A stretch of 64,000 bases of DNA from Flavobacteriales bacterium. GTDB taxonomy: Bacteria; Bacteroidota; Bacteroidia; Flavobacteriales; Schleiferiaceae. The stretch spans positions 3,759 through 67,758 of the forward strand of contig PAND01000018.1 in assembly GCA_002707525.1 (NCBI GenBank), read 5' to 3'. Of this stretch, positions 1 through 64,000 are shown one piece after another (the first letter of the stretch is position 1; each line of letters begins with the position of its first letter). The position numbers were made by a program, and so were the translations under genes. Under the pieces are notes generated by a model, which saw only the letters and a list, made by a program, of their open reading frames with translations, was not told where the DNA came from and made no database searches.

Positions 1-3000
1 AATATTACTTGGCATAGGGCATGAAACCGGAACACAATTAGCCATCAAAGTGGCTTGTGTGCCAACTGCAAAATTACCCGTAGTCACAGAGGTAGTTTGA
101 GAACCTGAAGAATTTGAAAGAGTGTAACTTACCTCTGTTGGAAATGAGCCTGCAGAAGAATTTATCACCGTAATCTGTGTTCCGCTACATACCTGAAAAT
201 CTAAAGTTGAGGAATTTCCTGTGGCAAATGTAAATAACGGTCCTGGCTGTCCGTTCAAGAGTAAGCTTACCTCTGCTCCATTCCAACCATCTCCAAAGGA
301 ATCGAACATACTCATGGTCCAAGTACATAGTTCGGATGTATCACATAGATTCGTACAGAAAGTAATTGGTCCTACTGTATCACTAACTCCATTGGTTCCA
401 CAATCCGCTATCATGAATACATCATAACAGGAATTAGAGGATAAACCATTAATTGTAAAATTGTTTGAGGTTGTTGAACCCAAAAAGCTATTTGTAGTAC
501 CTGTTGATTGTGCAAATCCAACTGGGCCCCATTCATAAACGAATGTACCGGTGTTGCCATTTGTATTGAAACTAAATGTAGCGTCATTCTTGCCAGCACT
601 GTAGGTCAATGAATGCGGAGTTGGACAAGGAGGTGGAGGGCCTACATAAATATCGTCAATTGCCATATCTCCAGTAAACGAACCGCCATATGAGCCGCCA
701 AAACGGATATATGTAGTCGCAGATGTATACCCAGTTAAATCTACCACCGCATCTAAGTAGGGATCAGATTGATTAGATTGCTGCTGACCACTGAGCGTAT
801 ATAACGTGGTCCAATTCACGTTGTCAGAGGAGACCTCTACCGTTAAATCCCCCATTGTTGCTCCATGCATGTGATAAGCGAATTCTATTACAGCATTAGG
901 TAATGCACTCAAATCAAATATGGGCAAATAAGCATATTCAATGTTGTTTGTTGGTGTTCCCGAAGTTTCTAAATACAAGTAATAATCACCCGAATTACCG
1001 TTTAATGGACCTGTACCGAACGAACCTGTTCCCATTCCGTCCCAAGTCCAACCAAAACCACTAAGTGACGTTTTGATTCCGCTCCAGCACACAGGAATTA
1101 TACCCGACCAAGCCTCAAAGTCCTCATTAAAAGGGGGCAATGTAGCTCCACATGCAGTGGTTAAAGTGAGGGGGCCGTTTGAAGGACTCATAAACCCGTT
1201 AGAACACTTTTGATAGAAATACACATCATAGGAGGTGCTTGGAAGTAGACCAGTTAACCAATAAGGCGATGAAGACGTGGAATCCATTACACCTGTACTT
1301 TGGGAGAAGTTTGGTGTAAAACCGGCCGCGCCGTATTCTATGTAGGTTGTGACCCCTGAAGAAGTAAATAATACTTCCGCTGAATCTATACCCACAGTAC
1401 CCAAACTCAAAGAGGTAGGAGGGATACACAACGGTGCATTAGTTACAGTAATCTCATCAATGTATACACCGTTAAACGTTGTGGTAGTAGTAGACGCAAT
1501 AACAATGTATTGGTCACTCATGTTATAACCCGATACTGAATCAAGGTATACGGTATACTTATTCCAAACAGAACTATTGGCAACACTTAACGTATCTATG
1601 ATATGTAAGTTGGTTAAATCCGAAGGACTACTTACACTTCCAATGATTACATCATTTCCAGCAGAAAATCCGCTATTGGCCATGTAAACGTCAAGTTGTT
1701 TATTTCCGCTATCTAGTCCCATTATAGCCGGACTTATGAGTGCCTCAATTGCAGAATCACCGCTGTTGTATAAGAAGTACATCTGATTTCCCACGTATGG
1801 AGCTATATTAAAGGTAGATCCGGATATATAGCCGTATCCCTGAGCCGCAGGGTTCTCCTCATAATACCAACAAGAAGGTGCGTTTGAATTGTTGAAACCG
1901 CCTATTGAATCAGTATCAAAGCTCTCGTATAGCGGCGTAGATACTGCTATACAGGGCGTTAAAATAGTATAGGGGCCTGCAAAAAGACTAGTTCCACTTG
2001 AGTCCGCTGTACAATCGTTCTGAATGTAAAAGTCATAAGCGGTATTTGGACTAAGATTAACTACGGTTACTGTTGTGTCATTTACGGACACCACCGTACC
2101 GTTTCCGGTTCCTTGATAAAAACCAGCTAGACCATATTCTACCACAAAATTAGTATCACTAGACATCCAAGTGAAAGTGCCTGAAGAATCTGTAGCAGTT
2201 AAGCTAGAAAACATAGGAGCTGGACAAGCTGTGTTACAGTAAGAAGTAAATTGGGCCATTTGTGTGCCCATTGTAGTGTTGAATGTATTACCGTATGATG
2301 CCACATTCACACCAAAGGAGCTTACATTAAGTCCAATCTCACCGGGATAGAACCCCGTTTGACTGACCTCAACAGAAAAAGTCTCACCAGAACACAAATA
2401 GACCGTTTCGGTATATGAAAATCCTGTGGTAAAGTTTGACCCCAAAGTATACTCTACACCTCCCGTTGCATTGAGAATCTGAATTTCCGCTCCATTCCAA
2501 CCGTCACCGTAAGAATCCGTTAATTCAAAATCATACTGACAAGTATTAGATAGTTGACATTGCAGCGTTTGGAAGTTCACGGGGCCTAGAGCCGGGCTAA
2601 TAGAACTGTCTGGGCACATCTGATACACATAAATATCATATGACGTTCCTGTATCTAGTCCCGTTAACCAATACGGCTGTGTGCCAGGAATGACTATAAA
2701 ACCTGGAGTAGAAGTGAAATTTGGCGTAAATCCTGCAGGACCAAATTCTAGATACGTTTCAAGACCCGAACTAGCATAGCTTACAAGGGCTGAGTCGATT
2801 CCAACATTGGTCACACCAAGAGCGGTAGGAGATAAACATGATGGGCTGTTAACTGTATCAATTATCACTGTATAATCTTCAACAGCTCCCCAAATAAATG
2901 AATTACATGGATCTATTGATAAGAGCGTCCCATTCTCTTCTTGCATTACCCTTAATCTTGTAGAACCCAGGTTTGCAGTGGCAGGAACTGTGAAACTGAA

Positions 3001-3369
3001 AGTCTGTGTCACGGTTGGCATACCATCATAGGCGCCAAGTTCTTCTCCAGGGTCGTCAAAATCACCATCAGCATTGAAATCAATCCAAGCGGCTATAGCA
3101 CCAGAATAGTTTCCTCCACAAGTACCCATTTCTATATCAATAGAATAATTGGCGCCAATAGAAACATCCGCAGAATAGACTGCAGTAAAGTCTTGCACTC
3201 CAGTTGTACCACAAGATGAATCCGTATTTGAAATGTTTAAAGTATTACCTGAAAGAATGACGGCGGTAATTTCTGAATCAAAAGTAGAGGATGGCCCAGC
3301 TGCACAATACACTTGTGCGTTAGCTTGAAAAGTTAAGGCCGTAAATAGCAGTAGAACTAATTTTTTCAT
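1..3369 (-). CDS. Large secreted multidomain adhesin-like protein (GEVED, fibronectin-type and cleaved-adhesin/MAM-like modules), 3' end cut off by window
   Basis: The reading frame starts at ATG 3367-3369 and is open to base 1, so at least 1123 residues are present and the C-terminus is missing. A signal peptide (MKKLVLLLFTALTFQANA) is followed by a GEVED-type domain (about residues 20-160, with AWIDFNADGDFDDPGEELG). Then come fibronectin-III-like modules with repeated phrases such as GLDTGTSYDIYVYQMC and LLPSTSYDVYFYQKC, and two modules resembling cleaved-adhesin/MAM domains (around 1950-1450 and 1150-640). The motif DSYGDGWNGAE / DSFGDGWNGAE occurs twice (near 2490-2530 and 270-310). The architecture is typical of T9SS-secreted surface proteins of Bacteroidota; the sorting domain itself would lie outside the window. 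Role in adhesion or substrate binding is inferred from domains only. Confidence 0.85.
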   Translation of the reverse strand, partial: MKKLVLLLFTALTFQANAQVYCAAGPSSTFDSEITAVILSGNTLNISNTDSSCGTTGVQDFTAVYSADVSIGANYSIDIEMGTCGGNYSGAIAAWIDFNADGDFDDPGEELGAYDGMPTVTQTFSFTVPATANLGSTRLRVMQEENGTLLSIDPCNSFIWGAVEDYTVIIDTVNSPSCLSPTALGVTNVGIDSALVSYASSGLETYLEFGPAGFTPNFTSTPGFIVIPGTQPYWLTGLDTGTSYDIYVYQMCPDSSISPALGPVNFQTLQCQLSNTCQYDFELTDSYGDGWNGAEIQILNATGGVEYTLGSNFTTGFSYTETVYLCSGETFSVEVSQTGFYPGEIGLNVSSFGVNVASYGNTFNTTMGTQMAQFTSYCNTACPAPMFSSLTATDSSGTFTWMSSDTNFVVEYGLAGFYQGTGNGTVVSVNDTTVTVVNLSPNTAYDFYIQNDCTADSSGTSLFAGPYTILTPCIAVSTPLYESFDTDSIGGFNNSNAPSCWYYEENPAAQGYGYISGSTFNIAPYVGNQMYFLYNSGDSAIEALISPAIMGLDSGNKQLDVYMANSGFSAGNDVIIGSVSSPSDLTNLHIIDTLSVANSSVWNKYTVYLDSVSGYNMSDQYIVIASTTTTTFNGVYIDEITVTNAPLCIPPTSLSLGTVGIDSAEVLFTSSGVTTYIEYGAAGFTPNFSQSTGVMDSTSSSPYWLTGLLPSTSYDVYFYQKCSNGFMSPSNGPLTLTTACGATLPPFNEDFEAWSGIIPVCWSGIKTSLSGFGWTWDGMGTGSFGTGPLNGNSGDYYLYLETSGTPTNNIEYAYLPIFDLSALPNAVIEFAYHMHGATMGDLTVEVSSDNVNWTTLYTLSGQQQSNQSDPYLDAVVDLTGYTSATTYIRFGGSYGGSFTGDMAIDDIYVGPPPPCPTPHSLTYSAGKNDATFSFNTNGNTGTFVYEWGPVGFAQSTGTTNSFLGSTTSNNFTINGLSSNSCYDVFMIADCGTNGVSDTVGPITFCTNLCDTSELCTWTMSMFDSFGDGWNGAEVSLLLNGQPGPLFTFATGNSSTLDFQVCSGTQITVINSSAGSFPTEVSYTLSNSSGSQTTSVTTGNFAVGTQATLMANCVPVSCPMPSNI

Positions 3370-3642
3370 ACAGGTTTATTTTACTTTAAGAGGAAACAAA
3401 AGTCTCTTAATTCTTAGAATCAAACCTCACGTGTAACGGTGAAAATTCAATTTTCCATTGGTTAAAGTTATTTCTTGAATCCTTTTTATTGTCTTATAGA
3501 TTCACATATAAGGTTACAAGTTACTTCATTCTAATAAAGAATATCCTTGGTATACACACTTAATTATGGAATGTTAAAAGATAAGGCGTTAAATAATCAT
3601 ACCACTGAGCGTACAATGATTAGAATTAATGACCTTTAGACT

Positions 3643-4734
3643 ATGATACGATTTGTGCATATTGCTGCTTTAATCTCTATGCTGAGCTGCGCCGTGCAGA
3701 GTAAACCAGAGGGAGGGCCTAAAGATGAAATGCCGCCGGAAATAATTACACAACAGCCGGTAGCTGGAGAATTGAACTATACTGAAGGTGAAGCTTGGGT
3801 TACGTTTGATGAATACATTCAAGGAAACTCCTTGAGAGGCAATATTATTTCTAGTCCACCTTTAGAAAATATAGAGTTTGAGGTCAGAGGAAAAAAATTG
3901 ACTTTGAATTGGAATGCAAAACAGCATATCAAAGAAACCACATACAGGATCTCTTTAGGTGACCAAATCGGCGATTTAAACGAGAACAACAAGGTCCAAA
4001 ACCTTGAATTTGTTTGGAGTACCGGGAGTTCAATTGACAGCATGCAAATCAATGGTCATATTAATCTGAAGGGAGAAGGCGCTTTAGACGATTTAACAAT
4101 TTGGTTATTGCCCACTCGTTCAGATTCTATTCATAACCCGATATTTAGCGCTGCCCCAAACAGAGATGGCAACTTTAAGCTTAAATATCTACCCATTGAC
4201 ACATTCGATATTTTAGTATTTCAAGACTTGAATTTTGATAAAATTTGGGATAACAACAATGAAGACTTTGGATTTTTAAAGAGAGTATCTACCGAAGTAG
4301 ACTCCCAACTTGTAGAAGTGAATTATTCTACAGAAAAGTTTGTTATCCCTGATCTAGATACTTTAGCATTAGATTCCTTACACCTTTATCTAGACACTGC
4401 TTCTGAGACTAGATTGGGATTGGTTAGCTACATTATTCCTCCATCAGCAAGCAATGTAAAAATGTTTGCAATAAATGGGTCTATTGAACTAATTGACCTA
4501 AGTGTCAAAGCTGGACAAGACACTACAATCACCGCTTATCAAAAGTGTCTACCAGGTAAATATGACGTATTTGGATACGTTGATGATAATAATAATGGAA
4601 AATGGGACGGTCCTTCTTGGGAATTGAATTTTTACGGAGAACGTCTTATTTCTGGGCAGTCGTTTGAGGTGAAGGCCAACTGGGAATTAGATCAACCAAT
4701 CAAACTTGACAATTCAACAGAAAATGAAGAGTAA
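3643..4734 (+). CDS. Ig-like (Big_5-type) domain lipoprotein
   Basis: 363 residues. The N-terminus has a short hydrophobic signal ending in the lipobox LSC (Cys about residue 16), followed by the phrase EGGPKDEMPPEI, which is characteristic of a widespread Bacteroidota lipoprotein family with an N-terminal bacterial Ig-like (Big_5) domain. The C-terminal part includes an Asp/Asn-rich segment (DDNNNGKWDG) that looks like a calcium-binding loop and is usual in this family. The protein is probably anchored in the outer membrane or facing the periplasm; its function is not known. Its last 11 bases overlap the start of the TPR gene, so the two are probably co-transcribed. The start ATG is the first after an upstream AT-rich region without clear promoter. 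Confidence 0.8.
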   Translation: MIRFVHIAALISMLSCAVQSKPEGGPKDEMPPEIITQQPVAGELNYTEGEAWVTFDEYIQGNSLRGNIISSPPLENIEFEVRGKKLTLNWNAKQHIKETTYRISLGDQIGDLNENNKVQNLEFVWSTGSSIDSMQINGHINLKGEGALDDLTIWLLPTRSDSIHNPIFSAAPNRDGNFKLKYLPIDTFDILVFQDLNFDKIWDNNNEDFGFLKRVSTEVDSQLVEVNYSTEKFVIPDLDTLALDSLHLYLDTASETRLGLVSYIIPPSASNVKMFAINGSIELIDLSVKAGQDTTITAYQKCLPGKYDVFGYVDDNNNGKWDGPSWELNFYGERLISGQSFEVKANWELDQPIKLDNSTENEE

Positions 4735-5998
4735 ACTATTAGCTGCACTTCTTCTTGTTTCCATGTATACTGCTGCACAAGGCAGCTATATTAGTAGACT
4801 ATGGAATATCAAGAGTTATGATAAAATCATTGAATTTTCCGCAAAAGCAGAAACGCTAAGTGGACGTGATAATATGATTGTTGGGAGAGCCTATATGGCG
4901 ATTATTCCCTTGCAACCTAAAAAAGCTCTTTATCATTACGACTTGGCCATTCAAAAAAGAATGAACGGTGAAGACCTTTATTTTTTTCATGCAGAGGCAA
5001 ATTATGAATTAAAGCAATTAAATGCTGCTTTAGCCGACTTAGAAAAGTGTCTTGAGTTTCGAAAAGACCACCAAAAGTATTTGCTCTTTAAGGCTGCCAT
5101 AGAATATGAAAAAGGGGATTTAAATGCTTCTTACAAAAGCTATTTTACATTATCTGAACTTTACGACAAACAAACCCCTTTTTACATGCTCGCAGTGATT
5201 TCTCTAGAGAGAGAAAACCATTACAAAGCGAGAGAATGGATTGATGCTAATATGCTTCGATTTGACGAGGGCAAGGACTTCTGGAGAATGACATCAGAAC
5301 AGCAAGTTGAGTTAGAATGGAGAATATTTAAAGACTATGAAAAATCACTTAAATCCCAAGAAGGACTTTTAAGCTACTTCCCAGATAATGCCTCTTATTT
5401 GATAAATCGAATTTGCTTAAATAGAATCTTACACAGAGATAGTATTGGCGTTTGGGCGGAAAATGACCTTCTCAAAAGGTATAACGAAAACAACTTGCCA
5501 CTTGAATACTATAAAAAAGGGAGTATTAAAGTCGGAGAATATATTCGGAATAACGGACTAGTTGAAGATTATCTCACCTTCCGTCCAAATCTATTTAAAA
5601 ACACTAAATACAGCAGGTACTACATCAGCGAAACAGGATCTATTGTTGGCAAGCACACATCAGGACTCATTACAAACCCCATAGATTCTTCAATGAAATT
5701 ATGGGATTTCCGTAGAGGTGATTCGCGCTTCGTTTTAGGCGCAACAGACACCTCCTATTTAGGCTTTGTTCAATTATTCGAAACTCCTGATAGTACAATG
5801 CAGAATTTTGATTTTTTTATGCAGGCATTTTCGGATTCTACGCAACTTGACACGAACTTTATCTCTAAGCCTGAAGAACTTATTGAACTTTCTTCACCTA
5901 AAGATACCATTATTGGGGATAGCTCAATAAATGATACATCAAGAACGTTCAAACAGCTTGAAATTAAAGATTCCCTAGAGTCTCCTAAAAGCCGCTAA
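4724..5998 (+). CDS. Secreted TPR-repeat protein
   Basis: 424 residues when started at ATG 4724; an in-frame TTG 18 bases upstream (4706) is less likely because MKSKLLAALLLVSMYTAAQG at the ATG forms a normal signal peptide. The middle of the protein consists of helical tetratricopeptide-like repeats (segments such as ALYHYDLAIQKRMNGEDLYF and AALADLEKCLEFRKDHQKYL). The C-terminus after about residue 280 is not repeat-like and ends in a Ser/Asp/Lys-rich tail. It overlaps the preceding lipoprotein gene by 11 bases and probably acts with it. TPR proteins are protein-protein interaction scaffolds; the partner is not evident here. It ends 7 bases from the convergent SCO-family gene with no hairpin between. 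Confidence 0.75.
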   Translation: MKSKLLAALLLVSMYTAAQGSYISRLWNIKSYDKIIEFSAKAETLSGRDNMIVGRAYMAIIPLQPKKALYHYDLAIQKRMNGEDLYFFHAEANYELKQLNAALADLEKCLEFRKDHQKYLLFKAAIEYEKGDLNASYKSYFTLSELYDKQTPFYMLAVISLERENHYKAREWIDANMLRFDEGKDFWRMTSEQQVELEWRIFKDYEKSLKSQEGLLSYFPDNASYLINRICLNRILHRDSIGVWAENDLLKRYNENNLPLEYYKKGSIKVGEYIRNNGLVEDYLTFRPNLFKNTKYSRYYISETGSIVGKHTSGLITNPIDSSMKLWDFRRGDSRFVLGATDTSYLGFVQLFETPDSTMQNFDFFMQAFSDSTQLDTNFISKPEELIELSSPKDTIIGDSSINDTSRTFKQLEIKDSLESPKSR

Positions 5999-6005
5999 GA
6001 GACCA

Positions 6006-6683
6006 CTATTTATTAGTCAGTAGTATTTCAATATCCTCGATTAAACGGTCCACTTCTAATGAATTAGTGCCGTCATAGAAGCCGCGAATACGCTTTTTCT
6101 TATCTACCAAAATCACATTTTCTGTATGTATAAAGTCGTGCTCGTCAAAGCTCGTGCCTTGCTCCATAACTGCAAAGTATTCTCTTCGTGCTAATCGATA
6201 CAATTCGCTTTTTTCGCCAGTGAGCAAATGCCACTTGCCTTTGATTGCGCCAATTCTTTGTCCATACTCAAACATAACTTCTACTGAATCTATTTCGGGC
6301 ATAACAGTGTGACTCACTAAATGTACTTGTTGCTCATTTTCATAGACTTTCTGAATACGTTGAAAATTTTTACCCATGTCAATGCAGATAGTTGGACAGG
6401 TGGTGAAAAAGAAATCAGCAACATAAATTTTGTTCTGAAGTAAGGTGGAATCTACTTCAGCTCCCCACTGATCCGTTAATACAAAATCTCCAATACGATG
6501 ACCTCTCCCCACTCGTTCTAAATCTTCATCCACTAGGGATGTATTCAAGTCTACTGGGTTGTAAATGGGTAATACACGTTTCGGTTTCAGAATTTCAAAT
6601 GCAGCTGAAGAGCCAACGGCGAAAACAAAAATAAGTGCAGCTATTTTCAACCATTCCGAAGGTCTGAGGTTTATCTTTATCAT
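6006..6683 (-). CDS. SCO1/SenC-family copper chaperone-like protein
   Basis: 225 residues, with an N-terminal membrane anchor (about residues 12-28) and a periplasmic thioredoxin-like domain. The copper-binding CxxxC motif is present in FFFTTCPTICIDMG (Cys96, Cys100) and the third ligand is probably His186 in DFIHTENVILVD. SCO proteins deliver copper to, or act as thiol reductases for, the CuA centre of cytochrome c oxidase. The gene diverges from a cytochrome c gene with only 18 bases between start codons, which fits a role in respiration. A perfect -7 type element (TAATTTTG on the minus strand) lies immediately before the ATG, but no matching -33 element was found, so a promoter is not called. 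Confidence 0.88.
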   Translation of the reverse strand: MIKINLRPSEWLKIAALIFVFAVGSSAAFEILKPKRVLPIYNPVDLNTSLVDEDLERVGRGHRIGDFVLTDQWGAEVDSTLLQNKIYVADFFFTTCPTICIDMGKNFQRIQKVYENEQQVHLVSHTVMPEIDSVEVMFEYGQRIGAIKGKWHLLTGEKSELYRLARREYFAVMEQGTSFDEHDFIHTENVILVDKKKRIRGFYDGTNSLEVDRLIEDIEILLTNK

Positions 6684-6701
6684 AGTACAAAATTACGGCA
6701 G

Positions 6702-7100
6702 ATGAAATCTATTACTACCTTTATATACCACGCTTTTACGAGCATTTTGTTCGCAGGTTTTATTATTAGTTGCTCCTCAGACATGGAGACCAACTCTAGT
6801 GCTTCGGAGAATTCTCAACTAAATAAAATTGAAAGACCTAATATTCCCGTGGAGGTTAAGGATATTCTTGCAAAAAGCACCTGTTTAGGTTGTCACAAAA
6901 TGAATACTAAGCTTATAGGCCCTTCGTACTCAGAAATAGCCTTGAAAGGATATAGTGAAGAAACAATCATTGACCTCATTAAGAACCCAAATCCAAAAAA
7001 TTGGCCAGAATATCCGCCAATGGCTCCCATAACGTGGCTCGCTGAAGAAGAATTAGCTACTATTGCATCTTGGATTAGCACCTTGAAAACGATAGAATAA
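6702..7100 (+). CDS. Small c-type cytochrome lipoprotein
   Basis: 132 residues. The signal peptide ends in a lipobox (FIISC, Cys24), so the protein is probably a membrane-anchored lipoprotein. One heme-binding motif CLGCH is at residues 61-65, and Met108 in PPMAPI is a good axial ligand. The length and order (heme motif, GPSYSEIA, PPM.P, terminal helix ending ATIASWISTL) match class I cytochromes of the c551/c552 type. It is divergent from the SCO-family gene and is followed after 10 bases by the ABC-F gene. It probably carries electrons to an oxidase or another periplasmic acceptor; the partner is not in the window. Confidence 0.88.
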   Translation: MKSITTFIYHAFTSILFAGFIISCSSDMETNSSASENSQLNKIERPNIPVEVKDILAKSTCLGCHKMNTKLIGPSYSEIALKGYSEETIIDLIKNPNPKNWPEYPPMAPITWLAEEELATIASWISTLKTIE

Positions 7101-7110
7101 GAGCAGCAAA

Positions 7111-8982
7111 TTGGACGCAAGAAACTTACTTTCAGTACATAAAATAAGCAAATCATACGGTATTAAAACCCTGTACCAAGACATTACCTTTGGTATACAT
7201 GAGGGAGAGAAAATTGCAATTGTAGCCAAAAACGGGGCAGGTAAAAGTACGCTCATGAATACTCTTATGGATCCAGCAAGCGCTGATTCTGGAGAGGTGA
7301 CGTTTCGCAATGGAATCACTATCAAACACTTAGACCAGCAACCCTCGTTCCAAGACGGACTAACCGTTCGTGAAATTCTTTATCATAGTGATCATCCAGG
7401 TCTTCAGGCTTTAAGAGAATATGAAGGAATCGTTGCGTCTGGAGATGGCACAAGATTGCAAGAAGCTTTAGATAAAGTAGAGGCAACAGGAGGTTGGAAT
7501 TTAGAAGGTCGTATACAAGAAATGCACGGCCGGATGGGTTTACCGGATATGGAGCGAACTGTAAATCATTTTTCAGGTGGTGAAATCAAGCGTTTAGCAA
7601 TGGCTCAGTTGTTCTTAGAGGAGCCTGATTTGATTCTAATGGATGAGCCTACCAATCATTTAGATTTAGATATCATTGAATGGTTGGAAGAGTATCTAAT
7701 TAATTATAAAGGTGCTGTACTAATGATTACTCATGACAGGTATTTTCTTGAGCGCATATGCGGAACCATTTACGAATTAGAAAACCTTCAATTTTATAAG
7801 TACGAGGGAAATTACAGCTACTATTTGGAACAAAAAGAAGCACGTGAGGCAAATGAGGCTGCGCATAGACACAAAACCAAGCAACTCTTTAAAAAAGAGT
7901 TAGAATGGATGAGGAGAACTCCAAGTGCACGAACGGGAAAAGCTAAAGACAGAATTGATCGATTCCAACAAGTAAAAAAAGAAGCAAAAAAGCGAACCGA
8001 AAATAATGAAGTCACCCTTGAGCTCAATGCTCAGCGTTTAGGAGGGAAGATTTTGGAGCTTCACAAAGTATCCAAAAGCTTTCCAGATAAACTCTTGATT
8101 GAGCAATTCAATTACATATTCAAACGAGGGGAGCGGATTGGCATTGTTGGGCCAAATGGAAGTGGAAAGTCTACTCTTCTTAAACTCATTATGGGAGAAT
8201 TAGACCCAGATCAAGGAAAAATAATCACTGGAGACACTGTATTATTTGGACATTATACTCAAGAAGGTATCATCCACAAAGACAACTTAAAAGTTATTGA
8301 AGTTGTACAAGAAATAGGCGAGTATATTACCTTAAAAAAGGGACAAAAACTAACCGCCTCACAGCTCTGTGAAAGATTTCTTTTTGACGGTCATCAACAG
8401 TATGCCTATGTAAGCACGCTTAGCGGTGGAGAGCGCAGAAGATTATACCTGCTAACTATCCTCATGAAGAATCCAAACTTTTTAATTCTTGATGAACCTA
8501 CTAATGATTTAGACATTCTAACCCTTCAAGCACTTGAAAGCTTCCTTGAAGAATATTCAGGCTGTTTGTTAGTCGTGAGTCATGATAGATATTTTCTAGA
8601 TAAACTATGCGACCACTTATTCATTTTTGAGGGTAGTGGACGAATTAAGGATTTTAATGGTAGGTACTATGAATGGCGAGAGGAGAAAAAGAAACAAGAC
8701 GCTATTCGCATTACATCATCAAAAGAAAAACCAAAAGAAGAGCCCAGAAAAGAAAGGGTAAAAACGAAACTCAGTTTTATAGAAAAGCGCGAGTGGGAAG
8801 AACTACCAAAAGAGATTGCCGCTCTAGAGAAACGCAGAGATGCGCTCAATGCGATCTTCCAATCAACTAAACAAGATCCTCAAGAAGTAGAGTTGGCCTC
8901 AGTTGAAATTAAAGTTGTTTTAGCCACTTTAGATGAAAAAGAAATGAGATGGCTGGAACTCAGCGAGTTTGATTATGAATAA
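7111..8982 (+). CDS. uup: ABC-F family ATPase, Uup type
   Basis: 623 residues with two ATP-binding cassettes and no membrane segments. Walker A motifs are AKNGAGKST and GPNGSGKST, signature motifs FSGGE and LSGGE, and Walker B motifs LILMDEPTNHLD and FLILDEPTNDLD. The inter-domain linker is Lys/Glu-rich, and a coiled-coil C-terminal extension (about residues 545-623) is the mark of the Uup subgroup. ABC-F proteins act on the ribosome or, for Uup, in branched DNA/ribosome quality processes. The start must be TTG 7111: an in-frame stop lies at 7093-7095, no ATG or GTG occurs between it and the first Walker A motif, and the first in-frame ATG is past that motif. It begins 10 bases after the cytochrome c stop. 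Confidence 0.85.
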   Translation: MDARNLLSVHKISKSYGIKTLYQDITFGIHEGEKIAIVAKNGAGKSTLMNTLMDPASADSGEVTFRNGITIKHLDQQPSFQDGLTVREILYHSDHPGLQALREYEGIVASGDGTRLQEALDKVEATGGWNLEGRIQEMHGRMGLPDMERTVNHFSGGEIKRLAMAQLFLEEPDLILMDEPTNHLDLDIIEWLEEYLINYKGAVLMITHDRYFLERICGTIYELENLQFYKYEGNYSYYLEQKEAREANEAAHRHKTKQLFKKELEWMRRTPSARTGKAKDRIDRFQQVKKEAKKRTENNEVTLELNAQRLGGKILELHKVSKSFPDKLLIEQFNYIFKRGERIGIVGPNGSGKSTLLKLIMGELDPDQGKIITGDTVLFGHYTQEGIIHKDNLKVIEVVQEIGEYITLKKGQKLTASQLCERFLFDGHQQYAYVSTLSGGERRRLYLLTILMKNPNFLILDEPTNDLDILTLQALESFLEEYSGCLLVVSHDRYFLDKLCDHLFIFEGSGRIKDFNGRYYEWREEKKKQDAIRITSSKEKPKEEPRKERVKTKLSFIEKREWEELPKEIAALEKRRDALNAIFQSTKQDPQEVELASVEIKVVLATLDEKEMRWLELSEFDYE

Positions 8983-9019
8983 CTATTTTTAGATTTCCTA
9001 ACCACCCTAAAGAACCCAT

Positions 9020-9712
9020 ATGCCAACCACAAATACCATCCTTCAATTGCGCGGTATCACGCGAGATTTTAAATTAGGTTCTCAGATCGTTCATGTTCTT
9101 AAAGGAATTGATCTAGATATTGGAAAAAATGAATACGTTGCCTTAATGGGTCCTTCAGGTTCGGGTAAATCTACCCTCATGAATTTATTAGGTTGTTTGG
9201 ATACACCTACAAGCGGAACCTATGAATTAAATAGAACGGATGTAAGTTCGCTAAATGATAATGCCTTAGCTGAGATTCGAAACTCAGAAATAGGTTTTGT
9301 CTTTCAAACATTCAATCTACTTCCTCGTTCAACTGCTTTAGAAAATGTGGCTTTACCTTTAGTCTATGCCGGTCTAAGCAAAGAAGAGCGCTTAGCTCGA
9401 GCTGCTGAAGTATTAGACCAAGTTGGACTTTCTGACCGCATGGACCACCGGCCAAACCAGCTTTCAGGTGGTCAAAGACAGCGGGTGGCAGTCGCGAGAG
9501 CATTAGTCAATAGACCCGCTTTAATATTGGCAGACGAACCAACAGGTAATTTAGATTCAAAGACTTCTTTGGAAATAATGAAGCTTTTCGATGAAATTCA
9601 AGCGGCAGGAAATACAGTTATATTAGTTACACATGAGGAGGATATTGCCCAGTATGCCAAACGCGTAATTCGTTTAGTAGACGGTAATATACATTCAGAT
9701 ACAATCAAATAA
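9020..9712 (+). CDS. ABC transporter ATP-binding protein, LolD/MacB type, without adjacent permease
   Basis: 230 residues forming one complete ATPase domain: Walker [11 protein letters not shown]-loop in [19 protein letters not shown], signature [15 protein letters not shown], Walker [13 protein letters not shown] and H-loop His in VILVTHEED. The family drives FtsX-like permeases for lipoprotein release, macrolide or peptide export. It lies 37 bases after uup and only 6 bases before the DPP4-type gene, and no permease gene is next to it; the two FtsX-type permeases at 59466-61894 have their own ATPase. The partner must be encoded elsewhere. Confidence 0.88.
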
Positions 9713-9718
9713 TCCTAA

Positions 9719-11893
9719 ATGAAAAAGCAATTCATTTTAATCTCAATGCTTTTATTGTCCTTGATTGGATTTGCACAGTCTACATTGACGCTTAAAGATG
9801 CCGTTTTAAACGGAAGAAAATTTGTTCCTCAAGGCATTACAATGCCACAATGGATTCCTGGGACCGACCTCTATTCTCATATTATAGATAATTATCAAAC
9901 CACGGTAATTATTGATGCTAAAACTGGAATTGAAACCGGAAGAATCACAGCAGGACAAATAAATGACGCACTTGCTAAGGGTAATTTCGACATTAAAGTA
10001 AGAGGAACGTGGATATTAGAATGGTTTGATGAAGACCGCGTTAGTTTCATTGAAAAAGGAACTCTTTATACCTATGATAGAAGATGGGAAGTTATTGAAA
10101 AGCAATATGCTTTGGCAGACGGGAATAGTAATGTTACTATGGGTAATAACCTCAATGCTGCATATACTGTTGGTAATAACGTATTTGTCAATTGGAATAA
10201 ATCCGGAGCTATTGAACAGATCACGAATCATAACAACCCCAATATCGTTAGCGGACAGGCCATTGCAAGAAGTGAGTTTGGGATCACAGAGGGTTTATTC
10301 TGGAATCCAGAAGGAACTGCAATTGCTTTTTACGAAAAAGATGAAAGCGCGGTTACCAATTATCCTCTTTTAGATATTGAATCCACCCCAGGATTACTTC
10401 AAGAGATTAAATATCCAATGGCAGGTCAAGGATCAGAATACGCCCGTGTTGGTGTTTTTCGCAAAGGTCAATCAAAGCCGGTGTATTTAGAAACTGATGG
10501 GCAAGAACATGATCAATACTTGACCAACCTAAGCTGGTCACCAGACGGAAAAACTATTCTATTAGCTATTGTCAATCGTGCACAAAACCACTATGACGTA
10601 GTGGCTTTCAATACTAAAAATGGAAAGCGAGGTAAAACCTTGTTTAGTGTGGATAATAATAAATGGGCGGAACCAGAATACCCCGCATTTTGGGTAAGTA
10701 ATAAAGAGTTCATTTGGATGAGTGAAATGGATTCCTTCATGAATCTTTACCTCTACAATACCAAAGGAGAAATGATTCAAAAATTAACTGAAAACGCCTT
10801 CGTAGCTACCGAAATTCTGGGACGTGACATGAGCGGGGACATACTCTTTATGGCTACCGGTGATGATGCACGTGAATCGCATTTGTTCAGTGTTAGCCTC
10901 AAAGGCAAACAGATCCAATTGACCTCAGAAAACGGCTACCACAGTGCTACCATTCAAGAAGGGGGACACTACTTTATTGACAGCTACAGCAGCGTGAACG
11001 TGCCTGCGAAAGACGTACTAATGTCCACCGAATCGCACTCTTTGCTAGGTCTGCAAAGAGCTATTAGTGGAAAATCGATTCGCGATCTTGATGAGGCAGC
11101 TGATCCCTTCGAAGGAACAAACATTCGCAAGCCTGAATTAGGTTCAATCATGGGTCCTGATGGCAGTATTTTATATACGCGCAGTTACAAGCCGTTTGAT
11201 TTTGACCCTAGTAAAAAGTACCCTGTTCTTGTCTACGTATATGGAGGTCCACATGCTCAGATGATCACCAACCGTTGGAACGGCGGCGGACCGCTATGGA
11301 TGAACGAATTTGCAAACAGAGGCTATATTGTCTTTACGATTGACAACCGGGGCTCTGCGCATCGAGGTACCGATTTTGAGCAGCAGATTCATAGAAAATT
11401 GGGAACGGTTGAAATGGAGGATCAATTAGCCGGTGTCGCCTACCTCAAATCCCTTCCTTACATCGATGGTGATCGCATGGCCGTTCACGGATGGAGCTAT
11501 GGTGGATTCATGACTACCTCGCTCATGCTTCGCCAGCCAGGAGTATTCAAAGCCGGGGTTGCCGGTGGACCGGTTACCGACTGGAAATACTACGAAGTAA
11601 TGTATGGTGAAAGATATATGGATCGTCCAGAAGAAAATATTGAAGGCTATGCTTCAAGTAGACTCCATAATTATGCTCAAAATTTAGAAGGAAAGCTTTT
11701 ATTGATTCATGGCACAGTAGATGACGTGGTTGTTATGCAACACAACTTAAGTTTGGTCAAAGCTTTTGTAGATGAGGGCATTCAGATGGACTTTTTCCCT
11801 TACCCTATGCACCCACATAATGTTCGCGGTAAGGATAGGTTGCATCTTATGACAAAAGTCCTAGACTACGTTGAAGATCATATTAACAACTAA
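9719..11893 (+). CDS. Dipeptidyl peptidase IV-type S9B serine peptidase
   Basis: 724 residues. A signal peptide (about residues 1-20, ending GFAQS) is followed by the DPP4 N-terminal beta-propeller and an alpha/beta-hydrolase domain. The catalytic residues in this reading are Ser593 in the motif GWSYGG, Asp668 in GTVDDVV and His700 in MHPHNV. DPP4 enzymes remove X-Pro (and some X-Ala) dipeptides from peptide N-termini in the periplasm or at the cell surface. It is 6 bases behind the lone ABC ATPase and is probably in the same transcript. Together with the S46 peptidase at 14697-16868 it suggests peptide feeding. Length is as usual for the bacterial family. Confidence 0.92.
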   Translation: MKKQFILISMLLLSLIGFAQSTLTLKDAVLNGRKFVPQGITMPQWIPGTDLYSHIIDNYQTTVIIDAKTGIETGRITAGQINDALAKGNFDIKVRGTWILEWFDEDRVSFIEKGTLYTYDRRWEVIEKQYALADGNSNVTMGNNLNAAYTVGNNVFVNWNKSGAIEQITNHNNPNIVSGQAIARSEFGITEGLFWNPEGTAIAFYEKDESAVTNYPLLDIESTPGLLQEIKYPMAGQGSEYARVGVFRKGQSKPVYLETDGQEHDQYLTNLSWSPDGKTILLAIVNRAQNHYDVVAFNTKNGKRGKTLFSVDNNKWAEPEYPAFWVSNKEFIWMSEMDSFMNLYLYNTKGEMIQKLTENAFVATEILGRDMSGDILFMATGDDARESHLFSVSLKGKQIQLTSENGYHSATIQEGGHYFIDSYSSVNVPAKDVLMSTESHSLLGLQRAISGKSIRDLDEAADPFEGTNIRKPELGSIMGPDGSILYTRSYKPFDFDPSKKYPVLVYVYGGPHAQMITNRWNGGGPLWMNEFANRGYIVFTIDNRGSAHRGTDFEQQIHRKLGTVEMEDQLAGVAYLKSLPYIDGDRMAVHGWSYGGFMTTSLMLRQPGVFKAGVAGGPVTDWKYYEVMYGERYMDRPEENIEGYASSRLHNYAQNLEGKLLLIHGTVDDVVVMQHNLSLVKAFVDEGIQMDFFPYPMHPHNVRGKDRLHLMTKVLDYVEDHINN

Positions 11894-11925
11894 TACAAGT
11901 CTTAAATATTTAAAATTCCCAAACG

Positions 11926-12147
11926 CTAATTAGGACAATTTATAAAATCATCTTCCGTAAATCCATCACAACCGGCAGCACAGGAATTAGAATAACGATG
12001 CCTATTGCCACTGACCATTACACATACCGGATCATATAAAGTGAAGCACACGCAACCAGGATCTGATGGAACAACGTCAATTGTCTTCACTGTACAACCC
12101 GACATACAAAAAAGTATGGATACGGCGCAAAGCAAATAAGTTTTCAT
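11926..12147 (-). CDS. Small Kazal-type protease-inhibitor-like lipoprotein
   Basis: 73 residues from ATG 12147. The signal ends in the lipobox FCMSGC. The mature part is Cys-rich and follows the Kazal spacing, with CVCFTLYDPVCVMVSG, then RYSNSCAAGC and a last Cys near the C-terminus. Kazal domains inhibit serine peptidases; activity is not proven by sequence. A longer frame begins at 12213, but that start lies inside the 12188-12226 terminator hairpin and would destroy the signal peptide, so 12147 is chosen. It lies between two serine exopeptidase genes. Confidence 0.75.
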   Translation of the reverse strand: MKTYLLCAVSILFCMSGCTVKTIDVVPSDPGCVCFTLYDPVCVMVSGNRHRYSNSCAAGCDGFTEDDFINCPN

Positions 12148-12187
12148 GAATACTAAAATAGGTAGGATTAATAGAAAACCCAACAAC

Positions 12188-12226
12188 ATAAACGCCCCGT
12201 ATGCTTTTAACATACGGGGCGTTTAT
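12188..12226 (-). terminator. Rho-independent terminator after the LruC lipoprotein gene
   Basis: A perfect 16-base-pair inverted repeat (12188-12203 and 12211-12226, arms ataaacgccccgtatg and its complement) with a 7-base loop. It lies just downstream of the minus-strand stop at 12243 and separates that gene from the Kazal gene. T-rich flanks occur on both sides, so it could work in both directions. Confidence 0.85.
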
Positions 12227-12242
12227 TTATCAATCTTATTTC

Positions 12243-14474
12243 CTAATCCTTCTTAGAAATCAATTTGTTTGGATCAATATTCTCTGCGTTTTGTGCATCA
12301 TACCAATCTGTGTTAATTGAGCCACCAGATCCAGCCCAATTTGCAAACTTCAAATACGCTTGAGACAAGTCTGTATACTCAATAACGTAATCAAAATTTG
12401 CTGGAACATTTAACAACCAAGGCATCCCGTTTTCAGTAACATAACTTATACTATTTGCAAGCACCGTTGCATCATCATCCGTATTAAAATATTGGGCATC
12501 GGCTAATGCCGAAGGCGTTTTGTTGGCTAAATGAATCTCAATACCTCTCTGATTCCCCTTGATAACAAATGGATTAAACGTACCCAAAACTGCATCGTCT
12601 ACAGCATTTTCAAAGACAATGGTGAAGTCGTACCATTGCGGAGCTTCTGTCGGAACGGTTAAAAATGTATTCCATTCAGACAAACAGTTCGTCACATTAT
12701 CTACTACAATAAAGCTGGATATTGTTGAATTAGAGGCACCCTGTTCCGTTCCGTTTACATTGAACACAGCTGTTCCTTGAGAATACATACCTCCAGTTAC
12801 AGACTCAACATTAGATTGATCTGTTTCCAAAAGAAATCCTAGACCGTTATTTAAACCAGCTCCTCTTGCCTTTACTTGTGATCTAAAGTTCATCTCCTTA
12901 ATGTTGGATTGTGCATCTACAACATAATTCCATTCATAGAGCAGGACTAAATCATTAAAGTCATAATCCCCTTTAGAGGGCCACAAATCTTCAGCAATTA
13001 AAGTAGACTGAGCAAGAACCACAGATTGTGCACGCTCAGCGTCATTGGGGTAATCATCAAGGTTATCCGCCACACCATCACTATCCGTATCTACTATGGG
13101 CGGGGTGTTACCATTAGTAATACAAGCCGTAGTTGGAATATTTGTTGAACAATTGAATGCTGCCGAACCAGACCAATTTATTTTATTGGCATCTTTATTA
13201 TCACCGAAAACACAAATGTCTACAGAGCCAGAGATTTGGGATCCCGACTCATACTCTGCATCTCCAAGGATTTTAACCATAGATCGTGACGTTCCTTGAC
13301 CGTTGATTTCACCGTCCTTAAAATCCAACTCGTCTGCTATGACAATACTTTGATCTATTGTATTTAAAGTAGCGTCATATTTTATGTACAGTTTATCCTC
13401 TGCTTTTATATAGCCATAATTATTAAGAATAGTTGCACCATTTTTAATCTCAACTTTACCATTAGCGTACATGCTACAATGGTTATTAATAATGGCACCA
13501 CCTTCTGCCTTTATTTTATAATCTGAAGTTATGGAACCATGATTAGTTAATACGGAACCTGCATCCTTAACTTTCAATTCTTCCTCAACATTCACTGCAC
13601 CATAATTGAGTAGTTGAGACCCTGACTTTAGTTCTAGCTTCTTAGCTAAATCGATTGTTCCGTAATTATCTATGCTAACATTTTCAGGCTTCCAGTCTTT
13701 TTCGTAGCTAAAAACTGCATCAGCCCAAATTTTAATTTCGGCGGTTTGTGCAATAGTCAGATAGCTCCCAGAGGCCATTACTAAACTTGCATTTTGGGCT
13801 AATACGAGTTCACCACCAGCTGCTATTTGTATATGACCAACATTCGTGTGCAAACCACAAATTTTTAACTTTGCATTTGCACCAATTGTAATGTGCGCAT
13901 TGTTTAGTCCGCCATTTCCTGTAAAACAAACTACACTGCCTGATCCAACGCTAATAGCACCACCAGGAGCTACAGATGTAGTAGTAGAACATCCTGAATT
14001 ACAAACGGATCCTGAAGTAGATGTTTTTGCTGAATACGCTGAAAGAGCGTAACCTTGGTTGGTATTTGCCGGCATAAGCATAACGGTGTCAGAAGAGCCA
14101 AACGCAAATTGTCCAACTAGTTCATCCCCCTCACCATTTGTTCCACGGAACAATAAACTATTTATTCTTGTAGGAACTTCTATCTCCAATATTTCTGGCG
14201 TCATAGGGTTTATGAAACGCTTGTCGTATATCTGTTCTTCACCTTGTTTAGATAGTTGATAAATCTCTATCACAGATTTACCGTGATCCGGAGAACCAAA
14301 AACCTTAATAGGCACTTGAACTTTTTTAGTCATAGAGAAATCAAAACCTGGCGGCGTTATGATTTCATTTGCAGATTCTACCGAAGCTATTATTTGTGAT
14401 TCAATGATTGTATCTGTCTTGTTACATGCGGCAAGAAAGACAATACAAATAAGAAAGAAAAAAAACTTTTTCAT
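12243..14474 (-). CDS. LruC-domain surface lipoprotein with beta-solenoid middle
   Basis: 743 residues from ATG 14474; the longer frame to 14513 lacks a signal at its start. The lipobox is FLAAC followed by NKTD. Residues about 170-410 contain short repeats of the type GTIDLAKKLELKSGSQLLNY, GAVNVEEELKVKDAGSVLTN and GYIKAEDKLYIKYDATLNT, which fits a right-handed beta-solenoid. Next is a thrombospondin-3-like Ca-binding stretch (DTDSDGVADNLDDYPNDAE), then the LruC domain with its hallmark GDYDFNDLVLLYEW. LruC proteins are surface lipoproteins of Bacteroidota and some spirochaetes with poorly known function. A good -7 element (14511-14518) precedes it. Confidence 0.85.
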   Translation of the reverse strand: MKKFFFFLICIVFLAACNKTDTIIESQIIASVESANEIITPPGFDFSMTKKVQVPIKVFGSPDHGKSVIEIYQLSKQGEEQIYDKRFINPMTPEILEIEVPTRINSLLFRGTNGEGDELVGQFAFGSSDTVMLMPANTNQGYALSAYSAKTSTSGSVCNSGCSTTTSVAPGGAISVGSGSVVCFTGNGGLNNAHITIGANAKLKICGLHTNVGHIQIAAGGELVLAQNASLVMASGSYLTIAQTAEIKIWADAVFSYEKDWKPENVSIDNYGTIDLAKKLELKSGSQLLNYGAVNVEEELKVKDAGSVLTNHGSITSDYKIKAEGGAIINNHCSMYANGKVEIKNGATILNNYGYIKAEDKLYIKYDATLNTIDQSIVIADELDFKDGEINGQGTSRSMVKILGDAEYESGSQISGSVDICVFGDNKDANKINWSGSAAFNCSTNIPTTACITNGNTPPIVDTDSDGVADNLDDYPNDAERAQSVVLAQSTLIAEDLWPSKGDYDFNDLVLLYEWNYVVDAQSNIKEMNFRSQVKARGAGLNNGLGFLLETDQSNVESVTGGMYSQGTAVFNVNGTEQGASNSTISSFIVVDNVTNCLSEWNTFLTVPTEAPQWYDFTIVFENAVDDAVLGTFNPFVIKGNQRGIEIHLANKTPSALADAQYFNTDDDATVLANSISYVTENGMPWLLNVPANFDYVIEYTDLSQAYLKFANWAGSGGSINTDWYDAQNAENIDPNKLISKKD

Positions 14475-14510
14475 CAACTCAACTATTTTTAGGTGTTTTT
14501 CAATTGACGT

Positions 14511-14518
14511 CAAAATTA
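14511..14518 (-). promoter_or_regulatory. Probable -7 promoter element for the LruC gene
   Basis: On the minus strand this reads TAATTTTG, an exact match to the Bacteroidota -7 consensus TAnnTTTG, about 37 bases before ATG 14474. No clear TTG was found at -33, so this is moderate. Confidence 0.45.
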
Positions 14519-14621
14519 GCAGTTCTGAGTGTTTTAATTAGAGTAGGCCATGATGATCTTGAGTATTTTTACCTATACCTTACAATGTGAATTGAAACGT
14601 ATAATTTACCTAAAAAAAAAT

Positions 14622-14660
14622 ACCGTTAGCTGCTCTTGAAGGAAATGAGCAGCCAACGGT
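14622..14660 (-). terminator. Rho-independent terminator after the S46 peptidase gene
   Basis: Arms 14622-14635 and 14647-14660 pair over 14 positions with one mismatch. On the minus strand the hairpin is followed by a run of nine T, and it starts 36 bases after the peptidase stop. Confidence 0.85.
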
Positions 14661-14696
14661 AATCGCAAAAAGACGTTTTAATGTGTTGGTTTATTG

Positions 14697-16868
14697 TCAC
14701 TTACGACGTTTACGGCGTTTTTTCTTCTTAACAAGAGTCATCTCATCTATCAAATGAGACGCCCCAGCGTACTTATCAATTATGAATAATGTGTAACGTA
14801 TATCAACTGAAATTGTACGCTGCAATTTATCCTCAAAAAATATATCCCCAGACATAGCTTCCCAGTTGCCGTCAAAGGCAGTACCTATTAATGCGCCGTC
14901 ACCGTTAATAACTGGCGACCCTGAATTTCCTCCAGTAATATCATTATTTGAGATGAAATTGACAATCAAATCACCGTTCTCATCAGCATATTGCCCATAA
15001 TCCTTTGCGTTATACAACGTCTTAAGTCGTTCAGGAACTACAAATTCTGAATTTGAAGCATCTTCCTTTTGCATGACACCATCAATAGAAGTAATGTAAT
15101 CATAATGCACGGCATCCTGTGGATCATAAGATCCAACAACACCCCATGTCAATCGCAGGGTTGAATTTGCATCCGGAGCAAACACCTTTTCTGGCATGGC
15201 CTTACGTAGGCCATCCGTGAACAAGCGATACCCCTTCTCCATCTTTTCCCTTACCTCTGCATTTCCCCTTTGAACACCAAAATAAGTCATGATAAAACTT
15301 GTAGCAACTCGACCACCCATGTCATCACTTAAGCTTTCAAAATCCATGTTTTCCATCCAAGATTCTAAAGCTGCTTTTGAAGAATAAACACTGTTGTCAT
15401 AAACCTCATTTACCAATGCTGCCAGATCGCCCTGCATGCTATCACGAACTTCAGCAAATATAGCTGGTTGCTGATTTTCTGGAATATTTTCCATCCACAT
15501 ACTCCATAATGCATATGCTAGTTTTCGATCAACATCTGGTTGAAACTCACTAAAATGGTCTTCCGCATATTGCAGAATTGATAGTTTATCATCCTCTAAT
15601 TCTTCAGAGCTCTCTAACGCACCCAACATTCTACCTAAACGATAGGCATACAATGGCAAAGAAGCCCCACGAATTCCTGCTTCCTGCAAATACACTTGAC
15701 TTTTAACATTTTCATCAGTAAGAGAATACGCCTCATCCAATAGGTCTAGAGCCCCAGCATAGTCGGAACGACCTTCATCTGCATTAGCCCAATTTAAATA
15801 CGTGGCTTCTATTGTTTCTTTCTTTGCCTTTACTCTGTTCTTCTTGAGTTGCTCAGTTTGTCCAATAAAGTACTTCCAGTAATTTGCTGTTGAGGCATAA
15901 TTTGACGCCAAAGCAATACGAACCGCATCATCAGCGTCCATAGCCTGCTTCATTATAGCTAACTTCTGTTCACGGATTTCAACGACCGTAGGATTAAATA
16001 AGTTGATGGCTTGTTCAATACCGGTAGAAGTCAAAAAACGATCCGTAGAACCCGGAAATCCAAACACCATTGTAAAATCACCTTCCTGCACTCCATTCAA
16101 GCTTACGGGTAAGTGGTGCTTTGGAGTCAATGGCACATTTTCAGGGCTCATGTCAGAAGGGTTACCTTCTGCATCCGCATAAATACGGAACATTGAGAAG
16201 TCTCCAGTATGACGTGGCCACATCCAATTATCCGTATCACCGCCATATTTGCCTACGCTGCTTGGTGGAGCACCTACCAAACGCACATCCTTGTAGGTGT
16301 TAAATACAAATAAGTAGTATTCATTATTATGAAAAAAGCTACGCATATAGCCGTTGTAGGAAGTATTTTCAGTAGCAATAGTAACCAAAGAATCTCCAAT
16401 CTCTTTGGCTTTCGATGCACGCTGTGCTTCAGTCATATCTTCTTTCAACTCTGCCATGACGATGTCTGTAACATCTTCCATTCTAACTAAGATGGCAGCT
16501 GTTAGACCAGGATTGGTCCGCTCCTCTTCACGAGTCATCGCCCAAAACCCATCTGTCAAGTAATCATTTTCGACTGTAGAATGTGAACGAATTGCATCGT
16601 ATCCGCAATGATGGTTGGTAAGCATTAATCCTTGATCAGAAATAATCTCACCTGTACAGAATCCTCCTAAGGATACTATCGCGTCCTTAATAGAGGCGTT
16701 ATTGATATCATAAAGTTCTTCTGCAGTTAGATTCAAACCGTTGGCCTGCATTTCTGTAATGTTGAGTCTTTTAATCAACATAGGTAGCCACATTCCTTCG
16801 TGAGCAGAGGCGCTCGCACTGCTTAATATCAATGAAATAGTTACTATTCCAACAACAAATCTTTTCAT
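14697..16868 (-). CDS. S46 family dipeptidyl peptidase, DPP7-like
   Basis: 723 residues with a signal peptide (about residues 1-22). The catalytic His is His87 in LTNHHCGYDAI and the catalytic Ser is Ser649 in GGNSGSPVIN; the Asp lies in the conserved DNWMWPRHTGDF segment. At the substrate-selecting position the sequence is FDGNWEAMSGDI with Gly667. In this family Gly there is found in DPP7 enzymes (hydrophobic residues), whereas Arg marks DPP11 (Asp/Glu). It removes dipeptides from peptide N-termini in the periplasm. An odd feature is the extreme C-terminus KKKKRRKRRK, a basic tail after the normal family end. It has its own promoter in the end of sucB (16924-16954) and a terminator. Confidence 0.92.
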   Translation of the reverse strand: MKRFVVGIVTISLILSSASASAHEGMWLPMLIKRLNITEMQANGLNLTAEELYDINNASIKDAIVSLGGFCTGEIISDQGLMLTNHHCGYDAIRSHSTVENDYLTDGFWAMTREEERTNPGLTAAILVRMEDVTDIVMAELKEDMTEAQRASKAKEIGDSLVTIATENTSYNGYMRSFFHNNEYYLFVFNTYKDVRLVGAPPSSVGKYGGDTDNWMWPRHTGDFSMFRIYADAEGNPSDMSPENVPLTPKHHLPVSLNGVQEGDFTMVFGFPGSTDRFLTSTGIEQAINLFNPTVVEIREQKLAIMKQAMDADDAVRIALASNYASTANYWKYFIGQTEQLKKNRVKAKKETIEATYLNWANADEGRSDYAGALDLLDEAYSLTDENVKSQVYLQEAGIRGASLPLYAYRLGRMLGALESSEELEDDKLSILQYAEDHFSEFQPDVDRKLAYALWSMWMENIPENQQPAIFAEVRDSMQGDLAALVNEVYDNSVYSSKAALESWMENMDFESLSDDMGGRVATSFIMTYFGVQRGNAEVREKMEKGYRLFTDGLRKAMPEKVFAPDANSTLRLTWGVVGSYDPQDAVHYDYITSIDGVMQKEDASNSEFVVPERLKTLYNAKDYGQYADENGDLIVNFISNNDITGGNSGSPVINGDGALIGTAFDGNWEAMSGDIFFEDKLQRTISVDIRYTLFIIDKYAGASHLIDEMTLVKKKKRRKRRK

Positions 16869-16923
16869 TCTTAACTATTTGTTTAAGTTTTACAAAAGCC
16901 CCTTCCAAAATGGACAAAGCGCT

Positions 16924-16954
16924 CAAATATACATTCTGAGTTTCTAGAGGCCAA
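16924..16954 (-). promoter_or_regulatory. Bacteroidota-type promoter for the S46 peptidase
   Basis: Minus strand: -33 TTG at 16952-16954, 20-base spacer, -7 TATATTTG at 16924-16931, an exact TAnnTTTG match. It overlaps the last codons of the upstream sucB gene and lies about 55 bases before the ATG. Confidence 0.65.
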
Positions 16955-18140
16955 GTGCCTTTTCTACATTGCCTTCCATTAATATTTCTTCAGGATTTTC
17001 TAAGGCTTCTTTGATTGCCACCAAAGTTCCCACACTTTCACGACCATCAATCACTCTATGATCGTAGCTCAAGGCCACATACATCATAGGGCGAATAACG
17101 ATTTCCCCATCAACCACCACTGGCCGTTGAATTATATTGTGCATACCAAGAATGGCACTTTGTGGAGGGTTAATGATTGGCGTACTTAACATAGAGCCAA
17201 ATACACCGCCATTGGTGATGGTAAACGTACCCCCCGTCATTTCATCAATTGTTATTTTACCGTCTCTAACTTTTTGTGCAAGTCTCCCAATCTCGCGTTC
17301 TACACCAGCAAAATCCATATTCTCAGCGTTACGCAATACAGGAACCATTAAACCTTTAGGCCCACTCACGGCAATACTAACATCTACGTAATCAAAACTG
17401 ACTACATGGTCACCGTCAATCATACTATTCGTTGCAGGGTAAATTTGGAGGGCACGGGTAGCAGCAAGAGTAAAGAAGCTCATAAAACCCAATTTAACTC
17501 CATGTTTCTCAAAAAATGCCTCCTTATACTTTTTCCGTAAATCAAAAATCGGCTTCATATCAACCTCATTAAAGGTGGTCAACATTGCAGTCTCATTCTT
17601 TACAGTGACCAGACGACTCGCCAACTTACGTCTTAGACTACTCATTTTCTTGCTTTTGGAACCACGCTCACCACTACCGGCAGAACCCATAGAAGCAACA
17701 GCTTCAATAACATCAGCCTTAGTGATACGTCCGTCCTTCCCTGTGCCTTTATTCAATTCTACTCCAGTCTCTGCTAACATTTTTTTAGCCGCTGGACTTG
17801 CAGTACCTGTGGCATATGTCTGGGAAGCACTAGCGGGAGTGGATTTTTCAGATATTGGCTCTGGATTGGGCACTGAAGAGGCTGCAACGCTTCCAGATGG
17901 TCGTTCCGCAGCCGTATCAATTAAACAAACCACTTGGCCTACCTCAACAACGTCACCCTCTTCTGCTCTCAAAGAAATAATGCCCGCTTCTTCCGCTGGT
18001 AATTCTAAGGTCGCTTTATCAGAGTCTACCTCTGCAATTGCCTGATCTTTTTCTACATAATCACCATCACTAACCAACCATGTTGCAATTTCAACTTCTG
18101 TAATTGATTCGCCCGGTGAAGGCACTTTCATTTCTAACAT
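16944..18140 (-). CDS. sucB: Dihydrolipoamide succinyltransferase, E2 of 2-oxoglutarate dehydrogenase
   Basis: 398 residues. The N-terminal lipoyl domain has the lipoylated Lys42 in [14 protein letters not shown]. An Ala/Ser/Pro-rich linker follows, then the E1/E3-binding domain (about 113-147, [13 protein letters not shown]) and the catalytic acyltransferase domain ending in [11 protein letters not shown], where His361 and Asp365 are the active residues. It moves the succinyl group to CoA in the TCA cycle. It follows sucA after 11 bases on the same strand, which identifies the complex as 2-oxoglutarate rather than pyruvate dehydrogenase. The E3 gene is not in the window. Confidence 0.95.
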
Positions 18141-18151
18141 ATCTCTAAAAC

Positions 18152-20881
18152 TTAGATACTAAATACTCGTTCTATTGTTTCGCGCTGACGTAAATGCGCA
18201 ATTCTGCTTGAACCGCTTGCGGTTGATGCGCTTGGTGCTGGTGAAACAAGTGTTAATTTTTGATGCATTTGCCAGAATATGTACGTCCATGCGCCCATAT
18301 TAGCGGGTTCCTCTTGAGCCCAAATATATTCATGAGCCTGAGGATATTTAGCTACTTCTTCCTTTATCGCAAGGTCATCTAATGGGTACAGTTGTTCAAT
18401 TCTGATTAACGCTACTTCCTTTGCATGTTGTGCTTCACGTTCTTCAAGCAATTCATAGTATAACTTGCCTGAGCAAAAAACAACCTTGGTCACATCTTTT
18501 GCTAGAACATCGTTGTCAGAAATTACGTGCTGAAAACTTCCCTCCGCCAAATCTTGAAGCGTACTTTTCACTTTTGGGTGTCTTAGTAAACTCTTAGGAG
18601 ACATGACTACCAACGGTCTTCTGAAATGCCTCTTTTGCTGCCTGCGAAGCAGATGAAAGAGGTTGGCAGGTGTAGTACAATTCGCAATGGTCATGTTCTC
18701 CTCGGCACATAGCTGCAAGAATCGTTCTAGTCGAGCAGAACTATGCTCAGCACCCTGTCCTTCGTAACCGTGAGGAAGCAATAGAACCAGACCATTTTGA
18801 ACTTTCCATTTATCCTCTGCTGCACTCAGGAACTGATCAATGATAATCTGAGCACCGTTCGCAAAATCGCCAAATTGTGCTTCCCATATGGTTAACGTAT
18901 CGGGAGCCGCCATGGCGTATCCATAATCAAAACCCATAACTGCATACTCACTGAGCAATGAATTATAAATCGCAAAACGACCCTCTTTACCTGGGTATTC
19001 GTTTAATAAACTGACTTCCTCTCCACTATCCTCAACTGTTAAAATGGCATGCCTGTGAGAAAAAGTACCACGCTCAACATCCTCACCAGAAATTCTAATG
19101 TTAAAATCCTCTGAGAGTAACGAACCGTACGCAAGCAACTCTGCCATGCCCCAGTCTATACTGTTTCTATCCTTGCTAACCTGATCCGCTCTATCCTTCA
19201 TCAAACGCACAGTTTTACGCAGGAACTTTTTGCCCTCAGGAAGAGTTGTGATGAATTTCGCAATATCTAGAAGTTTATCCAGGTCAAAGGTGGTATCAAC
19301 TTGTTGTAACATTTCTCCAGGCTGAGCACCTGGATATTTGGTCCATTCATCGTTCATAAATGGAACTATTCTGTTGTGCTCGATTTTCTTAGATTCATCA
19401 AAATCCAGCTCCAGCATGGCCTTAAATTCGCCCTGCAATTCTTGCACTATACCTTCGTTTGCTACGCCTTCTGCAAGTAGCTTCTTAGTGTAAATCTCTC
19501 GAGGGTTTGGGTGTTTAGAAATAGCCGTATATAAAATAGGCTGGGTAAATCTAGGTTCATCCCCTTCATTGTGCCCGTACTTACGATAACATAGAAGGTC
19601 TATAAAAATATCCCTATTAAATCGCTGACGGTATTCAATTGATAGGCGTATTGCATGGACTAAAGCTTCAGGGTCATCTCCATTTACGTGCAATACAGGA
19701 GCCAAAATCACCTTGGCTACATCTGTACAATAAGTAGACGAACGAGCATCCTTATAATTGGTAGTAAAACCAACTTGATTATTAATCACTATGTGCAGTG
19801 TACCGCCCGTTTGGTATCCATCCAATCGTTCCATTTGAACGGTCTCATAAACCACTCCTTGGGCTGCGATTGCCGCATCACCATGAATCAATATTGGGAG
19901 TACTTTTTTGTTATCGTGTTGGTAATCGTTGTTGATCTTTGCTCTTGCTATTCCTTCAACAACAGGATCTACCGCTTCCAAGTGAGATGGATTAGGAGCA
20001 ATATTCATTTTAACGCTTATACCATCAGATGTAGTATGAAGAGTGGTATGACCCAGATGATACTTTACATCGCCATCAATAGTGATGTCGTCAAAAGCTT
20101 TGCCTTCAAATTCAGAAAAAATCTGTTTACGTGGCTTACCAAAAATATTTGTCAATACATTCAGCCTTCCTCGGTGTGCCATTCCTAGAATAAACTCTTG
20201 TACACCATGGCGAGCTGCGTGGTTAATAGCCTCATCAATCCCGGGTATAAGAGACTCCGCACCTTCTATGGAAAAGCGTTTTTGCCCTACAAACTTTGTA
20301 TTTAAAAAAGATTCAAAACTTACTGCTTCGTTTAGCTTATGCAGAATTTGTTTCTTCTCATCAATGGACAATGAAGGCTGATTGTCATTTTCGTGAATCC
20401 AATTCTTAATCCATGTTCTGCGCTCAGGATCGCGGATGTAATTGTATTCAACACCTGTGCTTTGACAATAAATTGCCTCCAAATGCTCAATAATTTTACG
20501 CAGCGTTCGCGGTCCACTCGCTCCTAATTCTGTAGCAGCATTAAATTCTAACTCTAAATCCTCTTGAGACAATCCAAAGTTCTCAATATTGAGCGTTGGG
20601 CGGTATTCTCTCCGTTCACGTACGGGATTCGTTTTAGTGAATAAGTGACCTCTGGAGCGATATCCCTGTATGAGGTTTAATACATGAAATTCTTTTATCA
20701 CCTCTTGAGGCACACCGGTACCTTCTAGGTCGTCCTCTGAATACACTTCTTGTGCAAAGTCGTAGCCCTGAAAGAAGGCTCTCCAGCTTGGCTCAGTGTT
20801 ATCTGGATCACTAAGATAACGTTGGTACTGCTCGTCTATAAATTCTGCATGTACGCTACCTAAAAATGAAAATCTATCCAT
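18152..20881 (-). CDS. sucA: 2-oxoglutarate dehydrogenase E1 component
   Basis: 909 residues, the normal length. The N-terminus ([20 protein letters not shown]) contains the E2-binding segment. Thiamine diphosphate binding and catalysis are shown by [33 protein letters not shown] and [18 protein letters not shown], and the transketolase-like C-terminal part includes [18 protein letters not shown]. It decarboxylates 2-oxoglutarate and succinylates the lipoyl group of SucB. The gene starts the sucAB operon and has a probable -7 element at 20904-20911. Confidence 0.97.
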
Positions 20882-20903
20882 TCAAGTGTCTTGGTAATTC
20901 TCT

Positions 20904-20911
20904 CAAAAGTA
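20904..20911 (-). promoter_or_regulatory. Probable -7 element for sucAB
   Basis: Minus strand TACTTTTG, an exact match to TAnnTTTG, 22 bases before the sucA ATG. The -33 region is weak. Confidence 0.45.
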
Positions 20912-21002
20912 CAACACAAATTTGGGCTAACTCTTTGATACCATTAATAATGATAAAGCAATTTTAACCGAGGTTTTAAGGTTTTGATATAAAACAAAAA
21001 AA

Positions 21003-21018
21003 GAGCCTTAATAGGCTC
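21003..21018 (-). terminator. Terminator after the DUF2795 gene
   Basis: A 6-base-pair hairpin (21003-21008 with 21013-21018, GAGCCT/AGGCTC, loop TAAT) followed on the minus strand by seven T. It starts 5 bases after the DUF2795 stop. Confidence 0.8.
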
Positions 21019-21023
21019 CTTGT

Positions 21024-21248
21024 TTAATATTCTTCTTCGTTCCAAAGAAAATCCTCTTCTGAAGGATAATCGGGCCAAATCTCTTCTATGCTCTCGTAGG
21101 TTTCTTCCTCCTCTTCTTCAATGGCTTGAAGGTTTTCCACCACCTCTAGCGGCGCACCAGTGCGAATTGCATAATCGATTAACTCATCACGTGTTGCAGG
21201 CCATGGAGCATCGCTTAAATAAGAAGCTAATTCTAGAGTCCAGTACAT
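21024..21248 (-). CDS. DUF2795 family small acidic protein
   Basis: 74 residues. The sequence MYWTLELASYLSDAPWPATR and the segment LIDYAIRTGAPLEVVENLQ are the hallmark of a short, strongly conserved Bacteroidota protein of the DUF2795 family. The rest is very acidic (EEEEEE run) and ends in EEDFLWNEEEY. No signal peptide, so it is cytoplasmic. Function is unknown. It is a single-gene unit with a clear promoter (21284-21313) and terminator. Confidence 0.88.
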   Translation of the reverse strand: MYWTLELASYLSDAPWPATRDELIDYAIRTGAPLEVVENLQAIEEEEEETYESIEEIWPDYPSEEDFLWNEEEY

Positions 21249-21283
21249 AATATTATGGTATTAACTCGATTTGGTATTTCGTG

Positions 21284-21313
21284 CAAATGTAATCGAAATA
21301 CGCACTTATGCAA
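21284..21313 (-). promoter_or_regulatory. Bacteroidota-type promoter for the DUF2795 gene
   Basis: Minus strand: -33 TTG at 21311-21313, 19-base spacer, -7 TACATTTG at 21284-21291 followed by CA. This is the best promoter match in the window. Confidence 0.75.
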
Positions 21314-21336
21314 CTTTTTTGCAAAAATGTAGTGTT

Positions 21337-21879
21337 CTAATATTTGGGATTCCAAATAATCTCCTCCTTTCCTTCAATATTAAGGATGAAACGAGCCTGA
21401 ACAAAAAAGAAGTCCGATAACCTATTTAAGAAGATTGGAATTTCTGTTTTTACTTCAACTTCATTTGATAATGCAACAACCCTTCGTTCTGCACGACGGC
21501 AAACAGTACGAGCTACCTGGGCCATGGAAGAAGCCGCAGAGCCACTAGGTAAAATGAAATTTTTAAGCTCGGGAAGCTGTTCATTCCACGAATCAATTTG
21601 TCTCTCTAGGGATTCAACTAGGCTCGCATCCAATTTTGGCATTGGAAAGCTTGCCTCACCCTCTAAAGCTAGATAGGACCCCATTGAAAACAACTCACTT
21701 TGAATCTGCGATAAGAACGGAAAACAATTATCTGGCGCTTCAGCTGCAAGTACACCTAACCATGAATTCAATTCATCAAGCGTACCATATGCCTCTAGAC
21801 GCATGTCCGCCTTTGAAACCCGCTTGCCCGTTAGTAGGGAGGTTGTTCCTTTATCACCGGTTTTAGTATAGATTTTCAC
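21337..21879 (-). CDS. Cob(I)yrinic acid a,c-diamide adenosyltransferase, PduO type
   Basis: 180 residues. The N-terminus MKIYTKTGDKGTTSLLTGKR and the later YGTLDELNSWLG are the ATP- and cobalamin-binding signature of PduO-type adenosyltransferases, and ARTVCRRAERRVVAL is the second conserved helix. It transfers the adenosyl group of ATP to reduced cobalamin. The start is a GTG directly behind the TAA of the PurF-like gene with no spacing, so translation is probably coupled. No cobalamin-dependent enzyme lies in the window. Confidence 0.92.
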   Translation of the reverse strand: MKIYTKTGDKGTTSLLTGKRVSKADMRLEAYGTLDELNSWLGVLAAEAPDNCFPFLSQIQSELFSMGSYLALEGEASFPMPKLDASLVESLERQIDSWNEQLPELKNFILPSGSAASSMAQVARTVCRRAERRVVALSNEVEVKTEIPIFLNRLSDFFFVQARFILNIEGKEEIIWNPKY

Positions 21880-23772
21880 TTAGTATGCTCTTTCTTTTAC
21901 ACCTTCAACGTAGAAAATGAAGCTCTTGTTCACTACTCTATTACCTCCAACAGTTGGATAATTCCCAGTAAAATACCAATCTCCAGGATTATTTGGACAA
22001 CTTAAATGTAAATCTTCAATATCCTGGTAAACGATACTCACTTTGGCCTTAACATCTGGTGGCGTGAGCAGCTCAGCAATCTTATCACTAATCTCCACTG
22101 CCGTAAAGGGATCGTAAATTTCTTTAACGTAATTCAAGACTTCGCTATCTGCTAACGATTCTTGTGCTTTACACTTTTTATATACCTCGTCAATAACACT
22201 TGACATCCCTCGCTCTTTTAATAATGCAATAGCTGCTCTAAAAGCAATAAAATCTCCCATTCGAGCCATATCAATACCGTAACAATCCGGATATCTAATC
22301 TGAGGAGCTGAAGATGCAATCACAATCTGCTTGGGTGATAATCGATCAAAGATTCTAAGTATGCTTTGTTTTAAAGTGGTACCGCGTACTATACTGTCAT
22401 CAATTGCCACAAGATGATCTTCAGGATTAACGGCACCGTGCGTTATATCATATACATGGCTAACCAACTCATCTCTTGAACTGTCCTCTGTAATGAATGT
22501 ACGAAGCTTGACATCTTTCCACGCGACTTTTTCAACCCTTGGTCTTTTTGAAAGCACCTCCTTAAGTTCTGCTTCGTTTAAGTTTTTCCCATTAATTGCA
22601 TCAAATTTGAGTTCATTAAAATAATCCTCCATACCCTTAACCAAGCCATAAAAACTGACTTCAGCTGTATTTGGAATAAATGAAAACACCGTATTATCAA
22701 CCTCACCATTAATCTTCGAGATTAATTTGGGAATCAATCTTCGGCCTAATTCGATTCTTTCGTTATAAATGTCACGATCATTACCTCTTGAAAAATATAT
22801 ACGTTCAAAAGAACAAGCCTTGTATTCTAGCGGCTCTTTTATTTGTTCAATACTTACATCTCCATGATTTTTTACAATTATGGCAGCGCCAGGAGGCAAT
22901 TCATTGACTTGATCTGTTTTAAGATTCAAAGCTGTTTGAATAACCGGACGTTCGGAAGCTACGACTACAATTTCGTCATCATAATAGTAAAATGCTGGGC
23001 GTACTCCAGCCTGATCACGCAAGACAAAGGAGTCTCCATGTCCCATCATTCCTGCCATAGCGTATCCGCCATCCCATTTCTTAGATGCGCTTCTTAAAAC
23101 ACCAGCAACATCCAGACGCTTAGCTATTTCCGCTGTTGACTCTTTTTTAGTGTACCCCTTCTCTTTGAGCTCGTAATACAATCTATCGTTTTCTTCATCC
23201 AAGAAATGGCCTATCTTTTCCATAATAGTAACGGTATCCGCCTTTTCCTTTGGATGCTGACCTAATTCAACTAATTCGCCAAATAGTTCGTCAACATTGG
23301 TCATATTAAAATTGCCAGCAACAATTAAGTTGCGTGTGGGCCAGTTATTTTGACGCAAGAATGGATGGCATGCTTCAATAGTATTTCCCCCGTAAGTCCC
23401 ATAGCGCAAATGGCCCAAGAATACTTCACCAGTAAAAGGTAAATTCTTTTTGAGCCACGAAACATCTTTGAGTAATTCAGGGTTATCCGCCACTCCTTCA
23501 GCTACTCGCTTTTGTATTTTACCAAAAATATCACCGATGCTATTTGTATCCACAGAACGGTAACGAGAAATATAGCGAGAGCCTGGCTCCATATTGAGCT
23601 TCACATTCGCAAGGCCTGCTCCATCTTGACCTCTATTTCGCTGTTTCTCCATAAGGAGATACATCTTGTTCAGGCCATAGAAGGCGGTGCCGTATTTCTC
23701 AACGTAATATTCAAGCGGTTTGCGGAGACGAACAAAAGCAAGTCCACATTCGTGTTTGATGGGATCACTCAT
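21880..23772 (-). CDS. purF: Amidophosphoribosyltransferase-like protein, long form
   Basis: 630 residues, longer than the usual 470-510 of PurF. The nucleophile Cys9 follows a short leader (MSDPIKHE then CGLAFVRL) that would be removed to expose it. The glutaminase part has FLGHLRYGTYGG and AGNFNMTN; the phosphoribosyltransferase part has the PRPP loop VAIDDSIVRGTT. PurF makes phosphoribosylamine from PRPP and glutamine, the first step of purine synthesis. Long forms like this are common in Flavobacteriia, sometimes beside a standard PurF, so this may be a paralogue with its own role. Promoter at 23792-23822. Confidence 0.85.
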   Translation of the reverse strand: MSDPIKHECGLAFVRLRKPLEYYVEKYGTAFYGLNKMYLLMEKQRNRGQDGAGLANVKLNMEPGSRYISRYRSVDTNSIGDIFGKIQKRVAEGVADNPELLKDVSWLKKNLPFTGEVFLGHLRYGTYGGNTIEACHPFLRQNNWPTRNLIVAGNFNMTNVDELFGELVELGQHPKEKADTVTIMEKIGHFLDEENDRLYYELKEKGYTKKESTAEIAKRLDVAGVLRSASKKWDGGYAMAGMMGHGDSFVLRDQAGVRPAFYYYDDEIVVVASERPVIQTALNLKTDQVNELPPGAAIIVKNHGDVSIEQIKEPLEYKACSFERIYFSRGNDRDIYNERIELGRRLIPKLISKINGEVDNTVFSFIPNTAEVSFYGLVKGMEDYFNELKFDAINGKNLNEAELKEVLSKRPRVEKVAWKDVKLRTFITEDSSRDELVSHVYDITHGAVNPEDHLVAIDDSIVRGTTLKQSILRIFDRLSPKQIVIASSAPQIRYPDCYGIDMARMGDFIAFRAAIALLKERGMSSVIDEVYKKCKAQESLADSEVLNYVKEIYDPFTAVEISDKIAELLTPPDVKAKVSIVYQDIEDLHLSCPNNPGDWYFTGNYPTVGGNRVVNKSFIFYVEGVKERAY

Positions 23773-23791
23773 AGCGAGGTTTTCTGATGCC

Positions 23792-23822
23792 CAAACTTAC
23801 CACAATTGATGGGGCTGAACAA
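23792..23822 (-). promoter_or_regulatory. Bacteroidota-type promoter for the purF-like operon
   Basis: Minus strand: -33 TTG at 23820-23822, 20-base spacer, -7 TAAGTTTG at 23792-23799, about 20 bases before the ATG. Confidence 0.65.
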
Positions 23823-23828
23823 GTGCTC

Positions 23829-24857
23829 CTAAATGAACTTTGCCAAATCTAGATTCAACCATTCTAAAGCTGCTCCGTGGAGTAGGTTTCCCTTCCTTTC
23901 CTGGCTCCAAGGCATAGAGTTTATCAATTTTCCTGGCTCTAGTTCGCCAAGAGGAAAAGGATAATCAGTGCCTAAGGCCACTCGATTCTCACCAACCAAG
24001 CTAACTATATAATCGAGCATTTTTGGATCATGAACCAAGGAATCAAGCCAAAATTTTCCCATGTATTTCTCTGGTGAAACTTTATTGTCAATCGCGCATA
24101 AATCGGGGCGAACGTCAAAGCCGTGCTTTATTCGGGCTAAAGTAGCCGGGAAAGAACCTCCACCGTGTGCAAAAGCAAATCTAAGATTGGGCAGACGCTC
24201 AAATACACCACCAAAAATTAACGAACATATTGCTAGAGAGCTTTCAGCGGGCATTCCTACGAGCCAGGGCAGCCAATACTTTTCCATCTTTTCCTTTCCC
24301 ATCATGTCCCAAGGGTGCACAAATACTGCCATATCCAAATCCTGACACGCCTCGAAAACAGGAAACAGCTCTGGGGCATCTAGATTCCAATCGTTTATGT
24401 GTGTGCCAATTTGTATTCCTTTTAAGCCTATCTCTTTGCAACGCCTAAGTTCTTGAATTGCTAAATCTGGACTTTGCATGGGCAACGTACCTAACCCAAC
24501 GAATCTCTTGGGATGCTTGGCACAGATTTCTGCTATGTGATCGTTTAAGAAAATGGCAACTTCTAATGTGTCTTTTGGTTTTGCCCAATAACTAAACATA
24601 ACTGGAACTGTTGAAAGCACCTGAACATCTATATGCTGAGTGGCGCATTCACTTATGCGTGTTGCAGGATCCCAACAATTGCTTTCTACCTCACGAAAAA
24701 AATGATCGTCCTTAAACATCCGTGCACAAGAAGGCATGTGATGTTCTAATCTTATGAACCCTCCGTATCCAAAACGCTCCCGAAAATTAGGAATATCTTT
24801 AGGAAGAATATGTGTGTGGATATCAACCGAAAAATTTCTGCTAGTTACTTCACACAT
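23829..24857 (-). CDS. nbaD: 2-amino-3-carboxymuconate-6-semialdehyde decarboxylase (ACMSD)
   Basis: 342 residues from ATG 24857, 2 bases after the stop of the dioxygenase gene; a frame extending to 24908 only adds residues that overlap that gene. It is an amidohydrolase-superfamily enzyme with the metal-binding VDIHTHILP (His14, His16). Later conserved blocks include FVHPWDMMG, FAHGGGSFPATLARI and ALGTDYPFPLGE, the last with the metal-binding Asp. ACMSD decarboxylates the ring-cleavage product of 3-hydroxyanthranilate to 2-aminomuconic semialdehyde, pulling the pathway away from quinolinate. The gene order with nbaC, and the divergent dehydrogenase, support this. Confidence 0.93.
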   Translation of the reverse strand: MCEVTSRNFSVDIHTHILPKDIPNFRERFGYGGFIRLEHHMPSCARMFKDDHFFREVESNCWDPATRISECATQHIDVQVLSTVPVMFSYWAKPKDTLEVAIFLNDHIAEICAKHPKRFVGLGTLPMQSPDLAIQELRRCKEIGLKGIQIGTHINDWNLDAPELFPVFEACQDLDMAVFVHPWDMMGKEKMEKYWLPWLVGMPAESSLAICSLIFGGVFERLPNLRFAFAHGGGSFPATLARIKHGFDVRPDLCAIDNKVSPEKYMGKFWLDSLVHDPKMLDYIVSLVGENRVALGTDYPFPLGELEPGKLINSMPWSQERKGNLLHGAALEWLNLDLAKFI

Positions 24858-24859
24858 TC

Positions 24860-25390
24860 CTAAACAAATCTTGAATCCGTTTCCATGGTAGTCCCGCATT
24901 GATTGCATGTGCGCAATTCAAGGCTTGAATAGTATTCTTTAAACCTTGGCAAGAAATCTGTTTCAATATTTTTTAGTTCGAAATAGGTGTCGTGAAGTTT
25001 ATGATTACAATTCCCACAATACCACAAAAGACCATCTGTAAAACCTTTCCCTTCTCTAACTCGCTCAATAACAAGACCTATGCTACCTTCATGGCGAACC
25101 GGACTATGGGGAACTTTTGCCGGCACAGTCATCATATCTCCGGGGCCAAGATCCAAGCTTTCAACCTTACCGTCTATTTGTACATTGACGGTGATATTTC
25201 CTTCAAGTTGATAGAAAAACTCTTCTGTCTCATTGTAATGGTAGTCTTTTCGAGCATTAGGACCTGCAACAACCATGACAATGTATTCATCACTATCAGG
25301 TGTTAAGTTCTTATTAGCTACTGGAGGTTTAAGTAGGTCCCGATTTTCATCCAACCACTTCTGGAAATTAAACGGTCTTAGTACTGACAT
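24860..25390 (-). CDS. nbaC: 3-hydroxyanthranilate 3,4-dioxygenase
   Basis: 176 residues from ATG 25390 (MSVLRPFNFQKWLDENRD); a longer frame to 25453 is not used because it crosses the divergent promoter. It is a cupin enzyme. Iron ligands are His51, Glu57 (in HYNETEEFFYQLEG) and His95 (in VPHSP). The second, rubredoxin-like metal site typical of bacterial enzymes is present: Cys125, Cys128, Cys162 and Cys165 (CGNC and CNQC). It opens the ring of 3-hydroxyanthranilate, a tryptophan/kynurenine breakdown intermediate. It is divergent from the semialdehyde dehydrogenase. Confidence 0.95.
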   Translation of the reverse strand: MSVLRPFNFQKWLDENRDLLKPPVANKNLTPDSDEYIVMVVAGPNARKDYHYNETEEFFYQLEGNITVNVQIDGKVESLDLGPGDMMTVPAKVPHSPVRHEGSIGLVIERVREGKGFTDGLLWYCGNCNHKLHDTYFELKNIETDFLPRFKEYYSSLELRTCNQCGTTMETDSRFV

Positions 25391-25422
25391 GATTTGTTTG
25401 CTTTGGGATTTACAAGTTAACG

Positions 25423-25454
25423 CAAAACTGAGCACTTTTAAAATTGCAGGCAAA
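25423..25454 (-). promoter_or_regulatory. Probable promoter for nbaC-nbaD in the divergent region
   Basis: Minus strand: -33 TTTG at 25451-25454, 20-base spacer, -7 CAGTTTTG at 25423-25430 (one mismatch to TAnnTTTG). On the plus strand a near match TATCTTCG at 25462-25469 lies 16 bases before the dehydrogenase ATG, so both promoters share 95 bases and may share a regulator. No palindrome was recognised. Confidence 0.5.
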
Positions 25455-25485
25455 GCTTCCTTATCTTCGCTACATTCAGACTCAA

Positions 25486-26928
25486 ATGATGACTATTCGT
25501 AACTATATAAATGGCGCATTTATGGCGCCGGTTGAAGGACAATATTTAGACAATATTGACCCCTCAACTGGGGAGACTTATGGACGTATTCCCCGGAGTC
25601 AACAAAGTGATGTAAACCTTGCGGTATCTGCAGCAAAAGATGCGTTTCCCGCTTGGAGTTCGCTAAGTATTCAGGAACGCTCACTCTGGCTAATGAAAAT
25701 TTCAGATGCCATTCATGATAAGCTTGATGTGCTAGCACTCGCAGAAAGCAAGGACAACGGGAAACCCCTTAAGCTCGCTACGGCAGTTGATATTCCTCGT
25801 GCGAGGGATAATTTTAAGTTTTATGCAACCGCTATTTTGCACGATTCTTATGACGTACATGATATGGGCAGTAGCGGTTTTAATTATACACTCCGTCAGC
25901 CCATTGGTGTGGCAGGCTGCATAAGTCCTTGGAACCTGCCCCTTTATTTATTCAGCTGGAAAATTGCTCCAGCACTTGCCGCAGGAAATACAGTAGTGGC
26001 AAAACCTTCAGAGGTCACGCCTGCGACGGCTTATCTGTTGTGTGAAATCCTAGATGAAATTCATTTCCCAAAGGGTGTACTTAATATTGTTCACGGACTC
26101 GGCAGTGAAGTTGGTGCTGCTATTGTTGCGCATGAAGACACCAATATTATCTCATTTACAGGTGGAACTCAAACGGGAAAGGCAATTTCTTCAGTAGCCG
26201 CCCCCATGTTTAAGAAAATCAGTCTAGAATTAGGTGGGAAAAATGCCAACGTCATTTTTGATGATTGTGACTTTGAAGATGCAGTCAACACCTCTGTACG
26301 ATCCGCATTTGCCAATCAAGGGCAGATTTGTCTTTGTGGCTCACGTATTTATATACAACAAGGTATTTATGACAAATTTAAGACTGCGTTTTTAGAAAGA
26401 GTCGCTGGACTAACTATTGCAGACCCCCTTTTAGAAGAGTCAAGAATGGGAGCTATTGTGAGCAGAGATCATATGAACAAAGTTTTGAGTTACATAGAGC
26501 TTGCAAAAGAGGAAGGAGGCAAACTTTTGATAGGCGGGCAACAAGTAAAGTTGGAAGGCCGATGTGCGAATGGATACTTTATTGCCCCTACAGTTTTTGA
26601 GAACCTATCTTCTACGTGCAGGACAAATCAAGAAGAAATTTTTGGCCCAGTAGTCACTTTGACGCCCTTTGAAACTGAAAAAGAGGCACTAGAATTGGCA
26701 AATAGCACACCTTATGGTTTAGCCGCTACAATTTGGACATCGGACCTAAAGACCGCACACAGAATGGCTGGTCAACTTCACGCCGGTATTATTTGGGTTA
26801 ATTGTTGGTTACTTCGCGATCTTAGGACTCCTTTTGGGGGCATGAAACAAAGTGGCGTTGGAAGAGAAGGCGGCTTCGAAGCCCTGCGTTTCTTTACAGA
26901 ACCTAAAAACATTTGTATTAAAATATAA
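25486..26928 (+). CDS. nbaE: 2-aminomuconic 6-semialdehyde dehydrogenase-like aldehyde dehydrogenase
   Basis: 480 residues from ATG 25486 (a second ATG follows at once). It is an NAD-dependent aldehyde dehydrogenase: SPWNLPLYLFSWKIAPALAA with the catalytic Asn, ISLELGGKNANVIFDD with the general-base Glu, and FANQGQICLCGSR with the nucleophile Cys282. Family membership beyond aldehyde dehydrogenase rests on context: it diverges from ACMSD, whose product is its expected substrate, and ends in a TAATG overlap with the decarboxylase gene. The 2-hydroxymuconic semialdehyde dehydrogenase group is the nearest alternative and would fit the downstream partner equally well. Confidence 0.85.
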   Translation: MMTIRNYINGAFMAPVEGQYLDNIDPSTGETYGRIPRSQQSDVNLAVSAAKDAFPAWSSLSIQERSLWLMKISDAIHDKLDVLALAESKDNGKPLKLATAVDIPRARDNFKFYATAILHDSYDVHDMGSSGFNYTLRQPIGVAGCISPWNLPLYLFSWKIAPALAAGNTVVAKPSEVTPATAYLLCEILDEIHFPKGVLNIVHGLGSEVGAAIVAHEDTNIISFTGGTQTGKAISSVAAPMFKKISLELGGKNANVIFDDCDFEDAVNTSVRSAFANQGQICLCGSRIYIQQGIYDKFKTAFLERVAGLTIADPLLEESRMGAIVSRDHMNKVLSYIELAKEEGGKLLIGGQQVKLEGRCANGYFIAPTVFENLSSTCRTNQEEIFGPVVTLTPFETEKEALELANSTPYGLAATIWTSDLKTAHRMAGQLHAGIIWVNCWLLRDLRTPFGGMKQSGVGREGGFEALRFFTEPKNICIKI

Positions 26929-27692
26929 TGACAAGCATTTCCGAAAAAGCATCTATTCTACACCGCGCTGCTCGAAATCAAACTCCCGTAGCACAATTTT
27001 CTTTGTCAGAGAATTACAATTTAGAATCAGCGTATCAGGTACAACATGAGTTAATCCAGCTTCGTCAAGAAGAAGGATTTCCAATAGTAGGCATCAAAAT
27101 GGGATTTACCTCGCATGCTAAAATGAAGCAAATGGGGGTAAACGACATGATTATTGGCCAATTGACTAGTGATATGCAGCTAAGTAAAAGCCAACCTCTT
27201 GTGAAAGCCGATTGTTGTCACCCACGTGCTGAACCAGAAATAGCGTTTCGTCTAAGCGAAGACATAGATAAACCGCTAAATGCACAGGAGGTAATGAATT
27301 ATATAGATGGTGTGGCGGCGGCAATTGAGGTCATTGATTCACGCTATGAGAATTTTAAATTTTCTCTTGAAGATGTTGTTGCAGATAATTGTAGCTCCTG
27401 CGCCTTCATGGTGGGGCAATGGTGTGATGTTCCTTTGGGCTTAAATGGATTAGATATGATTATGAGCTTTGATGGGCTCAGCGAAGCTGAAGGCTCGAGC
27501 GATGCCATTTTAGACAATCCTTTTGAGGCCTTAGCCGCCGCAACGAGGTTGGCTCATCTTTACAATATTCAATTATCAAAAGGAATGATCGTATTGGCTG
27601 GAGCTTCCACTGCAGCCTCTTTTATCAATAAAACCTCAACTATAAACCTGGAAATAGATGGACTAGGACGAACATTATTCACGATAGTATAA
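26928..27692 (+). CDS. nbaG: 4-oxalocrotonate (2-oxo-3-hexenedioate) decarboxylase
   Basis: 254 residues of the hydratase/decarboxylase (fumarylacetoacetase-like) family. Blocks IVGIKMGFTSHAKMKQMGV, HPRAEPEIAFRL (metal-binding Glu residues), EVIDSRYENFKFSLEDVVAD and LAGASTAA fit the decarboxylase branch better than the hydratase branch. It acts after deamination of 2-aminomuconate, giving 2-oxopent-4-enoate. Start and stop of the previous gene overlap by one base (TAATG), indicating coupled translation. The 2-aminomuconate deaminase and the later hydratase and aldolase are not in the window. Confidence 0.85.
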   Translation: MTSISEKASILHRAARNQTPVAQFSLSENYNLESAYQVQHELIQLRQEEGFPIVGIKMGFTSHAKMKQMGVNDMIIGQLTSDMQLSKSQPLVKADCCHPRAEPEIAFRLSEDIDKPLNAQEVMNYIDGVAAAIEVIDSRYENFKFSLEDVVADNCSSCAFMVGQWCDVPLGLNGLDMIMSFDGLSEAEGSSDAILDNPFEALAAATRLAHLYNIQLSKGMIVLAGASTAASFINKTSTINLEIDGLGRTLFTIV

Positions 27693-27700
27693 AACGCAAA

Positions 27701-27729
27701 CGAGCCGCCCCGGGGTACGAAGCGGCTCG
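27701..27729 (+). terminator. Hairpin after the kynurenine dehydrogenase/decarboxylase pair
   Basis: Perfect 8-base-pair GC-rich stem (27701-27708 CGAGCCGC with 27722-27729), 9 bases after the stop. No T run follows, so a terminator is likely but not classical. Confidence 0.5.
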
Positions 27730-27835
27730 CTGAACAAAACCATGTCGCGTCAATGAAATTACTCGCTTACACTAATTTGAGACGCAAATCTTTTAATACA
27801 AAACCCGTGCCAAAGTTTTTATTCAGAGGTATACA

Positions 27836-28423
27836 TTAAAGTTTGACCCCCAAACTAATCAATAATTGAGACCTATTGTAGCTCAGTGGAATGTTATTCC
27901 AATCACCTATATGATCTTGAAAGCTGCTGTAGTATGTTACATCAAGGCTTAGTTTCCATAGATCTATCCCAACACCAACATTATAACCAACCGAAGGTGA
28001 TTCGAATGTCTGATTAAATGCATTATCACTTAACATTCCTTGGTAATGGACGCCTGCTTCTGCTCTTACTAATTTTAACAATCGAATACCCAAGTCAGCA
28101 TCCAATTGAATAAACTCATGGTTAAATTGTCCGAATACTATATTACCAGAAGCATCATATCCCTCTAAAAAATGCGTGTTCTTTGCAAAAATCAAGCTTC
28201 CTGAAGTATATAGCTGATCTCCTAAGAATTGACGTCCAAAGACGCCTATATGATAACCATTATCTGCCGTTTCTCCTTCAAGTATTGCTTGAGTAGAGCC
28301 AGCGGCATCACTCAGACCGATAGTATTTAGGTCATAATTTAATCCCGTTCTAATTCCCCAACGGCTCTGGGCACTAATAGTCATAGAAGAAAATAGGATT
28401 ATACCAATAAAAATCTTTTTCAT
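27836..28423 (-). CDS. Outer-membrane beta-barrel protein (porin-like, OmpA-barrel type)
   Basis: 195 residues. Signal peptide MKKIFIGIILFSSMTISAQS, then alternating amphipathic strands (RWGIRTGLNYDLNTIGL, VGYNVGVGIDLWKLSLDVTY) ending in LLISLGVKL, which looks like the closing strand of a small barrel. This resembles the PorT/OMP_b-brl family common in Bacteroidota. Function is unknown. It is a single gene, divergent from the P-II operon, with 309 bases between them. Confidence 0.75.
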   Translation of the reverse strand: MKKIFIGIILFSSMTISAQSRWGIRTGLNYDLNTIGLSDAAGSTQAILEGETADNGYHIGVFGRQFLGDQLYTSGSLIFAKNTHFLEGYDASGNIVFGQFNHEFIQLDADLGIRLLKLVRAEAGVHYQGMLSDNAFNQTFESPSVGYNVGVGIDLWKLSLDVTYYSSFQDHIGDWNNIPLSYNRSQLLISLGVKL

Positions 28424-28732
28424 AGCTAACAGTTTTGACGTTCTTAATTAATCTTAACACTACAATTATGCCAATTAGAATCAAATAAGATCATGATTCC
28501 TAAGATTTTGACGTTTTCTGTAGGTTTAAATTGAATTTACTCAATCATTTAATAGGATGTCACCCCAAAAAACAAAGGGGGTGTTTGTGCCTATTTATAA
28601 TTTTTTGTGTGCGTAACCCCTTTTTTAAACGGGGTCTTGTTTAAAATTAAGTAGTGTTTACATTACACTACCCTTATTTTTTAGGGGGTCTATTGCTTTT
28701 TGTATAGTTTTATACCCACAAAACCATCAAAA
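28424..28732. promoter_or_regulatory. Dyad-rich leader between the outer-membrane protein gene and the P-II/amtB operon
   Basis: 309 bases without a gene. Seen directly: a 10-base direct repeat TTTTGACGTT at 28433-28442 and 28506-28515; a 6-base stem CACCCC/GGGGTG (28561-28566, 28578-28583); an inverted repeat TTTTAAAC/GTTTAAAA (28623-28630, 28639-28646); and the operator-like dyad at 28651-28671. Several C4-5/G4-5 runs recur (28617-28620, 28631-28634, 28684-28688). This is unusual for the window and probably reflects nitrogen control of the downstream operon; no standard -7 element was found. Confidence 0.5.
28651..28671. promoter_or_regulatory. Operator-like 21-base palindrome upstream of the P-II gene
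   Basis: Perfect inverted repeat with 7-base arms GTAGTGT (28651-28657) and ACACTAC (28665-28671) and a 7-base spacer, centred about 72 bases before the P-II ATG. It has the shape of a dimeric transcription-factor site; the protein is not known. Confidence 0.45.
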
Positions 28733-29071
28733 ATGAAAAAAATAGACGCAATCATTAGAAAGTCGCTATTCGATGAAGTTAGAGACGCCCTTCACGAAGC
28801 GAATGTCTACTTCTTTAGTTACTGGGATGTAACTGGAGTAGGTCACGAAAAGAAAGGAAAAGTATATCGGGGGGTTTCATACAGCACTTCCGACATTCAA
28901 AGACGCTATTTAAGCATAGTTGTGAATGACGACTTTGTGAAGCCTACCGTAATCGCAATCCTTAAAGCCGGGAACACAGGAGAAGTTGGCGACGGGAAAA
29001 TATTTGTAACACCAGTTGAAGAAGCTTATCGCATAAGAACCGGTGAAAGCGGAGATCAAACACTGAAATAA
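28733..29071 (+). CDS. glnK: Nitrogen regulatory protein P-II
   Basis: 112 residues from ATG 28733; the in-frame upstream start at 28700 adds residues not found in P-II. The T-loop region has VTGVGHEKKGKVYRGVSY, with Tyr50 at the position modified in other bacteria. The B-loop is TGEVGDGKIFV and the C-loop RIRTGESGD. P-II senses ATP/ADP and 2-oxoglutarate and, as GlnK, binds and blocks AmtB. The amtB gene follows after 12 bases, which supports the GlnK assignment. Confidence 0.93.
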   Translation: MKKIDAIIRKSLFDEVRDALHEANVYFFSYWDVTGVGHEKKGKVYRGVSYSTSDIQRRYLSIVVNDDFVKPTVIAILKAGNTGEVGDGKIFVTPVEEAYRIRTGESGDQTLK

Positions 29072-29083
29072 CATTTAATTATT

Positions 29084-30334
29084 ATGGACACTACTTTAAC
29101 TCTTACAATAAACAACCTATGGATGATGATCTGTACCGCCCTGGTATTCTTCATGCACCTTGGATTCAGCTTTCTTGAAATTGGCCTTACTCGCCAGAAA
29201 AACACCATTAATATTTTATTTAAAAACTTTTTCATTATTAGCATCGGTCTTGTTCTTTACGCATTTGTTGGATTTAACCTCATGTATCCAGCGTCCTTTT
29301 GGAGCGGCGTTTTACCGGACTACTTTGTTGGCCTTTTTGGACTCGAAAGCCCAATGGGAGACAGCGGCCTTGACTTAACTTACAATGAGGGTTATACTTA
29401 TTGGACGGACTTCTTGTTCCAAGGTATGTTTGCAGCTACTGCGGCCACTATAGTCTCTGGAGCTATTGCTGAACGCGCAAAACTTGGTTCATTTTTCTTG
29501 TTTTCCATATTATACGTTGGAATTGTCTATCCTATTGTGGGCTCATGGAAATGGGGCGGCGGATTCCTAGATGAGTGGGGATTCTATGATTTCGCTGGAT
29601 CAACACTTGTTCACAGTGTTGGCGGCTGGGCTGCATTCTTATACATTGCCAAGTTGGGGCCAAGAATTGGTAAGTTCACAAAAGATGGTGCTCCATCGGC
29701 AATACCTGGACACAATCTACCTTTTGCAGCAGCAGGAGTCTTCATCTTATGGTTAGGATGGTTTGGTTTTAACGGCGGTTCAGTGTTAAGTGCAGATCCG
29801 AGTCTTACTTCTTTAGTTTTGACTACAACATCCTTGGCAGCCGCAGCAGGTGGTTTAGCTGCCGCAGGTTTTGTACACATCTTTCATAAAAACTTTGACT
29901 TAACTATGTTTATGAATGGCATTTTAGGCGGTCTAGTAGGAATCACCGCCGGTGCCGATCAAATGAGCGTTTTAGAAGCTATCATTATTGGTGGAATAGG
30001 TGGTGTTGTTGTTGTGCTCGGTGTTTCTTTACTTGACAAGTTAAAGTTAGACGACCCAGTAGGTGCTGTTGCTGTTCACTTATTCACTGGAATGTGGGGG
30101 ACCCTAGCTGTAGGCATCTTTGGTGCATTAGCTTCTTGGGATCAATTCTTAGTTCAACTCGCAGGTGTTGGCTTAGTAGGCGCTTTCTGCGTTATTAGCA
30201 CAACCATCTTCCTCACAGTGATTAATAAGATTTGGGGTCTTCGCGTAGATAAAAAAGAAGAGCTCGAAGGTCTTGATCAAGCGGAACACGGGGGAATGGC
30301 TGCATACGCAGACTTTCGTATGAACCAACATTAA
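29084..30334 (+). CDS. amtB: Ammonium transporter
   Basis: 416 residues, with about 11 hydrophobic membrane segments. The twin pore histidines lie in TLVHSVGGWAAFLY and VAVHLFTGMWGTLAV. The extracellular gate region and signature FQGMFAATAATIVSGAIAER and PAAGVFILWLGWFGFNGGS-like stretches are typical of the Amt family. It imports ammonium across the inner membrane and is controlled by the P-II protein encoded just upstream. Confidence 0.95.
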   Translation: MDTTLTLTINNLWMMICTALVFFMHLGFSFLEIGLTRQKNTINILFKNFFIISIGLVLYAFVGFNLMYPASFWSGVLPDYFVGLFGLESPMGDSGLDLTYNEGYTYWTDFLFQGMFAATAATIVSGAIAERAKLGSFFLFSILYVGIVYPIVGSWKWGGGFLDEWGFYDFAGSTLVHSVGGWAAFLYIAKLGPRIGKFTKDGAPSAIPGHNLPFAAAGVFILWLGWFGFNGGSVLSADPSLTSLVLTTTSLAAAAGGLAAAGFVHIFHKNFDLTMFMNGILGGLVGITAGADQMSVLEAIIIGGIGGVVVVLGVSLLDKLKLDDPVGAVAVHLFTGMWGTLAVGIFGALASWDQFLVQLAGVGLVGAFCVISTTIFLTVINKIWGLRVDKKEELEGLDQAEHGGMAAYADFRMNQH

Positions 30335-30355
30335 TAAAGTAATCTTAAAAAAAGC

Positions 30356-30383
30356 GACCCGAAGTGCTGCAACACCTCGGGTC
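30356..30383 (+). terminator. Hairpin between amtB and the outer-membrane protein gene
   Basis: Arms 30356-30366 (GACCCGAAGTG) and 30373-30383 pair with one mismatch around a 6-base loop, 22 bases after the amtB stop and 20 bases before the next ATG. No T run follows, so it may be partial termination or transcript stabilisation. Confidence 0.5.
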
Positions 30384-30402
30384 TAATAAAACAATTCTCG
30401 GT

Positions 30403-31437
30403 ATGAAAATTATTTTAACAAAAGTCTCAAAAATTTGGGTAATAGCAATATCCCTTTGTATTAACTACACAGTAAATGCACAAAGCACTGAAGATGAGTC
30501 CATAGAGTTATCTGGTTCAGTTGACACCTACTTCAGAACGAATCTTAGTGGCGGAGATAAACTTGATGCACCCGCCTCAAGTTTTGCAAACCTCAATGGA
30601 TTTGCACTAGGCATGGTGAATGTAAAAGCCGAACAAAGTACATCTCAAGGAGGATTTGTTGCAGATCTAGTCTTTGGCCCTAGAGGTACTGATGCTGTCT
30701 TTGCTTCGCCATATTACAGCGCCACAGGAAATATTGTGAACCAACTGTATGCCTACTGGAATGCAAATGAAAAACTCACGCTTACTTTAGGAAACTTCAA
30801 TACATTCTTGGGATACGAAGTAATATCTCCCGTGGACAACTTTCATTATTCAACTTCCTATTTGTTCTCATACGGACCATTTTCTCATACCGGTTTGAAA
30901 GCAGATTATGTTCTTTCTGATGACCATAGTCTTATGGTTGCAATCATGAATCCTACAGATTTGACTGAGATGAATGACGTAAACCTGTACACATACGGTT
31001 TGCAATATGGATTCAAAGACACCTATTTCAACTTCCTTTACGGCAAGCAAGCTGTTGACGCAGACGCAACTTTTCAAGCAGATATCACTGGGTCCTACGA
31101 ACTAAGTGATAAATTTTCCTTGGGCGTCAATGCTTCCTACAACGAAACTATGAATGCGGGCGGTTTTTATGGTGTAGCATTGTACCCCGCCTTGGCCATT
31201 AAAGACGGATTTGATGCTGGACTAAGAGTAGAGTATTTTAAGGAATTGGAAGCTGGTGGCGTTGCTTATGGAGCGGACAATTCAGTTATTGACGCTACAG
31301 TAACAGCAAGCTATACCACCAAAGACCTTAGACTTATCGCAGAACTTAGATTAGACCAAAGCTCTACGGCACAATTCAATTCGATGACTTCTGACCAATT
31401 ATCATCTTTCATATTAACCGCTGTATACTCTTTCTAA
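30403..31437 (+). CDS. Outer-membrane beta-barrel protein (BBP2-type porin) of the ammonium operon
   Basis: 344 residues from ATG 30403. A signal peptide ends near VNAQS, and the body is made of alternating strands (SGSVDTYFRTNLSG, LTLGNFNTFLGYEVIS, LGVNASYNETMNAG) closing with FILTAVYSF, as in outer-membrane barrels. The conserved LGNFNTFLGYE and SPVDNFHYSTSYLF pattern is that of the BBP2 family of putative beta-barrel porins. It follows P-II and amtB on the same strand behind an intergenic hairpin. A role in passage of ammonium or nitrogen compounds across the outer membrane is inferred from position only. Confidence 0.75.
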   Translation: MKIILTKVSKIWVIAISLCINYTVNAQSTEDESIELSGSVDTYFRTNLSGGDKLDAPASSFANLNGFALGMVNVKAEQSTSQGGFVADLVFGPRGTDAVFASPYYSATGNIVNQLYAYWNANEKLTLTLGNFNTFLGYEVISPVDNFHYSTSYLFSYGPFSHTGLKADYVLSDDHSLMVAIMNPTDLTEMNDVNLYTYGLQYGFKDTYFNFLYGKQAVDADATFQADITGSYELSDKFSLGVNASYNETMNAGGFYGVALYPALAIKDGFDAGLRVEYFKELEAGGVAYGADNSVIDATVTASYTTKDLRLIAELRLDQSSTAQFNSMTSDQLSSFILTAVYSF

Positions 31438-31458
31438 CCTAAACAATGTTAAGGGTAG

Positions 31459-31481
31459 AGCCCGGGCAATTTGTCCGGGCT
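31459..31481. terminator. Bidirectional terminator between convergent genes
   Basis: Stem AGCCCGG (31459-31465) with CCGGGCT (31475-31481) and a 9-base loop followed by a T-rich stretch. It ends 3 bases from the stop of the convergent minus-strand gene. Confidence 0.8.
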
Positions 31482-31484
31482 TTA

Positions 31485-31925
31485 TTATTCGCAATCAAGT
31501 CCAAACTCATTTGTTTTTTTAACAAATAAATCCTTGAACTTATGTACTTCTTTTCCGCTTTCAGCCATTTCTTTTTTACTAATCAATTCCTCTAGGCCAT
31601 TACCTCTTTCTATCAAAACTACGGGCAGTGCAAAACCTGAAAAGTTAATCCGCATTTCTTCTGCTTCATTTGTATGGAGCACATAGTTTTCACACTTTAA
31701 TGCGCTAATCCAGGCTCTCCATTCGGGTTTAGCACTAACCGTACTGTGTGTGATATCACAAAGTTCGCAATGCTGATTTTTCAAATACTTTCCATACAAG
31801 TAGGAAATCTCACCGCCGATGGTGCCGCTTGCATTATAAATAAAATAGATTTTAGGGGACGTATTTTGAGCTTCTGAATTAAGCGAAGCTACTGCTAGGA
31901 AAAGAGCCAGGATTGATCGAAACAT
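31485..31925 (-). CDS. Small secreted protein with CxxC, last gene of the MbnP/MbnH-like operon
   Basis: 146 residues with a signal peptide (about residues 1-19, ending SEAQ). It has CELC followed by DITHS (residues about 53-61) and further Cys residues in KCENY and at the end. The arrangement YNAxG...C.LC..TH recalls a family of uncharacterised small bacterial proteins; I do not recognise a named domain. It starts 3 bases after the diheme peroxidase stop, so it is the last gene of the four-gene operon. The CxxC could serve thiol exchange or metal binding, which is inference only. Confidence 0.65.
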   Translation of the reverse strand: MFRSILALFLAVASLNSEAQNTSPKIYFIYNASGTIGGEISYLYGKYLKNQHCELCDITHSTVSAKPEWRAWISALKCENYVLHTNEAEEMRINFSGFALPVVLIERGNGLEELISKKEMAESGKEVHKFKDLFVKKTNEFGLDCE

Positions 31926-31928
31926 GAT

Positions 31929-32879
31929 TTAAAGGGTTTTTAGAAACTCTTCCAAAGCAACAAGTTCCTTTTCACTTAGGTTCAGCGGCTCAATCAATTC
32001 GCTAGTATATTCATGCCCTGAACCACCTAAATTATATTGGTTCAAAACATCCGTAAGCGTATTAATACTTCCATCATGCATATATGGCGCTGTACTTTGG
32101 ATATGTCTTAAGGACGGTACCATGAACGCAAATAAATCAGCGGAATCAAGTGTTAATTGTGCTCGACCATAATCTTCTGTGCTCGTGACCGTGCCATTAT
32201 TGTAAAAATCAAAACTTGTGAATAACGGACCACTGTGACAACGGCTGCAGTTGGCTTTACCAAAGAAGAGCGCTAATCCATTCTTTGCTTCATTGGACAA
32301 AGCATCTGTATTCCCTGCAACATATGCATCTAAGGGAGCGTCATTTGAAATCAAGGTCCGTTCAAATTGCGCAATTGCCCTGGTAATTGTATACGCGGTT
32401 GCACTATCATTAAATGCTTCAAAGAATTCACTTTGATAGGTCGAATCCGAATTTAACCTGTCTGCTAAGAGAACCATGTTGAATGCCATTTCATTATGTT
32501 CTTGAATGGGGACAAGAACTTGCATTTCTAAGGAAGGGACTCCTCCCTCTCTCATAAAATAAGGATGATAACCAACGTTCCAAAGCGATGGAGAATTTCG
32601 TTTACCCATCATGTCATTAACACCAGGGCTTACAGGAAGGTGATCTGCCATGCCAAAAGCAACTTTATGGCAAGAGGCACAGCTTATAGAAGTATCTAGG
32701 CTAAGAATTGGATCTGAAAAGAGACGTTCTCCCAAAGCAATTTTCTTATGGTCTAGCTGATTGTCTGCAGGGTATTCCATAACTGGCCATTGGGCAAGTT
32801 CATTCAGAATGAAATCCGTGTTGTTATTTTCACATGAAAAAAGAGCCAAAAAACTAAAAAGGCGAAGAATATCTTTCAT
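31929..32879 (-). CDS. Diheme cytochrome c peroxidase-family protein, MbnH/MauG-like
   Basis: 316 residues. The lipobox FSC gives Cys16, so it is probably a lipoprotein. Two heme-attachment motifs are present: CASCH (Cys67, Cys70, His71) and CSRCH (Cys211, Cys214, His215). Between them lie RNSPSLWNVGYHPYFMREGG and VPIQEHNEMAF, the conserved blocks of bacterial cytochrome c peroxidase and MauG relatives. The C-terminus is LNLSEKELVALEEFLKTL. Adjacent to an MbnP-like gene, it matches the MbnP/MbnH pairing, in which the diheme enzyme oxidises a Trp of MbnP to kynurenine. Simple H2O2-reducing CcpA is the alternative. Confidence 0.85.
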   Translation of the reverse strand: MKDILRLFSFLALFSCENNNTDFILNELAQWPVMEYPADNQLDHKKIALGERLFSDPILSLDTSISCASCHKVAFGMADHLPVSPGVNDMMGKRNSPSLWNVGYHPYFMREGGVPSLEMQVLVPIQEHNEMAFNMVLLADRLNSDSTYQSEFFEAFNDSATAYTITRAIAQFERTLISNDAPLDAYVAGNTDALSNEAKNGLALFFGKANCSRCHSGPLFTSFDFYNNGTVTSTEDYGRAQLTLDSADLFAFMVPSLRHIQSTAPYMHDGSINTLTDVLNQYNLGGSGHEYTSELIEPLNLSEKELVALEEFLKTL

Positions 32880-33159
32880 TAGAAATTAGTTCATAGTCTG
32901 TAAGTATTTGCAAAAATGCTTCTAAATCATCCTTGTCCTGTTCGCTAAGTATAAGCCCTGCAGCTGCAGTCATCACCAAAGCTTGATCCAAAGTTGGTGA
33001 CATTTGTAAACCATGATCATTATAGCTTGGAATATTTGGCGTGGGCAATTGACCGTATTCTAAAGCATACAGTGCTGTATCCCGAGTAGGTAAAGGTGTT
33101 CTTTTGGAGCAACCTATAACTATTAAGAATAAAAGAAATATAGTAGCCCAAGATTTCAT
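32854..33159 (-). CDS. Small lipoprotein resembling the tail of a diheme peroxidase
   Basis: 101 residues, lipobox VIGC (Cys17). No heme motif is present. The C-terminal part LILSEQDKDDLEAFLQILTD is closely similar in pattern to the C-terminus of its neighbour (LNLSEKELVALEEFLKTL) and to the end of diheme cytochrome c peroxidases in general. It starts 1 base after the stop of the MbnP-like gene and its end overlaps the peroxidase gene by 26 bases, so it is an integral member of the operon. Function is unknown. Confidence 0.7.
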   Translation of the reverse strand: MKSWATIFLLFLIVIGCSKRTPLPTRDTALYALEYGQLPTPNIPSYNDHGLQMSPTLDQALVMTAAAGLILSEQDKDDLEAFLQILTDYELISNERYSSPF

Positions 33160-33160
33160 T

Positions 33161-34108
33161 TTATCTAATCACAATTTTTGATGTTTTAGTAAAGCCTTTG
33201 TTAGATACTAGACAGATGTAGATTCCGGAACTTTTCAAAACTACAGGTTCTGACTCTTTTACTATGGACTGGTGTACAACTGATCCCAGGGCGTTGTAGA
33301 CAATCAACTCTGCTCCATCAACCCCATTAATAAAGACTTCACCATTTGAGGGATTTGGATGAACGCTCAAATGAGACCATGCCTCTTCCTGAAGAATCAA
33401 TGCTGAATTCCCATCTGCACTTTTAAACACGTTATTGTTGAAATTCTTCAATGCTTGAAAAGCATCACCCGTTTCACCATGAGAAATGGTCCCGTTAGAC
33501 ACAGGTATGTTTCGGATTAATTCAGCATAATCGGCCTGTATATCTAGAAGCATGGTGTCGTTTCCTAATAAAGATCCTGAGGTCGGAATAGTTTGCATGG
33601 CATAGTTGCCGTTGCCTAAGCCATGGAATTCAAAGGTTTGATTAAACGAAGTACCGCCAAGTCCTTCTGCACAAACAAAACGATAGCCTGCTGCCCAACC
33701 CCAATGCATAGATGGAAATTTAGGAGCTAATGGATGTGCTGCCGGGTATAGTGTAGGATCTAAATTATTTAAATCTGGTCCAACGCCGATTGCAAATCGT
33801 AACGCAGAAATACTATTGAAGTCCAATGAACCTAAATTCAAAGTGGTCGTTTCCTCGCTCATTGCATCTATCAAGTGGGTTTCGGGATATAAAAATGTAT
33901 CGCCTTGATTATAGATTACTTCTATATCATCCACATAATATTGAAGACGAGAAAACTTGAATTGGTTTCCTAAATTATTAAAGCCGATTAAAGAATCCGT
34001 TACGGGAACACCGTCCATATTATGATGAATATTTAGGACTAATTCTTTAGTCTGCGAATTCAACATGAAAGAGGTTAGAACTAAAATTAAGAGTATGATT
34101 CTTTTCAT
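33161..34108 (-). CDS. MbnP-like copper-binding protein with T9SS type A sorting domain
   Basis: 315 residues, signal peptide about residues 1-19. The family core is seen in RLQYYVDDIEVIY, ALRFAIGVG and the hallmark SMHWGWAAGYRFV (His135, Trp136, Trp138), followed by FEFHGLGNGN. After about residue 245 comes a type IX secretion C-terminal domain: SVHPNPSNGEVFINGVDG, then a beta-sandwich ending in GFTKTSKIVIR. Known MbnP proteins bind Cu(I) through His and a kynurenine made from Trp by MbnH. The sorting domain indicates export to the cell surface by T9SS. First gene of the operon. Confidence 0.85.
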   Translation of the reverse strand: MKRIILLILVLTSFMLNSQTKELVLNIHHNMDGVPVTDSLIGFNNLGNQFKFSRLQYYVDDIEVIYNQGDTFLYPETHLIDAMSEETTTLNLGSLDFNSISALRFAIGVGPDLNNLDPTLYPAAHPLAPKFPSMHWGWAAGYRFVCAEGLGGTSFNQTFEFHGLGNGNYAMQTIPTSGSLLGNDTMLLDIQADYAELIRNIPVSNGTISHGETGDAFQALKNFNNNVFKSADGNSALILQEEAWSHLSVHPNPSNGEVFINGVDGAELIVYNALGSVVHQSIVKESEPVVLKSSGIYICLVSNKGFTKTSKIVIR

Positions 34109-34269
34109 ATAAGGATGAATTTTCTTAAAGTTAATGAAATGCGGTACAAGAACGATTTCCTAAATAGCACAATAACTATTCCTTTGAGTAAGACGTCTAA
34201 TTCAGCAATTAATTGATTTTAAACTATAATTTTAACTAACTTCATTTACACCCTTAATTATGCATATAT

Positions 34270-34623
34270 ATGTTGCCGTTTGATCATGTTGAACAACGAA
34301 TCGTAGAAAACTCCGTTCATTTGACTTATGCTATTCTTCATGAGGACGGTGATTATTTTTTTCTAGCCCAAGCCAAGCTAATCAGCGGTGGTTGTCTAAT
34401 TGAAATCACCTATAACTTAGATGGAAATGGTGACTTCCATGATAAAAAAATCAAGTATTCCCAACTGAGCTACTACCTGAAAAAATTTTATGTTCTTGGC
34501 GTTTCTATTCAAAGAAAAGATTGGGGTGTTTCTGTTTGTGCAGGTGAAATGTGGGTTGGAGCCAATAATAACATCATAACTACGGCACTATTTTCCAGAT
34601 TGACAGGAACCTACCTAAACTGA
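34270..34623 (+). CDS. Hypothetical protein
   Basis: 117 residues, no signal peptide or membrane segment; the sequence has Trp, Tyr and Gly scattered like a small mixed alpha/beta domain (EITYNLDGNGDFHDKKI, AGEMWVGANNNI). I do not recognise the family. It stands alone on the plus strand, 161 bases downstream of the divergent MbnP-like gene, with no recognisable promoter. Coding nature is likely from length and uninterrupted normal composition, but not certain. Confidence 0.5.
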   Translation: MLPFDHVEQRIVENSVHLTYAILHEDGDYFFLAQAKLISGGCLIEITYNLDGNGDFHDKKIKYSQLSYYLKKFYVLGVSIQRKDWGVSVCAGEMWVGANNNIITTALFSRLTGTYLN

Positions 34624-34638
34624 GATAATACTATCGTT

Positions 34639-35112
34639 TTACTTGTAAAAGAGCAGCTCGGTTTTTCCCTGCATATCAAAATCATAGTACGTTTCTATTT
34701 CCAGCTCACCCAAAGTTTCATGCACCCCTCTGTATTCACTGCAAGCCTTAACCTTTCCGTCTAGCCCTCCATAGATACTCAACTTGCCTGGGATAAAAGT
34801 ATAATAGGAATACTGTTCTTCAACTACTGCTCGGCTTCGTGACATTATAGCTATAACAGCTTTGTTCAAAGCATCAAGAGACAACTCCGGAGCTTTTGAT
34901 TTATTAACGAATGCCACAGTATAATTCCTCCCGTCGCTTCCTTGCCAAATGAAATTTTCACTCTTAAAATCAGGCAAAATATAAGACTCCTGATTTGTTT
35001 GTTTCATGTGTTGCTGAAACCCATCACTTGTATATGTAAACACGCCTGCGATAATCAACATTGATATTGCTGTCAATAGAACTATGAAAATTTTAGAAAG
35101 TACTTTTTTCAT
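34639..35112 (-). CDS. Hypothetical membrane-anchored or secreted protein
   Basis: 157 residues with an N-terminal hydrophobic segment (about residues 7-27, IFIVLLTAISMLIIAGVF) without a lipobox, so it is either a signal peptide or an anchor. The rest has a mixed sequence ending in TELLFYK. No family recognised. It stands alone between two plus-strand genes. Confidence 0.55.
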   Translation of the reverse strand: MKKVLSKIFIVLLTAISMLIIAGVFTYTSDGFQQHMKQTNQESYILPDFKSENFIWQGSDGRNYTVAFVNKSKAPELSLDALNKAVIAIMSRSRAVVEEQYSYYTFIPGKLSIYGGLDGKVKACSEYRGVHETLGELEIETYYDFDMQGKTELLFYK

Positions 35113-35215
35113 TCACCTGTAAATAAAATGACAGCTATATTTCTTTGAGAAACTACAATATAAATATGGATTGCTTAGTTTAGAATATACTAGTAATCTT
35201 AAATTCCAATAGAAA

Positions 35216-35872
35216 ATGCGAATTGCCTTTCTCATCTTGAGTTTTATCCCAATCTTGAGTTTTAGTCAGAAAAGGGACATTCAAGAGCACAAGTACTCTG
35301 TTAAGGATAACTCATTATTTGTTGGTAGATCTGATCAAAGAATTTATATCCCTAAAGGCATTGATAGCCTTTCATTTGAGGATTTTGGGGGGAACCCCAT
35401 AGTAGATTACTTGCTTAGCTTTTATGACTCTACCTCTTCCAAGCGATTTGTTGTAGCTCATGATTTTGAAGGTGATGATTCCATTAGTTATTCTAAATCA
35501 TTCACTCAGATTTTTGAACATGATATTGCATATTCTCAAATTTCTGAAGGTAGCTTTTATAGCACTAAAGAAGGCATTGATGTTGATCGTGGTAGAGAAG
35601 AGTCAATTCTGAAATTTCCACCAATGTCTACTGAAACGGCTAAAACATTAGTCAGCTCTTTAGTACAAATACACTCCTATGATTATCCTCAAGGGAATTT
35701 CCCGGATGGGATGGACGGATGGAAAAGGGAACAGAAAGAAGGCAATCAGACGCAATGGGTATATCAAGACCCCAATTTGGACGACAAGATGTTTGATATT
35801 GTTATCATTATTGAACAAACTAAATCTTACACCTCAATTTCAAGAATTTATAGGTGGAGTTTTGGTTGTTGA
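35216..35872 (+). CDS. Hypothetical secreted protein
   Basis: 218 residues; signal peptide MRIAFLILSFIPILSFSQKR at the N-terminus. The body is Ser/Asp/Tyr-rich without repeats, and it ends with a Cys (RWSFGC). I do not recognise a domain. No promoter match was seen in the 103 bases upstream. The 176 bases behind it carry no convincing gene. Confidence 0.55.
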   Translation: MRIAFLILSFIPILSFSQKRDIQEHKYSVKDNSLFVGRSDQRIYIPKGIDSLSFEDFGGNPIVDYLLSFYDSTSSKRFVVAHDFEGDDSISYSKSFTQIFEHDIAYSQISEGSFYSTKEGIDVDRGREESILKFPPMSTETAKTLVSSLVQIHSYDYPQGNFPDGMDGWKREQKEGNQTQWVYQDPNLDDKMFDIVIIIEQTKSYTSISRIYRWSFGC

Positions 35873-36048
35873 GATGACCTTGCTCAAAAGGAGTGAACGT
35901 TATAATACCGTTTTAAGAGAACCTAAATGCAATTAATATGACGTCTTCTCAACAGATACGATTTAACCGATAATTAAAAGGACCTCATCGGAAGAAGATG
36001 GCCTTTGATGTGAAACAGGGTTATACCGTGAAGCAAATTACTTGTATT

Positions 36049-36243
36049 CTACTTAGTCTTTGAATCTTTCGGAAATCGACTAAAATCACCCATTCCATCC
36101 ATATCTATAGGATCGGAAGAGTTGTGTTGATTTTCTCTGCGTTGCTCTTTCTGAGTATTGTTATTTCTGTAAATATTCCATATTGTGAAATACATATAAA
36201 AAGAAAAAAGAATAGCTCCAACAATGTACATTTCAATACTCAT
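36049..36243 (-). CDS. Small one-segment membrane protein
   Basis: 64 residues: one hydrophobic segment (about 5-24, YIVGAILFSFYMYFTIWNIY) followed by a polar Asn/Gln/Asp-rich tail. Its ATG directly follows the stop codon of the neighbouring small gene (36244-36426) with no gap, which supports both being genes. Function unknown. Confidence 0.5.
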   Translation of the reverse strand: MSIEMYIVGAILFSFYMYFTIWNIYRNNNTQKEQRRENQHNSSDPIDMDGMGDFSRFPKDSKTK

Positions 36244-36426
36244 CTAATCACCCTTTATATTTGTTAATCTGCGTTGTCGAATGGCAATAGCAAACAATAA
36301 TATTGTTCCCGGCCAATGAGCCGAATATTGTGCTTCCTCAGAGTGACCAGTCAAGCCCATTCCTACTGAGTACATTAAAGCCACAAAGGCAATAATTATG
36401 GGGTACCAGTCATTTATAAATTTCAT
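36244..36426 (-). CDS. Small membrane protein, upstream partner of 36049-36243
   Basis: 60 residues with two hydrophobic stretches (about 8-24 and 39-49) and a basic C-terminus (RQRRLTNIKGD). It abuts the next small gene (TAGATG), so the two form a probable two-gene unit of tiny membrane proteins. Function unknown. Confidence 0.5.
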   Translation of the reverse strand: MKFINDWYPIIIAFVALMYSVGMGLTGHSEEAQYSAHWPGTILLFAIAIRQRRLTNIKGD

Positions 36427-36720
36427 AACTCCTAATTTCTTGAATTCTTATTCCTTCTCTATCAACGCCGAATTTGAATATTAAGTTCATTAAAAGCGGT
36501 CAACTCCCCCTCAATTTTAAACAGACTTAATGGGATTATAAGTCAAGCAGGTAGATTTTTAAGGCTTCCGAGATTTGCAATCATTCTGGATTCTGAGCAA
36601 GAAATACCATGTTAATTTGACTTTATCCGATACAGCATGTTAACGGTTCCATCATTAAAATTATAGTCGGCGGATAAGACAACTTATTAATGTAATATTA
36701 CTGTCTAAACCTTATATCCT

Positions 36721-37206
36721 ATGAAAATGATTAAGATTTTAATGCTTTCTAGTATTCTTGCTTTAGCATCGTGTACAACAGACCCATGTGTAGATGTTAC
36801 CTGTCTAAATGGTGGCATTTGTGATGATGGCACATGCATGTGTGCGGACTGGTACGAAGGCACAGATTGTAGTACTGAAGAAAGAGCTAAATATTATGGT
36901 AGCTACATTGGGACAGCCACCTACTTTAATGAGGATGGAAACCTAATAGATAGCAGTATTGATACTATCCCTGTAATGGGTAACGGTTCAATCGTAAATG
37001 AATTAGATGCAGATAAAGTAATATTAGCTTTAGTAGCATCTGGAATGGGCGATTTTGAAATACCTACCAATACAATGTCTGACCCAGACGGGACTTCTTT
37101 TATTATTAACGGTGACGGTTCATTTAACGGAAACCTTTTAACGATTAATGCAAAATTGGAGTTTACAACCGAAACTTTAGACTTCTCATTCTCAGGGAGT
37201 AAATAA
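36721..37206 (+). CDS. EGF-like domain lipoprotein
   Basis: 161 residues. Lipobox LASC (Cys18), then a Cys-rich EGF-like domain with CVDVTCLNGGICDDGTCMC and ADWYEGTDC. The rest is a beta-rich domain with Asp/Asn/Gly loops and no known signature. EGF-like modules mediate extracellular protein contacts; the ligand is unknown. A terminator follows 28 bases after the stop. Confidence 0.75.
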   Translation: MKMIKILMLSSILALASCTTDPCVDVTCLNGGICDDGTCMCADWYEGTDCSTEERAKYYGSYIGTATYFNEDGNLIDSSIDTIPVMGNGSIVNELDADKVILALVASGMGDFEIPTNTMSDPDGTSFIINGDGSFNGNLLTINAKLEFTTETLDFSFSGSK

Positions 37207-37234
37207 TTACGGATTACTTGAATGTAAATAAAAA

Positions 37235-37262
37235 AAGCACCTGCTATTGCTAACAGGTGCTT
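37235..37262. terminator. Terminator between the EGF-like lipoprotein gene and tRNA-Ala
   Basis: Perfect 9-base stem AAGCACCTG (37235-37243) and CAGGTGCTT (37254-37262), preceded by a run of A. It serves the plus-strand lipoprotein gene and, read on minus (T run), could also end the tRNA transcript. Confidence 0.75.
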
Positions 37263-37268
37263 ATAATG

Positions 37269-37342
37269 TGGAGAAGATGGGATTCGAACCCACGACCTCT
37301 TGACTGCCAGTCAAGCGCTCTAGCCAACTGAGCTACATCCCC
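37269..37342 (-). tRNA. tRNA-Ala (anticodon GGC)
   Basis: 74 bases, minus strand. The acceptor stem starts GGGGATG and includes the G3:U70 pair that identifies alanine tRNA; the discriminator is A. The anticodon stem is CTTGA/TCAAG with loop CTGGCAG, so the anticodon is GGC, reading GCC. The T loop is TTCGAAT. The acceptor stem has a U6-U67 mismatch. CCA is not encoded. A -7 element follows upstream. Confidence 0.93.
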
Positions 37343-37351
37343 AACGAGTGG

Positions 37352-37359
37352 CAAATATA
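37352..37359 (-). promoter_or_regulatory. Probable -7 element for tRNA-Ala
   Basis: Minus strand TATATTTG, an exact TAnnTTTG match, 9 bases before the tRNA. No strong -33 element. Confidence 0.5.
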
Positions 37360-37600
37360 GTTTTGAGATATGAAACCCACACTATATCTATCTTACATCA
37401 TTTACAAATAATTCATCCCGTTATACTTGGTGAGCCAAAATACTTTGGAATCATATCATACAGACATATGAATGATTTAAAAGCTCAAACAAAAAGAACT
37501 ACAATTTCTACATTCTACAATACGGCAGAGGGAGAACGTGATATAAGTCACACCGCATTTGTTTGATTTAGTTGTATTTCGCGGCTTAAAATCAATCTAG

Positions 37601-38053
37601 ATGTCCAAAAGAAAAAACCAATTCGCTTTACTCCTTCTGTTGTTATTAACAACAATCTCTCATGCACAGTCCTTTTCAAACCTAAGAATAAGCGCCGCAG
37701 CAGGATACAATGCCTACACTATTTCAAGCTCCATTCAATACACTGAAAAGTGGACTTTAGATGCGGGCTATCAAACCAATGATTCTCATTTTAGGGCATC
37801 CGAATCTGATGGTGATTTATTCGGTGATAGATTTTTCGGCTCTTTACTTAGATCTTTTCCGCAAAGTGATAAATTAACCCACTATGCGGGTTTAGGCGCA
37901 ATCAGCACATCAAGTGCAATTCCCCTCGCAGGCACCATACGCTATCAATTGACCTATTTATTAACGGATAAATTAGCTTTAAACTCTAATGTCTATTTAA
38001 TATTTAGTAAGCCAAGTGAAATTAACGTTGGGCTAACTTATGCCATTCTGTAA
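37601..38053 (+). CDS. Small outer-membrane beta-barrel-like protein
   Basis: 150 residues, with signal peptide (ending SHAQS) and then short strands (LRISAAAGYNAYTISSSIQY, KWTLDAGYQTNDSHF, YQLTYLLTDKLALNSNVYL) finishing with INVGLTYAIL, compatible with a small barrel. Family not recognised. Adjacent to a small membrane protein gene 48 bases downstream. Confidence 0.6.
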   Translation: MSKRKNQFALLLLLLLTTISHAQSFSNLRISAAAGYNAYTISSSIQYTEKWTLDAGYQTNDSHFRASESDGDLFGDRFFGSLLRSFPQSDKLTHYAGLGAISTSSAIPLAGTIRYQLTYLLTDKLALNSNVYLIFSKPSEINVGLTYAIL

Positions 38054-38101
38054 TTCAGCTAAGAACTACCTAACCTTTCATTTATACCGAATAAACTTTT
38101 G

Positions 38102-38542
38102 ATGAAAGAGATTACAATAAAAAAAGATCCGTTTTGGATGATTTATTTAGGTATTCTCTTAGCGTTTTTAGGGTCTTTAACTTTTGTGCCCTTTAAATTC
38201 GAAAGTTGGACATTCATTTCGTTGTTATTGAAACTGATTCTTTTCTCAGGACTTTTGATTTTGTTTCGTTGTTCTCAAAAAATCGGATGGACGCTCAATC
38301 AATCAGGAAATGTTCTTTACTACCAGAAGTTCAACCTATACTCGTCTTGGAAAACTCGTCGTTCTACCGAGTACTCAATTGGAATTGAAAATATTAGTTC
38401 TATTGATCTTGAAAGGAGTGCTCTAGTAATAAGGTATAAGTATAATAAGCAATTACGCTTTAACACTCATGGGTTAGACAGAAAAGACAACACTGACCTT
38501 GAAGAATTTAGAGCGTCCATGAAGAGCTTGATTTCAGACTGA
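38102..38542 (+). CDS. Two-segment membrane protein with a cytoplasmic PH-like domain
   Basis: 146 residues from ATG 38102; an in-frame TTG at 38099 directly before it is not chosen. Hydrophobic segments lie at about residues 12-28 and 38-54. The C-terminal half (GNVLYYQKFNLYSSWK to the end) is a soluble, beta-rich part that resembles bacterial PH-like domains of uncharacterised membrane proteins, but I cannot name the family. Confidence 0.55.
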   Translation: MKEITIKKDPFWMIYLGILLAFLGSLTFVPFKFESWTFISLLLKLILFSGLLILFRCSQKIGWTLNQSGNVLYYQKFNLYSSWKTRRSTEYSIGIENISSIDLERSALVIRYKYNKQLRFNTHGLDRKDNTDLEEFRASMKSLISD

Positions 38543-38679
38543 AGAATACCTTTTTTGTCTAAAATTGGTCTATAAGATGATGCAGATTATCCTAAATCAT
38601 TTGAGTTGAACGGAGCCCTTGTTGATAGTGGAATTTCATAAGTATCGGACGGGCTCTTCTATAACCGGGTTCAGTGCTA

Positions 38680-39660
38680 TTAAGGACAGGTTCCCCAGAC
38701 GGGATAGTTCTCCGTTGATAATGCGCTATTTGTAGAAAAACCAGAAGGTGCAGTGAATAGCTGGTACACGCACCAAAGCCCTAAGTCTTGATTAAAATTC
38801 TTGGCACCGTTAAACATACGAGCCATGTTGATTGCATTACTCACGTTCCATTCGCCTATATTCATGTTAAACACCTGTGCGCCTTCAAACATGCTAGTTA
38901 CATCCGTCACAGCGATCAAATTCCATGAACCAATGTCTTGATTGAAGTTTGGTGTAAATGAAAACATGTTTCTCATTTTCGTAACGCTACTTACGTCCCA
39001 ATCTCCGATGTATTCATTAAACGAATCCGCACTTTGAAACATGGAGTTCATATTTAACACTGAACTTACATCCCATAATCCAATATTTTGATTAAAACTC
39101 TTTGCAAAATGAAACATAAATTGCATTTGAGTTACATGGCTCACATCCCATGCACCAATATCTTGATTAAATTCCTCGGAAGCACGGAACATGGCGCGCA
39201 TATTCGTCACCTTACCCACATCCCATGCACCAATATTTTGATTAAAAGAAGATGAATCAAACATATGGTCCATCCTGACCACTTTACTCACATTCCAACC
39301 GCCTATATCTTGATTAAAGATTGAATTATTTGCAAACATGTAGCTCATGTCTGTAACATTCCCCACGTCCCATGAACTGATGTCACCATTGGGATTAACA
39401 CCTTCAAATAATCCACGCATATTAGATATTTTTGAGGTGCAGTAATGCGATAAATCTGAATTATTACTCACGCTAGCCCTTAGTGTTTGGTAGGAAGCAA
39501 CTATATACGTTTCGCCGTTGATTTGAAACATGTCGCCCTTATCATACCTCTTGCATTCTAAACAACCGTTGCTATTAAACCGTGCATTTTTTGGATTATC
39601 CGCATCTCGCGAACATCCTAACAAAATAAGGAAGAATGATATTAAGGCAATTCGAGTCAT
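38680..39660 (-). CDS. BspA/DUF285-repeat lipoprotein
   Basis: 326 residues from ATG 39660; lipobox LLGC. About nine 25-residue repeats of the pattern FNQDIGxWDVSxVTxMxxMF make up most of the protein (DUF285, BspA-like leucine-rich-type repeats), ending in a Cys-containing cap (LWCVYQ). Such proteins form surface solenoids involved in binding. The longer frame to 39726 would run through the promoter at 39678-39708, supporting the ATG at 39660. Confidence 0.85.
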   Translation of the reverse strand: MTRIALISFFLILLGCSRDADNPKNARFNSNGCLECKRYDKGDMFQINGETYIVASYQTLRASVSNNSDLSHYCTSKISNMRGLFEGVNPNGDISSWDVGNVTDMSYMFANNSIFNQDIGGWNVSKVVRMDHMFDSSSFNQNIGAWDVGKVTNMRAMFRASEEFNQDIGAWDVSHVTQMQFMFHFAKSFNQNIGLWDVSSVLNMNSMFQSADSFNEYIGDWDVSSVTKMRNMFSFTPNFNQDIGSWNLIAVTDVTSMFEGAQVFNMNIGEWNVSNAINMARMFNGAKNFNQDLGLWCVYQLFTAPSGFSTNSALSTENYPVWGTCP

Positions 39661-39677
39661 ATACTGATTTCGAATTG

Positions 39678-39708
39678 CGAATATAATGCTGTTGGGGTTT
39701 CTTTGCAA
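39678..39708 (-). promoter_or_regulatory. Bacteroidota-type promoter for the BspA-repeat gene
   Basis: Minus strand: -33 TTG at 39706-39708, 20-base spacer, -7 TATATTCG at 39678-39685 (one mismatch), 18 bases before the ATG. Confidence 0.55.
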
Positions 39709-39795
39709 TAAACAGCTAAGAACCAAGTATAATTTGCCAATTCACGAGCAACCGCATTAAAATTGACACCTAATTAAAGAGAAGACTATTCCTAT

Positions 39796-41121
39796 CTATT
39801 GCTTTGGGTTCGGAAGGGCTTCGTAGAGAAGACGATTCTTGGATTTCTCCTTTTTCCGTTCCTCTTTTGGTTTAAGAGATTTACTTCCTTGTCTGGGTTT
39901 TTCTGGTCTAGACGAATCCAATTTCTTATTACTAGAGGAGGGTTTACGACCTTTACCTCGTCGTTCGGCTGTTCGCCACTGTGGGCCTTCACCAATCGAT
40001 TCGGGAGGCGGGTCTTTGTCTAATTCTCTATCAATCAATCGCTCAATTTTAGAAAATTTAAACATATCATCTTGTGAGATGAGAGTAACTGCCATTCCCT
40101 TCGTTTTCGCTCGCGCCGTGCGCCCTATTCGATGCACATAATCTTCTGCATCTCCCGGAACATCATAGTTCATAACTAGGTCTATGCCCTTAATGTCTAT
40201 TCCACGTGACATCACATCTGTGGCAACCATAATGCGTGTTTTGCCACTTCGAAAATCGCGTAAAGCCTCCTCTCGAGCTTCCTGTTCATAGTCTGAGCTG
40301 ATACCTTGACACGAATATCCTTTTTGTTTGAGCTTTCGAGCAAGACGCTCCACTTTCTTTTTAGTAGAGCAAAAAATGATAATAGAATTGAAGTCGTCTT
40401 TATCACCTAACACATGTTGGACCACAGCCACTTTCTGCTCTTCATGAGCCATGATAACTTTCTGAGTCACTCCTTCTGCCGGCTTTGAGATGGCAACGGA
40501 AATTTCCTCAGGATTATTCAATATTTGCTTGGCTAGCTGTCTAATCTTACTAGCCATCGTAGCAGAGAACATAAGACTTTGACGCTCATCAGGAAGCGTC
40601 TTAATAATCTTGATAATATCGTCGTAAAAGCCTATATCCAGCATACGATCTGCCTCATCTAAAATCAAGTGCTTTACTGTATCAAACTTCACATAGCCAC
40701 GAGCAATATGCGCAAGGAGTCTACCGGGAGTAGCAACAATGATATCTGCGCCTCCTTTCAAAGCGTCCGCCTCTCCTTCCCAACTTACTCCGTCGCCACC
40801 GCCATAAACTGCATAGCATGAAGCATTAGTAAAATAGGCAATGCCTTGTATTTGCTGTTCAATTTGCACAGCAAGTTCTCTAGTTGGACACAAAATTAAA
40901 ACTTGTACACCATCACTCTGCTCTTCCGCAACCTGATTCAAGGTTGGCAACACAAATGCAGCAGTCTTGCCGGTTCCTGTCTGGGCACAGCCAATCAAGT
41001 CTTTTCCTTCAAGTATAGCGGGGATAGCCTTTTCTTGAATCTCTGTGGCTTCATCAAAATTCATATAGGAAAGCGCCTCAAGTAGCGTTTCGTTCAAGCC
41101 AAAATCCGTGAATTTCTTCAT
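39796..41121 (-). CDS. DEAD-box RNA helicase, RhlE-like
   Basis: 441 residues: Q-motif region, Walker A AQTGTGKT, PTRELA, TPGRLL, DEAD in LILDEADRMLD, SAT in LMFSATMA, RGIDI and HRIGRTAR. A basic C-terminal tail (from about residue 380, rich in Lys/Arg/Ser) is usual for RhlE-type proteins and probably helps bind RNA. It unwinds RNA in ribosome assembly or decay. It starts 4 bases after the YceI gene and is the last gene of a three-gene unit. Confidence 0.93.
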   Translation of the reverse strand: MKKFTDFGLNETLLEALSYMNFDEATEIQEKAIPAILEGKDLIGCAQTGTGKTAAFVLPTLNQVAEEQSDGVQVLILCPTRELAVQIEQQIQGIAYFTNASCYAVYGGGDGVSWEGEADALKGGADIIVATPGRLLAHIARGYVKFDTVKHLILDEADRMLDIGFYDDIIKIIKTLPDERQSLMFSATMASKIRQLAKQILNNPEEISVAISKPAEGVTQKVIMAHEEQKVAVVQHVLGDKDDFNSIIIFCSTKKKVERLARKLKQKGYSCQGISSDYEQEAREEALRDFRSGKTRIMVATDVMSRGIDIKGIDLVMNYDVPGDAEDYVHRIGRTARAKTKGMAVTLISQDDMFKFSKIERLIDRELDKDPPPESIGEGPQWRTAERRGKGRKPSSSNKKLDSSRPEKPRQGSKSLKPKEERKKEKSKNRLLYEALPNPKQ

Positions 41122-41125
41122 CTAA

Positions 41126-41662
41126 TTATTCTAGGTATATATCCACCTGAACGTCAATGTCTTGTGATATCATCGCATTGGACCAGCCTTCGCCTAGCCC
41201 CCATAAATCTCGATTAACAGTAAAGGTGCCGACCAAATGTTTTTTTGAAGTTTCCTTGAATTCAAGGACTATCTCATTTGATACACCGCGCAAGTTAAGG
41301 GAGCCGCTGAGTTTATAAGTAGTATTGCCGTTTGTTTTTCCAACAAAAACAACTTCGCTTGCTTTAAAATAGATTCTTGGGGTTTTAACTATATTGAAAA
41401 ATTCTTCCTTTTCCTTCAGGTGACCGTCCCGTGTTCGGTTGCCACTTTTAAGGGTGCTAATATCCAACGACCCGGAAATAGCGGTCAATAGTCCATCTTC
41501 AAAAATTGCTCTGCCCTGCGCTCCTTCAATCGAACCTCTAACCGTATTGAAAATCATATTACCCACTTCAAAAGTCGCGCTGGTATTTGATTTGAATGCT
41601 TGTGGCTGGCCGAATAAGTTGAATGTCGCTACCACAGCGATAATTAATGAATTGTTTCTCAT
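41126..41662 (-). CDS. YceI-family periplasmic protein
   Basis: 178 residues with a signal peptide (about 1-19). The lipocalin-like YceI core is shown by GSLDISTLKSGNRTRDGHLK, FFNIVKTPRIYFKAS and KLSGSLNLRGVSNEIVLEF. YceI proteins bind isoprenoid-like or other lipophilic molecules. It sits 22 bases behind a DXS-like gene; a link to isoprenoid metabolism is tempting but only inferred. The next gene begins 4 bases later. Confidence 0.88.
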   Translation of the reverse strand: MRNNSLIIAVVATFNLFGQPQAFKSNTSATFEVGNMIFNTVRGSIEGAQGRAIFEDGLLTAISGSLDISTLKSGNRTRDGHLKEKEEFFNIVKTPRIYFKASEVVFVGKTNGNTTYKLSGSLNLRGVSNEIVLEFKETSKKHLVGTFTVNRDLWGLGEGWSNAMISQDIDVQVDIYLE

Positions 41663-41684
41663 AAGAACTGAGTTAAAAGGCCAA

Positions 41685-43259
41685 CTAAGGCATTAAACCT
41701 AACTCTTTCAATAACTCCTCTCTGACTCCGTGGTTCGTGAAGGCATCAGATATCTTTCTTTTCGCTAATCTTAGGTTAAGGTCAGCATCTGCAACCACTC
41801 CGGCTATAGCGCCGAATAATCCACCTTGACCTAGACTTTCTTCCAGTACCAATACATTACTGTATTTACTTAAAATATCAGTGAGGTTTGGCGGCAATGG
41901 CTTAATCTGCCCCAGGTGCAAATGATCAAATAATCCGGTTTGTACCTTACTTGTTAAGTGGCCTGTTGAAACAAGGAGTGAGTTAGAATTCTGCTCCGTT
42001 AACCAATGGTATGGGCTAAATTCTTCGGGAGAATCACAACTCGTCTTATCTTTAGGATAGCGTATAAATAGTGGTCCACTCAACTCCCCTTGGATCTCCC
42101 ACGCTTTAGAAATCATAGCTTGCAATTCATCACCATTTCTTGAATTCCAGATCGTAACATTAGGAATGTCCATCAGAAAGCCTAGATCAAATACACCATG
42201 ATGTGTAGGTCCATCACCTCCTACTATCCCTGCTCTATCCACTAAAAATATAAGAGGCAAACCCTGTAATGCAACGTCGTGGATAACCTGATCCACGGCA
42301 CGCTGAAGGAAGGTACTGTAAATGTGCACCCACGCGTAACCTCCAGCTGCTACAATTCCTGCTGCGGTAGTTACGGTATGAGGCTCATTTATTCCGCTAT
42401 CAATAAATTGCTTTGGAAATTCTTTACGAAGCGGAGCAAATCCGCTGCCTGCAAACATAGCCGGAGATAAAATTCGTAAACCCGCATCTTTACTTAGAAT
42501 TGAACGTAACTTTTCTGCTGCCCACCATTGAAAGGTTGTTGCAGGCTTATAAGACTTAGTTTTTGAGAGAAGCGGTCTGTAGGTTTGAATATGCAAAACC
42601 TGTTTGCCGCCTTTTTCAAAAGCAGCTTTTACGGCTTCAAGTAGACTTGCTATGTTGTTACCTTGGTTTACATAGGTATAGCGCCAACCTAAACTTTGAA
42701 AATAGTGCTTATAATTGCCTTGTATATGAAGGCTACCAATGGTTGGGTCAATACTTCCGTTGTTGTCATTTAAAATAACCAATGCGTCCGTATCTATAGT
42801 TGATAGATGATTCAAAGCTTCAAAACTCTGACCACCGGTCATAGAACCGTCTCCAATTACGGCAACTCGTTTTCTGTTCAATCCAGTTGATTGATCCGCC
42901 AAACAGACACCAGTAAGGGCGCTTATTGACGTTGAGGCATGACCTGCACCAAAAAAATCATATAGACTTTCTGCCCGTCTTAAAAAACCGCTAATCCCAT
43001 TTTTATGGCGTTGCGTTTGTAAATCTATTAGACGACCGGTAAGTGCCTTATGCACATAACCTTGATGCCCAACGTCCCAAATCAATACATCCTCCGGTGT
43101 ATTCATCAAATAGTGAAGTACAACCGTTAATTCTGCTACTGCTAAAGATGATTCTAGATGAGAAACCTTATCCGTTACACGATTCACAAGATCCTTTTTC
43201 AGGTCATCTGTAAACGTGGTTAAGGCTGAAGGTTCTATTTCGCGCAAGCGCTCTATCAT
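41685..43259 (-). CDS. Divergent, compact 1-deoxy-D-xylulose-5-phosphate synthase-like enzyme
   Basis: 524 residues, shorter than usual DXS (about 580-640). Conserved: the ThDP motif GDGSMTGGQSFEALN to NDN (residues 137-166), WDVGHQGY, YSTFLQRAVDQVIHDVALQ (Arg320), DRAGIVGGDGPTHHG (Asp341), and Glu292 in NEPHTVTTAAG. Divergent: the region of the canonical GPVDGHD reads YVNQGNN (197-202), a segment of about 45 residues before it is missing, and the residue aligned with the E. coli active-site His in FHA is Gln244 (FQW). It may be a DXS with altered features or a paralogue with another role. First gene of the unit with YceI and the helicase. Confidence 0.75.
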   Translation of the reverse strand: MIERLREIEPSALTTFTDDLKKDLVNRVTDKVSHLESSLAVAELTVVLHYLMNTPEDVLIWDVGHQGYVHKALTGRLIDLQTQRHKNGISGFLRRAESLYDFFGAGHASTSISALTGVCLADQSTGLNRKRVAVIGDGSMTGGQSFEALNHLSTIDTDALVILNDNNGSIDPTIGSLHIQGNYKHYFQSLGWRYTYVNQGNNIASLLEAVKAAFEKGGKQVLHIQTYRPLLSKTKSYKPATTFQWWAAEKLRSILSKDAGLRILSPAMFAGSGFAPLRKEFPKQFIDSGINEPHTVTTAAGIVAAGGYAWVHIYSTFLQRAVDQVIHDVALQGLPLIFLVDRAGIVGGDGPTHHGVFDLGFLMDIPNVTIWNSRNGDELQAMISKAWEIQGELSGPLFIRYPKDKTSCDSPEEFSPYHWLTEQNSNSLLVSTGHLTSKVQTGLFDHLHLGQIKPLPPNLTDILSKYSNVLVLEESLGQGGLFGAIAGVVADADLNLRLAKRKISDAFTNHGVREELLKELGLMP

Positions 43260-43298
43260 TGGGTAAAATTAGGGCAAAATATCTCGTGAAAATCAAAA

Positions 43299-43327
43299 AA
43301 TCCAGCGTCGTTAAACGCCGCTGGATT
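43299..43327 (-). terminator. Terminator of the efflux operon
   Basis: Perfect 9-base stem AATCCAGCG (43299-43307) with CGCTGGATT (43319-43327), followed on the minus strand by a run of T. It lies 32 bases after the RND stop and before the DXS-like start. Confidence 0.85.
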
Positions 43328-43358
43328 CTAAAATGAAATTATCACTAATAATTCACTC

Positions 43359-46300
43359 TTATGCAAAGAGTTTACCAAAGAATCGCTGCATTCTTTCAAA
43401 AATATAATACATCACAGGGACGATTACTAGCGTTAAAAAAGTTGCAAATGTCAAACCAAAAATCACAGTCCAAGACATTGGTCCCCAGAATACTACATTA
43501 TCTCCACCGAAAAATATATTTGGATCATTCTCACTAAAAAGAGTGTAAAAATTTATATTCATCCCCGTAGCCAACGGTATTAGACCTAATATCGTTGTAA
43601 TTGCTGTCAATAAAACCGGTCTCAACCTAGTTCTTCCTGCCTCTACTATGACCTCAATGAGGAGTGGTACCGGAAGCTTAGCATCTTCATCCAAAAGCAG
43701 TTCGTCACGTTTTCTTGCAGTAAGTTGCTTGATGAAATCGATCAAAACAATAGCATTATTCACAACAATCCCAGCTAAAGAAATAATACCAATCATGGTC
43801 ATCATAATGACAAATTCCATTCGGAATATAACAAGTCCCAGAAACACACCTATTAATGAAAATACTACGGTTACCAATATGATGAACGGTGTAGATGCTG
43901 AATTAAATTGGCTAACTAGAATGAGGAAAATCAAGAATAAGGCTATCAATAGCGCTCCAGAAAGAAAGCTCAATTCTTTAGCTTGCTCCTCTTGCTCTCC
44001 AGTAAAATCTACTTTTACTCCACGTGGAAGTTCATAGCCTTCCATAATTTCTTTAATTCCGTTCACCACTTCTGTTGGATTAGCACCTTCTAATACATTA
44101 GACTGAATGGAAATAACTCGCTTTAAATCAATACGTTTTACAGAGGAAAAGGTAGAGGTCTTTTTCGCCTTGGCTACGGCCGAAATGGGAACTTGCTTGA
44201 TGCGACCTGTGGCCTGATCCCGGAAAGTAACTTTCTGATTCATCAAGTCCTCCACATTGTAACGGTATTCGTCAGACATCCTAAGGTTGATAGGGTAATC
44301 GTCCTCTCCATCTTTGAATCTACTAACTTCTTTCCCGAAAAGTGCTGTGCGCATTGCGTCTCCTATCTGAGCGGAACTTAGCCCCAAGGCACGTGCCTTG
44401 ATACGGTCTACTTCTATGGGCATTTCGGGCTTACCAGTTTCCACATCAAGTTTTAGCTCCTCAATACCGTCAATTCCTTTTGAATTTATAAACGCCCGAA
44501 TCTCATCTGCGGTTTGAACCAAGGCAAAATAATCATCACCTGCAATCTCAATATTCACGGGAGGACCTGTAGGAGGACCATTGCTATCTTTTGCCACACT
44601 TACAACTACACCTGGGTAATTACTCAGGGTAGCACGAATTTTATTGAGAACGTCAGCAGAGTTTAATCTATTCCCATCTAAATCCATACGTTCTGCAAAC
44701 GGGTGGAATTGAACTGTAATTTTGGCTTTATTTGGGGTTTGCGCCATAGACGGACCCGCATTTGGATCTGAAGTGCCTTCTCCTACTTGAGCAATAACAG
44801 ACTCTACCATGTAGTTCTGCTGAATCCCACTTTCATCCAAGTAATTAAACTCACTTACTATGGACATAACCTCTTTTTCCAACTCAAGAGTTACCGTATT
44901 GGTTTCTTCAATGTCCGTGCCTATTGGCATTTGAATATAAACCATTGCTTGGTTTGGCATATTCTCCGGAAAGAATAGAGTCTTTGGAGGTACTGCAACT
45001 AAAAGGAGCCCGGATAAAACAAGAAGAATAAATGTCCCCGCGAAGAATACAATTGGTTTCATGCCGTTCAACGCATAACTCAACACGCCTTTGTATGCTG
45101 CTTCAAGAGCAGGAAGTGCTTTCCCTTGAAACCATGAAGTCGCTGGGACCACGAAATAAGCATAAAACAAAGCAAAACCACCTGCGTAAATAAACAGATT
45201 GCCCCATGCCATTGCGCCACCACCGTATGCAATAATTGCACCTAGAACAATGGACACTGCGGAAATTAAACTCAATCGTTTTTTGTTCAAGGGCGCCTCT
45301 TCTACTTTCATAAGTGCAGAGGTTAACCCAGGGTTAATGACCAAAGCCACAAAAAGCGATGAAGAAAGCACCGTAATCAATGTTAACGGCAAATACTTCA
45401 TGAATTCACCAAAAAGACCTGGCCAAAAAGCGAGGGGTAAAAATGCCGCAAGAGTTGTTGCTGTTGAAGCAATAATTGGTAACGCGACTTCGCCCGCTCC
45501 AAGTTTAGCAGCTTCAATTCTTGAATACCCTTCGTCCATGAATCTATATATATTCTCTACAACCACAATGCCATTATCCACAAGCATACCCAAGGCAAGA
45601 ACTAATGCAAATAAAACAATGGTATTCAAAGAAATACCCAATGCATTAAGGATGACAAAACTCATTAGCATGGACATTGGAATTGCAATTCCAACAAAGA
45701 GTGCATTGCGCAGTCCTAGAAAGAACATCAACACCAATACAACGAGAAGCATACCAAAAATGATGGAATTCTCAAGATCAGCAACTTGCGTTTTGGTCTG
45801 CTCGGAGGTATCGTTTGTAACAGAAATACTCAAGTTATCTGGAAAATAATCGCTGTTTGCCTCCGTTAATAATTCAGCAATTTTATTACTTACTATGATC
45901 TGATTTTCACCGGAGCGCTTGAAAACGTCTAACATCACAACTGAAGAACCGTATTGTCTTGCATAAGATTCGCGCTCAACCTCATCAAATTCAACTTCAG
46001 CTACGTCTGCAAGTCTAACCAATTGCATCTTCTCACTCTTAATGATCACATTTCGCAATTCATCAAGCTCTCTAATTTCACCAACAACTCGGACATTACG
46101 TCTATACCCGTCAATTAGAAGGTTACCACCAGAAATAGTCATGTTCTCATTTTGAATAGCGCCCGCTATGTCTCGGAAGCTAAGTTGAAGACTTTCTAGT
46201 TTTTTAGTGTCTACAAGTACGCGTACTTCTTTATCATCAATTCCCCGAATATCTACTTTTGAAATTTCAGTGAGATCTTCAATTTTTTCTTCTAGGTACT

Positions 46301-46811
46301 CTCCATAATCCTTGAGCTGGTCTAAGGAAAATTCGCCCGACATATTGATATTCATTATGGGCATCAATTCGGAGAAGTTCAACTCAAATACATTTGGGTC
46401 AACAGGCAAGTCAGAAGGAAAATCAGGCTGGCCCATAGCTGCATCCACCTTATCCTTTACTTTGCGAAGAGCATCTTCTGGTGTAACATCAAAATTAAAT
46501 TTGACCTGAACTGTTGAATACCCTTCTACAGAAGTAGAATTAATTTCATCTACTCCGGAAATACCATTTATTTCCTTTTCAAGAGGGCGGGTAATCAGTT
46601 TCTCAATATCCACTGGTGAATTACCCGGATATGGGGTTCCCACATAAATTTCAGGAGTTACAATTTCTGGAAATGCCTCAGACGGCATGGACGTATAGCT
46701 AAAAATTCCAGCGGCAAAAATGATTACCGTCAAAACGTATACAGTCATTCGATTCTTGACCGAAAAAGTAGACGGTCCAAACTGTTTAATCAAGCTTTTA
46801 TTTTCTTCCAT
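43359..46811 (-). CDS. RND-family efflux pump (AcrB/HAE1-type)
   Basis: 1150 residues, longer than the usual ~1040. The N-terminus, PFPEIVTPEIYVGTPYPG-like porter start and FALVLALGMLVDNGIVVVENIYR (proton-relay Asp) are diagnostic, and the C-terminal membrane half ends in FATFLTLVIVPVMYYIFERM. The extra length includes an added hydrophobic stretch around residues 510-570, which may be two further membrane segments. It exports compounds with the proton gradient, together with the MFP and TolC proteins encoded upstream in the operon. Substrate not predictable. Terminator at 43299-43327. Confidence 0.92.
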   Translation of the reverse strand: MEENKSLIKQFGPSTFSVKNRMTVYVLTVIIFAAGIFSYTSMPSEAFPEIVTPEIYVGTPYPGNSPVDIEKLITRPLEKEINGISGVDEINSTSVEGYSTVQVKFNFDVTPEDALRKVKDKVDAAMGQPDFPSDLPVDPNVFELNFSELMPIMNINMSGEFSLDQLKDYGEYLEEKIEDLTEISKVDIRGIDDKEVRVLVDTKKLESLQLSFRDIAGAIQNENMTISGGNLLIDGYRRNVRVVGEIRELDELRNVIIKSEKMQLVRLADVAEVEFDEVERESYARQYGSSVVMLDVFKRSGENQIIVSNKIAELLTEANSDYFPDNLSISVTNDTSEQTKTQVADLENSIIFGMLLVVLVLMFFLGLRNALFVGIAIPMSMLMSFVILNALGISLNTIVLFALVLALGMLVDNGIVVVENIYRFMDEGYSRIEAAKLGAGEVALPIIASTATTLAAFLPLAFWPGLFGEFMKYLPLTLITVLSSSLFVALVINPGLTSALMKVEEAPLNKKRLSLISAVSIVLGAIIAYGGGAMAWGNLFIYAGGFALFYAYFVVPATSWFQGKALPALEAAYKGVLSYALNGMKPIVFFAGTFILLVLSGLLLVAVPPKTLFFPENMPNQAMVYIQMPIGTDIEETNTVTLELEKEVMSIVSEFNYLDESGIQQNYMVESVIAQVGEGTSDPNAGPSMAQTPNKAKITVQFHPFAERMDLDGNRLNSADVLNKIRATLSNYPGVVVSVAKDSNGPPTGPPVNIEIAGDDYFALVQTADEIRAFINSKGIDGIEELKLDVETGKPEMPIEVDRIKARALGLSSAQIGDAMRTALFGKEVSRFKDGEDDYPINLRMSDEYRYNVEDLMNQKVTFRDQATGRIKQVPISAVAKAKKTSTFSSVKRIDLKRVISIQSNVLEGANPTEVVNGIKEIMEGYELPRGVKVDFTGEQEEQAKELSFLSGALLIALFLIFLILVSQFNSASTPFIILVTVVFSLIGVFLGLVIFRMEFVIMMTMIGIISLAGIVVNNAIVLIDFIKQLTARKRDELLLDEDAKLPVPLLIEVIVEAGRTRLRPVLLTAITTILGLIPLATGMNINFYTLFSENDPNIFFGGDNVVFWGPMSWTVIFGLTFATFLTLVIVPVMYYIFERMQRFFGKLFA

Positions 46812-46833
46812 TTTTTTAGGTGTATTTCAAGGG

Positions 46834-47967
46834 TTAACCCAATACTACTTGTTGACCTGTACGAACGCTACGACTACCCTTGTCTACTATGATCGTACCC
46901 GATTCTAAACCAGTGACAATTTCAGTTATGCCGTTAAATGTCAACCCTGTTGTCACCCATGTTTTTTGGACTTTAAACCTATTTGTTCCGCTGATACTTT
47001 TTAAGGAATAGATAAAATCATTGCCCTCTACATCCTGCTGCACAAGGCTTGCTGGTACACTTAAAGCTTGATCATTCTTGTAATCTTGGAGCGCAACATG
47101 AACCATTTGATTAGGCTTTACTCCTTCCGCTTCAGGAAGGCTAACGTTTATTGAAAACGTTCGGTTGCCTACCTGTATGAATTGACCCACTTGAAGTACT
47201 TCAGCGGCGACCTCATAATCCATTGAGGTAAATACCACATTTGCTGGCGTTCCCACGTGAACTCTATTCGCATAAGATTCCGGTACGTCTGCCTTAACAT
47301 ATACTCCCGAAGTGTTTACCAAACGGAGGGCTGGGGATTGTGGGCCAGCTAACTGGCCTACCTTGGCAAAAACTGCATCAATAGACCCGGCAAAGGGTGC
47401 ACGAATCTCACTCAATTCAATCTGTTCTTTTAATGTCTTGACTTTTTGAACCAGACCATCAAACGTATTCTTAGCCTGCAAATACTGAATCTCTGAACCT
47501 ATTTGCTGGTCCATCCATAAACGTTGCTGCTTTTCAAACACTGTTTTAGCTAATTCAAGGCCCGTCTCCAATTCTGCCAAGGAAGACATCATGAGGTCTG
47601 TATCTAGGGACAAAAGAAGTTGACCCTTAGAGACCCGTTGACCGTTCTTGACATAAATCTTATCAACAGTGCCGCTGGCTGTAGTAAACAAGTTGATGCT
47701 TTTATCTGCCTCAACTGCTCCGAACACATCAAAATAATGCAAAAAGACATCTGGGGTCACCTCCAAAGAGGTTACAACATCATACACCTTGGTTGTATCC
47801 AATGCTGCTAATTGCGCGTCTACTTCAGCAAGAAGAATGTTAATGCTGTCTTTTGAATTCACTAATTTTTCTTTCTGCGTCTTGAGGTCTGTCATTGTGC
47901 TCTTATCATCAGGAGCGCCACAAGCTACGAGTGCAATACTGCTTAAAATGAAGAAAACTTTTTTCAT
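46834..47967 (-). CDS. Efflux RND periplasmic adaptor (membrane fusion protein)
   Basis: 377 residues, lipobox VAC followed by GAPDD. An N-terminal coiled-coil region (residues about 25-55), a barrel-sandwich/biotinyl-lipoyl domain (ASGTVDKIYVKNGQRVSKGQ) and a beta-barrel domain (VGTPANVVFTSMDY) follow in order. It bridges the RND pump and the outer-membrane channel. The gap to the RND gene is 22 bases and to the TolC gene 9 bases. Confidence 0.93.
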   Translation of the reverse strand: MKKVFFILSSIALVACGAPDDKSTMTDLKTQKEKLVNSKDSINILLAEVDAQLAALDTTKVYDVVTSLEVTPDVFLHYFDVFGAVEADKSINLFTTASGTVDKIYVKNGQRVSKGQLLLSLDTDLMMSSLAELETGLELAKTVFEKQQRLWMDQQIGSEIQYLQAKNTFDGLVQKVKTLKEQIELSEIRAPFAGSIDAVFAKVGQLAGPQSPALRLVNTSGVYVKADVPESYANRVHVGTPANVVFTSMDYEVAAEVLQVGQFIQVGNRTFSINVSLPEAEGVKPNQMVHVALQDYKNDQALSVPASLVQQDVEGNDFIYSLKSISGTNRFKVQKTWVTTGLTFNGITEIVTGLESGTIIVDKGSRSVRTGQQVVLG

Positions 47968-47976
47968 GTCCTGTAC

Positions 47977-49305
47977 TTATTTCTGTTCTTGTTTAGTCAT
48001 TAAATATTCCAATTCGGACTTCGTGTCCAAGGCATTTTGAGCTGCCATAAATTTTGCTTGTAGAGCCTCTTGATATTGAGCCTCGCTCTGGGTGAGTTCC
48101 ATAGAAGACGTCATACCTTCTTTATACTCCAGTCTCCGCTGATCACGAATGCGTTTTGCAAGACTCACGCTTTGCTTTTGAGCCAAATATTCTGCTATTC
48201 CTTGATGAAAGTCATTAACGAGTGCCGCGTGTTGAATTACCAAACCATCTTCCATTTGCTGTAATCCAATAATGGCTTGATCTCTTTGTATTCTTGCTTC
48301 TTGAACCTTTGCGTGACCGTTTCCTGAGGTGAAAAGAGGAATATTAATATTCCCTGCCACTAGACTGCTCGGAATATCTACAGCGTTGTCACTGAAAATA
48401 TTAGCTTTTTCACTCATGTATTGAATATTGTTCTGATAAGTAACCCCAATAGTAGGCAGAAAGCCCAATCTTTGGTTCAGCAACTGAAGCTCAGCGCCCT
48501 CAACTTGATTGGCCATTCCCATGTAATCAACTGAAGATGTTGGATCAAAAGCAATGTTTGCCATGGTAGATGCAACCGCTGCATTAACGACTAAGTCTTC
48601 CATATTATCCACAAGCAATAGCTCCTTCTCTACGGGAAAACCCATCTGTAGTTTCAAAAGCATTTTAGCTACTTTGGCCTGTCCCTCAGCATAGCGTAGC
48701 GTGTTTTTAATATTGTTGTAATTCAACATCATTTGATCGGCATCAGCTTTAGACACCAATCCGGCCTCGTTCATCTTTTGCATCTCAAAAGCTAAATCTG
48801 CCAAGTAACCCTCGTTTGCCTTTAATACATTAATGCTCTCTTCGCTGAGTAATGATAGATGGTAGGCCTTGGCAACCTCTCTTTTGAGTTCTGCCTTGCT
48901 CTGTTCCATTCCTATAGCCGCGCCTTCTTTAAGAACTTTAGCCGCCATCAAGCCAACTACGTAAGAGCCATCAAAAATTAACTGATTTACTGCAACGCCA
49001 GCTTGAGCTTGATAATCAGTCCCAAAAACCAATTCTTCTAAAATACCGTTTCCATCAAAATCAGTAACTAACGCACCTAATTCCACATTATATATGTACT
49101 GCCCACTCGCAGAAGCCTGGGGCAATCCATAGGCCAAGTTTTGTCTGTATATCTGCTTCGCTCGATCAATCTCCAATTGAGCAATCTGCACACCATATGC
49201 ATGATCTAGCGCATAATCCTGAGCCGAAGCCAAAGAAAATTTCTCTTGAGCAACTGCCAGATTAGCAATACAAAGTGGCAGTAAGAGGATTCTAAGTATT
49301 CTCAT
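47977..49305 (-). CDS. TolC-family outer-membrane efflux protein
   Basis: 442 residues with a signal peptide (MRILRILLLPLCIANLAVAQ). Long amphipathic helices in two similar halves and a beta-barrel-forming stretch (ASASGQYIYNVELGALV) are typical of TolC. It forms the exit duct for the RND pump. It overlaps the TetR gene by 4 bases (ATGA-type), so regulator and pump are in one transcript. Confidence 0.92.
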   Translation of the reverse strand: MRILRILLLPLCIANLAVAQEKFSLASAQDYALDHAYGVQIAQLEIDRAKQIYRQNLAYGLPQASASGQYIYNVELGALVTDFDGNGILEELVFGTDYQAQAGVAVNQLIFDGSYVVGLMAAKVLKEGAAIGMEQSKAELKREVAKAYHLSLLSEESINVLKANEGYLADLAFEMQKMNEAGLVSKADADQMMLNYNNIKNTLRYAEGQAKVAKMLLKLQMGFPVEKELLLVDNMEDLVVNAAVASTMANIAFDPTSSVDYMGMANQVEGAELQLLNQRLGFLPTIGVTYQNNIQYMSEKANIFSDNAVDIPSSLVAGNINIPLFTSGNGHAKVQEARIQRDQAIIGLQQMEDGLVIQHAALVNDFHQGIAEYLAQKQSVSLAKRIRDQRRLEYKEGMTSSMELTQSEAQYQEALQAKFMAAQNALDTKSELEYLMTKQEQK

Positions 49306-49919
49306 TCTTGGTTATTTATTAATTGATTTAAGTATTTGATTCCTTTGTTTGATGCGATTCCTCGAATGTGGTACTTCAAACTAGTTTGTCTAAGCTTATT
49401 TAAGCTAGTAGGCTGTTCAGATATGTTGTTTTCATGTGCAGCCAAGATGTGTCCGTAATATAGTATCGTAATATGATCCACCTCAAGGTCCTTTCTGTAC
49501 AAGCCTTCTTCAATTCCTTTTTGAAGATTATGATGGGTCATCTTAAAAACGATTTCCTCTCGAGTATTTTTCATTCTTGGTGCTAAATCGGGATAATAGC
49601 GCTCTAGCTGACCAATTAATCTATCCTCATCTCCACGAATATGCTTCTCCGCGAACCGCTCGATAGCAAACAAATCGTCTATGGCATTCCCACCATGATT
49701 TTCGACAGCCGAAAAAAGAGCGTTTTCCATCATTACCGCAAAGGCAGAAAAAGCTTTTAGTAAAAAATCACTTTTATTGTCCACATACTTATAGAGGGTT
49801 TTTTTAGAAATCCCACAGGCGCCAGAAATTTGATCCATAGTGACCGATTTGATGCCGAACTTTTTAAAAAGTTCAACACCTACGGTAAAGATTTTCACTG
49901 AATCTGAATGAGTTTTCAT
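49302..49919 (-). CDS. TetR-family regulator of the efflux operon
   Basis: 205 residues. The helix-turn-helix is at about residues 24-50 (VTMDQISGACGISKKTLYKY), and the C-terminal ligand domain is variable, as usual. It is the first gene of the efflux operon, overlapping tolC, and its promoter is covered by an inverted repeat (49957-49990), so autoregulation and release by a pump substrate are likely. Confidence 0.92.
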   Translation of the reverse strand: MKTHSDSVKIFTVGVELFKKFGIKSVTMDQISGACGISKKTLYKYVDNKSDFLLKAFSAFAVMMENALFSAVENHGGNAIDDLFAIERFAEKHIRGDEDRLIGQLERYYPDLAPRMKNTREEIVFKMTHHNLQKGIEEGLYRKDLEVDHITILYYGHILAAHENNISEQPTSLNKLRQTSLKYHIRGIASNKGIKYLNQLINNQE

Positions 49920-49956
49920 TAGTTGTTAGGGCAATTACGGAGGCTGTTTTCTCATT

Positions 49957-49990
49957 TTTGGAAACATAATATTCACAAAACGTTTCCAAA
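49957..49990 (-). promoter_or_regulatory. TetR-type operator overlapping the efflux promoter
   Basis: Perfect 9-base inverted repeat: on plus TTTGGAAAC (49957-49965) and GTTTCCAAA (49982-49990), 16-base spacer. On the minus strand the outer arm contains the -33 TTTG (49987-49990) and the inner arm overlaps the -7 TATGTTTC (49961-49968, one mismatch), 18-base spacer. Binding would block RNA polymerase. Confidence 0.65.
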
Positions 49991-50078
49991 GTTTCGTGTA
50001 GTCAACAATTTTTATGCCACAATGTTATAATATGAGGTATTTATAATTAAAATCGTACTTTATATGACCCACAAAGTG

Positions 50079-50086
50079 CATCTTTG
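50079..50086 (+). promoter_or_regulatory. Possible -7 element for asnS
   Basis: CATCTTTG followed by CA, one mismatch to TAnnTTTG, 18 bases before the ATG. No clear -33 element. Confidence 0.35.
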
Positions 50087-50104
50087 CAGTAAACAACATT
50101 GAAA

Positions 50105-51508
50105 ATGAGTATCTCTAAAATCTTGAAAACACCAACTATTGGCAAAGAAATCATTGTGAAAGGATGGGTACGAAGTTTTAGGAGCAATCGATTCATTGCT
50201 TTAAATGACGGTTCATCCTTAGCCAACTTGCAATGTGTTGTAGACTTTGAAAAAGAAGAGGAAGCAGAACTCAAACGTATTACCACAGGTGCATGTCTTT
50301 GCGTCACTGGAGAATTAGTGGAGAGCCAAGGCAAAGGACAAAGCATAGAGGTTATAGTCAACTCTTTTGAGGTTTTGGGGGATGCTCCGGTTGAAGAATA
50401 TCCGCTTCAACCCAAAAAGCACAGCTTAGAGTTTTTACGTGAAATCGCACATCTACGTCCAAGAACCAATACGTTTGGCGCAATCTTTAGGATTCGCCAT
50501 GCGCTGTCTTTTGCTGTCCACAGTTACTTTAATAAAGAAGGTTTCTTCAACTGGCACAGTCCCATTATAACGGGATCAGACGCCGAAGGAGCAGGAGAAA
50601 TGTTTAGAGTAACTGCTTTGCCCCAAGGCAGCGAAAAAGAGAGTAGTGAGGACTTTTTTGGCAAGGAAACGCACCTAACCGTCAGCGGCCAACTTGAAGG
50701 CGAATTGGGAGCTATGGGTCTAGGCAAAATATATACATTCGGCCCAACATTTAGAGCAGAAAACTCGAACACTACTAGGCACCTCGCGGAATTCTGGATG
50801 ATTGAACCGGAGATGGCCTTCTATGACCTGGAAATGAACATGAATCTTGCTGAAGACTTTTTAAAGTATACCATCAAGCATGTTTTAGATCACTGCCGTG
50901 AAGACCTTGAGTTTTTAGATAAAAGATTTGCAGATGAACAGAAGTCAAAACCTCAATTAGAGCGCGCTGACCAAGGCTTGATAGAAAAATTAGAATTCGT
51001 AGTAAAGAATGATTTTATTCGATTGAGTTATACTGAAGCTATTGATATTCTTAGAAACTCTAAGCCCAATAAGAAGAAGAAGTTTAAATACCCTATCAAC
51101 GAATGGGGAGCTGATCTGCAAAGCGAGCACGAACGCTTCTTGGTTGAAAAGCACTTTAAAGCACCCGTAGTTTTATTCGATTACCCGGCAAACATTAAAG
51201 CATTCTATATGCGTTTAAATGAGGACGAAAAAACGGTTAAAGCCATGGATATTTTGTTCCCTGGGATTGGAGAAATTGTTGGCGGGTCTCAACGAGAAGA
51301 ACGCCATGATGTTTTAAAGGCCAAAATTGCGGAATTTGGTATTCCAGAGGAAGAATTGTGGTGGTACCTCGAAACAAGAAAATTTGGCACCTGCGTGCAT
51401 AGTGGATTTGGACTTGGTTTTGAACGACTCGTTTTATTCGCAACAGGGATGAGTAATATTCGTGATGTCATACCTTTTCCACGTTCGCCTAAAAGCGCTA
51501 GTTTCTAA
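50105..51508 (+). CDS. asnS: Asparaginyl-tRNA synthetase
   Basis: 467 residues from ATG 50105; a TTG at 50099 is in frame but unlikely. The N-terminal OB-fold anticodon-binding domain ([20 protein letters not shown]) is followed by the class II catalytic domain: [33 protein letters not shown] and the motif 3 end [20 protein letters not shown]. It charges tRNA-Asn. It is followed after 16 bases by rpoN, so the two are probably co-transcribed. Confidence 0.96.
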
Positions 51509-51524
51509 ACAGCAACTCTAACCT

Positions 51525-52967
51525 ATGCTTAAGCAAACGCTTTCACAAAAACTTCAACAAAAGCTGAGTCCACAACAGATTCAGCTAATGAAACTTGTCC
51601 AATTACCCACACAGAGTTTGGAGGCTCGAATCAAGCAAGAATTAGAGGAAAATCCTGCCCTTAACGAAGGCCGAGAGAAACAAGAAGATAATTTTGAAAA
51701 TGACAGCGCTGACGAACGCGAAGTTCGCGACAGCATGGAGGAAATCAACTGGGACGATTACCTGCGTGACGATGACGTGCCGGAATACAAAACTAGATCA
51801 AACAATTACAGCGCTGATGATGAACTATACGAGGCGCCCGTAGTAGTTAGCGAAAGTTTCCATGAAAGCCTTATTAGCCAATTGAGATTGCGCAGCCTTT
51901 CAGAAGAGGATTTAGAATTAGCAATCTATATGGTAGGCACTATTGACGACGATGGAATTCTTCGTAGAGCCATGGAGGACATAGTGGACGACCTTGCTTT
52001 TTCACAAGGAATATTTACAGATGAAAATGCGCTTGAACAGTTGCTCAGTACCATTCAAGATCTGGACCCTCCTGGAGTTGGTGGTAGAAATCTTCAAGAA
52101 TGCCTCATCTTGCAATTAGAAAGAAAAACACCTTCCCTAAAGGTAAATCTAGCACTAAGTATACTCGAAGATTATTTTGAGATATTTGTGAAACGTCATT
52201 ATCAAAAACTTATGGATAGGCTTGGCGTTCAAGAAGATGAGCTTAAGGAGGCCATTGATGAAATTAGCCGACTAAATCCAAAGCCTGGGGGATCATCAAA
52301 CCTGAGTCGTCCTACTGAAAACGTCATTCCGGACTATAATCTCAAAATAGTAGACGATAAGCTTGAGTTAACTTTAAATGGAAGAAATGCTCCAGAGTTA
52401 AGTTTAAGCCCGAAGTATAGAGAGATGCTAGAGCATTACAAGGCAAACGGGCAAAAAAATAAAGCAGAAAAGGAAGCTCAACTTTTTGTGAAGCAGAAAT
52501 TAGATGGAGCTAAATGGTTCGTTGAAGCCATTGTGCAGCGACAACAAACATTGATGTTTACCATGCAAGCCATACTAGAATACCAGCGCGAATATTTTTT
52601 AACAGGAGACGAACGCAAGCTGAGGCCCATGATTTTGAAAGATATTGCTGAAAAAATAGAAATGGACATCTCTACAGTGAGTCGCGTTGCCTCTAATAAG
52701 TACATTCAAACACCTTACGGAACGTTCTTGATCAAGCGCTTTTTTTCTGAATCAATGACCAATGCAGACGGTGAAGAGGTAAGTACCCGGGAAATAAAGA
52801 AAATTCTTGAAGACGTTATTTCAGAGGAAAATAAACGAAAGCCGTTGACAGATGAAGCTTTAGCCAAAATTCTCAAAGAAAAAGGCTATCCCATAGCCAG
52901 AAGAACTGTCGCTAAATACCGTGAACAGCTTGATATACCAGTTGCTCGAATGAGAAAGGAGCTTTAG
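51525..52967 (+). CDS. rpoN: RNA polymerase sigma-54 factor
   Basis: 480 residues: Gln-rich activator-interacting region I (QKLQQKLSPQQIQLMKLVQL), an acidic region II, the core-binding domain and the DNA-binding end with the RpoN box ARRTVAKYRE near the C-terminus (about residue 458-467). Sigma-54 directs transcription from -24/-12 promoters with the help of AAA+ activators. The stop TAG overlaps the GTG start of the next gene by one base. Confidence 0.96.
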   Translation: MLKQTLSQKLQQKLSPQQIQLMKLVQLPTQSLEARIKQELEENPALNEGREKQEDNFENDSADEREVRDSMEEINWDDYLRDDDVPEYKTRSNNYSADDELYEAPVVVSESFHESLISQLRLRSLSEEDLELAIYMVGTIDDDGILRRAMEDIVDDLAFSQGIFTDENALEQLLSTIQDLDPPGVGGRNLQECLILQLERKTPSLKVNLALSILEDYFEIFVKRHYQKLMDRLGVQEDELKEAIDEISRLNPKPGGSSNLSRPTENVIPDYNLKIVDDKLELTLNGRNAPELSLSPKYREMLEHYKANGQKNKAEKEAQLFVKQKLDGAKWFVEAIVQRQQTLMFTMQAILEYQREYFLTGDERKLRPMILKDIAEKIEMDISTVSRVASNKYIQTPYGTFLIKRFFSESMTNADGEEVSTREIKKILEDVISEENKRKPLTDEALAKILKEKGYPIARRTVAKYREQLDIPVARMRKEL

Positions 52968-53578
52968 TGAAGTATTCTCCTAAATATATTCTAGCTCAAA
53001 TTCTGAGCTACGGCCTTCATCCAGGGACACTGCCAACAGTTGGTACGCTTTATATTGTTTATGCGTTACCTCAAGTATTCAGTCTTGAGAGTATTGCACG
53101 AATGATGAGTATTGTTCTTGTGGGTACATATGTTATTCCAATAGTTATTATCTATCTAATGACGCTTCTAGGAGTCATAGAAAGTGTTCACCTCATTAAT
53201 AAAAAAGACAGGATATATCCCTACACCATTACTACCATGAGCGCTTTACTTACTTCGCGAGTTCTTACTTCCATGGGAGCACCCGTGGAAATCATTTATT
53301 GCAGTTTAGGTTGTGCGTTTATTTTAGTGGTAAGCGCTGTACTAATACCTTTCTTCAAGAGCAGTGCTCACTTAGCTGGAATAACAGGGTTTGCAGGTCT
53401 GTATTTAAGTATGCATGAAAAGTACGGCGCCGGAGAATTCAAAAACATGCTGATCATAATTCTGCTTTGTGTAGCTTTAGGTTGGGCCCGAATCTACCTA
53501 AAAAGACATACCTTAAGAGAAGCGCTCACAGGGAGCCTTTTGGGGTTCGGCAGCATATACATATTGATTTCTAAGTAA
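52967..53578 (+). CDS. Multi-pass membrane protein
   Basis: 203 residues starting with GTG 52967, translationally coupled to rpoN (TAGTG). Six hydrophobic segments are visible. The end KRHTLREALTGSLLGFGSIYI recalls the last part of PAP2-type phosphatases, but the catalytic motifs (KxxxxxxRP, PSGH) are not visible, so phosphatase activity should not be assumed. The neighbourhood asnS-rpoN-this protein seems to be a transcript unit. Confidence 0.7.
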   Translation: MKYSPKYILAQILSYGLHPGTLPTVGTLYIVYALPQVFSLESIARMMSIVLVGTYVIPIVIIYLMTLLGVIESVHLINKKDRIYPYTITTMSALLTSRVLTSMGAPVEIIYCSLGCAFILVVSAVLIPFFKSSAHLAGITGFAGLYLSMHEKYGAGEFKNMLIIILLCVALGWARIYLKRHTLREALTGSLLGFGSIYILISK

Positions 53579-53665
53579 GACATTTCGTTTACTCATTTTG
53601 CTTGTCGGCACCGAGTATTTTATGGATATTTATACTTTCAAACCATGTTCATTAAGAATAAGTAT

Positions 53666-55879
53666 ATGAAAAACGTTTTTCGTCTTCTATTTTTCGCATT
53701 TGCGTTCTTAGGATTGTCAAAATTTGCTGAGGCATCACACAATGCCGGTGGCGACATACAGTACGAGTACATTAGCTCTACTGGTGGAACACATAAATAT
53801 AAAATCACGATGCGTCTTTATCGTGATAACTCAGGTATTACTCTTCCGGGTTCAGCGATCATATACGCTTGTTCTGCAAACTACCCTACAGTCAGCGCCA
53901 CACTTGTTGAGATAGGCTCTACAGGTGGCACAGGTGTTGTTGCTCCTACACTCTTTGATTGTGTAAGTAGTTCCAACGCGGGTGTCACAATCCATGTGGT
54001 TTTATACGAAGGTGAAATTGTATTGCCTGGTAACGCCCCGGATTGGACTTTTGCTTTTAGCACTTGTTGCCGGAATCCAGCAATAGATAATATTTTGAAT
54101 CCTTCCTCTCAAGGCTTCTACATTGAAGCAAAATTAAATAATCAAATAGGTCAAAATAACAGTCCAGAGTTTGTCAGTGAACCTGTTCGGGCCTTTTGTA
54201 CTGGACGTACTTTTAATTGGAAGCAAAGTGTAGTAGAGCCGGATGGTGATTCACTATTTTATCGTATTTCCCATGTAAAAGACGATTCTTTTGGTAGTTC
54301 TTGTGCCTCTGCCAACATTGATTACGCTCCTGGATGGACATACGATCAACCTATTACCACATCACCACCAAATTCTTTAATCATGAACCCGTCAACGGGG
54401 TTAATTACTTTCAAACCATCTGCGATTGAAATTGATGTCATGGCAGTAACTGTTGATGAATATAGGTTCGACTCCACCATTTATGTTTGGAGAAAAATTG
54501 GTGAAGTAAACCGTGATATGCAGATTGCTATTGCTTCTGCTTGTACTCCTATTGCTCAAGCAGGTGTGGTTTTGGATTACGGTGTCCCTGAAATTTATCA
54601 AGACCCTATCAACGGCCTTCCAACCGTGGATTATCAATGCTTGGACTCTACGGTAACATTAAAATTTGCGGTTAAACTAGACTGTAGTTCTATTTCTCCT
54701 GATGGGACAGATTTTAGACTTACAAAACCAGATGGACAGCCTCTAGCAATTAAGGGGCTTACCGCTTATTGTGACAATAACTTTGAAGCTTCCGAAATGG
54801 AAGTTAAGCTCTATAAGCCGTTATCTAAAAACGGCAAATATTTCCTTTACTCAAAAGTGGGTAACGACGGAAATACGTTGCTTAATAAATGTGGTTTCCC
54901 TATGGATGAGTTTGATACCATTCAACTGAATGTTACCGGCTGTTTCTCCGCTGATTATGATTTAGAAAACGTGACCATTGAAAACGATCTTAATCCAGTT
55001 CTTGAATGGTTTGCAGATACCAATTCGTATCCAACCTATTTATTCCAAGAATGGCAAATTTTCAGAAAAGACCCTAACCAAACACAATGGAATAAGATTG
55101 GAACGGTTTTCAACCAGTTTAAATACGATTTTAAAGATGCGCAAATTGGTTTCATCAAAGTAGATCAAGACAGTTATGATTACCGTGTTGAGATGAAGTT
55201 AAATGACGATCTACAAGGGCCATCGAATGAAGTTCATAGTATTCTTTTAGAGAGAGATAATGGTATTGTACCTGTGGTAGATCCTGACACCATCCCGGTG
55301 AATCTAGAATGGAATACATACAATGCTTGGCCGGTAGATAGCTACTCGGTTGTACTTCAAGAAAAAGTGAATGGTACTTGGATGCCGGAATATCTGCATT
55401 ACAATGTTTCCTCTCCTCAAAACCCTGTATTGTCACCTGATACTACTTATCAGCTCTTTGTCCCGGAATTATTCCCGGGGGAGTACAGAGTGTGCGTAAG
55501 AACTACAAATCCTAACGATACACAGTATACAGCATACTCAAATTGCTTACCTATCATAATAACCGTACCGCCAGTGCCGGATACGGTGGTTGTGCCAAAC
55601 TTTATCACACCGAATAATGACGGTACGAATGATGAATTCATCATTCAATTCATTGAGGATTATGAAGATTTAAGTCAAGTAACCATCTTCAATAGATGGG
55701 GAGACAGAGTATGGCAGAGTGGTACATTCTACGACAACTCTAACCCGTGGAGAGGAACGAATCAAAATGGAACTCCTCTTGCAGATGGTGTTTATTTCTA
55801 CTCTGTCAAATTAGTCAATGCGAGCGATAATTATGAATACGTGGTCAACGGAACCGTGACCATTGTAGATGCACGCTAG
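53666..55879 (+). CDS. T9SS type B surface protein (gliding-motility C-terminal domain)
   Basis: 737 residues from ATG 53666 (MKNVFRLLFFAFAFLGLSKF, ending SKFAEA); an ATG at 53645 would add seven residues. The N-terminal half (HNAGGDIQYEYISSTGG, FSTCCRNPAIDN, SVVEPDGDSLFYRISHV) is the common start of large Bacteroidota secreted proteins. The C-terminus NFITPNNDGTNDEFIIQFIE through WRGTNQNGTPLADGVYFYSV is the CHU_C/type B sorting domain. It is exported by T9SS; role at the surface unknown. A strong terminator follows. Confidence 0.9.
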   Translation: MKNVFRLLFFAFAFLGLSKFAEASHNAGGDIQYEYISSTGGTHKYKITMRLYRDNSGITLPGSAIIYACSANYPTVSATLVEIGSTGGTGVVAPTLFDCVSSSNAGVTIHVVLYEGEIVLPGNAPDWTFAFSTCCRNPAIDNILNPSSQGFYIEAKLNNQIGQNNSPEFVSEPVRAFCTGRTFNWKQSVVEPDGDSLFYRISHVKDDSFGSSCASANIDYAPGWTYDQPITTSPPNSLIMNPSTGLITFKPSAIEIDVMAVTVDEYRFDSTIYVWRKIGEVNRDMQIAIASACTPIAQAGVVLDYGVPEIYQDPINGLPTVDYQCLDSTVTLKFAVKLDCSSISPDGTDFRLTKPDGQPLAIKGLTAYCDNNFEASEMEVKLYKPLSKNGKYFLYSKVGNDGNTLLNKCGFPMDEFDTIQLNVTGCFSADYDLENVTIENDLNPVLEWFADTNSYPTYLFQEWQIFRKDPNQTQWNKIGTVFNQFKYDFKDAQIGFIKVDQDSYDYRVEMKLNDDLQGPSNEVHSILLERDNGIVPVVDPDTIPVNLEWNTYNAWPVDSYSVVLQEKVNGTWMPEYLHYNVSSPQNPVLSPDTTYQLFVPELFPGEYRVCVRTTNPNDTQYTAYSNCLPIIITVPPVPDTVVVPNFITPNNDGTNDEFIIQFIEDYEDLSQVTIFNRWGDRVWQSGTFYDNSNPWRGTNQNGTPLADGVYFYSVKLVNASDNYEYVVNGTVTIVDAR

Positions 55880-55907
55880 AACAATTTTTTAAGCTTGAAA
55901 AGCGATT

Positions 55908-55936
55908 AAAGCCCGACTCCATAAGAGTCGGGCTTT
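55908..55936 (+). terminator. Rho-independent terminator after the type B surface protein
   Basis: Perfect 12-base stem AAAGCCCGACTC (55908-55919) with GAGTCGGGCTTT (55925-55936), 5-base loop, followed by T. The uvrC ATG is only 16 bases beyond it. Confidence 0.92.
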
Positions 55937-55952
55937 TTTTATCTTTAACCGT

Positions 55953-57752
55953 ATGTCCCAAGCACCCGAACACATTCAAAATTTATTAAAAACGCTCCCT
56001 GATAAGCCAGGGGTATACCAACATGTTGATAAAGAAGGTAACATCCTATACATCGGTAAAGCCAAAAATTTAAAAAAGAGAGTCAGCAGCTATTTTACCA
56101 AAAGTGTCACAAGTGCACGAATTGCTGTTATGATCAAAAAGGTGTCGGACATTAGAACAATCGTTACAGATTCCGAAGGTGATGCACTTTTATTAGAAAA
56201 CAATCTCATCAAGGAACATCAACCGCGGTATAATATCAATCTGAAGGACGATAAAAGCTACCCTTACATTACCATTCGAAACGAACGCTTCCCGCGTATC
56301 TACGGACTTCGAAATATAAAAAGAGACGGTAGTGAATATTACGGCCCATATTCTTCTGTTAAGGCTATGAAAGCTGTATTGGAGCTTATCAAGCAGATGT
56401 ACCCAACTAGAACGTGCAAATACCTACTAAGCGAAGAAAACATTGAAAAAGGCAAATTCAAGACTTGTCTCGAATATCATATTGGTAATTGTAAAGGTCC
56501 TTGCGAAAACCTGCAAGAGGAAGAAGATTACAATGCGGATGTTGAAGCCGCAAGAAAAATCATCAAGGGTCAACTTGGAGAGGTAAAACGCAACCTCAAG
56601 GAAAAAATGGCGGGTCATGCTACTTCACTAGAATTTGAACAAGCCCAATATTTTAAAGACCGATTAGAAGCTCTTGAAAAATATGCTGCAAAGAGCACCG
56701 TGGTTAGCTTTAATATGTCAAACATAGATGTTTTCAGCGTTTCCACAGATGCCGAATTTGGCTATGTCAATTATCTAAAGGTCGTGGAGGGAGCTATTGT
56801 TCAGAGCTATACCGTTGAGATGAAAAAAAAGCTGGAAGAAGAAGCCAAAGACTTTTTACATCTTGCAATTCCAGAAATTCGGAACCTCTATGGATCTACT
56901 TCCAAAAGAATATTTACTTCGCATCCTATTGATTTAAAAATAGAAGGACTCGAGTTTTTTGTCCCTAAAAAAGGCGAAAAGAAAAAACTTGTAGACCTCA
57001 GCATAAAAAACGGACTTTACTACAGGCAAGAGAAGTTAAAGAATATTCAAATTGTAGATCCGGACCGTCATGTCAACCGTATCATGACGCAGATGAAAAG
57101 CGATTTAAGAATGCCTGAAGAACCTAGACATATAGAATGTTTTGACAACTCTAATATTCAAGGCACTCATCCAGCTTCCGCCTGTATTGTTTTCAAAAAC
57201 GGCAAGCCGTCAAAAAAAGAATACAGACAATTCAATATTAAAACTGTTCAAGGGCCAGACGATTTTGCATCAATGGAAGAGGTGGTTCACCGGAGGTATC
57301 GCAGACTTTTAGATGAAGGTGATTCCCTTCCTCAACTTATTGTAATAGATGGAGGAAAGGGTCAGCTGAGTGCAGCATTATCCTCATTAGAGCGATTAGG
57401 GCTTCGTGGCAAAATCACCATTATTGGTATTGCGAAAAGGTTGGAAGAAATATACTTTCCAGGAGACCCTTATCCATTGTACCTAGATAAGCGAAGTGAA
57501 TCCTTAAAAATCATTCAACAAGCAAGAGATGAAGCACATAGATTTTCACTGCGTCACCACAGAAACCGCAGAAGCAAGGGAGCATACAGTAGTGAGTTGG
57601 ACGGAATTAAAGGAATAGGTCCAGAGACAATTAAGTCGTTAATGCGCACCTTTAAAAGCGTCAAAAACATTAAGAATGCCTCAATGGAGGAGCTTAAAGA
57701 TTGCGTTGGGCATCAAAAAGCAACACTTCTGAAAACGCAGTTAAATAATTAA
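55953..57752 (+). CDS. uvrC: Excinuclease ABC subunit C
   Basis: 599 residues. GIY-YIG nuclease domain at the N-terminus (GVYQHVDKEGNILYIGKAK), UvrB-binding region with FEQAQYFKDRLEALEKY, the RNase H-like second nuclease with ECFDNSNIQGTHPAS and VIDGGKGQL, and a C-terminal helix-hairpin-helix (GIKGIGPETIKSLMR). It makes both cuts in nucleotide excision repair. The ATG lies 16 bases beyond the terminator hairpin, so the mRNA leader must be very short; TATCTTTA at 55940-55947 could be its -7 element. Its end overlaps the next minus gene by 4 bases. Confidence 0.96.
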   Translation: MSQAPEHIQNLLKTLPDKPGVYQHVDKEGNILYIGKAKNLKKRVSSYFTKSVTSARIAVMIKKVSDIRTIVTDSEGDALLLENNLIKEHQPRYNINLKDDKSYPYITIRNERFPRIYGLRNIKRDGSEYYGPYSSVKAMKAVLELIKQMYPTRTCKYLLSEENIEKGKFKTCLEYHIGNCKGPCENLQEEEDYNADVEAARKIIKGQLGEVKRNLKEKMAGHATSLEFEQAQYFKDRLEALEKYAAKSTVVSFNMSNIDVFSVSTDAEFGYVNYLKVVEGAIVQSYTVEMKKKLEEEAKDFLHLAIPEIRNLYGSTSKRIFTSHPIDLKIEGLEFFVPKKGEKKKLVDLSIKNGLYYRQEKLKNIQIVDPDRHVNRIMTQMKSDLRMPEEPRHIECFDNSNIQGTHPASACIVFKNGKPSKKEYRQFNIKTVQGPDDFASMEEVVHRRYRRLLDEGDSLPQLIVIDGGKGQLSAALSSLERLGLRGKITIIGIAKRLEEIYFPGDPYPLYLDKRSESLKIIQQARDEAHRFSLRHHRNRRSKGAYSSELDGIKGIGPETIKSLMRTFKSVKNIKNASMEELKDCVGHQKATLLKTQLNN

Positions 57753-58075
57753 TCCTCCTTTATCAAATAGCTCTGCCAACTGGTATGAAAAAATAATACG
57801 GCCGTTTCATCACGGTCACTAAAGAATTGAATCATTCGTGCAACCGTTGTAACTATTTCTTTAGCCTTCTCCACACGCTGTTTCAAAATAAGATCAATAC
57901 TGTCTATATATATGGCCACACCAGTATTTGAAACACTCATGTCCTCAGGATCTTTATCTTCGTCCTCCTGACCGCCTAAAATCTTGATAATTGGCCAATT
58001 CAATCCTCCAGCATTAAGTTCCTCTCGGACTTCTGATGCATCAACTACAAATTGGATGGAAGTACCTTCAAACAT
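57749..58075 (-). CDS. Small cytoplasmic hypothetical protein
   Basis: 108 residues, no signal peptide or membrane segment. An acidic loop (GGQEDEDKDPEDMSV) is followed by a long helix (LILKQRVEKAKEIVTTVARM). No family recognised. It starts 21 bases after the flavoprotein gene and is probably the last gene of that operon; its stop overlaps the uvrC stop by 4 bases on the opposite strand. Confidence 0.6.
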   Translation of the reverse strand: MFEGTSIQFVVDASEVREELNAGGLNWPIIKILGGQEDEDKDPEDMSVSNTGVAIYIDSIDLILKQRVEKAKEIVTTVARMIQFFSDRDETAVLFFHTSWQSYLIKED

Positions 58076-58096
58076 GTTTTAAAATTTTAGCAAAGG

Positions 58097-58759
58097 TCAC
58101 ATAAAATCTGTGATTTCGTTGAATTCTTTTTTTGTGATGTCCGGTACCTTTGTTCCCTTTTTAGGATAGCCAACGGGGAGCAGTAAAAAAGGCTTTTCGT
58201 TCTTTGGTCTACCTAAAATTTCTGATAAAAAACCCATTGGTGAAGGCGTATGCGTTAGTGTGCTTAGTCCAGCAAGGTGTATGGCTGCAATTAAGAACCC
58301 ACAGGCTATGCCTACACTTTCTTGGACATAGTAGTTTTTTGCCTTTTCTCCGCTCTCCGTTACGTTAAAATTCTTTCGGAAGACAATAATTAACCACGGG
58401 GCATCTTCTAAAAAAGGTTTCTGCCAATTGGTTCCAAAAGGTTCTAAATCTTTCAACCACTTGTCGGAAGCTCGTCCTTGATAAAATAATTTTTCTTCTT
58501 GTTCCGCAGATGCTCGAATCTGTTTTTTGATGCTAGGGTTTTCAACGGCAACAAAATGCCAGGGTTGCTTATTTGCTCCACTTGGGGCGCTCGCTGCTAA
58601 GGAAATCATGGACTCTATCTTCTCCTTAGAAACAGCAGCCGTGGAAAATTCTCTTACACTTCTACGAGAACTCATACTTTGCTTGAACTGCTCAAAAAGA
58701 GTCAAGGCCTCTTCTTTTGAAGGGGGCCAAGGGGAATACGAAATCATTGGTGCTTCCAT
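58097..58759 (-). CDS. Iodotyrosine deiodinase-like nitroreductase-family flavoprotein
   Basis: 220 residues from ATG 58759; a TTG at 58768 is not used. FMN-binding SSRRSVREFS and SAPSGANKQPWHFV mark the nitroreductase fold. The lid region has EEKLFYQGRA (Glu89, Tyr93) and TNWQKPFLEDAP (Lys114). In iodotyrosine deiodinase, Glu, Tyr and Lys at these positions bind the amino-acid part of halotyrosine and are absent from ordinary nitroreductases. NEKPFLLLPVGYP also matches. It could remove halogen from tyrosines, reductively with FMN. It lies 17 bases after the ATPase gene. Confidence 0.85.
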   Translation of the reverse strand: MEAPMISYSPWPPSKEEALTLFEQFKQSMSSRRSVREFSTAAVSKEKIESMISLAASAPSGANKQPWHFVAVENPSIKKQIRASAEQEEKLFYQGRASDKWLKDLEPFGTNWQKPFLEDAPWLIIVFRKNFNVTESGEKAKNYYVQESVGIACGFLIAAIHLAGLSTLTHTPSPMGFLSEILGRPKNEKPFLLLPVGYPKKGTKVPDITKKEFNEITDFM

Positions 58760-58776
58760 TGTCCCCAAGTTAATCG

Positions 58777-59463
58777 TTATTTCACTGTATCGCTAATGAT
58801 CTTGCCGTCACTCACCCCAATAACTCTCTTGGCTTTGGAAATAACCCGGTCATCGTGAGTTGCAAAAACAAATGTCATATTTTCTTGCTTGTTTAATTGA
58901 AGCATAATTTCAAGAAGCTTCGTAGTACTCTCCGAATCTAAATTAGCAGTGGGTTCATCTGCTAAAACGAACTTTGGTTTTGATGCTAAGGCTCGTGCAA
59001 CAGCAACCCGCTGCTGCTGGCCTCCTGAAAGCTGACCTGGACGTTTATCCTCTTTCCCTTGTAAACCTACCGCATTAAGCAGCTGATTAGCACGTTCTAG
59101 GCGCTCATTCTTCGGGCGGTTTTGAAGGAGCATAATGAAGCTTACGTTTTCTGTAGCACTAAGTACTGGAATGAGATTGTATGCTTGGAAGACAAAACCA
59201 ATATTATGTAAACGGAAATCAATCAGTTCATTATCGGATAGACTAGTAATATCTGTGCCGTCTATGATAATTGAGCCTGAATTAGGCTGATCTAATCCAC
59301 CTAAAAGATTAAGTAATGTTGTTTTACCGCAGCCTGAAGGTCCTTTTAAGGCCGTAAATTCTCCCTCTGAAATCATCAAATCAATCCCATTAACGGCTTT
59401 TACAGGAACAGCACCTTCGTATGTTTTATGTAATCCTTTAACTTTAATAACTGGTTTACTCAT
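58777..59463 (-). CDS. ABC transporter ATPase (LolD-like) of the FtsX-permease operon
   Basis: 228 residues with Walker [10 protein letters not shown], signature [15 protein letters not shown], Walker [13 protein letters not shown] and H-loop ATHDDR. It belongs to the LolD/MacB ATPase group. It is 2 bases from the permease gene, so it is the ATPase of that pair. Confidence 0.9.
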
Positions 59464-59465
59464 GA

Positions 59466-60686
59466 TTAATTTCCTCTAATGGCCGCAACCGGGTTTAACT
59501 TCAATGCCTTGTACGCAGGGAATAATGCTGCAATCAAGGCCGTAGTTATGACCATCATCGCAATGATTAAATAGTATTCTGGTACAATTTCAGGGTAAAT
59601 AACGCTTCCAACTCCAAGCTCAGCCAAGCCGTCTTTTTTTGTGCTTAGATCTAAGCCAATTCGCATCATCACTCGCACAGTGACGTCTCCCAATAGTATG
59701 CCTATGGGTCCCGCGATAATACCGAGCATTAATGTTTCAATCAAAATCATCAAGAATAACTTACGCTTATTCATTCCGACAGCCATGAGCATCCCAAGCT
59801 CACGACGTCTTTCCAAGACCGCCATAAGCATGTTGTTAATGATTCCAAAAAGCAGTGCAAGCATGATTATTCCTAATACCAATACGAGCATTATACCCAT
59901 CATATCATCTGCAAAACCAAGCTCTGGGCTATTTTCTTTCCAAGAAGTAATCACAGTTGGCATAGACACTTGCGCAACAATAGTTTCTGTTTTCTGCTCC
60001 GTATCCTCACTTTTGTCGTAACTAATTAATACCTCGTGTATTAACGGACTGCCCACTATTCTCTCTAAGTCGTTCTGTTGGACGTATAGGTTTAGTTCGT
60101 CCCAAGTAGCGTTGAGTGTTCTATAAATCCCACTTACACGAAATGTTGCTTTATGAATAATACCGTGGTGATCTTGAAACGTTAGGACTAATTTATTCTT
60201 GATTCTTAATCCCATTTTTTGGGCCAATCTCTCGCTAACTACGACTCCCTTTCGAACCTTGGTTTTGAAGAAATCACCTTCAACTATATAACTAGAAATT
60301 GTAGTCACTTTACGCTCTGCTTCTGCATCTACACCAATAATTCGGGTAGCACGAGTCTTTTTAGGAGACGCTACCATTCCCTGTAAAACGGTTCGCTTTG
60401 CATACCCCACAACAAAAGAGTGGGCATCCAAAGTTGATTCCAGCTCAGCAATGGCGCCTGTTTTGAGTACTGCACTTGGACGAGGGTCTTCTATAAATTT
60501 TTGATTGTGTGCTTGACTGTGACCTAGGGTTGCTCCTATAGCTGCTGCAGTGCGTTCATTGTTCATCCCAAAAGAAAAACCTATGATGACCAACCCCGCC
60601 CATATACCTATTGCAATAGAACTTAATACAATAATGGATCGGATTCGTGAGCGCCATATATTACGCCAAGCTACTTTAAGAATCAT
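59466..60686 (-). CDS. FtsX-type ABC permease (LolE/LolC-like), second of pair
   Basis: 406 residues: an N-terminal membrane segment (WRSRIRSIIVLSSIAIGI), a periplasmic MacB-like domain, and three C-terminal membrane segments ending in LFPAYKALKLNPVAAIRGN. This topology is that of LolC/E and MacB. It overlaps the upstream permease by 4 bases. Confidence 0.88.
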   Translation of the reverse strand: MILKVAWRNIWRSRIRSIIVLSSIAIGIWAGLVIIGFSFGMNNERTAAAIGATLGHSQAHNQKFIEDPRPSAVLKTGAIAELESTLDAHSFVVGYAKRTVLQGMVASPKKTRATRIIGVDAEAERKVTTISSYIVEGDFFKTKVRKGVVVSERLAQKMGLRIKNKLVLTFQDHHGIIHKATFRVSGIYRTLNATWDELNLYVQQNDLERIVGSPLIHEVLISYDKSEDTEQKTETIVAQVSMPTVITSWKENSPELGFADDMMGIMLVLVLGIIMLALLFGIINNMLMAVLERRRELGMLMAVGMNKRKLFLMILIETLMLGIIAGPIGILLGDVTVRVMMRIGLDLSTKKDGLAELGVGSVIYPEIVPEYYLIIAMMVITTALIAALFPAYKALKLNPVAAIRGN

Positions 60687-61894
60687 GAACGCATACTTTC
60701 AATGGGTTTCAATTTCATGATTTTCCAAACAGCATACAGGCTAACTATTACACCAATACAGAAAATAATTGCACCGTGATTAAGGTTAATAATGAAGGAT
60801 GTTGTCGTGTATAACTTTGGCTCAAAATTATATTGCTCAATAGCCTCTCTCATCTGTCCACTCAGGTCAATCGGGTTGTATTTGAAATAGAACTGAATAG
60901 GTTTGACTACAGCCATTCCCACTAAGGCACCGCCCATGATTAGAATGATATTTTCTACCATGGTTACAACTGCCAGTTTTGATCTTCGCATACCTATGCT
61001 TACAAGAATCCCAAATTCTCGCTTACGTTCAGCGACCATCATAATTACAGTACCTAAAAGAACAAATGATATGATAAAATATAGTATGCTCACAAAGACC
61101 CTGCCTCCAGCCATATCAACCTCAATTGTTTGTATTATTTCTGGAAAAAGCTCCTTCCATTCTAAAATCTCTAAACTTTGAGAAGATGTTTTCTTCAGTG
61201 ATACCCCTACCGCCGTGTAGTCCGTACCGTCCTCCACTGCCACTACCAAAGTGGTAGCGCGATTTTCACAGTTATACATGTATTGTGCCTGTTTAAAAGG
61301 CATGAGCACCAGCTGTTTATTAAGTTCAGGGTTGGTCATTCGTGCAATTCCGCCTATTGGAAAGGCGCCATAAGCTGCCGCTCCATGGAAACCTTGTCCC
61401 ATAAAAAGCAACGTATCTCCTAGCCCAACTTTAAAGTATTTTGCAAGACCTTCGGATACCACAATAACGCTATCATTCTTAGAAAAAGAGCGGCCTTCGA
61501 GCAAAATATCATTGAGCTGTAGTCCAGGCAATTCTATTTCTGGATCAATTCCCATAACCAAAGACCCCCTAGTGTTGCTTCCGTGATATAATAATGAGAA
61601 GCTCTCCAGACGCGGAATGAGTCTATCTACTCCTTCTGAAGATTCAAGAGATTCTATATCCGTTGAAGTAAGGTCCAAACTGCGGTCAAGACTTTGATCT
61701 CCCCAAAAACCCTCCTGATGAATTTGTAAGTATCCAAAGTTATTTCCAACGATTTCATGAATCATGTTTTCCCAAACGCCCACCTGAAAACTGCGAAGAA
61801 CCACAGCGAAAATGACGCAAAACATCACCGCAGCTATAGTAATAACACTTCGTCCTTTATTTCTCCAAATGTTACGCCAAGCGAGCTTGAGCAT
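60683..61894 (-). CDS. FtsX-type ABC permease, first of pair
   Basis: 403 residues with the same topology as its neighbour (segment after WRNIWRNKGRSVITIAAVMF, large periplasmic domain, three C-terminal segments, end LKPIESMRS). It probably forms a heterodimer with the 59466-60686 protein, as LolC with LolE. It overlaps the LolA-like gene by one base. Confidence 0.88.
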   Translation of the reverse strand: MLKLAWRNIWRNKGRSVITIAAVMFCVIFAVVLRSFQVGVWENMIHEIVGNNFGYLQIHQEGFWGDQSLDRSLDLTSTDIESLESSEGVDRLIPRLESFSLLYHGSNTRGSLVMGIDPEIELPGLQLNDILLEGRSFSKNDSVIVVSEGLAKYFKVGLGDTLLFMGQGFHGAAAYGAFPIGGIARMTNPELNKQLVLMPFKQAQYMYNCENRATTLVVAVEDGTDYTAVGVSLKKTSSQSLEILEWKELFPEIIQTIEVDMAGGRVFVSILYFIISFVLLGTVIMMVAERKREFGILVSIGMRRSKLAVVTMVENIILIMGGALVGMAVVKPIQFYFKYNPIDLSGQMREAIEQYNFEPKLYTTTSFIINLNHGAIIFCIGVIVSLYAVWKIMKLKPIESMRS

Positions 61895-62631
61895 TATTTT
61901 ACGTTTTTGATATTTGACTTTGTAAAAAAGCTATCAGGGATAGGGGTGGAAAAGTCAACTGAGGCATATCTAATTATGGTATAACTTTCGGGATCCTCTG
62001 CAGGAATCATTTTAATGATTTTTGGAAGTTTTCTTCCATCAAACTGAGTTAATTCAGAGGCTTGCATCTGAGTAATTAGAAAATCGTCTTCGTCATAAAA
62101 TTCACCCCCAAGTTGAACGAAGGTCTCTTTGTCAATAAAGGCAAGGATTTTACCCCAAATAACCGGTGCATCTGGCTTAGGCACCAACTCTAGCACCCAA
62201 CAATTTTGACCAGCTACAACTTTACTTCCTGTAATAGATGGCACATAATCTACTGTCAAACTACCAGCATTAATCAGCGCGTCATTTGAAATATCCGTAC
62301 CCATCCAATTTTGTACCAGAGCCGCCGGGAGGGCGATTAGTTTTTTAATTGCAGGAACAAAGTTCCATATATCCTCTCCATTTTTCATAAATACCGTGCC
62401 AGCGTCTCGCTTTGGACCGGTGATAAGAATGCAACTCATTTCTGTTCCTTTATTCCAGAGTTTGGCATTCATTGTTCGCTCCCAACCGGGTCGAACAGTT
62501 GTAATGCTCATTTCTGCTGTGCTTTGAGCACCCCGCAGATACGCTTCGCTTTTTTTTAAAATTTCAAAGGCGTCCTGTCCTAAAAGGAATGAACAAGGAA
62601 AAAAAAGAAAAATAATGAGAACTCTTTTCAT
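61894..62631 (-). CDS. LolA-like outer-membrane lipoprotein-sorting protein
   Basis: 245 residues, signal peptide MKRVLIIFLFFPCSFLLGQ. The fold pattern RGAQSTAEMSITTVRPGWER, FVPAIKKLIALPAALVQNW and VPKPDAPVIWGKILAFID is that of LolA-like proteins often encoded beside two FtsX permeases and an ATPase. It probably carries a lipid-linked or hydrophobic cargo across the periplasm. First gene of a unit reaching to 57749. A LolA role for lipoproteins is possible, but such modules also serve other exports. Confidence 0.85.
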   Translation of the reverse strand: MKRVLIIFLFFPCSFLLGQDAFEILKKSEAYLRGAQSTAEMSITTVRPGWERTMNAKLWNKGTEMSCILITGPKRDAGTVFMKNGEDIWNFVPAIKKLIALPAALVQNWMGTDISNDALINAGSLTVDYVPSITGSKVVAGQNCWVLELVPKPDAPVIWGKILAFIDKETFVQLGGEFYDEDDFLITQMQASELTQFDGRKLPKIIKMIPAEDPESYTIIRYASVDFSTPIPDSFFTKSNIKNVK

Positions 62632-62681
62632 AGCGTGTAATTCAGTTGTGTTAACATCTTCACGCTATCAATGTTTTCATC

Positions 62682-63683
62682 TTAACTGAGTTTCTGAGCT
62701 AATTTTGCCATAACTTTTTTTGCAGACTTTCCTTCATATAAGATGGCGTGAACCGCTTTTACTATTGGCATTTTGACCTCCCGTTTCTTGCGAAGTTTAT
62801 GAACTAATGGAACGGCATAATAACCTTCTGCAACCATAGTCATTTCCGCCCTAGCACTCCGAACTGTGTAGCCCTTACCCAGCATATTACCAAACATGCG
62901 GTTACGGGAGAATTGACTGTAACCAGTCACTAATAAATCTCCTAGATAAGCACTCTTATAAATATTAACCTTTGTATCTGATACGGCATTCATGAAACGC
63001 TTCATCTCACGCACTGAATTACTCATAAGGACTGCCTGAAAATTATCGCCATAACCCAAGCCATGGTATATTCCTGCAGCAATAGCGTATATGTTTTTCA
63101 TAACTGCAGCATACTCGGTACCGTAAAGATCATCGCTCCAAGTACATCTTACGTAGTGACACTCTAAACAACTAACCAACATTTTTGCGGCCTTTTTCTC
63201 CCGTGCTGCTACTGTAAGAAAACTGAGTCGCTCAAGGGCAATCTCTTCCGCGTGACACGGACCTGTAATGACAACAATTTGTTCTTCAGGAACGCGGAGA
63301 ACTTCATTGAGATAACGTCCAACAATCATGTTTTCATCGGGAATGATTCCTTTTATGGTTGTTGCAATGATTTTTTTGCTCAATAACGACGGAGTTAGGT
63401 CTGCTAAAACCTCTTTGACAAAGGCACTTGGTACCGCTAAGACAATAATATCAGCATCCCTCACACAATCTGAAACATCAGTATAAACAGAAATGGACTC
63501 TGGCTGAAAACCTACAGAACTTAAGTACCGCGGATTGTGATGATGGCGTATCACATGAGTTGCACTATCGGTATTATGCATCCACCAAGAACAATGACCT
63601 AGGTTTTCGCTAAATATTTTTGCAAGTGCGGTTCCAAAAGAACCCCCTCCTACAACAGCAACTTTGAGAGCGTCAACATCCAT
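62682..63683 (-). CDS. gpsA: NAD(P)-dependent glycerol-3-phosphate dehydrogenase
   Basis: 333 residues from ATG 63683; the in-frame TTG at 63686 is less likely. NAD-binding VAVVGGGSFGTALAKIF, then TTIKGIIPDENM, ITGPCHAEEI and the catalytic AAVMKNIYAIAAGI with Lys. It makes sn-glycerol-3-phosphate for phospholipids. Its start overlaps the upstream stop by one base (TGATG), so the two genes are coupled. Confidence 0.94.
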   Translation of the reverse strand: MDVDALKVAVVGGGSFGTALAKIFSENLGHCSWWMHNTDSATHVIRHHHNPRYLSSVGFQPESISVYTDVSDCVRDADIIVLAVPSAFVKEVLADLTPSLLSKKIIATTIKGIIPDENMIVGRYLNEVLRVPEEQIVVITGPCHAEEIALERLSFLTVAAREKKAAKMLVSCLECHYVRCTWSDDLYGTEYAAVMKNIYAIAAGIYHGLGYGDNFQAVLMSNSVREMKRFMNAVSDTKVNIYKSAYLGDLLVTGYSQFSRNRMFGNMLGKGYTVRSARAEMTMVAEGYYAVPLVHKLRKKREVKMPIVKAVHAILYEGKSAKKVMAKLAQKLS

Positions 63684-64000
63684 CAAAATTGTATTTCAGA
63701 CTCCATCTCTTTGTTGTCCCGTTTGTAGACTACATTGGTAATATCGCCCAGTTTGTATGCTGAGAGCGCACGCATATAAGAGTAGATATCATCTATGGTA
63801 AAATCTCCGATTTTCAGAACAATGTCTCCTGCTTTCATACCCGCTTTAGCAGCAGGTCGATCTTCCGAAACTCCGTCTAATCTTACACCAGGCCCACCAT
63901 AAATATAATCCGGCATTACACCCAAAGTAACTGTAAAACTCGGAATCGTTTGTTGCTCTGCAGACTTAGTTTTCTGGAATGTCAATCTCTGGTATTCAGA
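63683..64000 (-). CDS. C-terminal part of a PDZ-domain protein (probably an M28-type peptidase), cut off by window edge
   Basis: The frame is open to base 64000, so only the last 105 residues are visible. They contain a PDZ domain: GVMPDYIYGGPGVRLDGVSE, PAAKAGMKAGDIVLKIGD, then YSYMRALSAYK. In Bacteroidota, M28-family aminopeptidases end in this kind of PDZ domain, which suggests the identity, but the catalytic part is outside the window. The apparent TTG start at 63985 is an artefact of the edge. Confidence 0.7.
   Translation of the reverse strand, partial: SEYQRLTFQKTKSAEQQTIPSFTVTLGVMPDYIYGGPGVRLDGVSEDRPAAKAGMKAGDIVLKIGDFTIDDIYSYMRALSAYKLGDITNVVYKRDNKEMESEIQF

Follow-up and report, generated by a model that had tools for sequence, protein, structure and literature searches.

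MbnP/MbnH belongs to a small number of systems where a heme enzyme creates a copper site from tryptophan. A marine Bacteroidota carries, in the 64,000-nucleotide stretch of DNA analysed here (the window), an MbnP with a T9SS sorting domain beside a diheme peroxidase, and this locus raises the question of which genes belong to such a system and which enzyme would act on the MbnP. The original prediction was a four-gene operon, in which MbnP and the peroxidase were joined by two extra partners, a small lipoprotein and a CxxC protein. Four minus-strand ORFs were found at 31485-34108 with gaps or overlaps of 1, -26 and 3 bases, in agreement with the predicted layout. In the following, A denotes the full-length MbnH-like peroxidase gene of relatives, and B the surviving enzyme of the window. 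The features of the locus are:

33161-34108, minus strand: MbnP-family protein of 315 aa with signal peptide, MbnP domain (residues ~19-233) and T9SS type A sorting domain (Pfam PF20243, TIGR04183, model fold)
33164-33364, minus strand: T9SS type A sorting domain, residues 249-315 (TIGR04183 and fold match)
33695-33709, minus strand: M134-H135-W136-G137-W138, WxW motif
33623-33625, minus strand: His162, candidate copper-ligand His
32854-33159, minus strand: 101-aa ORF, predicted remnant of A (BLASTP, alignment, DNA; the last 35 aa match TIGR04039 positions 302-336)
33019-33159, minus strand: codons 1-47 of A in the remnant, fused in frame to the A tail
32854-33018, minus strand: last 54 codons of A in the remnant (A tail)
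31929-32879, minus strand: diheme peroxidase B, predicted lipoprotein (CCP_MauG, two CxxCH)
32667-32681, minus strand: CASCH, first heme attachment site of B
32235-32249, minus strand: CSRCH, second heme attachment site of B
31485-31925, minus strand: CxxC protein of 146 aa, lineage-specific neighbour (no family match)

The family assignments of MbnP were borne out. The profile search proposed as a check gave a match to Pfam MbnP well above cut-off (6.1e-24, 85.4 bits against 27), the sorting domain was recognized by TIGR04183 (37.7 bits against 23), and the hallmark MHWGWAAGYRFV begins at residue 134. Because a single-sequence search of the PDB gave no match and a profile search found 7l6g only with an E value of 0.033, the fold had to be compared directly. 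In the AlphaFold model (pLDDT 83) residues 19-233 matched MbnP of Methylosinus trichosporium (7l6g_C; Z 17.2, rmsd 2.9 over 203 residues), residues ~245-315 matched the T9SS C-terminal domains of RgpB, RemA and NucA, and all rows other than 7l6g either matched the C-terminal domain only or scored far lower. The equivalog TIGR04052 was hit with 36 bits, below its curated cut-off of 140. By these profile scores and the fold, the protein is a member of the MbnP superfamily outside the narrow TIGR04052 equivalog. It is a T9SS cargo by profile and fold, and the translocon protein SprA is encoded in the genome (6.8e-160), which points to export to the cell surface. Cytochrome c assembly proteins are encoded as well. 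Taken together, the families, heme sites and spacing observed at the locus are far beyond chance. Elsewhere in the genome two more MbnP-family lipoproteins (231 and 253 aa) are encoded in tandem with no adjacent peroxidase (G000:C12:56111-56650; L115:7022-8482), the second of them lacking the WxW motif.

An alignment of 19 T9SS-MbnPs showed M134, W136, W138 and H162 to be invariant, and both Trp residues and the downstream His were invariant across MbnP classes. MHWGWAAG of the window aligned to MAWNWQAG of 7l6g. A 2021 study of the M. trichosporium protein reportedly found the first Trp of WxW to be kynurenine and copper to lie near a His and a Met. We take W136 to be the position that is kynurenine in the Methylosinus protein, and by the same analogy M134 is likely to be the Met ligand of copper, and the secreted MbnP-type protein probably binds copper. 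In this organism W136 would become kynurenine, copper would be bound and the protein would be displayed at the surface.

The two extra partners did not survive comparison with related genomes. When the 101-aa ORF was compared by BLASTP with the closest congeneric loci, it gave two separate matches to one diheme peroxidase of ~354 aa, to residues 1-47 (~49% identity) and to residues 301-354 (~80%), and in these relatives the full-length gene, A, lies between MbnP and B. Alignment and DNA comparison indicated an in-frame internal deletion of ~253 codons by which both hemes were lost. These comparisons identify the "small lipoprotein" as what an internal deletion has left of A. Its tail and the start of B share 26 bases, and its 3' end probably persists because the start codon of B falls within it. 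The CxxC protein had no match in Pfam or NCBIfam, and its gene was present in only five of 88 genomes of the family, all of one genus, and the loci seen beyond that genus did not contain it. The four-gene operon with two new partners was thus rejected, the lipoprotein being the stump of A and the CxxC gene lineage-specific. Nor was the four-gene order found to be conserved: the order kept in relatives is MbnP-A-B, or MbnP-B-A in other families.

Genes around the locus were also noted. Genes for a PII protein, an ammonium transporter and a BBP2-type porin (window 28700-31437) are convergent towards the MbnP operon, and the transporter and porin occupy the same position in the closest relatives. 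Close relatives encode a DUF6992 protein upstream of MbnP (L035:4200-4811, L105:4386-4973), which in the window is not adjacent to MbnP. In several other genera and families the gene directly 5' of T9SS-MbnP encodes a protein of the HYC_CC_PP family, NF047658 (L069:5708-6163, L072:5707-6147, L134:4371-4817); the window lacks it.

B has the CCP_MauG domain (1.2e-45) and the two CxxCH motifs, CASCH and CSRCH, of the MauG/MbnH type, as had been predicted. The proposed MbnH/MauG search gave the domain and not the equivalog: B scored about 194-197 bits with the MbnH model TIGR04039 (cut-off 362.85) and 207 bits with the MauG model TIGR03791 (cut-off 444). Intact A of relatives scored higher with TIGR04039 (245-248 bits; 248 against 197 for B) and likewise stayed below the cut-off; its best solved match was 6e1c, over nearly its whole length (6e-55). 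A forms a strongly supported clade (22 rows) in which the interheme Trp (FWDGR) is always present, and B lies in a different part of the peroxidase tree, as a separate clade. Of the two, A is by profile and alignment the more MbnH-like enzyme and the one with the interheme Trp. The predicted MbnP/MbnH-like pairing thus stood insofar as a T9SS-cargo MbnP lies beside a diheme enzyme of the MauG/MbnH superfamily; it failed in that the surviving enzyme is not the MbnH-like one, which is the deleted A.

Is B then an ordinary CcpA? Its closest solved relatives by sequence are of the CcpA type. On the other hand, the alignment places a Tyr at the six-coordinate (second) heme ligand position in both A and B, Tyr282 of B being invariant in 14 B proteins, so that the sixth ligand of the second heme in B is predicted to be Tyr, not Met, as in MauG. 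In the fold search 6e1c (MbnH) and CcpA were tied (Z ~15), and with a pLDDT of 67 the model of B cannot separate MbnH from CcpA. B is devoid of the interheme Trp, with Arg110 in its place in the window and other non-Trp residues in other B proteins. MauG requires this Trp. Its importance is not absolute: BthA also lacks it and forms bis-Fe(IV) nevertheless (PMC6405878), therefore its absence does not exclude activity of B.

To see how often A is missing, 25 genomes of the genus were searched, most of the genomes compared being uncultured draft assemblies. A T9SS-MbnP locus was examined in 22 of them, and the remainder had no such locus. A was intact, or intact up to the contig end, in 16 of the 22, and lost in five: the window genome (G000) and G063 retain in-frame stumps of 101 and 69 aa, respectively, G064 and G070 have frame-shifted stumps, and G067 has no stump, B following directly after MbnP. 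G069 was considered as a sixth loss and not counted, its A tail ending at the contig end. The well-supported branches of a tree of MbnP and B force at least four independent losses of A; the window and G070 are sisters in this tree and may share one loss. Four of the five losses spared the 3' end of A, where it overlaps the start of B, and this, together with the position of B directly after MbnP in G067, argues for selection for B expression. We also looked for A relocated elsewhere in the A-less genomes; the best other match was a ~42% paralog found across most of the genus, and no ortholog was found.

Over a wider range, B adjoined T9SS-MbnP in 11 of 11 loci of a phylum-wide sample, and in six of these A lay directly next to the MbnP-B pair, in the order MbnP-B-A. 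The phylum tally of 13 genomes out of 296 is a lower bound, with only seven candidates per genome scored. The loci found with B as query, a search biased towards B, had the arrangement MbnP-A-B, MbnP-B-A or MbnP-B only. At one locus (L169:3975-7771) two MbnPs and two diheme enzymes alternate in the order non-T9SS MbnP, A, T9SS-MbnP, B. Loci with A only were found in the window's own family (L053, L060 and L062), and no close B was found in genome G016. B is therefore not universally required. Gene order nevertheless indicates that T9SS-MbnP and B are the core of the system and that B is the usual partner of T9SS-MbnP, and the ancestral cassette in the window's family would have been MbnP-A-B.

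These observations can be combined into a mechanism that we consider probable, a Bacteroidota-type MbnP system with a T9SS-exported MbnP whose Trp136 is oxidised by B, A having been deleted here. MbnP would be made with a signal peptide, and its C-terminal sorting domain would direct export via SprA onto the cell surface. The diheme lipoprotein B would oxidise W136 of MHWGW by means of peroxide and its pair of c-type hemes, the product most likely being kynurenine, and modified W136, M134 and H162 would form a Cu(I) site modelled on that of characterised MbnP. A would have been removed from MbnP-A-B by the in-frame internal deletion that left the 101-aa stump; it may have an auxiliary role, a different substrate or a redundant function. 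Since at least this genus can dispense with A but has retained B, the modification is more likely the work of B, and our best reading is that the kynurenine of MbnP is made by B instead of the canonical MbnH-like enzyme. To the stricter version, that B alone converts Trp to kynurenine on the surface MbnP without an interheme Trp and that A is an accessory repeatedly discarded, we give somewhat less than an even chance.

Of the alternatives, the one that survives best assigns the modification to another enzyme. Elsewhere the genome encodes a stand-alone MbnH-like diheme lipoprotein of 364 aa with an intact interheme Trp (G000:C23:10117-11106; L121:7115-8209), and a CopA-type copper ATPase ORF (L121:2641-4770) lies ~2.3 kb from it. 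This paralog could modify MbnP in trans, leaving B another job such as electron supply or peroxide removal. With the MbnH profile it scores highest of all matches in the genome (255 bits, B reaching 194), related genes with ~40-46% identity to A occur across most of the genus, including A-less members, and the nearby CopA-like ORF would also fit. However, the paralog adjoins no MbnP, its relatives occur in A-intact genomes as well and therefore do not track the loss of A, and it was B that adjoined T9SS-MbnP in every phylum locus. We regard modification in trans as improbable.

A slightly less probable alternative is that the locus is degenerating, MbnP having no kynurenine once A is gone, and MbnP and B being kept for some other purpose or on their way out. 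The repeated loss of A and the congeneric assemblies with no T9SS-MbnP match at all are what such decay would produce, but MHWGW is intact in every MbnP from the A-less genomes and the candidate ligands are invariant. Moreover, the dN/dS ratios of MbnP and B were ~0.06-0.14 in pairs with A-less members (synonymous sites being partly saturated), which indicates that both genes are still under purifying selection in the lineages lacking A.

It is quite unlikely that the 101-aa ORF encodes a functional small lipoprotein descended from A, for example a membrane anchor or scaffold for B. The ORF is in frame, its lipobox is kept, its C-terminal 54 residues are ~80% identical to A of relatives and G063 has a second in-frame stump; against this, its N-terminal half is poorly conserved, the stumps of G064 and G070 are frame-shifted, G067 has none, and two in-frame stumps is about the number expected by chance. 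Least probable is an assembly error, for although the window genome is a draft (28 contigs, ~91% complete), A and B are only ~33-36% identical, which makes assembly collapse unlikely, the five A-less genomes have five different endpoints, all inside contigs, and one of them, AG-919-D03 (G070), is probably a single-cell genome, as AG- identifiers presumably denote, so that co-assembly would not explain its loss of A.

In our literature search no paper was found on MbnP with T9SS or on MbnP in Bacteroidota, and T9SS export of MbnP, a usual partner (B) that lacks the interheme Trp, and the repeated deletion of an MbnH-like gene were not found described. The locus is of interest because the substrate MbnP appears to be displayed outside the cell by T9SS, and because the MbnH-like gene has been deleted at least four times independently within one marine genus that retained the substrate motif, which amounts to natural enzyme knock-outs. 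Which diheme enzyme acts, and whether tryptophan oxidation depends on the interheme Trp, is therefore directly testable.

Several known systems resemble the locus in part. MauG (TIGR03791) shares with B the diheme fold, the Tyr ligand position and the conserved distal-pocket Gln and Glu; it differs in its profile, as the scores above show, and no methylamine dehydrogenase genes were seen near the window locus. BthA of Burkholderia thailandensis is, like B, a diheme enzyme of the MauG superfamily that has a Tyr-His heme and lacks the interheme Trp (PMC6405878), but the interheme position is Ser in BthA and Arg in B, and B is linked to a gene for an MbnP substrate. In CorA/CorB and MopE/SACCP of methanotrophs a surface copper protein with kynurenine is encoded beside a co-transcribed diheme cytochrome c peroxidase (PMC3912023). 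A surface kynurenine copper protein next to a diheme peroxidase is thus not new as such, but the methanotroph systems are not T9SS systems. The closest likeness is to MbnP/MbnH of M. trichosporium (7l6g, 6e1c; TIGR04052/TIGR04039), with which the locus shares the MbnP fold, the WxW with a Met two residues before the first Trp, and a neighbouring diheme enzyme that has two CxxCH motifs and a Tyr where the heme ligand is placed. The locus departs from that pair in the T9SS tail of its MbnP, which scores below the TIGR04052 cut-off, and in the deletion of A, the MbnH-like gene. The enzyme that is left, B, has no interheme Trp and groups in a clade of its own, and no methanobactin genes were seen near the locus. 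In sum, the locus represents a genuine variant of the MbnP system in Bacteroidota.
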